From Xylogone sp. PMI_703 (taxonomy: Eukaryota; Ascomycota; Leotiomycetes), in NCBI GenBank assembly GCA_021399445.1, contig JAJTUQ010000005.1, positions 1,736,001-1,800,000 of the forward strand: a stretch of DNA of 64,000 nt. Reading direction: 5' to 3'. The notes under the pieces were generated by a model. That model searched no databases. It saw only the letters and a program-made list of their open reading frames with translations, and had not been told where the DNA came from. This document shows positions 1 through 64,000 of the stretch, one piece after another (the first letter of the stretch is position 1; each line of letters starts with the position of its first letter). A program made the position numbers and the translations under genes.

Positions 1-494
1 TAAGCTGTGGTCTTTTACCTTTTTTAAAAAGAAAAATCAATTCTAATTTCTATGAAAATAGATACTGAGCAGTTCGTCTCTTCTGACTCAGCGAACGCTG
101 TTAATGCAAGGAATTCTAATATAAGAAACGCAGGCAACGTATTAAAAGACCCAGTTTGCCGCAGTGCCAGCAGACGCCGTATTGAGGAGCTCCTAATAAG
201 TGGGACCAAGTTGGCCACTTCTGCGATGCATTGGGAGAAAAGTATTCTTGCCCCGCCAAATTCCCCGCGATGAGAACCCAATAATGAAGAACCACCTAAA
301 AGCAAATAGAAATACTGGTCAAAAAAGAAAGAAGCGCAAGACGATTGAACCGGTTCGGCTCTTGTAATCTAATACCTTGCTCATGTTGAGTACCAATGTG
401 AGCTGATAAGGCAAGTGGATGAGGTGAAACAGGGTTTCTATTTTCCTTTCGCACCCGTCATTTTGTGTGAGATCAAACTGTACTCGTCGGAAGT
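1..494. other. Intergenic, no gene seen
   Basis: Short open frames occur on both strands, but none resembles a known family or joins through splice sites to the next gene. It probably holds the 3' flank of the minus-strand transporter gene that ends at 495. Confidence 0.5.
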
Positions 495-2273
495 TTAGCA
501 CCAACCTGTTGCATACTCGTCGAGGTTGGCAGTCTTCTCGTTAGCACAATCCACGCTGGTTTCTAGCTTTTCAGGCTCCTTTTCAGCACTTTCGATCTTC
601 TCAGGATCAGCCGGGCTGTTCATTAATTTTGAGAGGTCTCCGAGGGGAAGACGTAGGGGAAATTCCACAATCTCAAGCATGATTGCCAGAAATTCGTACC
701 ATACAGCTAGGCAGGTCACAAACAACACTGCTCCCGCTGCCTATTATTTATTATTCAGATTAGTCATCTGGTTATAAGATAATATGGGCGGCAAAAGAGG
801 CAATAGGGGGGCTTACAATCTCCAACTTATTGACAACGGCCAGAGCATTCTGATCTTTATTTGCGTATGCAACCGACTTCCAGAAGAACTCGCCCACCAA
901 GAGGCCGAGACCGATAGTAAGGGTGAAGAACACAGAGACAAGGACGGGATTTGTTCGAAGGGCACAGATCAGGTAGATAACGCAGAGTATATCCATAAAT
1001 AAGAAGAAGAAACCTTTTTGAATGACTTTAGTTAGTACGCTCCCCACCGCTTTCTACTCAAGGTGATGATATAAATGGAGTGACTCGCCCATTGTTGAAT
1101 TAAATCTAACTGTGTCCCATCCGTCTGGATGCATAGGCTGTGCTATAGATCCAGAAGTTGTGTAGAATCCATATGCATTGAAGAATGGCATTAAGGTTGC
1201 AGCCCAGCTGAAATAGAAAGCTCCAAAAGAAGTGAAGACAGCCGCAGGAAAGGTGTTTCCAAGGAAGTACTCAAGAATACCACCAAGCATAGTGAGCACT
1301 CCGCCGAAAAAGAAATAAGCACTACTGATTGGAGAGTTAGCATGGCTTTATGAGACGGTATATCATTTGTACTTACAATCCTGCTGCACCGTTGCTATCT
1401 GCACCACGCCAGCCCATGAGATCACAAGAGAGAGGAGTGAGGGCTATAATGATGCCAATGAGTGCACTGCTTTTAGTTAGCATTCCGGTGTGAAATAATG
1501 GTAGGAACTGCTGCTCATTGGAGCTATTTTTTTGTGGTTAACTTAGATGGCACATGGATAACTTACATAGGTGTTGGACTTCCGAATTTTTTGCTCAATT
1601 TGTTGTCATCGGATTGTGCGCAAACACAGAGTTTTCCAAATAGTTCAGGTGGGATAGACAGATTTCTAACTTGAGGGACCTCCTTCAATGTCGACTCTCC
1701 ACTGGCAACACTTGCACAACCCCAATCCAAATCTCCACGTTCAAATGTGCGAACATATCCTCCTCCAACGGGGGGATTGGCGACATAACGGGATTGATTA
1801 TTGAGATCCGTGTTAAACCAGTAGTTCGGTTGGAAAGCCTGGAAGCTTTCGGGGGCAGTGAAGCTATTAGAGCTTTTCGCGAATTGATATACCGAATTGT
1901 TCAATTGGTTGGCACAATGGTCACCACCACAGAAGTTGCTACCGGTGGTTTGAATACCACACAAGCAGTAGACTCGCTCCTCGCTTTGGCTTTGTGGTGG
2001 CCATGCACTCCAATCCATAGCTGTATCATTCCAGGTATCATTGGATATGATGTCGGAGTTTTGGACCTCTTCCCAACAGCTAACAGTATCTCCAACCAAC
2101 GGATCTTCTATGCAGTGTATGCATTCTTCGCGCTGCGTATACTTCCAACCATCACCCCAAGTATGAGACCAACAGAGGCTTTCATGGGACCACCAGTCAG
2201 CCGGATTAGAACGCCAGCAACCCTGTTAAGCTGGAGGTGGGGTGCATGGGTTGTCAGTAGTAATGGTAGACAT
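495..2273 (-). CDS. GPR1/FUN34/YaaH-family membrane protein, 5' end unresolved
   Basis: This is a multi-pass membrane protein of the acetate/ammonia-transporter-like GPR1/FUN34/YaaH superfamily. Reading down the minus strand, I see the family pieces in order: a soluble part ending FGSPTP, then PLSCDLMGWRGAD, then FFFGG..LGGILEYFLGNTFP, then PFFNAYGFY, then LICALRTN, and finally FPLRLPLGDLSKL near the end. Exons run about 1567-2273, 1377-1469, 1089-1324, 817-1013 and 495-740. The intron 1014-1088 works in frame only with a GC donor (GCGAGT). Upstream of the family domain is an unusual cysteine- and tryptophan-rich extension that I do not recognise. An in-frame TAA at 2226-2228 separates a possible Met at 2273 from that extension, so either the true start lies downstream, a further intron exists, or the gene is damaged. 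The substrate cannot be told. Confidence 0.72.
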
Positions 2274-3464
2274 AGCTGGGCAGTAATATGAATTATATCT
2301 AGGAGTAGTAATGGTTATTTGGAAGTGGGTAATTCTAATGGAAGTTATTGAGAAGAATGTTGTTGATGAAAAGATAGAACTGACGAAGCACGCGAAGGTA
2401 TAGACCATATGCTTCTACAAAGTGAATAACGTCTTTAATTTTTGGCGGCCTTCAGGTATATATTTAGTGTGAATATTGAATAGAAGTTTGGGAAGATTGA
2501 ATTAGCGCTGCGTGACTTTTGGTGGAATGAATTGAAGTTCGATTGAAGAACAAAGGCTCCAAAGGTGAATTTTGTATTTCGTTTATCGTTGCCTAGAGGG
2601 AAACTATGGCACTATATGGGATCTGCAGATCTACTGATAGTAATTATGAAGAGTAATTGTATAGATTGCTTGAAAGCAAAAGGTTGTGGTTGACTATGCT
2701 GATATATTTTTGAGGCTTTTTTGTACTGTATTTAGCAAGTATATAACACAGACAGGTTTACTAGATTACTAGATCGGATTACACGCAAAGAGTTATGAAT
2801 ACAGTATCAACAGAAGGAAAACTTAGCTACTCCTAGATGCACTTTGACTGTGAGTTCTAGTGTATTAATGAATGAAAGTTGTATCCACTTGCACACCCAC
2901 CAATGCCAATAGTAATATTATGGTAGCAGGCCGAAAACCAATGAAATCTTCGACTAAAGAGGAATTCCTGTATTAGAGTCTATCCAATGAGTTTGCGGAG
3001 CAAAAGTTTTGTTGCACGTCGCATCTCATGGCTGATTCCTTGATTTTGGTGGAAAATGACGTATCCCAATCCTGACTTCCGACAGCCACCAATTGTGAAG
3101 ACAACTTAATACATGAATTCACGCCAATTGAATTTGTTATATGGCCCATATTAAGCAAAAATGAAAAGCATTTAGGTTGTCAACAGTCTATGACATGAAA
3201 TTTTTGGACGAAATGTTTGGATAGAGAGGAGGTTGCTATGAGCAATTGATAGAAATAAAGCAATATACCACGGCTGGCATGGTATGCACTACCCCCAACA
3301 GATAGATTGACTCCAATGAGAGTACTGACGTACTGTTCCAGGAGGAATTCCTTCACGGCGATATCTGTCAGGATATAAAATGATGAAAAATGGATAGATA
3401 TTAGAGCCATTTGTTCTTAGGTCAAACGAAAACGGAGGCACGAATCAAGCTTACCCTAGCCATC
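2274..3464. other. Intergenic, AT-rich, no gene seen
   Basis: Only short frames without recognisable domains are present. It lies between the 5' side of the GPR1-like gene and the 3' end of the methyltransferase gene, and it shows no clear repeat. Confidence 0.5.
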
Positions 3465-4412
3465 TTATTTCTTCCTTGCCAGCAAAATGGCAGTTCCCCA
3501 TTCTGTCTCAACCTCTATATCCGGCCAGTTCTCTCCAGCCTTTTTCCATTCTGGCTCGACTTCAAGCATCTTGTCGAACATGACATCGACGACGTCGCCT
3601 TCCCCCCCGTTAGCCCGACTTGTTCGATCTGGGTTATCTAGCTGCCATGCATGGAAGGAGCTAAATGTCCTTGTGTACTCCTGAAGTTCTCCCAGCTTGA
3701 CCTTCTTGAACATCAGCCTTTCGCCTAGGCTCCCTGAGTTCGGTCCTTTCACATCAGGCTCATACTCCAATCTTCGGACATCCCCAAACAGGCATTCGGG
3801 AGGAACAATTGCTCTATAGCGATCTCTCAGAATACCTCTACCGGGCATCTCCCAGTATGGACCTAGAGTGTCTTTGGTTGCACCATAGCAGAAATGGTCG
3901 TATATTTTCGTTGCCTGTGGGTAATCGACAAGGAGATTATCTTTATATCCAAAAAATGCCACGGTACCTCCCTTGCGGAGCTTGCGAGAGATCGCGGGCC
4001 AAACTTTGGAGAAATCAAACCAATGAGCTGCTTGGCCAGCTACGACCATATCTAGCTCTCCATCGGAAATAAAATCTAGGTTTTCAGCTGGGCCACTTCG
4101 AAATGTGACATTTACTTCTTTGGTCATCGATTGTGTCTGATCGACCATTACATTGGAAGGATCTATGCCAATTACTTGACCAAACGAAGGAGCCAAGGCT
4201 CGAGATACCACACCATGTCCACAGCCCAGGTCAATAACCGCATTTCGCGGGCCTTGGTGATAGGAGAGGATAGTGCGGTAGAGGTTCTGAGGATACGTCG
4301 GGCGGAAAGCGGCATATCCTGATGCTGAAAAGGTGGACTTACTGCATGCTATTTCTTAGAGAAAGATGCATAGCCGGTTTCTTAGACTGCACACTTACGC
4401 AAATGTGGCCAT
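3465..4412 (-). CDS. SAM-dependent class I methyltransferase (trans-aconitate methyltransferase-like)
   Basis: The predicted protein has 296 residues from two exons: a 14-nt first exon (4399-4412) and 3465-4341, joined across a 57-bp intron. The start fits the family opening, with F-S-A-S-G-Y-A-A-F-R-P-T-Y-P just after the splice. The SAM-binding motif I is VIDLGCGHGVVSRALA, followed by an acidic residue at the end of strand 2 (GIDPS) and a DMVVAGQAAHWFDF segment. The C-terminal half, with EYTRTFSSFHAW, matches fungal trans-aconitate 3-methyltransferase-like proteins, which methylate small carboxylates. Many such proteins also sit in secondary-metabolite clusters, so a tailoring role for the nearby cluster is possible but not shown. 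No targeting signal or membrane segment is visible, so it is probably cytosolic. Confidence 0.85.
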
Positions 4413-4907
4413 GACTTTCTAGGTAAAAGAAAATCCGTCTTTTATAGCCCGCGGAAATATAATGCAACTCTTGTAGTAGAACTATATCAAGGAAATGAAG
4501 GCCCTAGATACAAGGAAAGTATAAAATTTGATAAACTCGAAAGTATCTGAGAGATCAGTTGATGTAAACATGAGTAGGAGAGAAAGACAATATCGACGAC
4601 TCATATACCAAACATGCAACCGGACATATGGAAATTTGCCTACCTTGTGACTTCACCAGACGGATACCCGGTGTTAGGCTGCAGATTCCCCGAGTTTATT
4701 GGATCAAAGGAGGAGCGAGGTCGGCGGCCGTTGTTACTATACAAAGCTTAGGTAATGTCTCGCGGGTACCTGCGGATCAACGTGCCCTGCGCTGGTAGCA
4801 CGTCATAGGTCAGCCTTATTATGCCGAGGCTGGATGCATGTACAACAACACTTTGACAAGGACGAGATTTTCGTGATTATTTTGCCAAAGAATAAAGATC
4901 TAGAAAT
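4413..4907. promoter_or_regulatory. Divergent intergenic region
   Basis: These 495 bp lie between the methyltransferase start (minus) and the CoA-binding gene start (plus), so they must hold both promoters. I see no conserved motif that I can name. Confidence 0.4.
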
Positions 4908-5514
4908 ATGGCGACAGAAGTAGCAGCTAGAACATTTTTCTCATCACCATACTTTGCTGTGGTAGGCGCTTCATCAGACCCTGCCAAATTCGGACATAAG
5001 AGTGAGCATTCTTGCCCCTCGGTTGCCCCGCAACTGACAACAGACCGGTCTTTCCCTAGACCTCACACCAAGATCTTCTCATCATTTATAGAATTATATA
5101 CTGATATTCTTATTGTGTAAACTAGTATTCACATGGTACACTCACCATAACCTTCCCGTGACTCCCATCAATCCAAGCAGTCCTGAGATCACAGCCCTCC
5201 CACCTGCGGGACATGATCTCGTAAGCTATTCCACCCTTCCTAATATATCCGCCCTTCCGAATCCTAAGGATACCGGTGTGAGTATCATTACACCTCCGAA
5301 GGTCACAATGAAGGTTTTGCAGGAAGCAAAACAGATTGGCGTTCAGAGTGTCTGGTTGCAGCCGGGAACGTTTGATGATGAGGTCCTGTCGTTCGCCTTG
5401 AAGGAGTTCAAGGGTGCGGTTGGTGGTGATGGTGGTGCAGGCTATGAGGGGTGGTGTGTACTTGTTGATGGGGAGAAGGCATTGAAGGATGCTGGTCGCG
5501 AGTGGAAGCTGTGA
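4908..5514 (+). CDS. CoA-binding domain (Rossmann) protein
   Basis: Two exons (4908-5001 and 5126-5514) give 160 residues. The first exon carries the nucleotide-binding start of the family, FAVVGASSDPAKFGHK, and the second begins with the matching strand and turn, WYTHHNLPVTPINP. Later segments VSIITPP and VWLQPGTFDDEV correspond to the second and third strands of the YccU-like CoA-binding fold. The length agrees with stand-alone members of this family. These small proteins are widespread in fungi; they bind CoA or a related nucleotide and have no well-established pathway role. There is no signal peptide. The gene is divergent from the methyltransferase and is probably not part of the RiPP cluster. 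Confidence 0.88.
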
Positions 5515-6234
5515 GTTCAGGAAGGAATGATAGCACTATATGGATCTACGTAGACACTACTGCTTGTTGAAACTTTTCAGCATCGAGGGATAAATTGTTC
5601 ACATATTGCTGGCAGTACTGCTCAGTTTCACCTTTTCCCATCTTTCAGGAGATGCTAAACTACCATGGGAGGTAGCTTAGCTGTAATCTATCGATTGGAT
5701 CATCTAAAGCCACAACACTATATTATACATTTCCATAAGCCATCTACGTACTATTTATGCTATATACTATAACTGTAGTACCTCTTTCGGGGGATTGTCC
5801 TGTAGAACCTCTTCTCACAAGTTTATGATTGGAAGCGCCGAAGGACCATATGTGACTAGTGAGTTTGAGATAAGATTTATTTTTTGAATACAAGTTCAAT
5901 GAGGATGTTGTTACATTTCATGTAAAAATTATTCTTAGTTTGAAATTCAATTGATACGTCCAATGCTGTCGAAATCCAGGTCTAATTGGTACAATATGGT
6001 TTCTATGTTCTAGTAATGTGTACTTTATATGTTGTATCATATTGTAAGGAGTAATTGTGGAGATTAGTTTTGTTCTCTAACATTGCACTAGTTCTTTATA
6101 TTCCTTATCTAGCCTCTTTACACTTCTTACCAACAAATCATAAGTATCATTAACAGAGCTGGTCTATATCTAGTGTACGGTTATGTTGCTTATAAGAATA
6201 CTAATATTTCATTCGCTGTAATATTTATTTTATC
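5515..6234. other. Convergent intergenic region, no gene seen
   Basis: This AT-rich stretch lies between two converging genes. Only short frames are present, and no repeat or RNA gene was recognised. Confidence 0.5.
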
Positions 6235-7482
6235 CTATTTAAGATCATCCATCCCCTCCTCAGGCTTTTCTAACATTGTCTCTATTCCTTCTTCTTCATA
6301 TATCTCCTGTTGCAGATTTCCTCTTTCTCTGCGTTGTAGAGCTGCAACTGAAAATGAGCTCATAAGGATCATTGCTCCTCCACCAAGTGTTAGCCAACTG
6401 GGGCTTATTTTCCACACTACTTTGTCTATGATCATACTGAATACTATCTGTATGTACACTATGTTTAGTGCCCTGCTATTTTTCTCACATTGCAAACTAG
6501 CAGCCAGCAGCAGTTGCAGCCCAAAGCCAAATACGCCCATAAATAACAAGAGGCCCCACTCTGACTTGGTAGGCATCCGAAAAGCATCTGGGCTGACAAT
6601 TGCTGTGCCAAAGCTTGTTAACACTATTGTCCATAATGCAAAATGATACACTGCTACGGCAGGGTGCGCACGTTTGTCAAGCCGAGTCATCACGATATAT
6701 GCTATTGCTCCTCCTACTACACCTACAAGTGCAGCTCCTATGCCAGAAGCACGCTCTAGACTTCCACCGGAGTCCAAGGTAGAGGCACCAAGTTTGATGA
6801 ATACATGCGCTGTAGAATTTGCCACGCCGCAAAAGTTGCCGTTAATGGCTTTCTGCAGGCCAGGTGTGGAGAGATTGTCAGAGGAATGCCATGGCTGAGC
6901 AACCAGGACAACGCCGATAATTGATGCCACACTGGCAACTCGTTGCACGTTAGATAATGGAATTCCGAAGAGAACAGAAGATGCAAAAGCAGCTACCATT
7001 GGGGCAAGAAAGTTTATCACTATTGCCTCGGAGAGAATAAGATATCGGAGAGAATAGTAAAAGCCCCAGACTAGATCTTGATCAGCAAATATTCGCCGCA
7101 TTCGTATGGCCAGAGAGGTGTACTGCCAAAAACACCCGCAATACTACGAATGGTCAAGAGTGGCCATAAATCTCTCGGACCAAGGGGATAGCTTTCCACC
7201 TTTGCCCACATCATGAAGATCCAACTTAGAAGAAATGTTATACCCATCATCGTAATGAGAATCTACAATGCATCAGTTATTGAGTTTAATCTTTGATTAC
7301 TACCTATTGCTGAAGAATTCAATTACCTGGCTCGTATCTGGCGGCTCGTGTTCTTTGCTAGTTGCCTGAAGTAACTTAGAGGTAACAGCCATCAGCGAGG
7401 ATATCAACTGGGCCAAAACCATCAACACAATGCTTTTGCTACTTCTCCATAACTCGGTCCATCTACTTTCAGCAGGCATCAT
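6235..7482 (-). CDS. EamA / drug-metabolite transporter family permease
   Basis: Three exons (7327-7482, 7124-7262, 6235-7070) join cleanly to give 376 residues. The protein has about ten hydrophobic segments in two halves, as expected for two EamA domains. The first half includes SIVLMVLAQLISSLMAVTSK and, across a splice, RSIAGVFGIWGFYYSLRYL followed by LSEAIVINFLAP. The second half includes AVYHFALWTIVLTSFGTAIV and a last segment SFSVAALQRRERG. A charged, Glu-rich tail ends the chain. EamA proteins export or exchange small metabolites across membranes. The gene is about 1.4 kb downstream of the UstYa gene on the same strand, so it could be the cluster exporter, but that rests on position only. 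The start could be either Met of a Met-Met pair. Confidence 0.85.
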
Positions 7483-8913
7483 GTTTTCTGTCTATTGACT
7501 TAGCTATAGCTTTACATGGGCTCCTAATACAAATATATTGTTCTTGCTGAAATGGATCCATTTCTGTGAGTTGAATTGACAGTAAGGGCTGTAGTGACAG
7601 CTACTAATGCACATGGATTAGTAGAGCTGGAACAGTATAATAGACAAGGAAGATAGTAAAAGCGGCGCATAGAATGGCAAGTGCATAGAAGTTACAGCCG
7701 GCCACAATGAAGCTGGTTTTGTACGTCAAATATCTGACTATGGGAAAAGGGCCGCCTGGGAATCCAACATGTTTCGTTAGCAGCAGGTGGCTGAAGTAAT
7801 TGAGGCTATCACGGTTTATATTGAAACATTAACAAAGCAACAATGAAGTATTAGGATTACTCCGAGTTGACATTAATACGGGGATTGAAAGCTGTGCCTC
7901 ACAGGTGCAGTACCTTTAAGCTTGTGGATGAACTAGGCCACATCCTTTGGATGAATGTAACGATAGCTGTCGAAACACCAACCAACAAATGCTTATCTTT
8001 TACGGCGCAGAGTATGTCCTCTTTCATAATAAACTAGCCAAACAGGGTTCAAGAAATGTGCTTACTCTCCTCGGACGTAAGATAATGCGGCACCATCCTC
8101 GTACGTAAAGGCGCGGCAATCGATCTAAGTTGCATCTGCGGGAGGATCGGCAATGTAGGAACAAGGCACAGTATGAGATGGAGCGAAAGCGAAAGCGACG
8201 AGGCGGGGAAAACAAGCATTGTAACGTCAGGAACGCTCTGTGCGTTGTGTGCCGTTACAGTGGTACTGCGTAAATGGCTGGACGGCTCACGAGCACAATA
8301 AAGGCGCCGAATTCTTATTATTGGACAGCCACCTGAGACACGTCACAATAGCACAGACAGAGGGAACTTTCCTGAAGGATTGTGCCCCAGTAGAAATTGC
8401 TTCTTCCTTATCAGTGCATACTGCTGGCTTACATGGCTTGTACGTGAATACTATGTTGGATGACACCGTGATAGTCAAACGATTGCTGTGTTTCTTGCTA
8501 CTACTTGGTCGGTCCGAAGGTACATTGATTACCAGGGACACTTGTTCTTCGGGATGGATAATTGCTGATCAATGTAACTGTTGGTAGCCAATGTTAGTAT
8601 GGATCTAGGGATCTGAGTTACGGACCAGGTGAACTTGAGCCGTATGGAGACACAGAGACAAAGACTTTCTGCTGTTTGTTCCTTAATCATTCTTCGAGTC
8701 CTTGGGATGATGACTACCTGCCATCAAATCTTGATGTTAGATCTCGGTTCGAGAACAACCTCCTAACAATAGCAAAAGCTACTTTAGAAATATGAAATTC
8801 AATTGGTTTAGACATGGTCAACGGCGATTTACTCTTAGATTATCTTGAATATTCTAGATCAAACTACAGATTCAAATATCTCTTTAAAGCTCTGATTGGA
8901 CGACAACTCGACT
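7483..8913. other. Intergenic, no gene supported
   Basis: A few open frames (such as 8240-8587 plus) lack any family resemblance. The stretch holds the promoter of the EamA gene and the 3' flank of the UstYa gene. Confidence 0.45.
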
Positions 8914-9915
8914 CTAGCATCCAGTAGGTCCACATATCCCCTGCTCATCTCTCCATCCAGTGAAATTAAACTCTCCCGCGTAAGCATGCTCGAGTGCCCA
9001 TTTATGTATCTATTCGTTAATCAGTACCAGTAAGCTAGTCAACAATGGGGGGAATTTCACATACCGCATCAAAATTCCTGCAGGTGTGCATAACATTGAA
9101 GCTGCTTATAACTACGTTTCTGTCAGGATGATATTGAAACACCTGTGGTGTGACGTCTAAAAAGCACTGTAGAGACTGGCGAATGGAATTGAAACAGTGG
9201 TGTGCATGTCCTACGCTATAGAGTCCTTCCTCAAAGTTCTCAGGCCAGGGCTCGGTATAGGGGTTGTAAGTAGAATTCCATTTGGAGTCTCTCATATAGC
9301 CTAGCGAGAGTCGAATAGCGTCCTTGTCGGGTTTTAGTATCGAACACTTTCAAGAGGAGAGAGTAGTAATAATATACATACAAGGCAGTGCAGATCATGA
9401 AATACAGTTAAGACAATTGGATAGTCTTCATCAGTGCCTGGTTGTGCGGCAGCAGTCTTATTATGGAGTCGAGATGCTTCGTATTTGGAGAGACGTGTAT
9501 CACCAACGTAGTGTAAAGCCCTCCATCTCTCATTGCGTTCGGGGGTGGGAGGTCCAGCATAATCGTCGTCGATTTTAGGGATTGGGTTGTCAAAATTTTG
9601 GTTGCGATACTCTATTGCTTCTTGCGCGGGCGCTATTTTGGATCAGCGTTGTTCGATTCATCATTTAAACCGCTACTTACTGTACATTTGCTGGAATACG
9701 TCAGTCCTTGTATGTAGGCGCCAGGACTGTGCCAAGCCAAGGACGAGAAGCAAGATGTTGAAAATGATGGAAGTTGCCAAAGCAAACTTCAGGAATCGTT
9801 TTGGCTTTTCCGGAAAAGTTGTATAGTCATGTTCATCTTCTAAGAGGGATTCATTCGTCTCGGATTCAGAATCCACTTGACGATACTTCTGCCACTTGGA
9901 AAAAGAAGGCTTCAT
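8914..9915 (-). CDS. UstYa-family oxidase (DUF3328), RiPP maturation
   Basis: Four exons (9681-9915, 9382-9620, 9065-9322, 8914-9009) sum exactly to 276 codons. A basic, acidic-patched cytosolic N-terminus leads into one membrane helix (FALATSIIFNILLLVLGLA, about residues 44-62). The lumenal part carries the family hallmark HxxHC motifs: FHDLHCL at the end of exon 2 and GHAHHCF in exon 3, followed by SLQC and then MHTCRNFDAIHKWALEH near the C-terminus. UstYa-family proteins cross-link side chains of the core peptides of dikaritin RiPPs (ustiloxin, phomopsin, asperipin-2a) in the secretory pathway. The gene is divergent from the repeat precursor at 11161, which is the expected partner. All splice sites and motifs are intact. 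The exact cross-link formed cannot be deduced. Confidence 0.92.
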
Positions 9916-11160
9916 TTTGAATAGAGTGAATAATGTTGTGAGTTATCGAACATCCAGAGCAAGCCTGAGTTTACTCTACTTTCGCAAAGAGGGAACCACA
10001 AGAGAACTATGAATTTCCGAGTCTGATGCCTTATCAGTGTCCTCTGGCGTCTTGACACGGTCTTCCAAGTTCGGTCCCTTAAGCTGGAATGCTCCCCCTG
10101 CTTCGTCTTGACATCAAGAGCCTTTATGAAGGGATATCTCCAGCTCATGCCATTGTGAGGTACAATAGATAGGAATTGACCAATCAAAAAATTCAGACGG
10201 TTACGTACGTAGAACTATCTTTCTTGGCGCTCTCTTCACCGTTATTTCAGATCCTAGATATCATGCATTTCGGGTAAGCTAACAATATAATTAACGCACC
10301 GTGCCGGGAACCTGCATATGCAGTAGAGTGGCGCATACTGGGCGGCTGTGGCGTACGTTGGCTTGTGATATCGTTTGTTGCTGTGGTATGCCTGATCGGG
10401 AAATCTTGAATTGTGGCTATTCATGCTATTGTAACCGTCCCCGCGTCTGTAACATTGCAAGCATAAGATGCAGAATCCTATCTTTTGTGTCTGTGCCGCA
10501 ATATTGATGAAAAGGACTGTTGGTCACAGATAAGCCGAGATCTTTGACATAATATTGAGGCTAGTAATTAGCTTGTTGCTACCATTAAGTGAGTAGAAGT
10601 TGAAGCGGCAAGAACAATGAGACATTGTTATTGACTGAAACAGAAGGTAGGAAAGGGAATATCTCCTCAGAGATAAGAGTAAGCAGTAATGTAACTCTTC
10701 CAAGTAATATCCTGAGGAGATCTCTTGTACGGCGGATTCAGGTGCAGAAGGAACAGCAGACGGCATAGCAATTGACGTCAAAAGCACAAGGCTCGTATGT
10801 TACTGGAGGAGTATCTTTCGTCCTGACGGAATCACAGCATCATGTTCGGGGAATATGTCGGGCAAATCACTTCTATGTCGTTTTGAGGGCTTGTGACAAA
10901 GTGGGAAAACTCTGCGAAGTAAAGAGAAGCTCTCTGTAGTAACCCATTTTGCTTGGTAAGAGCCAGAGATTGGAATGAAGAAGAAAAAGTATAAGAAGGT
11001 ACCGCTTTCCTCACAATATTGACCATTACACCATAAAGAACTCTCAAGTTACTCGACATCCTCACATCAAAAACATTCACGGCCCCAACTCCTCAGTCAG
11101 TATAGCATATGAACTTCGAGATTGAGAAGCAACGGCTAACATTATTCAAGCGCAATCATC
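9916..11160. promoter_or_regulatory. Divergent region between UstYa gene and RiPP precursor
   Basis: This 1.2-kb stretch separates the two divergent RiPP genes and must hold both promoters. I find no second UstYa-like gene here. Small frames such as 9912-10187 (minus) show no family features. Confidence 0.5.
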
Positions 11161-11946
11161 ATGAAGACTATCTCCTCCGTTGCTGTTTTGGCATCTCTTG
11201 CCTATGAGGCCTTTTCTTTGCCCATTGAGCCCGTTGGAACTGCCAATGGTGTTACCAAGCATGTCTTCAGAGGCGAGGAGGGTGAGAACCCTGCTCCACT
11301 TCTCTATGGGTATGGAAAACGCGAGGATGGAGAGACACCTGCTCCTCTCCTCTATGGCTACGGAAAGCGCGAGGAGAATGTAGATGGAGAGAACCCAGTG
11401 CCTCTTCTATACGGCTACGGCAAGCGCGAAGAGGGTGAGAAGCCAGCTCCTCTTCTTTATGGTTATGGCAAACGTGAAGATGGAGAGACTCCTGCGCCAC
11501 TTCTTTATGGTTATGGAAAGCGTGAGGAAGAGGGAGAAAACCCTGCTCCACTCCTTTACGGCTACGGAAAGCGCGAGGAGGAAGAGACTCCGGTCCCTCT
11601 GTTGTATGGCTATGGCAAGCGTGAGGACAGTGCAGAGGACGAGAATCCAGTTCCCCTGCTTTATGGCTATGGAAAACGTGAAGGAAGTTCGGATGGAGAA
11701 ACGCCGGCTCCACTTCTCTATGGTTATGGAAAACGTGAGGAGGGTGAGAAGCCAGCCCCTCTTCTTTATGGCTACGGTAAACGTGAAGAGGGAGAGACTC
11801 CAGCTCCGCTTCTTTACGGTTATGGTAAGCGTGAGGAAGGTGCTGAAGGAGAGAACCCTGAACCTCTCCTCTATGGGTACGGCAAGCGTGAGGATGGCAA
11901 GGCCCCAGAACCTCTCCTTTACGGCTATGGCAAACGTGAGGAATAA
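11161..11946 (+). CDS. Dikaritin-type RiPP precursor with 13 Kex2-bounded LLYGYG cores
   Basis: A single exon encodes 261 residues. It opens with a signal peptide (about residues 1-19, MKTISSVAVLASLAYEAFS) and a short leader, so the product enters the secretory pathway. From residue 41 to the end there are 13 repeats of the form acidic linker - x-P-(A/V/E)-P - LLYGYG - KR. Every copy ends in Lys-Arg, the Kex2 protease site, and the LLYGYG hexapeptide is identical in all 13. Only the linker changes: the residue between the prolines is Ala in 8, Val in 3 and Glu in 2. This architecture matches UstA-type precursors. The nearby UstYa oxidase supports cyclisation through the tyrosines. It is unlike a mating pheromone, because it has no Trp or Cys core. 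The N-terminal edge of the mature core is unknown; the Pro residues may belong to it. I do not recognise this core sequence among dikaritins that I know. Confidence 0.9.
   Translation: MKTISSVAVLASLAYEAFSLPIEPVGTANGVTKHVFRGEEGENPAPLLYGYGKREDGETPAPLLYGYGKREENVDGENPVPLLYGYGKREEGEKPAPLLYGYGKREDGETPAPLLYGYGKREEEGENPAPLLYGYGKREEEETPVPLLYGYGKREDSAEDENPVPLLYGYGKREGSSDGETPAPLLYGYGKREEGEKPAPLLYGYGKREEGETPAPLLYGYGKREEGAEGENPEPLLYGYGKREDGKAPEPLLYGYGKREE
11281..11943 (+). repeat. Tandem coding repeat array (13 units)
   Basis: Thirteen imperfect in-frame units of roughly 42-57 bp encode the LLYGYG-KR repeats. Third codon positions vary freely between units (Tyr as TAT or TAC, Gly as GGT, GGC or GGA, Arg as CGC or CGT), while the core amino acids never change. 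The same repeats make long antisense and frame-shifted open frames here, which are not genes. Confidence 0.92.
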
Positions 11947-12596
11947 ACTGGTAAGCGCTTCAATTTACAATTTTAGCACATAGGACCATAACTCGCTGAC
12001 TTAGAGCCTTAGATTTGATTTCAGGAAGTATAACAAGAGGAGTGGATGAATGACATTATGAATAAGTCAACAAGATTGTGGGCCAGGAGCTCTGGGTTAT
12101 AAGAGAATATATTTAGATTCAGGAATAACGTTACAGAACTGAGAAGTCTTTTTTTGTAAGATCTTGATGTGCATGCAAACGGGGACTACTGTCCTTTCAT
12201 TGTGATTCCGTATTTAGTGCTTTCTTATGGTCCTCTCGTAAATTAGTACTTGCTGTGTGATAGCAAATGTCGTAGAGGTGCAAAGTTAAAGGGCTAATAT
12301 AATGTGCAGCTTAATAAGAGTTTTACTAGATAAGATTTAGGCACATGCATATGCGGTGATAAATCTACAACCTAGTGCTCATGAAAGCATCTATTCAATC
12401 TCAGAATCTCCCTGTCCTCCTTGTAAGAGTCGCAACATTTAAGTTATGAGCTGAAGAGATATACAAAAAGAGACTACCTAATTAAAGGTTAGAGGTACAA
12501 AAGCAGGTGGGTGGATGTAGAAGGGCTGCAAACGCTGAAATGCTCCTTCTACTTCTATACAGGCTATAGAGCATAAAATAGGTCTCTTCTCTGATA
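11947..12596. other. Convergent intergenic region, no gene seen
   Basis: This lies between the precursor stop codon and the 3' end of the reductase gene. It is AT-rich, with no recognised feature. Confidence 0.5.
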
Positions 12597-13611
12597 TCAA
12601 GTACTTGCACCAGGGCACCACTCAATAAGTTTTCCTTCCTTCCAGAATCCTCCTGTAAAATCTCCAATATCACCTAAAGCAAGAAAGACAGGCGTCTGTG
12701 CACCCTCATCCACAGTCGAAATCCCATGTCCCTTTGTCATATCCGTGTTGACAAAGCCTGGGCAACAGGCATTTATTAACACTGTGGTTCCATTATTTTT
12801 ATTTTCCTTTGCTATGGCTTTAGTAAATGCAATCTCGCCTGCTTTGCTTACAGCGTAAGCGTACGAGGCACCTGGCCATCCTTCTTGCTTTTCTCTCTCT
12901 GCTAGCGAATCGGCTGTAAACTTCTCCATCAAGGATACGCATGCTTCTATAGACGTCTTTGAAGCTTCGATAAAGGATTGCTTTAGGGACTCTGAGTATA
13001 GTGTCAACTGGCCATCTGAAGAAGCCACGTTGACCAGCCTTCCTCCTGGGCGCATCAATGGAAGAATGGCCGTCGTTGTCATAGAAGTCCCATAGTAATT
13101 TGTCCTAAGTACAGTTTTAACAATATCGATATCTATTATCTCTTGTCAATACCTTATCTTTCATGAATCTTGGTGGGTGCTCTTTAACAACTTACCGAGA
13201 CTTTCCGCAAAAATACCTGCATTATTGATCAAGATATCAATTCCACCTGGATGCTCCTTCCTTATCAGGCCCTTAAAACTCTGAATACTACTTTCCTCGC
13301 TGATATCCAAAGCGTTGAAGGTAATTGTGGTTAAACCTCCGTCTTGCGAAAGAGCTTTCACAGCTTTAAGTTGTGGGTCAGAGACGAGTGTCTTAACAGC
13401 TTCCTTGCCACGGGCTAGAGAGCGAGCAGTTAAATAGATGAGAAGCGGTCCTGAATTGAAGGATGAATCGGGATACTGAAGTGCCAGGTTTCGTACTGTT
13501 GAAGGTGTTAGAATTCCGATAACTACGACGGATGGGCGGTTATCTACCAATCGCCAGGCCAATCCCTTTGTTAGCACCTGTTACTACAGCGATTCTTGAA
13601 TAAATGGTCAT
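12597..13611 (-). CDS. Short-chain dehydrogenase/reductase (carbonyl reductase-like)
   Basis: Three exons (13548-13611, 13196-13495, 12597-13132) give 299 residues, with every splice in phase. The NAD(P)-binding glycine motif is VTGANKGIGLAI at the N-terminus. NNAG appears as ILINNAGIFAES, followed by the conserved TNYYGT. The catalytic set is Ser in NVASSDG, then YAYAVSKAG giving the YxxxK pair, and the PGFVNTDMT stretch follows. This matches carbonyl reductase (CBR1-type) enzymes, which use NADPH to reduce ketones or aldehydes. It lies between the RiPP precursor and the P450, so it could tailor either product, or neither. No membrane segment is seen. Confidence 0.88.
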
Positions 13612-14530
13612 GGTTTCTTCTCTTTTATATCTATCAATATCGCAGAGTGAGAGAGAATAAGTAGGGAAGTGGCTGCTATTTATGCAGATATCACTCAACG
13701 CCGCAACCTTACCTAAAACGTTCAGCACTGCTTGTCCAAGATTTACAGGCCTTCATAACCAGCGAATGGAGAAACTGCCTCTCAGCAATGTAACTCACCT
13801 AAAATCAAAGTCTCCTTAGCCACCTCAACTAGGTATTTTGCGGGTGCAATAGATACTCTACGCCCTTTTAAACTAGTCTACCAGTTGCTGTACCAGGGCC
13901 TGTTTGGCTGGAAGTGTTTCGCTTTCGATGAGAATCGAGTCGCCTCTTTATGGTCATATTGTTACATGGATGTGAAACTGGTGTTTACTGAAATCGGGTT
14001 CCGTGATGCGAACTTTAGTGGGCCTTGGTTCGAGACATACTTCGTTTCCATATTTAGACAATAAATGGGAACCATAACAAAAAGGCTTGTTCAAAGTTAG
14101 CCTGAACACCACAGGGAAGCCATCTAGTAAATGCACAGGCTTATAACCATACTAGAGTTTGCTAGATTCAAGGTCTATAAGTTAATTTGTTCGCCACGTT
14201 TGGCGGCAGAGGCGTGAACGTTAGCAACATTTAACTTATTGCTAAAATCATTATTCTATTAATACCTCATCTAAAGAATAGTTCATGGGAATTACTGAAG
14301 GCAGAAGTGAAATGAACGAGTGCTTGCTAGTTATCTGAAGATCAGATAGACCAGAAACATGATATGAAATTGCTCTTCGATGCATAATGTTATTAGGGTA
14401 CGTATCTAAAGCCAAGTACGAAATTACCCATTCTCGCCCGCATTTGTGTCCTTATATATCTCCAAGTTCCATCGTAATTCAGAAGTAATACTGTAACTGA
14501 TCATAGGTGCAGCACACATGATCCTCCAAC
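13612..14530. other. Intergenic, no gene seen
   Basis: This lies between the 5' end of the reductase gene and the 3' end of the P450 gene, both on the minus strand. No supported feature was found. Confidence 0.5.
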
Positions 14531-16404
14531 TTATATTATCCTAACCCTAACGCCTTTGCTTTCTCGTCTAGGCTGCCCTATAATCTCATCGTGATCATAC
14601 TCAATATCTTCTTTAGTTGTTTCATACAATTGCATATGTGAAAGGACACGATGCACGAGCGCAGCCGTACAAATGTATAACTCGCAGTAAGCCAGCCTAA
14701 ATAGTTAAATCTAGTTGGTCAAAACACAGAGCGTTCGACTACTCACTGCATTCCTAAACATTGTCTACTACCCTTAGAGAATGTAAGAAGGTAGTTATCT
14801 AGCTCCCTTCTTCTCTTGTTATTCTCATCCAACCATCGCTCAGGCACAAATTCGGAGGGATTGGGGAAAATGGCTTCGTTCCTATGGATAATATATGCGG
14901 ACATCCCAACAGCATAACCTCGTGGGATCACGTAACTAATTTCGATGGGGTCAGACGTTCCTGGTGGTTTCCAGGCACCTTGGTAGAAGATGTCCTCATT
15001 TGTTGCAATACGTTGAAGACGACTTGGTGCACCGAAAATGTGCCGGAGAGTTTCAAGTATTACGGCAGTAAGATAAGGCAACTGCTCGAGCATTTCCCAG
15101 CTTGGTAAACTCGTAGCATCTGGCACTGCATTCGAAATTTCCGCCTTGAGCTTGTTGAACACTGATGGGTTATCAAGCAGATGATATGTGATAGTTGTCA
15201 GTGTCATTGCAGTAATATCAGTGCCTGCAAGCATCAGCGTTTGAGCTTCAGCTGTAAGCCTCTTGGTTGATTTTTCCGACACTGGAAGATCAGATTGAAT
15301 CATTGATAAGAGAACCGTGGTGCTCTCTTTTGCTAGTTCAGCCTTGTCAATGCTTTTGATGCGATCAATTTCATGGGGTATTACTATCTGAGAACATTCA
15401 GTATTTGTACACAATTATAGGGGAACTTACCATCAACTCGTTCATAATTCTCGATAGGTCCTGGGAGAGCATTTTAAACAGCCACCTTCATAACATTAGA
15501 TGTAAGCTTCCAAAACTTCCTTAGTTATACTCACAGAGGTACTAAGTGCAGAGTATGTCTTAGCAAAACAAAATGCCTCAACCTATGAACCAGCAGTCCT
15601 AAATGGTTCAATGATGCGTAATAATTAGCGTCCCAACCTGGCTGGTCTAGGAAGGTGGTGCTCCGACCAAAGAGATAGCCGGTTGTAATATCGGTAGTAA
15701 AGTCAGTGAATGCTTTTACTACCTCGAGAGGTGCTTGTCCCTTATCTGCCAAAAGCTTGTCACATAGCTTCTGTGCATTCTGATGAACTAAGCCTTGTAG
15801 CTTAGACACTTGACTTCTAGAGAAGAACTTAACTAGGGCCGATCGTCGATTACGGTGGATGCTGTGATTCTCTGTAAAAGCAGTGGACTTGATATTATGT
15901 CAGATGTGGATCTTGTGATCTTGGGTGAGAGGACACACAGAATGAAGACTGCTTTGGTCAGTAGCGACTAGAAAAGGCATTATGGGAATAAAGTCTACCT
16001 TATTGGAAAACCCGCAATATAATGATAGGACTTATTCCGAGGCCTCGCTGTTGGTGAATATACTTCACTAATAAAGTTTGGGTCGCTACAATGTAGTTCA
16101 TTTGGATTGATCCGAATTAGAGGGCCTAGTGCAGTCAGAAGCATGGAATATTTAACAGCAATATTGATTACTCATCGTATATCTCATGAAGCCTTGCAAT
16201 TTCAAACGTATACTTTCCATTAAGTACATAATCAAACCACATCTCATAGATATAAGAAGCACCTGCAACTCTTGGGCCAGGGAATTTAGCGAGAGGGTGT
16301 AGAGTCAGCCTGTAGATTGAGACGAGAAATTCATAGAGACCAAGCGCCAGTACAGCGTACGTAGCACACTGCCACACAGGGCCATAGCTCCAGCTGCCTA
16401 ACAT
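14531..16404 (-). pseudogene. Cytochrome P450, probably disrupted near exon 2
   Basis: The gene has six apparent exons: 16172-16404, about 15999-16125, 15535-15887, 15431-15485, 14747-15387 and 14531-14696. The N-terminus has a membrane anchor and the proline hinge FPGPR. Later parts carry the P450 hallmarks: I-helix LAGTDITAMT, ExxR as LETLRH, FVPERWLD, and heme loop FSKGSRQCLG whose Cys is the heme ligand. With canonical splice sites the exons total 525 codons, yet exon 2 is then read in the wrong frame and meets TGA at its tenth codon. Its conserved reading (GPLIRINPNELHC) needs a different frame at both joins. So the enzyme is either broken or spliced in a way I cannot see. It is divergent from the terpene synthase, a common pairing in sesquiterpene clusters. 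Confidence 0.65.
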
Positions 16405-18803
16405 TATAGAATAAAATACTGAAAGTGAATTAAGTAAATCGAATGAATTCTTTGGTTTGGTTGAAATAATAGAAGTCCCGCTTCTTCAGAACCTACTAGC
16501 TCTGCCAACTTATATATAGGGTATTGACTGCCTCCTGTGAGATTTCAGCCTAAGAACAGCTGCAGGGCGTAGCCACCTACGTACCTTTCTTTATATCGCA
16601 TAATTTTCATTGGTTATGGTGACATCTGGGTACATCAGTTCTGTATGTGACAATACTGAGCTCTAGAATCATCTTCCTGCTCTGGATGAAACATCCCAAA
16701 TCATCTTTCAGGGCTGTCAGTCATTGCTGGCAGCCAGAATGTACCAACCATAAAATGGCATTTACAGTCATGATAATAGAGGAAAGATATTGCCACGATC
16801 AGATAAAGTGCAACCCAGCTCCTAGAGGACATTGGGCTAGAACTTACTAGCTATAAACTATCAATTTTACTTTTAAGTTGGACGCTCTCTAATTATTACC
16901 TTCTATGGGATAGTTCTACTAATCTTTCTCTTGGATTCTGTATCGTCTATGAGGTAATTTTAAACCCTGGGGCCGTCCAGCCTCATCCGTCACATCCTGA
17001 AGCCAGGTTGTTACACAAACCCAAATATTCAGCCGTAGTCAACTTACCCCTCCTAAGCCCCCTTTGAGCGCTTATCCTTATGTGAAAGTGCTTGCATTTT
17101 GATACAAGCCAATCACAGAGTACTATGGACTTTTCACACAGCACTCAAGTTTGAACGAATGTGACTATCCACACACAGGCCGAGACAGCAGCAAGAATCC
17201 TTTCAAATATTAGTTGCTGTAAGTGATGGGATGCGTACTACTTTGATAATCAGTCCAGTAATCAATAATCAGTTGCGAGGCGTAATCATTATGAATACAC
17301 GGGAATACAACCAATGATCTTATGTGGTTGAGCCAAGATCAGCATATTTTTGAAATTCATCCTTCGGATTCTCGGTGCCAACATGGATATATACGTCAGA
17401 GTTCTTGGGGCTACTGCTAGTTTTCAATGTAACCCCATTGGCATTTCTGTGTTTACACAAGAGAACGTGATCTACTACAGCGCCCAGGTTTATTTACCTT
17501 AGAGACGCCATATACCGCATCCTAATATACTAGTGTCACTCTGTAGAGTATATACAACCTACACCCTATTTGTATGTTAATACACCTCATAGGGTGGCAA
17601 CATTAGGTCTGGCTTTGCCGTGTATCTCTAGAATTATACATCAGATATTCTCTGTGCGTGCATCAAACTCCACAAAAATTCTACCAGTAATCGATGACGC
17701 TTATTGGTTGTAGTCTGTTGGCTTATACTCTCAAAGTGAGGCATCCCCATTATCATCAGTGGGGCGTCCTAACAATCAAATAAGGGAGTTGGGTCTCAGA
17801 ACAAAAGGAGAACTCCAGTTGAACTGGCTGCTTATACCCCCGTATATCTATGTTCTGACAGAGGGACTATATTATCTTCAGAGCACTCACACCAGTCTTA
17901 ACCGGCTGAACCTACAGGGTTTCACTGCATGAGAGGTAGTCTACTTAACTTGCGGCGACATCTTGGGCGTTTAGCAGTTATGAAATGACTTTGCATAAGG
18001 TTAAACAAAAACCCAATTCTATCTAACCCAAATCCACAGGTGTATTGATTATAGAACCCCTAGACTATGATTACTCTCACCATCTGACGGTATTGTATGC
18101 TGGAAGTTGCTCCTTTTGTGATTCAGTCAAGATTTGTAATAGTAAACCATTAAATGCAATTGAAGCTGGTTAAAGGAGTGGTGGTATCCGCACTAGTGAT
18201 TGATCGACAAGCGGATTTAGGTTAAGTGGAAATGGATTTATTTAGGCCTTATAAAACATAGATTATGCAGCTGGGTCCATAAATCATTTCTCGAACCAAC
18301 CAAGCAAGCTAGCCTAAGTAGCATTAAATGAGTCTATATTAATGTAGTACTTGATTAGAAATTACCATTACAAGTTCAGCATCTAACTTGGCATGAGAGA
18401 CGGTTTATCCTAGTATGCCCTGTTGGCTGTTGGTCATATGTGAAGGGACTAATACTCAATGGACCCAATGCTTTCCTCGAAATATTTATAAGTTTACGAT
18501 TAGCTGGATTACTTTGGGACTATATTCATTGGTGTCCGTTTGAAAATTTTAAACTTTAAGAAGACATTATCTGTCAGGTGATGAGAACCATTATGGCTAG
18601 TATGGCTAACTGGGACAGCTCAACCACTAAAATCTGAATAGTAAAGGCTTTGTGCCTATAAAGAGAGTAGTTCCCGCCTGTAATTCCTGAGTTGAATTCT
18701 AGTTATCAATACACTGTTATCTCGCTGAGCAACCGTAGTGTGTCATTCTAGCCGCATCCTGATCCTCCTCCACTCTGTGTAACGAACACCCTTGACGTTA
18801 TCC
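16405..18803. promoter_or_regulatory. Long divergent region between P450 and terpene synthase
   Basis: This 2.4-kb AT-rich stretch separates the two divergent genes. I see no supported gene in it. It must carry both promoters and may hold decayed sequence that I cannot identify. Confidence 0.4.
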
Positions 18804-20030
18804 ATGGAAGAAACAATTTCCAGATATAATCAGATCAAACCCATTCCTAAAAAATGCAACAATGAAACCACTGAGATTCTGCCACCAGATATGTTCAAGT
18901 CATTTATGAAAGACGAACCACGCCTCCATCCTAGTTATGCAGCTGTTAAAGCTGACTCCGAGAGCTGGATAATTGAGTTAGTATAACCTTAGGCAAATTC
19001 AAGAGAAAATATCTATATTTACCTATACGTCAGGTTTTGTTCACTATCCGCAAAAGCTGCAGAAAAAGTCAGACAGTGCGATTTTACATATTACTGTGCC
19101 ATTGTATACCAAGATGCGCCAATTGAAAAATTTCGTGTTGTAGTTAATTGGGGGAACTGGGTGTTTCCATTCGACGACAGTGAGCATTTCAATACATTAT
19201 TTTGATTGTCAGGAGTTTAAATTAACAATTCGTAGTGTTTGATGAAGGGGAACTAAGAGATAATCCCAAGGCTGCTCGGGATATGATGGATTGCCTCATG
19301 AGCAAGATGCTTAACTTACCATACCATGGTGAAAAACCGAAGTTAGTACAAGCTCATGATGTTATCTTTGAAAGGCTGTGTGAGGTAACGTAGTAAAGAA
19401 TTACACATCAACGAAACAATTGGCTAACCCCGAGACAGATGTCGTCGCCAGCTACTATACAGCGATACATCGGAGCAATGGCTGACTACTGTGACAACGT
19501 GCTCAAGCAAGTCGATGGTTTCACAGAAGGCGCCGTCCCTAAGCTTGATGATATGCTTAAAGTACGCAGCCGCTCTATCGCCGCTTGGGTAATGTATGTT
19601 ATGATTGAATACGCTCATGACTTAGATATTCCGGGTCGTATTTCAACATGCGGTTATAAAGGAGCTCGAGATTATAGTTTTCAAAATGATTGCAATGTTA
19701 GACTACCTACTAATGTTCAACCAGACTATTTACTAACAATTTATACTCTTCTACAGTGTCAACGATATTGTATCGTATCTCAAGGAGGAGGAAGATGGTG
19801 TACCACACAACATGGTAGCTGTGTGCCGTATGCATGGCCTTTCGCCGCAAAAAGCGTTCGACGCTGTAGAAACTTTACTAGATTCCCAGTTAGCAGAATG
19901 GGACCGCACCCTTGGCCAGATTCCTACATGGGGAAGCAAGATTGATTCACACGTGGATATATACATTGAGGGTATCCGCAATATGGCACGCGCGAATCTA
20001 CAATCAAGGCAAGTCCAAATGCCTAGCTAA
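18804..20030 (+). pseudogene. Class I terpene synthase (sesquiterpene cyclase-like) with a +1 frameshift
   Basis: Five exons (18804-18976, 19034-19179, 19236-19384, 19439-19696, 19757-20030) total 1000 nt, one base more than a whole number of codons. The aspartate-rich metal motif spans an intron: WVFPFDD joins MFDEG to give DDMFD. The second metal motif is VNDIVSYLKEE (the N-D-x-x-S-x-x-K-E pattern). Length, about 332 residues once the extra base is discounted, fits fungal sesquiterpene synthases, which cyclise farnesyl diphosphate. In exon 4 the reading frame changes at a GGG run (19633-19635): upstream is EYAHDLDIP, and downstream the family reading resumes one base over as FQHAVIKELE. As given, the gene would not make the second motif. 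It may be a pseudogene or carry a sequencing error. Confidence 0.8.
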
Positions 20031-21016
20031 TTATTAGGAAATATTGACTCCTTCATAGCTTGAGAGTGGAACGCTACTTTGGTAAAAATGCTGCCAAAAT
20101 AAGACGGACCAGAAGAAGGAGCGTACTTGTGAATCCACCTTATTTTAAAAATTTGTAAAGACGGTGTATACTTAGTTCCTAATTACAACTTGTTGCTTCA
20201 ATCACTACAAATATGTATGAACTATCGCAGTTATGTCATGCTCATTTTCTCCAATATCAATAAATTGTTGTGCACTTAAATAAAACCGCAGTGTGGTAAT
20301 AAACTAAGCTTTGAAGTTCAATTTCAGCGTCAGGACTACGTTTAATAGACGCGTCTAGTGGAGATCTGATGATCTTAGGGGTGCTATAATCTGCAAGGGA
20401 CTGTAACTGGCCCTCATAATTATAACTATATTCTTAAGCAATCTGGAGGCTATATAGAAAAGCGAGAATGAGTGAGCCGAGGAACAAGCTATGTAAATTG
20501 ATATAATTCTATTGTGATCTGAGGATAATAAATTGACTCCTTGTGCCTGGTTTAGTCCTATAAAGATTTGGTACCCTTTGTCCTCTTTGACCCTCACCGG
20601 AATTTCATAGTGTGGGGTTGCTTGATGACTGCTCACGAATTTATTGGGTATAACCTTATTCACAAAGATTCGTGTGAATAAACGACGCGAAATCGTCAAG
20701 CTCCGTTTCGGCCACAACTACTTGCAAAATCGAACGATATGGGTCTGGATTATCAGAAGTATTACATAGCATAAGATGAGAAGGATTTAACATAAATGGT
20801 TGGATAGTTGACTTCTGGCGTCGTGTGGCGGAGGTCGTGAAAAAGATGGGCTTCCTCGGAGGAGCTGGATTGTTGTGCAGGAGTTTGTTCATTGATGGAC
20901 CCATTATGCTCGTCGATATTTTCTTTAGTATATCCTTACATCAGTCATATATACATTGCGAACTAGGTGGCGATATGGCTCACGTTGAATGGGCAGGCAA
21001 GTCTGATTGTGATCCT

Positions 21017-21268
21017 TCATTTGTCTCTCCTGAGACGACCACCGCATTTCGTGCATTTTTCTTTACCATCATTATGTATATTATGAATATGGCGCTCCAT
21101 ATCTTGCTTTCTTTTGGCGCTTGTATTACACAATTCCTCTTTGCAGACAAGTCGTCCATTATGATCATCTTGCAGATGGCGTCGGAGACTGCCTTTATCA
21201 TCGAAGGACTGGAGACATCCCCTCACGTCACGGGGGTACTGAGGATACAGTCTTGGGATGTTGCTCAT
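21017..21268 (-). pseudogene. C2H2 zinc-finger protein fragment
   Basis: An 83-residue frame shows zinc-finger spacing: CLQSFDDKGSLRRHLQDDH, then CKEELCNTS...MERHIHNIH (Cys-x4-Cys ... His-x4-His), then CTKCGGRLRRDK, which stops before any third His pair. It resembles part of a fungal C2H2 transcription factor. No clear upstream or downstream exon completes it, so it is a remnant or an unresolved gene. It might once have regulated the adjacent cluster, but that is a guess. Confidence 0.35.
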
Positions 21269-21668
21269 ATTTAATATTATAGCAGCTCAGGTGTGAGATA
21301 TTTTGCCAGTGAGGAGGCTAAAAATGGGTGGTGAGGAGTGCAGAGTGCGATGTGCAGAAAGATGATACTGATGCCATTGATGACGCTCATGATTGAAGAA
21401 CAAAAAACGAATAAACCAGTGCCCTTAAGCGCAAGTTCTGCCCCCAGGCGCGCCATTCTTCTAATTAGCTGTAAAATCGGCGAGAACAGGAATATGGTGG
21501 TGTGGTGATTTTTTAATGCGGTGACCATTCGGTGAAGTTCGATTTAGATACTACCCGACCACTCCTGGGAATCTTTTCCTCCCCAAAGCTTATTTGTCAA
21601 CGGCTGAAGAAGAAATCGAAGGAATGTACCTTCTCGCTTAATATATCTTGAGGCTACGTGTTGATTTT

Positions 21669-21686
21669 GGGGGGGGGGGGGGGGGG
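21669..21686 (+). repeat. Poly-G homopolymer (18 G)
   Basis: An uninterrupted run of 18 G is followed by A and four more G. It lies outside any supported gene. Such runs are prone to length error in sequencing. Confidence 0.9.
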
Positions 21687-22517
21687 AGGGGAAGTGATGG
21701 TATTTCATTAGGATGAGGACGTTGGATGTCGAATCGCGGTATGCGAGCATTTCCTCTCAAGCAGACTGTTTCCGACCTCTCCATTTTAAGAAAGCTGTGG
21801 GGGAAAGAGATATATGTCAAGTAGTGTCTGAAAAGAAGTAGAAGCGTCCGAGGCGCATGTTTCGCATGGCCCGTCACTATGTTGTATATATGAAGTTGGG
21901 GGTTGAAGCGGAGGAGTAAATGCTTGCCTACTGCGGCACCTAGCTCCATAGCGGGGGTCCAAGTGCGTGTATGAATTGAATGTTCGAGCCTCAACCGGCC
22001 GCACACCTCTAGAACTAGGCACCAACATATAGAAATATTCTCCAGCGCGAATCCTCATTGGTGGACTAAGATGTGGGGCGTACTGTACTGTACCTGTGAG
22101 CTGAATTTGGTTGACTGAGCTGAGTTTGAATACAACCCTCAAACTCAACTCGAACTCAAGAACTGTACATACTGGTAAATTATGTGTGCACTTAAGTATG
22201 CCCTCAGTTAGCTATTTTTTGCCTCATTTATAATACAATCATAAATAAATAGTTTTGTCCCATTTTATATTATGGTTTTGAGTAAATAACCTGAAATCAT
22301 CAATCAAATTTCAAAGTGACAAGGCCTGTCAGCACTCCATTTAGAGATTCAAGTGGTTTCGAATCTGAAATGTGAATTAGATTCAAGAAACTTAGATTAG
22401 AAATCAAGTTGCTACGTTCATCGTTTGTGTCCTATATATAAGGCATCAATGACTTCAACGCGTCGCGAAACGCGTTCCACAAGTCAATTTGTTTAACTAC
22501 ATCTCCAATCTTTCAAG

Positions 22518-23389
22518 ATGGCATTGCCTCTACCTACCGGCTTGACACCGATGGAAGTCGCATTTCTGTGTGAAATGGAAACCGTCACAGTAATTCCAAG
22601 ACAACGGCTGGAAAGCATTGAGCTATTAGGAGTGAGTCCAATTTATGCCCCGCTATACCCCGCCTTGAGCTCTACTGTAAAGCGTACCTGGAGCTTCACT
22701 AGCCTCAGTGGGATAAGATGGGAGGAACAGAACATTATGAACAACAAGTATAATGGGCGTAAGATATGTACTAACAGTTTAATTTATACTAGGGCTCAAC
22801 TCAACCTCTTAAGCCACCACAACGAGCTCCTCTTCCACTCTGGCTCGCCCTACTCCTAAAACGGCAACGAAGAGCAAATATCCTACCTCCACCATGGCTG
22901 CTAGTCAGCAGTCTAGAGAGAATTCTAAGGCACGAGACGGAGACAGACCCCTCGGCTTTTTCGCCTCCCCCACCAATACCTCCCCATACTTCTACAATAT
23001 CTCCTCCTTTCCTTCCCTCCTCGACCGCCGACTCACTTCCAAACCACCTTCCATACCACTGGCTAGAACTAAGTGAGATTTTGCTCGAGTCTTGTCCAGA
23101 TGATATCCCCGAAGCAGATAAAGTTAGAACATTGTTGCGAGATCTAAGGGAAGTACGATTAGCAAAAATGAGAGGCAGCACCAGTGTTTTAGAGGGAGGC
23201 GGTGTTATCAGCTTGAAGGGTGTGGGTGCAATGGAGGTCGCTGAGGGGAGAGGTTTCGCAGTCGGTGTAATGGATGGGCTAAGAAAACTGGGTGCCAGTA
23301 AGGAGTTGGCAAGGCGGGAGAGGGAGGAAGAGGAGGGTGCTGGTGGTGGAGGCTACGATAGCGATGAAGACGACGGGATGGGCCTCTGA
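22518..23389 (+). CDS. PSF2: DNA replication complex GINS subunit PSF2
   Basis: Two exons (22518-22631, 22793-23389) encode 236 residues. The N-terminus, [20 protein letters not shown] followed by [14 protein letters not shown], is the very conserved PSF2 opening. Exon 2 continues with [20 protein letters not shown], a Pro-rich fungal insertion, [14 protein letters not shown], and [19 protein letters not shown], which is the helical core of the GINS A domain. The C-terminus is acidic. PSF2 joins SLD5, PSF1 and PSF3 to form GINS, part of the CMG helicase that unwinds DNA at replication forks in the nucleus. It is a single-copy essential gene, so this locus marks the switch from cluster to core genome. 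Confidence 0.95.
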
Positions 23390-24273
23390 GAGCTCTCATC
23401 CATATTTGATGTGATCGAATGCATTAACAGATACGGGCTCTTTCTCTCACGTTTAAGATAATCTCAGTATCAAAGGAGCAGGCAACTTCCACGGTGCAAT
23501 AGTGCTTAGGATTTGCGAATTTACCCGCTGAGGGTTATCATGGCTAGCATTTATAGCCATATGGGAAAATCGAATATGAAAGCAAGCTCCTGTAAGGCTT
23601 CTTGAAGATAGCGAATTTGGACCATGAAATGGACAGATTCCAGAGTTATATTTTAAACTCGGAGCTTATTCAATACACATGGCAGAGAGATGAAAGATTC
23701 GGATAGCATAGAGGGTTCTTATGAGAATATCCGTCAATACGGGTTCTACGAGACATATATTACTTAACGACTATTATGACATGATAAGTAGGTACGGCTA
23801 CTGGGGTTAGTTACATAATTTCAAAACCCGAGATGGAATTTTTATTCATGTATAGCTCATTTGCGAAGATACTTCGGTGCACCACTTCACCCTATAATAT
23901 TTCAAGAGTGTAGCTCTTTGGAATCCCATACCGGATACTCTGGCATGATTAAACCTCCTCCGAAGAGAATAGACTGGAAAATAGAAACAACTATAGAATG
24001 TAGAAGGGGAATAGAGAAGGATGGGAGATCCAATATATTTACCGCCAATAATGATCCTGTGTCTCAATCTAACAGTGGACTTAGACAGAGTGCTGAAACT
24101 GAGAAAGATTTGTGCCGTGTTAGAATCCAGCACTGAATGCCAAAGTTCTCTGTTGTCTTCTGAATAATACATCGTGTATCCTTACCCTACCAACAAGGGA
24201 AAATGCGGTTTATAGCTCCGGATGCCAAGAAATATGCTATAATGGAGGAGAAAGACTGTGGCTGCAGTAGTTA

Positions 24274-24325
24274 AAGTTTCGTTGCGGATCTATAGGGAGG
24301 AATATATCACTATATCACTCGGCAT
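24274..24325 (+). repeat. Degenerate copy of the adjacent hairpin arm
   Basis: This stretch shares the edge TTTCGTTGCG, an inner ATCACTATA-like block and the end CTCGGCA with the hairpin arm that starts at 24373, in the same order and orientation. It has diverged between these blocks. Confidence 0.6.
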
Positions 24326-24372
24326 ACGGGTCCTCGTTCTTGACAGACACCGCGATGATAAGAAGCTTTCGT

Positions 24373-24468
24373 TGCGAATCTGATATCTCGAAATCGTCAC
24401 TATAAAGCTCGGCACAGTACTAGAAATGCCGAGCTTTATAGTGACGATTTCGAGATATCAGATTCGCA
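24373..24468. repeat. 42-bp perfect inverted repeat, 12-nt loop
   Basis: Arms at 24373-24414 and 24427-24468 are exact reverse complements over 42 bp, separated by 12 nt. The left arm begins TGCGAATCTGATATC and ends GCTCGGCA. Similarity continues imperfectly outside the arms. It could fold as a long hairpin or be a small foldback (MITE-like) element. Confidence 0.92.
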
Positions 24469-25583
24469 GCGAATGAGTACCATATGTCTTCTATGCACAA
24501 AAACTAGTGTGAACTCAAATGAAATACATAGAGTACTATGTGCTCAGTTTAATGCATTTGAACGCTGGATGAGCTAGATTCACACAAAGTTGTTGTCATG
24601 TGCTTGTCAGACATGCAACAAATAGAGACAATAGGACCAGCTTCAACTACACTAGTGAGGTCCCTCAGCTCGCACTAATTCTGCCTTCGTATATAAACCA
24701 AATTAGGCAAACCATTTTCAGCAAATGACAAAAGGTGTCTTCGTGCAGAACGGTTTAATCACATCGTTATATAAGAGGTGGACATAAATGGAAGTGTTAA
24801 GTCTAATGTTCAGTAAGTGCTGATATTAGCGGAGATGTAGGTATACAGCTACAAGTGTAGTTGTATGACACGAACTCTTTTGTCACTGAGGTTCTTTCAC
24901 TTTTGCTTTTCTATCTCTTTTTGTAGCTCTATTATTGTAGCTTATATTTGTGCCACTGGCTCTTTTGAACCTTTTTTTCTCTTTTGTTATCGACCTTAGC
25001 CTAATCTCTCCACCTTGGTTAGTTAATGAATGTGCACCCAGAAATGCACACTTCTCTTTAATTTGGACTGCAGTTAGGTTCAATTCTATATTATTATTTA
25101 GAAACCAACCGTGTATTTATAAAGTGACCCCCCTTCATGCACCCATCTCACTTTTTGGTCACAGTTTAAGCCCAGCAAGTTCCTGATTTCTGATCTGAAC
25201 AAGTTAGCACTGATTCCGAGATGGATTGGATAAAGAAACTATGTTGAGGCTTAGGATAAAGCATGCAATGCTTCAGAGATCCTGTTCCTAGAGATAATGT
25301 GTTGGTCTTTCGAAAATATGAATGAAACAAAAGGACTTTGATTCTTGTCAGATGTTACATTGCGTGGGATGCATTAGAATTTCACCAAGAATGCACCTGG
25401 AAATGAAATCCAGTGGAAGGAATGACAGAATGCACTCCATTCCCTACAAGGCAGATTTGAATTGAAGAGGAAGTAATAGTATCTGATAAAGTTTTAGTTG
25501 AGTAATACATGCATAAAGAAGACATCTCGTTCCTTCTGATATTAATATTGTCTATATTTACACATCGTTGATAGATACAGTAT

Positions 25584-27158
25584 TCAGACAATTTTGAATT
25601 CATACCCTTCCTTCTTCCCTAGTATAGGAAAAAATGGTGAATCATGTGTCTGCCCTCGAACCTCCATCGTCACTAATTCTGATATCCCTCTAGGCCATTC
25701 AAGATACTGGCGTAGATGCCGGGGTATACCTTCGTAAATCTTATCAACCCAACTGAGATGGCTCCTGACGGTTGCATCTCCTTCGTCAGGCCGTTCACGA
25801 TCCAGTATTGGCGCCATTATCATCTGAATCCCAAGGAAGTTTCCAATCAAGATCTGTGAAGTGGTATTTGTTTGGTCTGTGAGCGTCTGAAAGAGCCTAG
25901 TATTCATCTGGCCAAGTGCTTGATAGATTGCAATAAATGCAAGATAGGCTAGATATGTCAACAGATGATATAGATTCATATTAGAGGGATACATACCCGA
26001 AAGCGATGAGACTTGTAACGCATTTACCACACTTGTCAGCATTTGATGCATCTTCCTAGTTGCCTCCTCATCACAAAGCAAACATAATGCCTGAACCGAT
26101 ATATCCGCACCATGAACCAGCTCTGGATGTATAAGAGGAAATCCTTCTACACGATTCTTGATGAACTCGAAGTGATATTGTGAGGCTTTGACGAAGCTCA
26201 TAAGGAGGTTCTCCATCTTCAATTGGTTCGAAAGGATGCTACAGCCTCGTACCATTTGCAGGAAGTCTGGCAGTCCGTCGCTCATATAAGCAGATTGAAA
26301 AGTAAGAGCATAGCATGTTGCAAGGAGAGCATCTGCATCACTTCCACTTTGTAGACCGTTAACTATGGCATCATTTGAGCCTTTGATAGCTTTTAGCCGA
26401 TGTGATAGAGCCGAGGTGTGATAATCAGCTCCTGTAAGGAGTTCTAGGTGAGATGCAGCAAGACCTAGGATTGCATGCATAAGGTACTCGTACTGAATGA
26501 GTTAGGATAGGTTAATGATATCGAAGACTCTGAACCAACCTGATGAGCAATAAGTGGGATTTGGCTGAGCCATGCTGTTTCACAATTGACTGGGAGATGC
26601 GGATGTGCTTTCATGAGAAAATGGTGGAAGAAACGCATATCTGTTAGAGAAAACTGAACAGGAGTAGGCTGGAGTTGTAGGGGATTTGAGAGATTCCCAG
26701 CCTCAGGAATATGCTCTGTTGACCTTGGAAGAGATGTTGGAGGCGGGTATAAACATTCCAAGTGGTTTCTTACACAATTTGCACATGATGGAAGCGTTTC
26801 CTGGCACTTTTATCGTATCAGCGGAAGTTAGTAAGATGTGATTCGGTGATTGAACCTTGACTTTTCTCCTTTTACAGCTATAGCAGCCTTGTCTTGACTT
26901 TTTATGTCCCTTCCGTGAGTTACTTTGCTTCTTTGCATTGAACTCGGCTATGGTGTTCTTCGAGAGACTGTTTAGAGGTTGAGTCTCTGATGAGAGTGGT
27001 TGCTCGAAGTATTTATGCAACTTCGCACTGTTTATTCTCGGATTGCTATTGCTTGGTAGATCATGAGTCCACAGCGATGAGATGTACAAAGTCGTACTTC
27101 CATTTAGGTCTGAGATTGATGAAAATGACATTTCACTCAGAAACCTCCTGTCGTTCAT
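25584..27158 (-). CDS. Zn2Cys6 fungal transcription factor
   Basis: Three exons (26856-27158, 26540-26806, 25584-26492) give 492 residues. The zinc cluster is split by the first intron, between K and C: GCYSCKRRKVK joins CQETLPSCANCVRNHLEC, giving CX2CX6CX6CX2CX6C with a basic KKSRQG lead-in. The second part has the MHAILGLAASHLELLTG helix that is common in the UPC2/ECM22-like branch of these factors. The C-terminal two thirds is a helical regulatory region without a further named motif. Such proteins bind CGG-type sites in the nucleus and control metabolism or sterol genes. The N-terminal 80 residues before the cluster are Ser-rich. No evidence ties it to the RiPP locus. Confidence 0.88.
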
Positions 27159-28943
27159 ACAGTCATCTCGAATACATAGATCCTTATATAAGACTTAAAA
27201 ATCTACAGATTAACAGAATTCAAAGCTCTCACAACTCCAAGATGTTATCACTGCAGCTACCGTTGATGGTACTGTAGCCTACGAACTAGTCTCTTGTGAA
27301 ACGAATGCCTCAGGAATGACGTTTTCAGTGCACCCCCTAGCTCAATATTCACCGTCATCACAAGATCAAGAGGAACAAACTGGGTACACTCGCACCTTGA
27401 CTAGTGATAAGATATTCCGCACTCCAGCCTTTTCAAGAGCTTTATTTGACTGAATTATTCCTACATTTCATAAATTGAATGGACAAGCTGTCTAAATGGA
27501 AATAAATAATGCCCCTTGCCCCTTGTGCATGGATTACTCAGTGTAAAAAACGCCTTTGGAGCCATATATTAATGCGAAACGCAGGCTTTCTATAAAATCC
27601 GAATCGAGCTAGTAGATGCGGTGCAAACAAGCTATAACCCTCAAAGGCAAATGGCATGCTTTGTGATGAGCGAAGACTTGGCAAACATTTACAGTGCAAT
27701 ATCATGCTTGACTACAGAGATAATCCAAAGGTCCGGTGGAAACAATGATCACTGATAATGACGACTGATGCAAACAGTCAATAAGAATTCTCTTTGATCG
27801 TCACATATTCATTTTAAAGCCGCCAATTCGCTCACATCACCATGGACCTCATTACGATACTGACGGCTCGCGGTCTCGTCGCCTGGTGAACGAGTTCAGA
27901 ACCTATAAGCTAATGAGGACAACAGACACGCCGCCAGATTAGAATGCGCACCAATTTGGTGTCTAGGAACGTATCAACTTTTTCACTACCAGAATGTCAT
28001 CTTGTAAGTGACATCCTTTTAATTAGTTGCCTCCCATTTCTCATCCAAGTTACCGAAGTAAGGAGAGGTAATTACGAGCTTGCCCGCCAGTCCGTGCATA
28101 GGATGTGCTAACTCTACGTAGGGGTGAGAATAGCCGACTGGCTGCAAAGAGTGATCGAGCAAGACGACAGGTTGAGAGAAGGCATGAATAACTGGGACGA
28201 ATCCAGAATACAACCTCTGCAGTTTATAGCCGACCCTGCTCCGCAAGTTGATCTAAGGTATGTGACTATACTTCTTAGCATCAGCTTATTCTCGTCTTTT
28301 TGAGCCCTACAAGAGCGGATTGAGGAGCACGCGCTCATCGAACGATGAGAAATTCATCGCTCATACCGCAATAAGCTATCCGGCTATCAATTGGCGTCTA
28401 CCTCATCGTTCCTACCTTGAAATCTCTATGTAAATTCATTCATCATAAGTGATTGATACCCTTGGGTAATGATAACGGTGAATCACTCATTGTTCGCTGG
28501 CTCTTCTCGCTCATCTTAGTGTCCTCGTTCGCTCACCGTGTGGGGAGATTTCATGTATTCGGATCACTCCATTTCCATCTTATTACAATCTGCTTTCTAT
28601 TCAATCAACTTCTTCGACTCAGCCCCCTAAAACCCATTGTTACATGGCAGAGCGGTATTCCCCTCGTATATTACTCCTCGAAATCTCTTAGTCGTCCAAT
28701 ACGCTATGGCTGCGACTCATCTGATAGTTTTTTACTTCATCAGTGAATCATAGTCTAGCTCTGCCTTGGACTTCTCTCAAGGGTTTTATCTTTTCTCACT
28801 AGAATAACGTTCTCAACCGTATTGCATTCTTCTCTTCTACTCTGCCACCTTACCATAATCCAAACCCATCACCTTCTCAACTTTCGAGCTTGTCCGAGAC
28901 TCACTTTCTGTCACTTTATCGGATTTTAACTTTCTAATTCCAA
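27159..28943. promoter_or_regulatory. Divergent intergenic region
   Basis: This 1.8-kb stretch lies between the Zn2Cys6 factor (minus) and the BTB-bromodomain gene (plus). A 75-codon frame at 28019-28246 (minus) looks mildly coding-like, but I recognise no family. Otherwise I see nothing. Confidence 0.4.
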
Positions 28944-30372
28944 ATGAGCATTTCTACAGCTGTCCAGAACTTGCTGACCTTTGTCAATAATATCAGTTCA
29001 GAATCATCTGATGACGGCGTTGAGGAAACGCCCTACAACGCGTCTTACTTCAACGTAACATCGAGGGAGAGTGCAATGGCAGAAAATACATCTGTCTCAA
29101 TCTCGTGGCAGTAAGTCTGCCTATCATTTAGTGTCCACTTATGGTTTACTGATTTTCGGAAACAGCGATCCACATCCAATATTCGTCATCATCCTTGTCG
29201 GTCCGGACGAGGTGCCGTTCGGCATTCAGAAGGATCTTCTTTGCGCAAAATCACCTTACTATCGCAACGAATTCTCCAAACCAGGTCAAGATGAGAAAGT
29301 TGAACTTATCGTCAAGCTTCCAGACTTTGATGTTGACACATTCGGTTGTTTCCAAAATTATCTATATACTGGGGAGGTATATGATCGTGCTGGAGGCCGG
29401 GAAATTCCAGATTACCCCTTACTCATGAATGTCTGGAAGCTTGCCACAACTCTACAAATGCCCGACCTTCACTCAGCAGCACTGAGCATTATGAATGAGA
29501 GAAGAATCAAGACTTCAATGATTCCGGGTACTCCATTACTTATACAAGCTTGGAAGGACACCGAAGAAGGATCAGGCCTTCGAATGATGCTTATCGGCTG
29601 GGCTGCAGAACACATGCGCTCAGCTCCAGATATTCGGAATGAATTTGCTCGATCTCTTCCTCACGAGATTTTGAGTGAACTCGTTGTAGTAATGAGTGAC
29701 CTTCCGGCTACTCCAGCCGTTACTCCTCATGCAGTAAAACACTCCTCGGCTCCTGATTCAGAAGATGCCGACATCGAGCCCAACAGCACAATGACAGTCT
29801 CTAAGAAACGCAACCGCGCTTCCTCTGGAAATGGCATTGAAGTTGATACCGATCTACCAAATGAAGTCAAACAACCAGCGAAGAGAACTTCCTCATCCTC
29901 TCACACACGGACGACCGAGACAGCCATACGCCAGAAAGAGAAACGTCGTAGTGCTACTAATGGAAACTGGTCGGCGGTGGAAAAGGCTATCACATATACT
30001 AACGATCAAGAGTTAGATTTCTGCAAAGACCTGATCCACAGAATGCTCTCCGGGCCTGGATACTGGACACGTTTAGTTGGACCCTTCAAGAATCCCGTTG
30101 ATCCTGTCTTAGATAATGTACCAAACTATTTTACGGTTGTCAAAAGGCCAATGGACCTGCGGACCATCAAGAGCAAAATGGATAAGGGCGAGTATGCAAC
30201 CGCTGCCGACTTCGAGAAAGATATACGACTGATCTTTCAGAACTGCTACGAGTATTGGACAAGAGAGGATTCAATCTTCAAATTGTGCGAACAATTTGAA
30301 GCCTACTTCAATCAAAAGTGGGCGGTCCGACATAAAGCTATTGCAAATCAAATCAAGAATGAGGATTCTTAG
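28944..30372 (+). CDS. BTB/POZ plus bromodomain protein
   Basis: Two exons (28944-29110, 29166-30372) give 457 residues. After a short acidic N-terminus comes a BTB/POZ-like domain (about residues 58-160): FVIILVG..EVPFGIQKDLLC, KSPYYRNEF, LPDFDVDTFGCFQNYLYTGE. A basic, Ser-rich linker with nuclear-signal-like KKRNR and KEKRR stretches follows. The C-terminal 130 residues form a bromodomain closest to the BET/Bdf1 type: GPFKNPVDPV, VVKRPMDLRTIKSKM, FEKDIRLIFQNCYEYW. Two acetyl-lysine pocket features are altered: the WPF shelf reads GPF, and the Asn after NCYxY is Trp. It is probably a nuclear protein that dimerises through BTB, with weak or no acetyl-lysine reading. Partners are unknown. Confidence 0.85.
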
Positions 30373-32032
30373 GATGTTGGGATTGAGAACTGGAGTGTGT
30401 CTTAAAGATGTGACGCCAAAGGGGAAGTGAAGAGTCTCCCGTCTCCAGTGCCAGTCTCACCACCTTAAGTCTTCACTTACATGCCAAGCTGAATTCTCTG
30501 AGAAGTATTCTCTACCATACTTTACAACGACAATACCTCTTATATCCTCCCAAGCTGCAATTGCAGTCCCAGTTTACATACGACGGACATAGTCAAAAGG
30601 GCAAAGGAGGTTTTCCTCGTCCCAATAAAAATTATACATATTCCCGTTGTAATATTACAACAAAGAGAGATACCAAATCAGATCCAGTTCAACAGTGGCC
30701 CACTCTCCCTCCCCTCATGTATCATAGCAACGACATTAGTATCGTCCCTTCTAACATACGGAGACAAACTAAGCAGCGGTTACCGGGCTCTACTTTTCCC
30801 TTTCCGGTTCTTTCATCTTTTCCTCTTTCAAGAGGAGCAAAAGTGTAAGCAGAGGACAGACTGTATGATAGGAAAAGCCTTGAATTTTGTGTTTTGCTCT
30901 TTATTTCCTTAGTTTCTCCTAAAGCAAACTCAGCATTGGAGCCAAATATTAGAACGGAAGGGGGAAAAGTTCAAGGTTATAAGACCTACAGTAATACCAA
31001 TGAAGAATGATAACCATTTTACTAGCACCTATTGATGGCCAAAGTAGGGATATATATCTCGCACACAGCATATCTCTTTCAACTCTCGTCTCATATCGCC
31101 GCTGCGTACAGAGGTAAGCAAAACGGCTTGTATCATTCGGGCTCGGTCTTCATTTATCCATTCATAGATAATCACCGGGCCCCTAACAAGCATTCACATG
31201 CATGATACGCAGAGATACGACAGTATACGATGACGGAAATTACCACACACGGCAAATGACGCACGTGCATTTTATAAAAGATGATTTATCTGTAATTTGT
31301 ATTGCATTTGTCTTTTGTATTAACTAATCCTATCCTTCTCTTTTTGCCCTTTATAATGCATGCATGTATGTATGACACTTCTTCCTCCCCCTGTCGTATG
31401 GTCCGTATCAATCTCGCATTCGCAATATAGCGGTCAAGGAAAAGAATTATAAATAAAAAGCGATTGGATTTGACTTGATCTGGTTGGCTGGTTCGTTGAT
31501 TCCCGTTCCAAGAAAAGCCGTGCATCTGCATGCTTAGAAGAATGAGCCTGAGAGGTGAAGAAAAGGGCAAAAAGGGTCATGTCATTAATAAAACCCTAAA
31601 AACTATCCCCACACAATCGAATCCCCATTTCCGTAAAACGCCCTTGAAGAAAAGTGATACAAATAATAATGACGGGAAAGCTCGGGAGATCGGAGCCAGG
31701 TATATTTTTTTAAGCCTGTTCTGCATCCATCTATTTCCGGAATTTCCTGTCCCATGAAATGCAACCTAGTAATCCATTTGTTTCCCCATGAAAGTCCCGT
31801 AACCATCCCAAAGACCCGTTATTCACGAAATGACCCCACTATATACCCGTGTAGTAGTAATGATTCTGAAAGCCCAGCTATAAAATGCCCCCTTATGCTA
31901 AACAAGAATCTTAAAAAGGAAAAAAGGAGAAGCGTAACAGAGGAGTCCGTATGAAGCAACATGGGAGAGCAGCTCGTTGACGACTCATTATACGCATACA
32001 GTTTAATATGCAATGTAAACCCAAACCAATTC
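30373..32032. other. Convergent intergenic region, no gene seen
   Basis: These 1.7 kb between two converging genes carry short T-rich and A-rich runs and long 3' flanks. No recognised gene or repeat is present. Confidence 0.45.
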
Positions 32033-32626
32033 TCAGAGACTTAACCGGTCAAAACTCAATCTATCGCCGCTCTTCTGTCTGCGTATTACGCCGAGTTTGA
32101 AAAATCGCTCTTCCCCGCCTGCTGTGCGTCCCCCAATATACCACTTCTCGGCTCCTAGCACATCCCGGAAGCCCTCGCTTGAACTATCGCTCCCCCGCCG
32201 TTGCATTGGTGAGGACATATATCTTCCCGTACTGGCATGATGTGTCGTCGATGACGAGGTATGGGCATTCTGTAATGGATAGGAGTGATCTGACGGCGAG
32301 GCAGCGGGAGACACTTGGTTTAGATTCTGGCCATAACTGGTGGGGGCGGGGCTAGGTGAAATAGACAATGGAGATGTGGAGTGTGTGCGGGGAGAATGAA
32401 GAGAGTTTAGGGCAGCTGTGGTTGCGCCGCCAGTATGTGCATGAGATTTGCTGCTGGTGGAGATCGTTCGGGGTGTTGATGAGTTTGCTGTGGAGCTGGC
32501 TGCGGATGTACTCGAGGTAGAATGTGTTGGCTGTGAAGACGAAGCCTTCTGCGGCGACTGCTGAATTGCAGAGTGCGCTCGGAAAGCAGCGAGGAAGTTG
32601 GAGAAGAATGGTCGTTGAGAAGGCAT
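32033..32626 (-). CDS. Conserved Ser/Thr-rich fungal protein, function unknown
   Basis: A single exon encodes 197 residues. The start MPSQRPFFSNFLAAFRAHSA and the end EKWYIGGRTAGGEERFFKLG through SGDRLSFDRLSL are rich in conserved-looking residues, while the middle 110 residues are low-complexity Ser, Thr, Ala and Pro. I recall this pattern of short conserved ends around a disordered core from uncharacterised ascomycete proteins, but no function is known to me. No signal peptide, membrane helix or catalytic motif is visible. The Ser-rich core and RRxS-like sites (QRRGSDSSS) suggest phosphorylation. Confidence 0.78.
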   Translation of the reverse strand: MPSQRPFFSNFLAAFRAHSAIQQSPQKASSSQPTHSTSSTSAASSTANSSTPRTISTSSKSHAHTGGATTAALNSLHSPRTHSTSPLSISPSPAPTSYGQNLNQVSPAASPSDHSYPLQNAHTSSSTTHHASTGRYMSSPMQRRGSDSSSEGFRDVLGAEKWYIGGRTAGGEERFFKLGVIRRQKSGDRLSFDRLSL

Positions 32627-34183
32627 TTTGAGTGAGGTAGTGGAGTAGTGTGAGGTTGGTGGTGACGGGAAGGAAGGACGAGAGGAGAGGAAGATATGGT
32701 GGTAGAAGCGCGCGTCAAGGAGTGTCTGGTTGTGTCAACACGGATATTGAGGATGGCAGACACGCTGGCTAGCTCGACGTGGTATTTCTGGATAGCTTCA
32801 AACAAGCTAGCCCCGTCCGATCCAATTTCTCCTTTGCCAGACCGCTACCAAATAGCAGCTCAGACACCCTGGCGATGGACCACGTTATGCCTCCCGGTAT
32901 CCACAGTTGATCCTGCCAACTTCTGCAAGTAAGTGTTGGATCCCGTATGCAATGCTGCCGTCGATGCCCAATAACGGTCGCTCTACCAGAGCCTAAGCTG
33001 GCTGCAAAGAATTCCCTCGAGTCTTTGCGCGTTTGAGAGATGTGATGTTGATGCTAGGAGGAGTTGGAAAGTCGAGGTTGTCTTTCGAGGGACTTCTGGT
33101 CGTGGCGGGAAGCGCAGGAAGCGAAGCGGCAAGAATCGGGATGTGAGGCGCGAAGCTTAAAGCGCCTGCACTATGATGATAACGCAGCCCATGCACGCCG
33201 ATTAGATCACTCCGGCGGGCACGAATCACACCTGGTGTATTTCTACTGAGCTGCTGAAGAAGTGATTACTTGCAGATAATATAAAGGCGTTAAGAAGCAT
33301 GAAGTCATGGGTCTCTTGAATGTTTATATATATATATATATATATATTCTCTCGCTATCGAGATGATGTATTCCTTCTCTGCCGCACGGGAGGAGTCGAT
33401 TTGCTGAAGGAGCAACCTCCGCGGTCGCCCAGAGCCCGGGTTGGAATTCCAACGATTCTTACTCGCTGCTCCACCATACAACAACTGAGATACCGGTATG
33501 GGCCCATACTATTCTCTCGGCCCCTCGCGCAAGGTGATGTGAACCAAATCCAACTTCCCGTCGCGAGGGATTGACCGAATAGGTATACCTCCAAGCCTTT
33601 CCCACTCTACTAACGCCCAAAGCGTAAGTAATGGAGCAATGGAAGTGTGGAGAGCGGAGAGATGGAGCAATAATGGAGGGGGAACGGAGTCATGCATAGT
33701 TGTGCAACAATATACCTCTTTTGTGCAATAGTCCCGTACCGAAATAGCGCGCTCATGGTCCCCAACACAAATGGCAACTTCCTATAATGAATAGATGGGA
33801 CGATAATTAATTGCCAAAATATATGGGGTGTGTACATGTGTGTTAGAAATTGATGCTGCATGTGTCTCCTTGCTGTACGGGCGCGTGTCACTCTGTCAGT
33901 CCCCCATCTCTCAGCTTCCTCGGTCCAAGATCCATCCGGCTGGGAAATCGATCTGGAACCAACCCAGTACCTCGTCATCATCACGTGCAAGAATAATGCA
34001 TTGGCACAACAACGATTTGTGCATGTGGATATATTATGCCTAAATAATAAGGCACAACACAGGAACAAGCCGGCTAGCTCCGAGACCATTCCAACATATC
34101 ATCGAAGAAATCTGATCACCAACGTCAACTACGCAATTGAACCTCTTCACACCCGCTCTCTCCCCTCGCTTCTACACCAGCAC
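32627..34183. promoter_or_regulatory. Divergent intergenic region
   Basis: These 1.6 kb lie between the Ser-rich gene (minus) and QCR10 (plus). They contain a TA dinucleotide run and several unsupported open frames. No gene was recognised. Confidence 0.45.
33325..33347 (+). repeat. TA dinucleotide microsatellite
   Basis: A TA run of about 11.5 units is preceded by TGTT and followed by TCTCTCG. It lies in intergenic DNA. Confidence 0.9.
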
Positions 34184-34942
34184 AATGAACGCCGCAGTAA
34201 GCATTGAATTTCCCACCATCCACCCTCGCTCGAGTCAATCGCAATTGGCTAACTTAAGCATCCAGGTCCGACGATCAACCGCCCTCAAGGCCAGTGGTCT
34301 CCAGCGACGATTCTTAACCACCTACAAGAGTGCCTATGGCCCCAAGTGCGTCTGATTCCCTAGGAGCTAAATGTTGAGGTCGAAGGGAGCTTGTTCTGAT
34401 CATTAGTCCAGGTACACCGTGCCTTTGCAGGTCGAGGGGTGGACCATTAAGGACGCGACCAGACTGTATGTGCTTCTGGGAGATATTTTGCCTGGCCATG
34501 GATTCCGTGGGCTGGAGGAAAGAGGAATTGGTACAAAGTGAAGGGCTAACATTTGCATCTGCAGTGGAATCACTTTAGCAGGCTTCGGCTCTGCTGCCGG
34601 TGTTTTCGCACTCTTCTTCTTCTCCGATATCCCACGAGTGCGGAAAGATATTCTTACCGTGAGTTCCATACATTGGGTGGGGATTGTTAAGAGTTCATAG
34701 CTGATTCCCAGATAGAAGATTCCAGTGGTCGGTTCGTACTGGGTGAAGGAGGTCCACCCAGCTGATAACGTACGTATTTTACTTTCCTCAAATCCTCTTC
34801 TTTGTCATGGACTACTATTCCAAATAATCCAATGCCGTTTGATATATTTATTCGGAGCTATGGAAACTCACCTTCTCCATTATTTCTTAATAATTATCTT
34901 ATCTGGAAAAGACAAATGCTAACACTACAATAGCCATTCTAA
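34184..34942 (+). CDS. QCR10: Ubiquinol-cytochrome c reductase subunit 10
   Basis: Six small exons (34184-34195, 34266-34345, 34412-34465, 34565-34658, 34716-34769, 34934-34942) sum to 101 codons. The first exon holds only four codons and the last only Pro, Phe and the stop. The N-terminal RRSTALKASGLQRRF is mitochondrial-targeting-like. The core is the QCR10 signature: GITLAGFGSAAGVFALFFF, one membrane helix, then SDIPRVRKDIL, KIPVVGSYWVKEVHPADNPF. QCR10 is a small accessory subunit of respiratory complex III in the mitochondrial inner membrane. The high intron number for such a short protein is notable, but every join is in phase. Confidence 0.93.
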
Positions 34943-36335
34943 ATGTCAAAAAAGGATAGAGTATCATGTGCGATGGCGTTAACCATGCAAAGACTTCAAG
35001 CGAGTTGGAATCGAATGTAAAATATCTGCTACGTCAAATAGAAGTTCTTTCTAGAGTAAATAATTCCCTTGAATTTATTTATCTTAGATCATAGGCACGT
35101 GAGACCACGCAACCACGAATTCGACAATTTGCTTCTTCAAGGAGATATTCAGTACAGCAAGGTCCAGAATATTTAACACCATCAGTCCAGAAGCCAGTTT
35201 CGAATCAACCATATCGCTAGTCATCTCACTATTATACTATGGTTGGCTACATAGGAAAGTTGGCAGGTTCTCTCACGGATATGTGCTGGTTCGAAGACAA
35301 TATTGTACTATAGTATACTATCCGGGAGCCGGCAGATAGTTCAGGTTTCACTTATTCTACTCAAAGCCGCCTTCAAGTGAAGAGTTAGACATTCCAGAAA
35401 GTTTAAACAATGCGACTTTCATAATAAGTGTATTAGCAATTATGGACCCCAAGAAGAGTTATATGATGAGAGCGCTCTAAGATCAAGCAGAGACAACTCC
35501 TGAAAGGTCTATATAAAACAGTAGTTAGAAGAGCACATGGTGCCGTTTTAAATCTTACTCACTCTACTACAACCCTGCAAGTTTGCATTTATTAAAGTTA
35601 AAGCGGCATGGTTATATAGTGGATTGCTTGCATCATATTTTATCCTATTTCTTACAACTCGTTCAGCGTCTCATCTTCAGCGTACAACCGCCAAAGTAGA
35701 CGCTAGTTAATCGAATGGAAATAGTCGTGAAACGTCAAACCAAACGAGATGTGCTGTCTCCGTACCCCCGTACCCGCAGTCGACCGCCTTCTCGAAACTT
35801 CGAAAGGCGAGCCGAGGACCCCGACTTAGAAATTCGCGAGGCTGAATTGACCACCTCTCCGATTCATCCCCTAAACTTCGTCTCCGATTAACTCTTGACT
35901 TATAGAGCAATATTCATCTTTAGAATATTACTTCTTCTCCCGTTACTCGTCCGCATTTTAGCTTTGCTTGCTAGTTTATTGCTAAAGCATAGATCGCAGC
36001 GTTATTTGACGAGCTCGTGTGTATAGCATCATCTGCTACGACAAGGCTGAGCTGAATCGAAGATTTGAGTCCCTGAATAAACTACCCCGCATTGGACCAA
36101 TTTCACCTATTCAACATATTCTTTTCTTTAGACATTCGGCCTGGCATATCACTAACCATCCAATTATCAATTAATTCTTCTTATCGACGATAATATATCA
36201 TTCTTGCCGAATTATTATCTGCCTCTTATTCACATCCACCAGCTCAAGTAAAGCTGCCCGCTTTCTGCCTCTCACTCACATGAGCTAGCCCAATTACAAG
36301 CCAAGATCAAATAATATCTCTAAGAAATCTCCACA
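34943..36335. other. Intergenic, no gene seen
   Basis: These 1.4 kb between QCR10 and the U-box gene are AT-rich. They include the promoter of the latter. Confidence 0.45.
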
Positions 36336-37300
36336 ATGTCGCCAACGCAACACAACCCAGCTCGTGCCCTCGAGTATAAAGAAAATGGCAACAAATCCTA
36401 CCAGGCTGGCGACTACATAGGCGCTGAGGGCCTCTATTCCAAGGCCATCCTGTGGGATAGTACCAACCCCAGCTTCTACGTGAACCGAGCAATGGCGCGG
36501 CTGAAACTAAAGCAATGGGACGGCGTCATCACCGACAGCCTGGAAGCTATTCGACTTAAGGAGAACAACATGAAGGCATGGTATAACCTTGCGCAGGCGC
36601 AGGCGGCTAAGGGAGAGATGGAGGCTGCAGTAGAAAGTAGCTTAAGAGCGCACAAGGAGTGTCTGAGAGAAATGAGGGAAGGAGGGAGAGGTGGCAGTAG
36701 CTTGGGAAGTATCACGGAATTGGTGTTGAGGTGTAAGAAGGATAGATGGGATCAGTTAGAGAAGTGGAGGTTGGCTCGACAGAGTGGAGTGGTTGGTGAG
36801 GCTGTTAGGGGGCTGGAATTGAGAAGGGATGAGAAGATTCAGGAGGTCATTTCTCAGGGCGGCAACGATGTTGAGTCGACCGTATTAGAAATAAGGAAGG
36901 AGTACGACGTTATGATCGAGGATCTACGAAAAGCGTTTGAACAAGCTGGCGTTGAAGGTGCCAGGAAGAGGACAGTCCCAGACTGGTGCATTGATGATAT
37001 TACCTTTGCCATAATGGTAGATCCAGTAGTAGTAAGTCCTTTCCTTCGATCTCCCCACTCTAGCCTGCAAATTATATACCCGAAACAAAGAAGACCAACG
37101 CTAACCACAATCCCAAATCTATCCAGACCAAGACGGGTCAATCTTACGAACGTTCCGCAATAATGGAACATCTCAAACGGAGTGCTACAGACCCCTTAAC
37201 CCGAGAACCGTTACGACCAGATGAACTCAGACCAAATCTCGCATTGAAGCAAGCATGCGAGGAGTTCTTAGAGGGGAACGGATGGGCTGTGGATTGGTAA
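36336..37300 (+). CDS. TPR / U-box E3 ubiquitin ligase, CHIP (STUB1)-like
   Basis: Two exons (36336-37031, 37127-37300) give 289 residues. The N-terminal third is a three-repeat TPR domain (about residues 8-110): EYKENGNKSYQAGDYIGAEG, PSFYVNRAMARLKLKQWDG, MKAWYNLAQAQAAKGEMEAA. A charged helical linker follows (about 115-215). The C-terminus is a U-box: PDWCIDDITFAIMVDPVV, then across the intron TKTGQSYERSAIMEHLKRS and DPLTREPLRPDELRPNLALK. CHIP binds the EEVD tails of Hsp70 and Hsp90 through TPR and ubiquitinates misfolded clients. The domain order and length match animal CHIP. It is probably cytosolic. Confidence 0.92.
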
Positions 37301-38061
37301 AATCAATCAACCATTCAATACATCCCCCTCGTCAACGGGGTTCGGGAAGTATCTTCATTTCTCTACTTCAGTGCGGTCCGATCCGGCCAAGTCAAATGGA
37401 CCGGCTATCCGGCCAGGCAAAGGCTAGAAAAGAAGCCAAGCCTATATACAATATAGCGGTATATTCCATATGTCCCTTCAACAACGAAGTTATGTAGCCC
37501 ATCATGGGAAGACCAGAGCATTTCTTTTTCAAGTTCGGGAACGGGGTAAAACTTATCAGCAGGGAGCTTACGGGATACCAGTGCATATAAAGGTGTTAAT
37601 ATTTGAACTTTTGCCCTTTCTTCTCCGAAGCTTTCGAATTGAAATTATTTTTGGGCAGCGAAGCATGTGTGAGCGTTTTTGGTTCGTGTTTAAATGATAG
37701 CATTTCCGTGTTGATATTTCGTGGCTTTTGTGTGTGGCATGAGCTTCATGAGACCTTAAGATTTAATATAATCTATTTGATTAGATAAAATATCTCTTTT
37801 TAATGCATCATAATGCGATATCAATATTAGTAAACTGACCTGATACAAATCTCTGTAGGTACACACATAACGACACCATGATCACGAAGTAAACTTGAAA
37901 TGCTTCTCATATTCTAGAAACAAGGTCTAGGCGTAAGCACTACTTCTATGTACATTTCTTTTCAGACCAGGCTATCATAAACTGGTCATTATCTCGTTAT
38001 AAAAAACTACTTTTTGATATCTTTTTTAATTCATTCCATCATAAGTGCCTCTTGCCGCTTT
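37301..38061. other. Convergent intergenic region, no gene seen
   Basis: This lies between the U-box gene and the asparaginase 3' end. No supported feature was found. Confidence 0.5.
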
Positions 38062-39448
38062 TTAAGCCACGCCTGAGAGAGCGAAGGCCTCCGCTATTTC
38101 AGTCGAGTTCTTCCCGTGGGCAAGGAGTAGACCCAAGAGAATACGGGACTTCATTGGATTCAAGTAACCACTGGCAACTAGTTCATAATGTTAGCAGAGG
38201 AAAACTAATCTAAGTCATTGACTAGGCTTACTTGGCCCGCCGGATCTAGAAGAACCGCTAATAGGTACTTCGCCGCTCATGGCGCGAGTGCTGCGAACGA
38301 TGGGGATGTTGAATCCAGTAATAACCTCATCTATAGCAGCACTGAATGACGAGCTAACGCCACCAGCACCAGCACCGGCGATCTATAATGGTTAGTTCAT
38401 ACCTCATGTCTTGAGAAAGGAAACACATACCACTATACCCTTTGCGCCGCTTGCGACCGCATTGAACAGGGTATCATTATGCATATCTTCATATGCAAAG
38501 AGAATATCCACCCTTGGGATAGATGTGATATTTGAGACATCGTAAGCCCTCTTGCCGGTGGGCTCAACCGGTGGATAGAAGAAATAGGGGTGGTTAGATT
38601 CTAGTTCCCCTAAGAAACCCATTTCAACAGCCTTGAATGTGTCGAGAGAGTTTGCATTCGTCTTCGTCACGTAATATGCCGAAGCAATCCGGTCATTTAG
38701 CACAACCATGGCTCCGCGGTTTCTTGCCAACGGACTGGATGCAACTGTCACGGCCTCGAGGAGATTGTAGGGTCCATCTGCTGAGATCGCAGTGGACGGC
38801 CGCATGGCGCCGACGATGACAACAGGTTTGCCGCAGTTGACGGTTGCGTCTAGGAAGAATGCACTTTCCTCAAGGACGTCTGTTCCGTGAGTGACAACAG
38901 CGCCAGCCACTGAAGAGCGTTCACATTAGATTTGATGTACAAGTACAAACCGAGAAGACTATTTTAAATAACAGTAGAAGCATGAAGGAGACTTACTTGT
39001 AGGGTCTTCGCAGACATACTTATTGATCTGCTTGGAAATTTGGAGCAGTAACTCGGATGTAACATCCTCACTGCCAACATTCGCAGATTGAACACCTGCA
39101 ACATTGGATACATTGAGAATAGCAGGGACCGCATTAATTAGCGTCAGGATCCCTACTACACCAGAAGCGTAGCCTGTTGTTGCCGTTACGTCGCTGCTTG
39201 ACCCTGCGATCGTCCCTCCTTTGATGATGTTAGCCATGTCGAAACAGAATAGAGGCCGAAGGAATTTGCATACCCGTTGCAAATATTGTTACATTTGGAA
39301 GTGACCCATTCATCTGGGTAAAGTTGAGTCCATTCGAGTTCGTAAATACGAACGGGCTGGTATCTTCCCTACCAAAGAGAGGGAAGGCATTTGTTGTAGT
39401 AATAGCAGTGGCTGCTAGGAGACCAAAACCTTGCAAGAAATGAACCAT
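38062..39448 (-). CDS. Secreted type II L-asparaginase
   Basis: Five exons (39274-39448, 38997-39218, 38431-38909, 38232-38382, 38062-38177) sum to 381 codons. A signal peptide, MVHFLQGFGLLAATAITTTN, starts the chain. The first catalytic motif forms across the first splice as ATGGTIAGS, where the Thr is the nucleophile. The second is THGTDVLEES, holding the Thr-Asp pair, and GAMRPSTAISADGPYNLLEA follows with the family pattern. The C-terminal domain shows SGYLNPMKSRILLGLLLAHG. The enzyme hydrolyses asparagine to aspartate and ammonia outside the cell or in the wall, serving nitrogen supply. Several N-glycosylation sites (such as NFT, NGS, NVT) fit secretion. I chose the Met at 39448 because it gives a clean signal peptide. 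Confidence 0.93.
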
Positions 39449-42400
39449 CTTGACGATTAATAAAAGAGATATATTGGTATATTGTCTTGCTCGGTAATGT
39501 ATCAAGCCCCTTGCCGTCCAGGAAAAGAAGGAATGCTCAGTGACTTAAATAGCTGAGCATTAGGAATCAGACTTCAATCCAGCCCGACCCAAGCAGACAA
39601 AAAGAATATCAATACTTATCGGTGCTAGTCAGAGGAATTGGTAAACAGGCTGCAGCCTAGCCCACTCTTCAGCAACCAGAAAGCAACAGAAATGCTAGCT
39701 GGTGTGCGTTGTTCCTGCTTCTTGAATGGGGATGAGGGACAGAGAGATAAGAAGATGCAGGAACCACGATGCAAAGCCCAAAACGGGCAGGCACGACAGA
39801 GGGCCTACCTGAACTTGAGGTATCTCTACGCGAGTTAGATGCTGCTTTGGTTTAGGCCATACCTGCAAGGGAGCTTGGCAGACTTGAAGAAGAGCTGTAG
39901 CCCCGGTGAAATTGTCCTGTGGAACTTGCTAATCATGGAGAGCCACGGCAATTACATTGCGCATAATACCACTATGGTACAGCTCATCACGAGTAGGCTC
40001 TTTCCAATGGAAGTATACAATCCTTATTTAGAGAGACTGTAGCTCTGCCTGCTTGTACAGTTAAGCAATGGGCCCTCTTCTTCCTTACCTGTGACGTTGC
40101 ATGCTGATACTGATGCTGCTGCCGATATCAAAAAGCCGTTCGGCGATCACGGAAGAGCTCTTATCTTATCGGCCTGCATCAAGAGTGGGAGCCAATAATG
40201 ACGACGTCAGCACCGTATTTATCCTTACAAACCATGTAAAATTCCAAATTTTTGGGCTCCGTGCAATTAGCCAGAATCGATTCGGCGGACAGTAGTATTT
40301 TAACGATACCATATTCTCATCGTCTTGTTTATATATTCATAACGCCAGCATGAAGTGAATGGCAATAGAAACTCGACCAGCGTCACTCAGTGAATTCCAC
40401 GCTATAGTAAGAGTCAAGAAGCCGGATATCTCCTACTAGTGGAACCTGCCAAGTCACGTATCATCAGTAAATCTCGTTTAATGAACGGGATTTGGGGGCT
40501 AACCTATCTGTGAGGATATATCAGTGGAGACTCCAGCTATTGCTGAAGTGTGGCAGGAGTGGCTTGCGTCGTAGATGGGGGTCAAGAGAAGTGTATTCCT
40601 AAACAACATCTTCTGATTCATTTTTCCGGGCACTGCTTTATTGAGCTGTAGCCAGATATATGTTGAGACAATGCAGCCGATACTCAGATATTCGCTACGA
40701 GATGCAATGGCTCCACAGTCTTCTATTCAACATGCTGGGTGAAATGATGACGGGAGAACTCACAAGCCAGCTATGAGCACCAATGTCAAATACCCTTCTG
40801 CAGTGAATCTTTCCTAGTCTATCATCAAGTGAATAAGCTTGAGGTATCGAGCAACTAACTCCCAGTATGAAAAACCCGATTCTATTCTGTAAGCATTGTT
40901 ATGTTATATATGGGGAAAGGTTAATACCAAGAAATACAACATTGAATTGCAAGACTAAATTCACCGATAATGACAATTCAACGTGTCAAGATAGTGATGA
41001 GGGTCTCAGAGAAAGCCAAAATGAATTACCCAAACTGATGGGGCTTGCATTAAGCGGATTCCAGAAGGTGGCCGAGCATCACTTGCACGAGATTTGCTGA
41101 TGTATAGGGACGGCGACGAGCTATATTAGAATCGTACTTGTTATGTGGCTCCGCCCGAAAGACCGGAGACTCATTCATTCGGTTTACATATCAATGATAT
41201 AATACACGATAAGAAGGGCAACTAGAGATAAATTGACAACAGTATAAATATCATTAGTCTTAGCAAATACCAAGGTACTCGTTATAAAGCAAATGCTATA
41301 GTGACCTTGATTTTCATAGCTACAGTGATGCTGACTGTGGTGATTGTTTGGAAACACATCGATCAACAATTGGTTATTTACATGTCTTTTCTCCAGTTCG
41401 GCATGAAAATAGTGGCATGTAAAGGTATCTTTGAAAAATTTATTGCACAAGGTGTTTAGATTCATCTTCGGCTTTGGAATCCCATTGGTAAGAGAGTGAA
41501 TAAGAAGAGCTTAATCACGCATTACTGACGCAATATTATTCACTCCACAAAAATGTTAGCCAGTCTTGGATAGATTGAATAGTTTCTCATGATAATGTGA
41601 TTCATATCTTTCAAGGCTATGCATGGTGAGTCATCAGTTTTCATTCAATGTTAAATGATAATCTTGAGTTATTCTGTAAATTACACTGCAAATTGCATTG
41701 AATCTCGAAAATAGAAGAGCGAGCGGTAACTCTCTGCATTATCGAACCTAATACATTCAATAGAACAACACTTCTACAGGTAAAACTCAAAAATTTACGC
41801 AATTCACTTCCAATCAAGCAAATAGAAATCTGAATACACATAATTGAAGACATTCACTCTGGCTCCCTTGATGGATATAAAAGAACCTGCAATCTCCAGA
41901 GCAAACCTTTTCTAACTTCATAAACATCAATCAGATCCGCAATAGCGAAGAAAATTTTGACGATCATCCACAGAAAGGAGTCCCTGACGTCCTATTCAAA
42001 ATCGTATCAGCCGTAATGAGGCTGCTCCCTATCCCTTATGTAAAGGGAGAGAACACACGAGTTGGGGATTATATCAGGCGTGGTAAACCAGCAGACCCTT
42101 CGATGTTCTGGAACGTTTGTTCGCAGTAAATTCTTTACGACACGAGTCCCAATAACCAGAATCTATAGATCTGATATGAAGACTGGGATTATACGAAACC
42201 TTCTCGCCAAATAATTAAGATAAAGATATACTTTGTATGTCATTGTTCACAAGTTAAAAGAAAAACATGTTACTAACTTTAAACTCAAAAGGGGTTACAG
42301 AGTGTAAGTATAGTCCTTCCTGGGTAATACATAGTGTCCACCACTGCTGACGTGTTTGAGAGTCTCTCTCGTGTCAAGGGTCGGTCGACTGCCGCAACTA

Positions 42401-45124
42401 TAGCAACTGATTTGACCATTCTGACGTTTCTATTCAGTAGAAACCTCCATACGATCCCCTCATTATCTGGGAGGCGGTCTTGGTATATATAGCTGTCATG
42501 GGCGACCTAAGTGCGAAGAACCGATGGTAAAGCAAGCTAAAGATTGAATACCGCACTTATCAGTGGACACATTCATAAATATCACTCTTCCTATAAAAGC
42601 TTCATCACGAAATTCAGCTCATGTTATCATCTCACCCATTTCGATTCATTGCTCAATACGCCCATCTTCAAAATAGCCAAGGTATGGTAATGTATCTTTC
42701 AATCGGAATGCTTCTGCCACGTCGCGAACTCCCTGTGCAGCGATGGACAAAGATGAGGACAGAATCTAGTACGAACAGAAACATTATCACCAATTAATAC
42801 CAAGGCCTCGAATATGTCAGTGTGTATACCCAGGCCGTACAGCAGATCGTCCGGGGCCGAGTTCAAGATTTCCTCCTAGGCCCGAAAAAAACGACATCTG
42901 AAGCTATTCATGACCTACACCACATCGCTACTTTGTACTATTGGAGTGACTTCGAACGAGAGGTCCAGCTGGTGGCACTTAGTGGCAAAATTATCTGCTC
43001 TCAAATGCTGGTTGGTACAACTATATGATGGTCATTATGAATAGAGGATTATGGAACAACACGTTTTTTTTCTCTTTTTAGCACCTTTTCAATATAATTC
43101 TAAAGTTAATATTGACTGGGGATATAGTCAATATTATGATGTTATTGCGCCTCATATATTCTTTACAACTCAAGAACGAGCAGTTTGGAGCAATTATACA
43201 GCATGGAGTCTTCCTAACAACGAAGAATGGATTGATCTTCCAGGTCCCGCAAAGTGATACGATATATACAAAGATTGAGATGATCCATTTGTTGTTTTAT
43301 CCAATAAACTCATATAGGATGGCAAAGAGTAAGTTATCTCTGTCACCAGCTTCATACAGTCAGACTTGCTAATTAGATTCAGGGTTCACAAATGATCTGT
43401 CTGCTTGGAGGTTAGAGTCAAGGGTGATTTCAGGAAGGCGGAGGGGACCCAGGTCCAAAGGCAAGTGCGGTGTTCTCAAGACCTCAAGTATACTAACGAT
43501 TGCCTAGACTTGCATCAAATGCTATGAAGCGGCAGCCTGTGGACCTACAGTGTGACGGTTCATGGTATCAGGTTCTCAAGGTACAATACACTAAGAAGAA
43601 GAACGGAGATGGGAGTAAGTTAACCCTTTCTTACATATACACATACAATATTAACATCTTCTAGGTCTGCCTTTGTTGCCAAGAGTGGGTTTACTGGATC
43701 GGCGTAAATCCAGACATGCCACATCCACTCCCTCCATGCGGCGAGATGGATAAGGATGAAGGAGATGGATGGCTTTGGATACGAATGGATCATTGGTTGC
43801 CGGGGAGAAATATCCGGACAGTGAGGTGTGGTGTGGCCGAGTAGTAGAAGCAATTGAGAAGAACGGCTTGGGAATTATACGGAATTGGGGGAAGAATACT
43901 AGACACGAAGAAAGGTCGGGATAAGGACGAAGCACAAATGTGGTGGAGAAAGCTGAAGTCAACGGCATGTCCAGCAGAGGACTATGCCTCTGAGGAAGAT
44001 TGGTGATTTTGATCCTTCTCCTCTCAGTGTGATAAACGTTTTGTGATAAGTTTCCTACGATAAACTTATCCTGTAAGTTGTCGCGAGGTAAGTCCATCAA
44101 GAACTCCAAGGCGATATCTTGGAATATTTGAAATGCATGGGGTTGTCAATATTCCTAGGAAGTCGATAACCGTTTATCTAAACATCGACCCGCCTCACAC
44201 CGGATTTTTCTCTCATCCGTCAGGCCCCAATGAACTTAGGCCTTACATGAAGTGGGCTATAGTTTAACTCAAGTCATAATGACAGCCTTGCGAACTCGGA
44301 CCAGCATGCTGACTTGCGACTCCTTCTGCCAGTTACACTGCTGCGATGCCAAAACCCTAATACATAACAGCATATCAACTGGAAGAGAAATTCAAAGCCC
44401 AGCAAGACAGTCTCATCCTAGCTATGGAAAGTAAAGGATTTGCAAGCAATGAAAAGGTAGAGGTATTTGAAGCTCAACTCAAAATAAAGAGATAAGAAAA
44501 TGCTAAAGGATTTTAAGGCAATGGTGGCAAATTCCACGAAAGAATATCACTCTAAGATTCGCGATTTCTAGGTCGTCAAAGAGCAAGTTCTTCCGAGAGT
44601 ATCCACCAGCTGTGGTAACTTATAATAACTTACCTGCAGAAACTAGGATGGTCATCAGGGGTGTTTCGAATAATGACCACATGCTTGGTCCATATCCTCT
44701 TCCTTTCTCCCGAGGTTATGGGCTTCGTTCTCACTTACAGCCTGCAAAATAGCATCTCAGCTCATACAAGCTAACACATATCTAGAAGACGCATAATATT
44801 TCTTCAATCAGATTTACTATCATTATGCCATGCCATTTCTCATTTTAGTCCATTCCGCTCCAGTGAATATACCTCCCCGTTCCATCCCATCCCACCCCTT
44901 TCCGTTCCCCTTTTAAAGAGAGCAGGGGAGCTGCGTATATACAAAAAAAAAGGAAAAAAATAAGACTCGCCGTCCAGAAGCGAATCCGCCCAGAACTCCT
45001 CATCAAAAGTTGACATAAAGGCATATCATTATATGACATAAGATGAATATATATTAGATTTGACGCCCCCACGCAGAGAATTTCCATCTAAGATCCCAAG
45101 CGCTTATTGTGATAGATAAGGCTC
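39449..45124. other. Long gene-poor stretch (5.7 kb)
   Basis: No intact gene is recognised. A coding-like set of fragments lies near 42.8-43.8 kb. The remainder is AT-rich with short frames on both strands and may be degraded accessory or repeat-derived DNA. Confidence 0.45.
42822..43757 (+). pseudogene. Possible degraded gene, unrecognised
   Basis: Several frames look coding-like and are separated by plausible short introns. One runs as NSYRMAK joined across about 43331-43380 to FTNDLSAWRLESR; the next is joined across about 43461-43507 to SNAMKRQPVDLQCDGSWYQV, with a good TACTAAC branch site in the intron. I recognise no domain, and the upstream pieces (from 42822) do not join cleanly. It could be a real lineage-specific gene, a remnant or chance. 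Confidence 0.2.
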
Positions 45125-47933
45125 TCATTTTCCTTCATTCTCATCTAGGCCCTCGGAAAATTGACTCCTCCTTGCGGTCGAAGGCTGTCGATTCTGTGGC
45201 CATGGCCTTGTGTTTGTCTCTCCAGTAGAAGCAGCTGGAGTAGCTGCCGGTGGTGTTAAAGAACTTACGACACTCGGTGCGGGATCATCGTTTCCTGCCT
45301 GCTGTTCCTCTAGAGCACTTGGAACAGCCGCAATGTCTTGTGCAAGGCGCTCGTACCGCGAAGCCCAAGCTCCACCTTCGGTACTGACGCTCGAGTCGCT
45401 GATGCCACGAAGATGCGCTTTTGTGCCTTCCGAAAGGTTGGAGACGTCGCTGTTAACGCGTGGCGCTGCTGCCGCGGCGGCACCGGCTTCGGCATCATTT
45501 GTAGGGGATGGTAGAGGTGGAGATGGTGCCGAGGGAGATACTGGTGGTGACTGTGGGGGTGGCGACACTTGAGTCGGAGACTGAGTCTGCATATGTCTGT
45601 TTATGGGTACGAAGCCTGTGGCATCGAGTTCGACAGGATGAGATGTAGCTGCGTAGGTTAGTCAAAGTCTCTCTCCAAGATTCGAAATAGCAAGGAATAC
45701 ATACCATCTAACTCCCGAACTTCCGTTCCTCCAACTTCACTAGCATGATGTGTAACAGTCGATGGTTCTTCTTCCATGTACGGGCTCTGAGGGGTATCAT
45801 CCGATGTAACAGTTGGTGCCTTGGCCGCCTCTACATTTCCTAATAACCAGTTGGTTACCCATCTTCTGTTATCTATGGTGCGCATTTCGCTCGGTGTTCC
45901 GTTCGTGCTTGATCGTAGAAGTCGTCTTCTGCGCCAAAGCATCCATGCGAGGATGACTACCGTAATGAAGAAGAGGCCAAGTACAACACCCAGGACTGGG
46001 CCGACATACTTGGGAAGACCTGACGAATTGTGGACTACCGGGGTTGGGAGAGCAGTACGGTTCGTTGGAGGTGGCTCGGTGTGTAAGGAATAGGGGTACC
46101 AGGTTGTGATTTTGGAGGCGTTGTACTGCGCATCGAAGATGGTGGTCAGGTCACGATTTGCAAAACCAGAAGGAGAAGGCGCAGTTTTCGTTGCTCCACC
46201 TGTGGGCGAGCCTCCAATGGCTTTGACAACGGCGGATGGGACTGTGTAGTTACTCCACTTTGTAGGATCGTAAGAATTCAACCATGTTGCACTGCTAAGA
46301 TTGAAGATCTGGACTATGCCATTATCTTCCAAACAAGTAAGACCAACTCCTGGTAGAGATGGGTAACCGCCTACGACAATCATCTGATCTGGATACGGTT
46401 TGACGCATTTATGTGATGCGCGGCCATGCGAGCCGTTTCCAGAGTAGACCTTGGTCCAGATAAACGAAGGGACAGAGAGAACATAGACATCGTCATTAAA
46501 CGTGCTGGTAGCATCAAGACCATCGAAACCACCATACCAATAGATATTATGGCTCGTTCCGTCATCAGCTGAGGCAACGACAGTGCAGCCTTGCGTTAGA
46601 GCCGGGGGGACATCTCCCGAAGTTGGCTGGTTATACCAAGTCTTGTTTGCAACATCAAATACTGAAACCGTAGACATAAACGTTGGGCTGATTCTTTTCT
46701 ATAAATTATGGATAAGCATTGGTCCTTTTCAGGGGTCAGATTTTAATTGCACTTACACTTGTAGCAGTGGCTGAAGCGTTAGTGAACAGGCCGATTTCAG
46801 CATATTCTGGAAAGAGGACTCCTCCGATAGCAACTAGAATTCCTTGCTCGGATACAGGGACCCAGGCAATCTCAGCATTAGCACGTCCAGGAACAGAAGA
46901 TGGTATTGATTTATTCGTCCAGGTTTCGAAGTTTTGATTTGTCATATCCACCGTTATCAATCTGGTGGACTCAAAATTTGCGTTCACGCTCTCATTGCTT
47001 GGGGTGTAGTAGAATGGGCCCCAACTCGGCGACCTGAGACCCCCAAAATACACGCCCAAATTCTCCGATGGAATACTGACCGCAGCACCGTCGGTGATAT
47101 ATCGAGTTACTCCATCAGGTAGATTACCCAAGATGAAACCTGGCTGGAAGTTCTTTGGCGGTCCTGATGGATATACTTGGTAAGAAGCCACTGAGTCAGC
47201 GCCTGGGAGTCTAAAGGCCGACGTCTGCTGGAGCTCTCCTCCATAGATGAACCACTCGAAGTCATTGGCAAACATGGCACCATCGATATAATTCGGACCG
47301 ATGTTGTTAGCATTTCCACTACCGCCCGAGGCCTTGGAGATGGTAGTCAAGATATTGCTAATGTTATCTGATGTATGGAATGGAGTGCTAAAATTGAGGC
47401 GATATACTAGGCCCAAGGGATTGTCTGGAAATGATTAGTTGAGAGTCCTTGGGTTCACAGATTTGTATATTTCCCCTCATTCACGATGGAGAAGCTAAGA
47501 AGATAATAATTTCAAACATACCATCTGCCGAAGGACCACCAAGCGTCCCGTCGGACATACCAGGAATCCACCAGAGATTTCCTCCATCAATATAGAGGGT
47601 ATCACGAACGACAGCAGCTACAATCGCAACCTAGTTAGCATGTTCTTTTTATAGTGGGAGCCGAGCTGCCTGATAGCGATGGGACGAGAGTCTCGCAACG
47701 AGATACTGATCGCCTATCTTCCATCGAACAAATATCCAATGCGCTCAAGAGCTCCATAATCTTTCTACATCTGCACTGGAAAATCTCCAAAATCGCATGG
47801 AAAACGCACCTCGAGGACTGACCCATTGGCACATGGTCGCGTTTACCTGACCCTGTATCCATCCGGAGGCCTGAGCCGCGCACAAGCGCACGTAGAGGCT
47901 GGCAACGGCCAGCAGTGGCAGCAGCGTCCACAT
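45125..47933 (-). CDS. Kelch-repeat single-pass membrane protein
   Basis: Five exons (47810-47933, 47522-47617, 46757-47424, 45705-46698, 45125-45648) sum to 802 codons. A signal peptide, MWTLLPLLAVASLYVRLCAA, begins the chain. The large extracellular part (about residues 25-540) has kelch-like blades, for example TLYIDGGNLWWIPG, GVYFGGLRSPSWG, NIYWYGGFDGLDATSTFNDD with VYVLSVPSFIWTKVYSG, and MIVVGGYPS. It carries many N-glycosylation sites. One transmembrane helix follows (YVGPVLGVVLGLFFITVVIL) and is stopped by WRRRRLLR. The cytosolic tail is long, Pro-, Ser- and Ala-rich and probably disordered. Such kelch proteins in ascomycetes are thought to act at the cell surface or wall, but no precise function is known. 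Confidence 0.87.
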
Positions 47934-50900
47934 GGCGAAAGGGAAACGAACAGAGGAAAATCAGACGCCCGAATGCCTTCACTTCTCCTTTCCTCTACTT
48001 CCTAGGACCAAACCGAATGCAAAACAGAATAAAACATGCGAGAAAGGCCTCGATGTAAAAAGTTTAAAGAGTGGCAGCGCAGGCGCCGATGCTGATGCCC
48101 TCCTTCGTGCTCTTCTTTTTCCTCTAGTGGATGCGACCGGACACGGGAGCGCGCTGTGTGTGTGCGGGAGGCGGAACGCACTGAGAGTTTGCCATTCCCT
48201 ATCCTGTCAGTAAATACGACCCAGGACAAAGATCAAAGACCAGGGACGAGCTGGACCACGCAAGGAAGAAGCAAAGTGCCCAGAGAGCGCGCAGGCGTGA
48301 GCTTAAACGAGGCAATCAGCAACCTCGACTCAGCGTAGCACAGCTTGGTGGGCAGCTGGGGTGGCCGAGGGTGGATTCTCTTTTACGCTGTGGAGGGGCT
48401 TCTGGAGTGGATGGTGCAGCACCAGGATGCACGACACTGGCCTGGCTTCTGCTGCTGCTGCTTTCTTTGCTTCTGGGTAAATCGGCCAATGCTCATCCCA
48501 TCCGTATATGATCACCACCACCGCACCATTACTGTATGGATTGTGCAAGCAAGCGATTCTTGGACAAAGTCGACAGCCGAGTCAAACGAACTGAAGGGAC
48601 TTGAAGGACATTTTCGCCACCAGATATATTGTTACAGTAGATGCTGGATCAAAGAGAGAGGGTTCTAGGCTCGGGTTGCATTGGCGGGCATGGCTGCCAG
48701 AGGACAAAGACCAGCAGAGATTACGAGTGGGTTGAGAGCTGTCCTAGTGGAAGCCACCGAGCACGGCCAATGCCATCGCCATCGCCATTGATTCCATCGC
48801 GGATACCGGTACTTGCGTACATTACGAATGAGTAGACTAAAGCTTGGGAGGTTTTGTCATCGTCTCAACCACGGGTACAAATCCATTGACGGAGTGGCCG
48901 TATATAGAAATACCTGCTGTCCCTGTACCAAGTGGGCAGTAAGCTGCTGGTGGCAGTACCGGAAGGCCACGATCTCAGTCAGACCGTCAGCTGGAACCCT
49001 TCTGGAATGAATACACGGACGTACGGTACTATCTCGAAGTCATCTATGGCGGCTGTCCTTTCCTTGCTGCCTTCTTAATCGAGGCTGCGCCCGACGGCTG
49101 AAGTTGCTGGAAAGAAATGGTTCACGACATCGGCACAATTCTCCTCGTAGCCCTTGGCCCTTTCGCACATTGGTACATACATTGCGCTCAGCAGGTCGAA
49201 GTCTGGGGCCATCCGCACTTTGTTGCCTGATGCCGAGATGTAAGTGCCTGGAGGAGCACGTGCAGGCACCGCATTGGGTGACTGTGCCCGCTCGCGTCCA
49301 GGGTCTTGGGCCAGGCTGGACCCTTGACGGACAAACCCCCGCCGGCCCAAGCCAATGCTTTCAGCCCTGTGCCACTAAAGCATTCGAACCCAATCCCTCT
49401 GCTCTGCCTTTCTCTTCAACAATGAACACGCACAGGAAGATACCACATGTGCCAGCAGAATAAAGATATACTTGCATCCGTACTGCAGTTTCGTTTTATC
49501 CCGACTTCGCCAACGTACGCTGAATACGAACAATGGCTGGTTTCACCGTGAGTCGGCAGGATCCTTCACTGGAGCTTAGTTTCTTCTATCCCCGATTGCT
49601 GGAATCCGCCGTCAGCCTCGCTCGGTGAAAGCCACGAGGTCGTCTTTACGGATGTTGGGTGGAAATAGCCATCGCGTATGGCGCAGGTCGAATGACATCT
49701 CGGGCTGCTGCGACCAGTTCCCAAGCAGCGAGTCAAATTGGTACCGTACGAGGGCGCGTGGAAGTCTCCTCTATGACAGCAATTGATTACTTGAAGTGCA
49801 GCCTCTTGATGGTGGAAGCTTCAGCCGTCGGTGCTGGATATTCCGCTAGACCGAATCAGGCAAGACAGCTTCGACCGTGCCACGCAGGCCTTGGGACTCG
49901 CACGGGCCTGGCGATCTGTTTTTAGCCACGGACGGCGGACGGCGGGGTCCAGCGCTGCTCCTCCTCGTTGGTCCACCCCAACAAGGAAGGTCGTGAATGG
50001 TCCTTGAAGCCCACTAGAATCACGAGACATTGTCGACCTCCACCACTTTTTACACCGTCGCATGGAATGAACTTGGTTGTCAGCACCAATCCACCGCTCT
50101 CCACTAGGACAGCTCGACACAGTCAGCACCATGAAGAACACTACTGTACATCCGTATCTCCCTACGAAAATCCGATAGTACGGTACAGTAAGAGTGGCGA
50201 TGAACTACTGTACTGCGCTTCTACGGTACCTTCGTCGTACTCCCACTGTAAGCTATCAGCGGCAAGGACGGCAGGTCGTTGGGGGAGAAGCTTACCCAGA
50301 AGCTTGCTTTGTACGACTTGGAAAGAGGAGAAGAAGTAGATGCGCAGATACGACGATACGGTATTGATAATTGGAGCATACTGTGTTGACAGTGCTTTGA
50401 CATAAAAGACCGTTCTGGGGCGGTCTCTTGACTGGAGGATTGCGGAAGGATCGCCAGTGTTCGGCCTGAGGGCTGTCGTCCGAAGAAGCAGCTGGCCTAG
50501 GGCGACCCCAGGGATGAGCTTGCCGCAAGAGGCATGGCGCCATGGACAGGCCCGGCTCTTAGTGTCTCTCCAGCCAACGACGACCGAACAACGAATTGTA
50601 GAGACCACTGAGCCTCTTTCGTGCACTTGCAATGGAATGCGAAGGGCGGCCTCTCCTCAACCACGACGGCCACCACCAACCAAACCACCACTCTCTCGGC
50701 CAGCAGCTGTCCCACGAATGAGATACGAGGAAAAGATGCTGAAGAAGGGGCTGATCGGAGCTGCCATCATTAGTCGCTACTCTTTTACGTGCCTTCAAGG
50801 CAGTAACTTAGTTACGGTCCAAAATTACTCATCAGATGTCTAATGCTCTTGGTCATCGATGTCTGAAATTAGACAAAATTCTAGATCACGGTGGTACGTA

Positions 50901-53050
50901 CGTAACTAGGGTAGCTTCAACTTAGTCATACTGTAGTGTACTAAAGTAGAGCACTACGGTAGTAGAGCCAGTCTGTTTCTTCTGGCTCTGTCGTCAGGGT
51001 CGTATTTTCGCTCCACTCTGAGAGATGGTGGTCCGCCACGTCCACGCTGATGGCTAAGACACACAGCAGCTCCCGTCGCCGACCTTAGTACCGTCAACGC
51101 CCAGTGCCGTACCCAGGTACTGGAGAGCTCCAAGTCCATCTTTGACGTTGCACCGCCCCTGAAAATGGGCTTGCATGAAAGGAATCCCGTACTGCACAGT
51201 ATGGGACCCTCTCCCAAGGAAAGACAGCTCACTGCGGCGGGAGCATGAGGCTCTGCTCGAGGTGATCCAGAGGTAAACACATCGCCCACCTTTCTCTTGC
51301 GTTCCCACGAAGGTCTGCCTTGATGGAGCTCAGCGCGTCCAGCTGTTTCTGAGCGCACCAGGCACATACCGTTCAGCATTCGTTGTGGCCCAATCAATGG
51401 GTTTATGGGTGGTCATATTGCTGAAAGCTGTTGTACTGCTCGTCTCCAGCACAATACGTAATACCGCAGCCCCAGGAATCCAAGACATAAAGCAATTGTC
51501 CTGTAGGTACGGCCTGGGTGCAGGAATTGTCTAAACTTTATGCACTGCATGCGAAAAAGGGCTGCGGCACGCCTTGTTTGGGTGCCACTACAATGCAGTG
51601 CTCTTGTGTACAGTCCCGCTCTCGTCTGGAGGGTATATCCGTGGTGCTGGTAACGTTCGGCCGTTGTATTCTTCACCTTCGAATATCAAGGCATGGTGTA
51701 AGTGATTACGCAAGAATGCCAGGAATAGAACTCTAATTATCCTTCACGGGATATCACCGTTGTACTGTACAGTATCTGAGACCTGGGCAATAATACCGAA
51801 CAGGAACCATCAGCTTCGCCGTGGGTTTTCCCTAGTACGGTAAATAGTGGCCAAGCACGGCAACCCCAACAGGCACTTCTACAACTCGCCTCGACGACCC
51901 TTGTTCGGCGCGAACGAGGGCAGAAGAAAATACAGTTGCAGTACGAAGCCTCTTTTAAGGTTGTACCCTGCGACGCACGGCCGTGGTTGGTCTGCTCCAC
52001 TCCCGAGGCCTCTTCCATTTCCTCGCTCTCTTTCTCCTGGCTCCCAAAATTATACTACGACTAAAAGGGCGGCATGTACGGTGGTGAGTTCCTTTGTTCG
52101 AAATAATGACCAATTTTAATTACAGTGCGCCACCATACACTGCTGTACACAGTACCATCAAAAATACGATTAGGAACACACTCCGGACGAACGCTGGTGA
52201 TCATTTGAACCAGACCGGTCCATGGCAGAATTTTTACAGTACTCTACTGCTCTGTGGTACATCCCACTGCCCTCGAGCTGCAAGGTGTCGGCAATGCTGC
52301 CGGTGACTTGGCAGCGATCATCACAGCTTAATTACGACAGTACACAGTACCACAGGACCGCATAAGAAGGTCAACAACCACAAGAAGAAAATGAGCTAAG
52401 GATTTGTGGGCGGCGGACGGTGACAACTTGAGCGACAGCTGCCCCTGCTCCTTGGCCCGCCTCCTCCCATTCCTCATTCTTCCTTCCCCCTTGCGCCGCC
52501 AACCTGGGCGAGTGGAGTCACGTACAGTGCAAGAAGCTGTCGTGCAGGGCCTCTCCCATCTTCATCAGCCTTGGGCTGCGGAGCTGTGCGCGGCCTGGCC
52601 TGGGGGGGCGCTGTCCGACAGGATTACATTGCTAGGCATCATTGCCGTATTAATTACTTGCCATTTTTCCGCGCCTGCAGTTTCCTTCTGTTTGTTTGGT
52701 TCTGTAAGTTGAGTTGCGCTGTTGTTGCTGAAGAAGACGAAGAAGCAGGTGAATATCCTGTCGCAACCTCGCCGTCAACCGTCGCTGTCGTTGTCGCTGT
52801 CGTCGTTCTACGTCGTTGCTGCTGCTGTCTCGACGTCGATTCTTCGACCCACGCTCGCTCGCTCGCCCTCTGCCAGCTCCAATTTGCGGATTGCTGCAGC
52901 AAAAAGGCATTCGCCGGGAGCTCGTATAGCCCAGTGTCCCCGACACACACACCATCGTTCGGCCGCGCTGCCAAAAATCAATTCAATTGAGCTCGACCCA
53001 AGAGCCAAGAGGAAGGAAACTTTGAAAAGGTACAGGAAGAGAAGTTCGCC
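47934..53050. other. Gene-free, GC-richer divergent region with GTAC-centred palindromes
   Basis: This 5.1-kb stretch lies between the kelch gene (minus) and the wall-protein gene (plus). Many open frames exist on both strands because the DNA is less AT-rich, but none resembles a protein family or has consistent splicing. Between about 49.0 and 52.4 kb the short words TACGGTAC, TACAGTAC, TACTGTAC and GTACCGTAC recur many times. It may be a long upstream control region of the wall-protein gene. Confidence 0.5.
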
Positions 53051-56000
53051 ATGATTGTTCGGTCTTTATTATGGGCGGCGGCGGTGGGATGTGTAGCTGT
53101 GGTGCAAGCCCAGAACTCGACGGTGCTAGCTGGGAGCTTGATTTCGCCAAATAATCGAGGAGGTGGAGGCGGGCAGAACTGCGACTATTGTCCCCCACAC
53201 ACTGTGACTGAGTATTGCACTGTGACAGAAACCATCACCAAGGAGTAAGTTTTCCAAGACATTGATCAATCACCAAATGATGAAATTGTTCATTTAAAAT
53301 TAGAGCTCCAGACTTAGCTAACACTTGAATTTTTCTTTCCAGTCATTACAGTACGAAAACCAGTACTAAAACCGTCACTGACTAGTGAGTCTTACCTATC
53401 TAAGAACACCCTTAAACCCGTGTTGCTTTGAAACAAAACGAAACAAAACAAAAGCTTACTTGAAACTTTCTTGTAGTAAAACAACTCATATCACAGTCAC
53501 TGATAAAGTGACTCGGACCACCACAGTTACTAAGCCAACCACAATCACTAAACCAACTACCGTCACGGACGTTAAAACCACCACGAGTGAAGTTGATGTC
53601 TATATCACCGTTTACGAAACCGTGACCCAGAATTATACGACTACAACGACCACGACTGACAGCTTTACCACGACCACTACATGTACAGATTACATAACGC
53701 AAAATGTTACCGTGACAGATACGATTGCCACACCATCTGAAGTAGATGTGACTATCACAGCAACGGAAGTTGATACGGTCACAATTGCTACACCATCAGA
53801 AGTGGATGTGACTATTACGGCGACGGAAGTTGATACGGTTACAATTGCAACTCCTTCCGAGGTCGATGTGACTGTAACAGCAACTTATGATTTCAATCAG
53901 ACCGTTACAGATACGGTGACAGCTACTTATGACTTCAACCAAACCATTACGGACACTGTGACTGCAACAATTGCTACGCCCTCAGAAGTTGATGTGACTG
54001 TTACAGCCACGGAAATCGATACAGTCACCATAGCCACTCCATCAGAAGTGGATTTTACCGTCACAGCTACTGAAATTGACACAGTCACAATAGCTACGCC
54101 CTCTGAAGTTGATTTCACTGTTACTGCCACGGAAATTGACACAGTCACGATAGCTACTCCATCAGAGGTTGATTTTACTTTTACGGAAACGGACGTAGTA
54201 ACTAGTTATATTGCTACACCTTCAGAAGTCGACGTAACTGTTACAGCCACAGAAACCGATGTTGTTACCAGTGTTATTGCAACACCTTCAGAAGTTGATG
54301 TTACTGTGACGGCTACGGAAACCGATGTGGTTACGAGCATTATTGCAACACCATCAGAAGTTGATGTTACTATTACAGCTACAGAAACGGATGTTGTTAC
54401 TAGCGTCATAGCTACTCCTTCCGAGGTTGACGTAACTGTCACTGATGTCGTTACCAGTGTAATTGTATCGTCAACAGAAATCGATGTCACAATTACCGAT
54501 ATCATTACGAGTATCATAGTCACACCATCAACAATCGATGTTACTATTACTGATACTGAAACGGTGGTTACTCCATCAACCGTTGATGTCACGATCACGG
54601 AAATTTCAACAGCTACTATTGTTACTCAATCAGAAGTTGATATTACAATTACGGAAACGATAGCTACACCGTCCGATGTTACGATTACTGAAATTATTGC
54701 CACTCCATCTGAGGTGGACGTTACCGTGACGGCCACTGTGGTCACTGTTTCTGAAGTTGATATTACTACCACGACAACTCTCACACGTGAGTAAATAGCA
54801 GATCTTTTTGATAGGTTAGAGTTGCTAATTCCGCTTTAGTTCCGGCATCTACGGTCACGACTACAATTTCAGGGACTCCAACAACGATAACGCTCCCGCC
54901 AACCACTATTACGCAGGTTACAACCATAACTGCTCCAGGATCTGTCACCACACTCCCAGGAACAACCGTCACCGTCGATATTGTCAGAGCCTGCCCTCAA
55001 CCAACTAACACCGCCCCAGTTACTCCACAATCCACCGGTAAAGATGCTACCTGGGGTTGTTCTCCAGGATTCGTTTGCAGTCCTCCCAAGCCTGGTAACT
55101 GCGATGTTGCTATGAATCCGCCGGCAGAAGATTATCTCTGTGATGCTCGGTTCTGTATTCGGGCTCCTGACTTCACACCAGTAATCTGGCCGACTAACAG
55201 CACATCCTTCTATCCGCCAACGGATGGCTACTTCAACTTGAACCCGAATGCCTTCGGTCTTAGCTCAGGTATATTTACCGAAGAAACCTTTGTGAAAGAG
55301 GTTCCTGGTAAAGGAGAGGTCACCATCACAACCGGTAACTGGGCGACTCAGACTAGTTTGACTCACTTTGATCCCAAGTCCGCAGCGACTGCCGTTGCTG
55401 CAAGAGCTCTGCAAGTTGAAGCTCGTCGGATCTCTAAGAGAGATAATACTATCGTCCCAGCTGTCTGCTTCAACGTTTGCAACAACGGTTTTGTCGAAGC
55501 CCAAAGAGTAGGCAAGTCTCCAGCTCTCTGTGCTCCTGGCTCAGCCTTCCTCTCCGACGTTGCGGCTTGTCAAGCCTGTGTTGCAGCCCATGGAGATACG
55601 ACGAAAGTGACCCTGCAGAATTATGTCAATCCGCAGTTTGCACAGTTCATCAACTTCTGTAACGCTCAGAACCCGCAGAGTGAGATTCAGGGATCGACAC
55701 CCGCGTCCTCTGTGACCACCGTCACGAGTACGGCGCCAGCCAGTACTCCCGTTGTTACATCCACCGAAATTATTACTCCTCAACCGGTCACCTCTACCAA
55801 CGTGATAGTTGTTTCCTCAACAGCGGAGTCCACACCTGTTACCACAGTGGACGTCACAAGCACAGAAGTCCCAAGCAGCGCTCCAGCCTCATCTGAGCCG
55901 GCATCATCTGCTCCACCGTCCTCCGCGCCTCCATCTTCCGCTCCTCCATCCTCGGCACCGCCAAGCTCTACTCCAAGCACGCCCTCAGCAAGCCCTAGCA

Positions 56001-56260
56001 CGCCTACTCCGGCATCAAGCGCACCGACTACAACACCTAGCAGTTTCTCAACTGCAACCACCCTAGTTGGAGGTGTAGGAAGCACGGCTAGTCCAAGCAC
56101 ATCATCGACGCCTACCCCTATATCTACACCCTCGAGCAACGAGACTAGCTCGGCACCGACGGCGTCATTCACCCCTAGCGCAGCAGAGAATCTCCGACCA
56201 GCGTCATCATTGATAGCCACGTTGGTCTCACTGCTGCTAGCGTTCCACATCTTCATGTAA
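53051..56260 (+). CDS. GPI-anchored, Thr-rich repeat cell-wall protein (adhesin-like)
   Basis: Four exons (53051-53244, 53343-53384, 53477-54786, 54840-56260) sum to 989 codons. A signal peptide (MIVRSLLWAAAVGCVAVVQA) is followed by a short Cys-containing stretch. A Thr-rich region then has many TVT and TIT tripeptides and 12 exact IATPSEVD units plus variants. Past the third intron comes a folded-looking domain (about residues 540-740) with several Cys residues (WGCSPGFVCSPPKPGNCD, YLCDARFCI, CFNVCNNGF, CQACVAAHG). A Ser/Pro-rich stalk (repeated SSAPPS) leads to the C-terminal hydrophobic tail SSLIATLVSLLLAFHIFM, typical of a GPI signal. The protein should be heavily O-mannosylated and fixed to the wall. 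An adhesin or structural role is inferred from architecture alone. Confidence 0.88.
53723..54720 (+). repeat. Coding repeats of the IATPSEVD unit
   Basis: In-frame degenerate repeats of about 48-57 bp encode IATPSEVD followed by VT(V/I)TATE-type spacers. I count 12 exact IATPSEVD copies, with degenerate ones such as IVTPSTID towards the end. Such arrays can change length by slippage or recombination. Confidence 0.88.
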
Positions 56261-57335
56261 ACCGCAAATACTTAATCATCTTTTGAGCCGTCATACTTCA
56301 AAAGACACCCATTCTTATTATTCTTTCAGCAAACCTTCTTCTTTCATGCATCTCTTCTATTTTACGAATTTTTCACGATTGCATGAGATTACACGGTCCT
56401 TTCCTGAAACGAAACAACATTTTTGAAAATTCTTCTTCGAAGCATATTCTATTTCTGCTGCATGTTGGTAGTTTTAATGGGGAGCAATGCACATTTTTTT
56501 GGGAATCAGGCATATTATGGTTTTTTGATAACTTCTTGGGGAAATAAGGTTTTTGGGTTTGATTTTTGGTTTGATACCCTCACGCTCCTTTTATGAACAT
56601 ATGATGGATTTATGGGATGGGTGCAGCGTGCAGCATAGCGGATTGATATTTTTTGGATTGGTGGTATAGTTTAAAATCGGATGTGGTTAGTGGTGGATAG
56701 GGACAGGAGGGTGGAGAAAGGTAAAGGTATATGGTAATCAGGGAACGAGAAGGAGTAGATGGATGGATGCTAGGGGATGTTTACCTCGGCATGGATGAGC
56801 AATATGCGGAGATGAAGGATGAGGTTCAGTTGGGGTTATATGAGAGAGCCATATAATAAAATACCCCGTTGAAGATGGCTTGAACTATCTTTAGTCTTTT
56901 CCTGTAATGATGTGATGGGTGTGACTCTGCGAACATCGTTTCCATATTTTTTGACTTCAAAGAGTTACGGGGGGTGGAAGTCTTCGTAAGAAGGGATGTC
57001 GTTGCCAATTTTCGATTACAATATACACACGGAAGGATTCCAGTAAGGTCATAGATATCTCACGGATAAACGAAAGGCACATGGAATCAAGGGTCTACTA
57101 TATTTCTCATTTAATTGCTTTCTCTATAGATCCACTTTATGAGTTCCTTGCAAGTAGGAAAGTATAATGCATCCAAAAGAAAAAAAGATCTATTTCATAC
57201 AGATATATATAAACTAGTGAAAGGGAGTCATTGGTATAAATTCATTTCCCATACTCTTCCCCGCTCTCTTCATTCCATTCAACTCGTGTCTCTTTTCAAT
57301 TCTTCAAACAGAAACATAAGATTTGAACAATTAAT
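56261..57335. other. Convergent intergenic region, no gene seen
   Basis: This 1.1-kb AT-rich stretch has T-rich runs, between the wall-protein gene and the nitronate monooxygenase gene. No supported feature was found. Confidence 0.5.
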
Positions 57336-58593
57336 TTACAACTTCGATCCGCTAACGATGAATGAGTTACCGTTCTTGATGCATTTCACCGCATCCCCAA
57401 CCAGCTCATCGACTACCGCCTTCGCGGACTTCTTCTCATTGACAGCGGCACTCGCCTTGCCCATCAAGAATGGCCGCGCGTTATCCATCATCTCGTCGGT
57501 AACGTCATCACCTAGCGTCTCGAAGTCGTGCTCTACGGGGATAACTCCCTTGCTTGTCAAGTCCTTGATCTCCTGCGAGCGGTTGTCCTCCCAGTTCCTG
57601 ATATACTCATTGATGCGCACTCGCATTGGACGGCCGGTGAAGATGATGGTTCGGACGTTGTCGTCGAAACCAGCTGTTCGGACAGCCTCCTGGTGAGCTT
57701 GAGGTGCACCGGCTTCATCGGTCAGAATGAAGCGGGTGCCGACCCAGACGGCGGAAGCGCCCAACATGAGCGCTGCAGCAACGGTCTGGCCGTTGAAGAT
57801 ACCTCCTGCGGCGATGATCTGGACAGGCTTGCCGGTCATGGGGGAAGTGTGGCCCTTGACGAGGTTGACGCAGGTTGGGATCAAAACGGTAGTCTTGCGA
57901 GCCGTCAGATTAGCCAAAATTACGTAAATGGAAAGGGAAAGTCAGCTTACGGGAGTATCGCCGGTGTGGCCACCGCCCTCACCACCTTGGGCGCAGATGA
58001 TATCAACGCCTAGATCGAGGCACTTCTTAACGTGCTTGGGGTGACCGATCATGTTCATGTAGAGGATGCCGGCCTTGTGGAGTCGCTCGACGACATGCTT
58101 TGGTGGGACACCGACGGCAGAAACGAAGAGTTTCGCGCCGCTGTCAATGATGATATCAACAAGTTCATCGAGCTTGCCCTTGGTATAGTCGTAGCTGCAA
58201 GACACGCTCGAGTTAGGATTTGTCCGTGCGCGGAAAGGGAAGACGGAAATGCTTACTTGGTTTTTCGGGCAGATCCACCGACTTGTGGTAAGAGGAGATC
58301 AACACCGAATGGTGCGTTCTTGTCAGTGAGATATGACTTCAACTCTGAAATCTGCTCGCGCAGCATGTCTGGGGTGTAGCCGACTCCTCCAATGACACCG
58401 AGACCGCCAGCGTTGGTGACAGCTGCGGCAAGCTTGGGACCAGCAGCAACGTTCATACCAGCTAGAAGGATGGGGTGCTTGATGTTGAGGAGATCAGTGG
58501 CCGTCGTTCGGAGTTGTTCTGGTAAGCAAAAGTCAGTTATCGCGAGGGCCGAAGAGGAGCATGTGAAAGGGCGGTCTTACGTGGTGAGGCCAT
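57336..58593 (-). CDS. Nitronate monooxygenase (2-nitropropane dioxygenase family)
   Basis: Four exons (58581-58593, 58257-58518, 57951-58194, 57336-57893) sum to 359 codons; the first exon has only 13 nt. The TIM-barrel FMN fold is visible: HPILLAGMNVAAGPKLAAAV near the start, NAGGLGVIGGVGYTPD, FGVDLLLPQVGG, KLFVSAVGVPP, MNMIGHPKHV, ICAQGGEGGGHTGDTP with the active-site His, then VQIIAAGGIFNGQTVAAAL and GASAVWVGTRFI for phosphate binding. The enzyme oxidises alkyl nitronates, which detoxifies nitro compounds such as propionate-3-nitronate. There is no targeting signal, so it is probably cytosolic. It is an ordinary fungal member, complete in length. Confidence 0.93.
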
Positions 58594-59210
58594 TGTGAAA
58601 GATCTGAAGAATGGAAAGACTGGGGAATGAGTATGAACTGGATTAGAACAATGAGAGGGAATGCGCTATTTTGGCAGCGACGGTGTGTACAGGAATGAAG
58701 GATAAAAGAGAATAATCAGACGGAAGTGAAGGAGGCAGGATTTATGGAGAGCTTGTGAGGGGACGTCGGATAGTAGCTCGATACAGCCCCCCGGTATTCT
58801 GGGGAAATGCCTCGGTTCGGTTCAACATGCAACACGTCCACCAATGTTGTTGTCTAAAATGGCGGAGATTACTCATAAACCAGAAATATGCAAATATTGG
58901 ATAATTTAATCAGGTGCGACAAAAATCAATTCTCAACAGATTTAATGCACCTGCTAGTTCTTACTTTATCCCAGCTGACTTGACGGCAAAGCGCGATCTG
59001 TGTCAAGGTGCTTCGGACGTCGGTCCGGGCTCTGTCACGAGCAACGAGTTGGGTTTTGAACCTGAGGCACGTATCTCACGTGCTACGTTTTGATTCAACT
59101 ATGGAGACCTCGATTTTCAGGCATAGATTTTTCGGCGATTAGATTTCATAGGCGTGACGTCGAGCTCTTTTCATGTGGCAAACGCTCAGGTCTATGTTCA
59201 GTTTTTGTCC
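58594..59210. promoter_or_regulatory. Divergent intergenic region
   Basis: These 617 bp lie between nitronate monooxygenase (minus) and the folate gene (plus) and must hold both promoters. No named motif was seen. Confidence 0.5.
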
Positions 59211-60838
59211 ATGAGGAGCATTCACTATGTATTCCGGAGGGGAGCCTCATTATCCAGAAGTATCCACTCAGTCCGGAGAGTGGAGGCTTCTGGGTTATGC
59301 TCAATGCTCTTAGCAAGAAGATATAGCTCATCTCCAAGGCGAATGAGCACCAATTCAACCCCCTGGTCACAATATACTCTCAACAATGGGTCCAATAAAC
59401 CAGATATCGGTTCTTCCATGCCATCAAGTAAATCTCCTATGAAAAGGACAGCTTATATTGCCTTAGGTAGTAACTTAGGTGATAGAGTTGCAATGATTGA
59501 GAGGGCATGTAAAGAAATGGAAACCAAAGGGATAAAGATCAAAAAGACCAGTAGTCTTTGGGAAACCGAGCCTATGTATGTTCTCGATCAAGATACTTTC
59601 TTGAATGGCGCTTGCGAGGTGGAGACTACTCTCGAGCCTTTTGAGCTCTTAGACGAGCTCCAAGGGATCGAAAATATTATGGGCAGGAAAAAGGTCATTG
59701 ATAAGGGGCCGAGAAATATTGATCTTGACATATTACTCTATGAAGATGAGATAGTAGACAGTGAGAGACTCAAAATTCCTCATCCTCTAATGCTTGAGCG
59801 TGAATTCGTTCTACGTCCATTAGCTGAGTGAGTCAAAAGTTTCATGTGTTGGTATTCTTAAGGCTGACTACTAGTAGAGTTGCACCACGGAGACCATTGG
59901 ATCAGAGAAAGCCATGGAAACTCCCTCAAGATTACCTATACGCTCTTCAACCCTCATCAATGCCCATGTCTACTATCACACCTTTACAACCAGACGTTTT
60001 TATTCATGCTCTTTCACCAACCCGGACTACGCAAGTCATGGCCATCATAAATGTCACACCGGACTCCTTCTCTGATGGCGGCCTACACTCTCAACAATCC
60101 CTTCCCAGTGTTATTCAAAACTCCATCGCTTCCGGTGCTACGATTCTGGATATTGGTGGACAGTCCTCGGCTCCATATGCTCCTGATATTACTCCCGAGG
60201 AAGAAATTGCTCGGGTTGTGCCAGCAATAACTGCCATCCGCAAAATAGACAAGAACGTTATTATCAGCATTGATACCTACAGGGCTTCTGTAGCCGAGGC
60301 CGCCGTCCATGCTGGAGCAGATATTGTGAATGATATCTCATCTGGACAACTCGATCCAGATATGCTTCCCACTGTTGCCAAACTAGGCAAGACAATCTGT
60401 CTAATGCATATGCGCGGTACTCCAGCAACGATGCCTAAACTCACTAACTACTCTCCCGATGGTCTCATCCCAACTGTAGCATCTGAGCTTCTCGAGCGTA
60501 TCTCCGAAGCTGAACAGGCCGGGATACGCAGGTGGAGGATTATCCTAGATCCAGGAATCGGGTTTGCAAAGAATCAGAGCCAGAATCTTGAGATCTTGAG
60601 ACACCTAGAGGAGTTGCGCTCCTGGCCTGGTCTGGAAGGATTACCGTGGCTAGTAGGGAGCAGCAGAAAGGGATTCATTGGCAGAATTACTGGTGTTGAA
60701 GAGCCCGCAAAGAGAACATATGGTACAGCTGCAACGGTGGCCGCTGCAGTACAGGGAGGTGCCGACATTGTTCGCGTCCATGACGTGGAGGAGATGAGGC
60801 AGGTTGTTAAGGTTAGCGACGCTATCTGGAGGGCCTAG
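59211..60838 (+). CDS. FOL1: Bifunctional HPPK-DHPS folate biosynthesis enzyme
   Basis: Two exons (59211-59827 and about 59875-60838) give roughly 525 residues. The N-terminus, MRSIHYVFRRGASLSRSIHS through LLARRYSSSP, looks like a mitochondrial presequence; an internal Met (MSTNS) could also start a cytosolic form. The HPPK domain follows (about 75-210): AYIALGSNLGDR, SSLWETEPMYV, FLNGACEVET, GPRNIDLDILLY, PHPLMLEREFVLRPLA. The DHPS domain fills the rest: MAIINVTPDSFSDGG, ILDIGGQSSAP, VNDISSG, LMHMRGTP, ILDPGIGFAKN, LVGSSRKGFIG, VRVHDV. It makes dihydropteroate from hydroxymethyl-dihydropterin and p-aminobenzoate and is the sulfonamide target. No aldolase (FolB) domain precedes it, unlike the trifunctional yeast Fol1. 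Confidence 0.93.
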
Positions 60839-61123
60839 CTCCGGATAGATTATGTGTATATTAGGAAAGAAGTGTACATATATTTTTGCTGCATCACATT
60901 GAGACAGCATTCCATGGATAATGTGCAACTAAAGCAAGATTTGTAAAAGAGAATTCATTCAGAGAGAAACTTACCTTTGATCCCTATTTCTTGATACGGT
61001 TCTCAGAGCCCCGATATTCAGGCATTTTATGTGGCGGTTGTTGCCTGGGTCTTCAGACAACGTCACTTAAACCCCATCAACATTGTTTCTCCCATCTCCA
61101 CATCACTCCACCATACCTCCTCC

Positions 61124-62748
61124 ATGCCCAAGAAACGATTCCAAGGACAATATTCGAAACCACAAAGCACGGTACACCCGTCTCTAGCGTCGGCGTCATC
61201 GGCGTCGGCTTCTCGTAAATACCCCGCTACCCCTCCATGTAGCAAAGCAGTTATTCATGAGCTAACAATATATGCCTAGACAATAATGCCGGCCCGACAG
61301 TAAACGATCTTATAGTAAATCTGCGAAAGTCCCAGCTCACTCCCGATAATCTGCGGACTGCATCTCCTGTAGTAACACGGACCCTACCCCCAAACGTTCG
61401 CCAACTTCTTGCTCAACCAGAAACACCTGCGCCTACACCACGGGCAAGAACCCGACCACGCTTTGATGAAAATGGGCGCCGTCTACCATCTGGACCACCG
61501 CCTCCCAGGAGCTGGCTTTCGGGATCTCGCCATGCTCCCGAATCGATGAAAACCTATAGCAACGAACGGCTTTACCCTCATGATATTGAGCATCTACCCG
61601 GTCTACCAGACTCGGAAGATGGGGAAATGGGTTTGCGGAACATGTGTCTGAGACATATGGCGCGAAACTGGGACTTCATTAAGGTCTACGAGAGTAATAA
61701 TCTCGCTGATTTACCAACTGCTCTGAGGATACGATTGATGAGTTATATTGCTTTATATGGGCCAGAGGAAGGTATTGGGCATGACGGCTTGAAGAATTTA
61801 GTTTTGATTCCTTCGGAGAATGAGCAGGAGGAGGAATTTATTGAACACCAGAACCCAGGAGAGAGCAACTATGATTTTTACCGCCTTGACCTATCAGGTT
61901 CCGTCGGCCGTTCTGTTACATTCAAACAATTGAGTGATCTGGTACGGCAAGATACTACCGCAGAAGCTGACGACATGACCGAGTCTTGGGAGAAGAGTAT
62001 GCCTAGGTCCTTGGACGCTCCTATTCCCCATCTAACACATTTATCATTATCGCATCCGCCACCAAACATCTCCTGGACTAGATTCTTAGCTTTCTCAAAG
62101 CTAGTCCCAACACTCACACACCTCTCTCTCGCATATTGGCCACCACCATGTTTGACTCCAAACGCCTTGACAACAGTCATGACTTCTCCAAATGCACCAA
62201 CTGTCCAGTACGGTGGGACCAATATCTATTCTTACACTCTAGATAACGATTTCACCGAAGCAGCCTTGATATTGAAACGTCTGGCTACCGCTCTTTACGG
62301 TTTAGTATACATAGACCTAGACGGTTGTTGCGAATGGTCTCCAGCGCTGCGGTTGCATACCGCAAAGTCGTCCCAAGGTATTGACTGGAGAGTCCAATGG
62401 CCGCTGCTCAAGACAATTAATCTGCGAAGTGGATGGGAACTCGATGCTAGTTCCTCGCTCCAAGATATGCTGCAAGTTCGAAAGGCTAACGATGAGGCGA
62501 ACAGCATGCAGTCCTATCTTGCGAAACTGAGACAAGGACAGCAGTGGGTAGAGGTGAACAAGGAGGATCTGGAAGCGAAATATAACCACCTCTGGACGAG
62601 CGATGCGGATCGGCAAAAGCGAAGAGCCATGGGGCTGGAGAATGCCTCACTATTGCGTGCGATTAGAAGGATCAACGAAGAAGTGAACCATGATTGGGAA
62701 GAGGTAATGGCAGCGGAAGAGGCGAACGTGAATACCTGGGATGAGTAA
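61124..62748 (+). CDS. Conserved ascomycete protein with leucine-rich-repeat-like region
   Basis: Two exons (61124-61214, 61280-62748) give 519 residues. The N-terminus is basic and Ser-rich (MPKKRFQGQYSKPQ), followed by TVNDLIVNLRKSQ and a Pro-rich stretch ending GPPPPRSWLSG, a pattern I recall from uncharacterised fungal proteins sometimes loosely labelled tafazzin. The middle has leucine-rich-repeat-like segments: LVLIP, YRLDLSGSVGR, LTHLSLSHPPPNISWTRF, LTHLSLAYWPPPCLTP, LVYIDLDGCCEWSPAL, LLKTINLRSGW. The C-terminus is helical and charged. There is no acyltransferase motif, so the tafazzin label is not supported. No signal peptide is present and the function is unknown. Confidence 0.8.
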
Positions 62749-64000
62749 TGATTTCCATTCTTATGGGACGGGGGTTTCAATGAGTTATAGATTCCATTAG
62801 CATGACCATACAGAAATATCAAAAGCATCACTATTAACTTTTGAAAAGGGACTGAATTCATTAGACCCGTACATAATAAATAATCAGACCCTGAATATTG
62901 AAAGAAACCAAGCATTCTAATCCATCAAACTTTTACCATATCCTACCAATCCTACTCCAATCCTACTCTAACCATCACCATTCCACCATCCAAACCCAGA
63001 CCCAAATCTAATTCCAATTCCAAATTCCGATCCCCTGGACTCTTGAAGAGCCCCGCTCCACATCCCAAGTTCCCAACACCCCAGCAAAAAAGCGCAACAA
63101 AAAAACCTAGCAGGGAAAAAAGGACCAACAAAGCAAAATCTCCACATCAATCCACCTTGGCACATACACACCCTCGTCTCCAAGTCCCAACTAAATCATC
63201 ACTCGCCCAGACGGTCAGACCTCCTCCTCTTTCTTCTTCACCCTAAAAGCTGGGTCGGTCCGTCCCAGCAGCAGCTAAATTACGGGTGCCCGTCACCGCC
63301 ATGAGATAATGATGGCCCGTGCCTACTACACTACGGGTACTGGCTCACGGTCCACCGACGTAATATTGTGGTATGTGGTGGTGGTGCTTACGCCTTCAAC
63401 TTTCAAGTTTTGGACTTTGCTGGCAACCACTTCGGCCAACGCGATGAAACGAAACTAAACGTAGTGAAAATTTACCTGGGAAGGTATGGTGCCCATGTCA
63501 TCTTGCTGTGGGATCCTCTGGGTTGCATTGTACTGTAGAGCAGAGTGAAGCTAAGGATGCATGTCATGATATGATGTGATGTAATGAATACGATGTAATG
63601 TGATGTGACGAAGAAGAAGAATCGAGAAAGCCGAGTAGAAACGGCAGGAAAATGAAAGGATATCATAAAACTTCCCATACTGGATAATTTTTTTCTTTAT
63701 CTTTTTATTTTGACACAAAGCTCCGACCAAGAAGACAAACAGGACAGGAGAGAAGTCGTTAGAAGAGAAGGAAAATAAGAGCAAGAAATCTTCCTTCCGA
63801 TTATAAGCAGACGTCAAAAAAAGAAAAGAAAATCCAGCACTAACGTCACACATCTTCTCTTCCTCCACCATATTCCCATGTGCCCTTTTCCCTTGATTTT
63901 AGCCCCTCTTACATTTGTTGCACACAAAACCCGCACATCCAACATTGCAAAAAACAATCGATAAATATGCAAAAAGAGCCCGTCTTATTCCAGCACAGTA
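62749..64000. other. Terminal intergenic stretch, no gene seen
   Basis: No gene is supported up to the window edge. There is a short imperfect repeat of TGATGTAATG-type words near 63555-63610, and there are A-rich and T-rich runs. A gene could begin beyond the edge. Confidence 0.5.

Follow-up and report, generated by a model that had tools for sequence, protein, structure and literature searches.

A Kex2-type repeat precursor with thirteen LLYGYG cores beside a UstYa-family gene

Introduction

The locus examined here, part of a 64,000-nucleotide stretch of the Xylogone sp. PMI_703 genome (the window), raises the question of whether a short gene consisting largely of tandem repeats encodes the precursor of a UstYa-modified ribosomal peptide and, if it does, to which kind of peptide it gives rise. 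Kex2 handles precursors of this sort, and the cyclisation of asperipin-2a, phomopsin and ustiloxin requires UstYa proteins (PMC7329392). Across 1,461 surveyed strains, 7,878 Kex2-type precursors (KEPs) were catalogued in 838 types, with a further 2,560 having no homologues, and 22% of the surveyed precursors adjoin DUF3328 genes (PMC7329392). The DUF3328 protein CctR is a binuclear copper, O2-dependent oxidase whose activity depends on the copper-binding HxxHC motif (PMC12435403).

A preliminary description of the window had read the gene as a dikaritin-type precursor with an unfamiliar core. From the evidence set out below, the gene is probably a Kex2-processed repeat precursor for a UstYa-type ribosomal peptide, of an asperipin-like rather than a strictly dikaritin kind.

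Results and discussion

Structure of the precursor

The reading frame was recovered exactly as first described; it runs from ATG to TAA without an intron and encodes 261 residues (Table 1). The N-terminus is hydrophobic (best 11-residue hydropathy mean 2.14 (KD11), starting at residue 4) and is kept in P0002, the sole homologue found; a cleavage site after S19 was judged by eye. The array was detected independently by Tandem Repeats Finder. KR directly follows the core in all 13 LLYGYG copies, and the protein contains no other dibasic site (13 KR, 0 RR, 0 KK). No KR precedes the first core, which comes after ...KHVFRGEEGENPAP. Thus, the 13 repeats previously described as Kex2-bounded do each end in KR, but only 12 of them lie between two KR sites. 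The core is invariant, as had been stated (13/13), although the fixed block is longer than the core and reads P-x-P-LLYGYG-KR-E in every unit. Tyr3 and Tyr5 are present in 13/13 cores. Between a KR and the core that follows lie spacers, 12 in all, of 8 (n=7), 11 (n=4) or 9 (n=1) residues; they start with EE, ED or EG, and five have an odd length (9 or 11). A KEP is defined by at least three repeats split by dibasic Kex2 sites; here there are 13 repeats and 13 KR sites. A secretion signal, a feature of KEPs in general (PMC7329392), may be provided by the hydrophobic N-terminus.

Table 1. Features of the window, and repeat-bearing frames elsewhere in the genome.
Feature	Position	Strand	Basis or remark
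Class I methyltransferase	3465..4412	-	PF08241 (Methyltransf_11), E 1.4e-16
CoA-binding protein gene	5092-5514		CoA_binding_2
EamA-type transporter (3' part modelled)	6235..7101	-	PF00892, E 5.7e-16
UstYa-family (DUF3328) gene, 279 aa, four exons	8914..9915	-	gene model, PF11807
UstYa exons	9915-9681, 9632-9382, 9322-9065, 9009-8914	-	gene model
Divergent intergenic region between UstYa and precursor start codons, 1,245 bp	9916..11160	.	coordinates
Kex2-type repeat precursor, 261 aa	11161..11946	+	ORF, translation, 13 LLYGYGKR units
Signal-peptide-like N-terminus, MKTISSVAVLASLAYEAFS	11161..11217	+	hydropathy; match to MKTFSSLAILACLAYQASS of P0002
Short propeptide preceding first core, KR-free	11218..11298	+	translation
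Array of 13 LLYGYG cores, each then KR; acidic spacers ending PxP	11299..11937	+	translation, repeat count
Short-chain dehydrogenase/reductase (SDR), adjoins precursor	12597..13611	-	adh_short on two pieces; start ATG by eye, checked
Cytochrome P450	14531..16404	-	PF00067, E 7.2e-48 on C-terminal exons; 5' exons by eye, start ATG checked
Terpene synthase-like gene	18804 to about 20030	+	PF19086, 1.2e-17 on first part; 3' end by eye
Part of fungal transcription factor	from 25382		
L002, TDNVASYQWKK units	L002:236-631	-	about 1 kb from UstYa match; no start visible
L015, NNPKFDYPG units	L015:3129-3482	+	about 1 kb from UstYa match; runs off locus
L032, DEPLTAAYNTVYKR units (LTAAYNTVYKR)	L032:1423-1941 (G000:C21, about 2.673 Mb)	-	complete frame, signal-like start
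L035, QSPDLGYYVYFKR units	L035:186-800 (G000:C20, about 6.673 Mb)		stretch with several UstYa matches; complete frame, signal-like start

When the protein after residue 19 was shuffled, an 8-mer occurred twice in 0 of 2,000 residue shuffles, compared with the 13 copies observed. The degenerate DNA pattern for LLYGYGKR (YTNYTNTAYGGNTAYGGNAARCG) had 13 matches in the 50,134,506-base genome, all of them in the precursor gene, and its reversed control had none in the same genome. By pattern and protein searches, the LLYGYG precursor is unique in the genome.

The copies of core plus KR differ from one another at a mean of 4.7 of 24 nt per pair. Within the core the differences are confined to third positions or to the first position of Leu codons, and all are synonymous. 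The core has a pS of 0.76 and a pN of 0.011 with no amino-acid change, the small pN arising from the way in which paths between Leu codons are counted. For the six residues that precede the core, pS is 0.67 and pN 0.16, and the spacers do change amino acids. The probability that at least 11 core codon changes would all be silent by chance is about 4e-7 under a simple model, or 2.5e-6 with transitions weighted threefold; both values are rough, as the changes are taken as independent. Because the copies vary only synonymously, while the spacers vary in amino acids, the LLYGYG core is held by selection.

The synonymous divergence also indicates that the copies are neither recent duplicates nor duplicated reads. 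Two points could be raised in favour of an artefact or a structural repeat protein: tandem repeats are prone to misassembly, and the other weak profile match to the precursor is a Mytilus protein (E 0.35). An assembly artefact was rejected on the divergence between copies, and a structural repeat protein on the presence of KR after every core, a layout that recurs in a separate sequence from another source (P0002). That the array is anything of this kind, rather than a peptide precursor, is extremely improbable.

The neighbouring UstYa-family gene

The proposal that the repeat precursor stands beside a UstYa gene was supported. The start codons of the two genes are 1,245 bp apart, and the protein encoded by the neighbour matches PF11807 with an E value of 3.7e-42 (145.1 bits, cut-off 25). 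The region between them is possibly a shared promoter. In the UstYa gene model, the acceptor of intron 2 (9381-9323) seems to be AAG, which is rare; without it HCL would not connect to DAIRL in the manner of the homologues, and the resulting model aligns without gaps to P0005 at that junction.

The gene looks intact, and the UstYa protein has one strong hydrophobic segment by hydropathy, from residue 44, and two HxxHC motifs (HDLHC at 157 and HAHHC at 201). Among 845 candidates, 21 relatives were found at E <= 0.001, the best being from Monilinia laxa (75% identity, 100% coverage) and the next from Nemania, Hypoxylon and Xylaria. An alignment of the window protein with 11 of the 21 relatives showed the first HxxHC to be invariant in 12/12 sequences; in the second, H204 and C205 were invariant (12/12) and H201 was present in 11/12. 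A search of solved structures returned no UstYa relative, its three matches (E 0.47-0.53) being taken as chance. In the AlphaFold model of the Monilinia laxa homologue, which is poor (mean pLDDT 48.8), the first HxxHC begins one residue before a helix at 160-175, the second lies inside a helix at 201-216, and a long helix spans 44-71.

The DUF3328 copper enzymes, CctR among them, likewise have one transmembrane segment (predicted here by hydropathy) and the HxxHC...HxxHC arrangement (PMC12435403). The substrate that CctR hydroxylates is a non-ribosomal peptide, whereas that of the window UstYa would be ribosomal. The features sought in an ust-RiPS are a nearby DUF3328 gene, HxxHC and Tyr in the core, the last being usual rather than universal; the locus has the gene, the motif twice and the Tyr. 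For comparison, Tyr occurs in 65.6% of the repeat sequences of precursors beside DUF3328 genes and in 38.2% otherwise (PMC7329392).

A relative of the precursor and the apparent novelty of the LLYGYG core

A search of a 5.8-billion-protein database with the precursor, in which the 8,000 candidates sharing most words with the query were scored, returned one relative, P0002, a protein of 223 residues on a JGI contig of 998 bp; the match has an E value of 3.3e-33 and 53% identity across 67% of the query. The leader of P0002, MKTFSSLAILACLAYQASSLP, and its unit, ETPSPLYYFYGKREE, match those of the window precursor, and the two proteins share the frame ETPxPL...YGKREE. The cores of P0002 are LYYFYG and one LLYGLV; relative to LLYGYG, the LYYFYG cores keep L1, Y3, Y5 and G6 and are changed at positions 2 and 4. 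A further search with the two-sequence alignment (7,999 candidates scored) added only the Mytilus protein mentioned above and nothing at a convincing E value, and among viral contigs none of the 50 pattern matches was a relative.

The N-terminal extension of P0002 is probably 5' untranslated sequence with the start mis-set, and if the extension is untranslated, P0002 would be a true orthologue. The basis for this is that the untranslated stretch before the window precursor gene (10991-11134) weakly resembles part of the first 56 listed residues of P0002 (43%, E 0.097), which suggests conserved 5' untranslated sequence; in the window the resembling frame contains a stop and differs from the precursor frame.

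The protein and literature searches gave one relative, with the core LYYFYG, and no precedent for LLYGYG itself: neither LLYGYG nor LYGYGKR occurred in the open-access main texts searched; many cores are listed in supplementary tables. The repeat was not matched in the text of PMC7329392 that was consulted. The core can thus still be called unfamiliar, but this is unsurprising given 7,878 precursors in 838 types (PMC7329392). A new core is to be expected because such precursors have been catalogued in their thousands with diverse cores, and because at least four more repeat frames with different cores lie near UstYa matches in this genome (see below). As such precursors are common and their cores highly diverse, the locus alone leaves the understanding of the class unchanged. 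Its value is as a tidy system of one core and one UstYa gene, with two conserved Tyr two residues apart.

Class of the locus

Phomopsin-type clusters, the dikaritins in the sense of Ding et al. 2016, are listed with a tyrosinase (PhomQ/UstQ-type) and an S41 peptidase (PMC6514808). Tyrosinase (PF00264) had 13 matches in the genome and none in the window, the nearest on the contig being 68.6 kb from the precursor; S41 peptidase (PF03572) had five in the genome and none in the window, with two on the contig at 3.2-3.3 Mb. The core, LLYGYG, is not of the YxI type. A SAM methyltransferase (PhomM/UstM) is a further component of such clusters; the window has a Methyltransf_11 gene at 3465-4412 as a candidate counterpart, with other genes between it and UstYa. 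The assignment to the dikaritins therefore fails in its strict sense, and a phomopsin-type dikaritin was rejected on these grounds. With ustiloxin and phomopsin the locus shares a probable signal peptide, the KR-flanked repeated core and a UstYa gene near the precursor; those systems carry two or five UstYa genes (PMC7329392), whereas one was found here.

The predicted architecture is that of a Kex2-repeat precursor with UstYa, as in ustiloxin- and asperipin-type peptides, and since neither a tyrosinase nor an S41 peptidase was matched in the window, the locus resembles the one-UstYa asperipin-2a system more than a strict phomopsin-type dikaritin. The nearest described system found was that of asperipin-2a (aprA, aprY, aprT and aprR of Aspergillus flavus), which is made from FYYTGY; its cluster of four genes is listed with a single UstYa homologue and without a tyrosinase (PMC6514808). 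The two systems share a repeat precursor whose six-residue core contains Tyr, a single UstYa homologue, and a nearby reductase and transporter (PMC6514808). They differ in that the core here is LLYGYG rather than FYYTGY, in 13 identical copies, and in that the reductase is a classical SDR and the transporter of the EamA type, both of them candidate members of the cluster.

Predicted maturation and product

The proposed route from precursor to product would begin with Kex2 cutting after KR in the Golgi, followed by removal of KR by a Kex1-type carboxypeptidase. The acidic spacer would then be trimmed up to the fixed PxP to leave LLYGYG, possibly still carrying some spacer residues to begin with. 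UstYa, expected from the example of CctR to be a membrane-bound binuclear-copper oxidase, would then cross-link the core oxidatively, and tailoring or export may involve the neighbouring SDR, P450 or transporter. Searches for a Kex2-type P-domain and for a DPPIV-type protein each gave one match elsewhere in the genome.

The most likely product is thus a UstYa-cross-linked LLYGYG hexapeptide, its cyclisation being predicted from the gene content and the core. Tyr3 and/or Tyr5 are likely to take part in the bond, since their spacing of two equals that of the Tyr and Ile joined in ustiloxin and since the LYYFYG relative retains both. These Tyr had earlier been singled out as cross-linking positions; their conservation fits that suggestion, while the cross-link itself is something that we infer. 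The uniformity of the core allows one product mass to be predicted; the [M+H]+ values for LLYGYG are 685.356 (linear), 683.340 (one cross-link) and 681.324 (two), and the linear spacer-extended form APLLYGYG would give 853.445. One precursor, 13 identical cores and one UstYa gene would make a clean test case for the action of a DUF3328 copper enzyme on a Tyr-x-Tyr hexapeptide.

It is also conceivable that the precursor yields a linear, unmodified secreted peptide (a signal, an alpha-pheromone-like or a surface-active peptide) and that UstYa is an unrelated neighbour. Alpha-pheromone precursors share the predicted layout, namely a signal peptide, Kex2 sites and, ahead of the core, X-Pro dipeptides of the Ste13-signature type (PMC6339444), and PxP is fixed before 13/13 cores here. 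Some Pleosporales pheromones carry PYGxPxG (PMC6339444), a type compared with LLYGYG by eye. A search of the rest of the genome for a repeated Cys-type pheromone array came out empty: a strict alpha-pheromone pattern had no match genome-wide, and a looser one had 14 scattered single matches, against five in the reversed control, and no array, a result that would fit either the presence or the absence of a pheromone gene. However, pheromone-annotated precursors almost never stand beside DUF3328 genes, with three exceptions (PMC7329392), and here UstYa is the adjacent gene. W, C and PGQ are all absent from LLYGYG. Simple stepwise removal of dipeptides by Ste13, starting at the Kex2 cut, is disfavoured because the spacers start with EE, ED or EG rather than X-Pro or X-Ala and 5/12 are odd, so that trimming by dipeptides alone would miss the core. 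Finally, P0002 keeps Tyr3 and Tyr5 while other core positions vary. Taken together, these observations make a linear product unlikely.

A UstYa-type peptide need not contain a UstYa-made ring, since UstYa enzymes also hydroxylate and halogenate; DUF3328 proteins have been implicated in hydroxylation, halogenation and isomerisation besides macrocyclisation (PMC12435403). UstYa might therefore hydroxylate or otherwise oxidise the core without closing a ring, or the ring might be closed by the neighbouring P450, the gene for which ends 2.6 kb downstream of the precursor. Against this, the three UstYa-linked Kex2-repeat cases (ustiloxin, phomopsin and asperipin-2a) all carry ether rings at Tyr (PMC7329392), and the P450 gene also adjoins the terpene synthase-like gene, a possible alternative partner. 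The chance that the product is of this sort is slim, and a hexapeptide cross-linked by UstYa is the preferred reading.

That reading can be taken further, though only as speculation. One UstYa, with no tyrosinase, might bridge one residue of a small hydrophobic peptide by joining Tyr3 with either Tyr5 or Leu1, giving a ring unlike those of ustiloxin, phomopsin or asperipin, and Y-x-Y cores (LLYGYG, LYYFYG and LGYYVYF) might form an unrecognised class of products sharing that ring. We regard this combined proposal as doubtful, if worth stating.

UstYa matches and repeat frames elsewhere in the genome

UstYa (PF11807) has 108 match places in the 50-Mb genome, several of them clustered locally, which merge into about 83 gene-like places in 54 groups; the merged number is rough, as exons match separately. 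Some adjacency of UstYa genes and precursors is expected by chance, because there are about 83 UstYa-like places, and by a hand estimate the 1.25 kb on each side of 83 UstYa genes covers about 0.4% of 50 Mb.

At least four further frames with repeats are located no more than 2 kb from a UstYa match (Table 1). Two of these, L002 and L015, came from a scan of 30 UstYa-centred loci, out of the 108 match places, with 1.5-kb flanks. No repeat frame was found in the other 28 of the 30, so most UstYa genes here appear to be without a precursor within 1.5 kb. The remaining two, L032 and L035, were picked up by protein matches that fall short of homology (E 0.12 and 0.026, respectively); L032 is about 1.6 kb from a UstYa match (L009). 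The L035 core, LGYYVYF, also has the Tyr-x-Tyr spacing.

Other genes of the window

The SDR is a possible tailoring enzyme and the EamA transporter a possible exporter, and both are candidate members of the cluster. The P450 may be a partner of the peptide genes or of the adjacent terpene synthase, and the SDR too may serve either the peptide or a terpenoid cluster. The terpene synthase-like gene and the adjoining P450 are perhaps a separate terpenoid cluster next to the peptide genes. On the other side, the methyltransferase, likewise a candidate member, is separated from UstYa by the CoA-binding gene and the transporter. Further along the window, at 53382-56260, two long Thr/Ser-rich open frames with tandem IATPSEVDVTVTATE-type repeats, for which Pfam gave no match, are cell-wall-protein-like by appearance.
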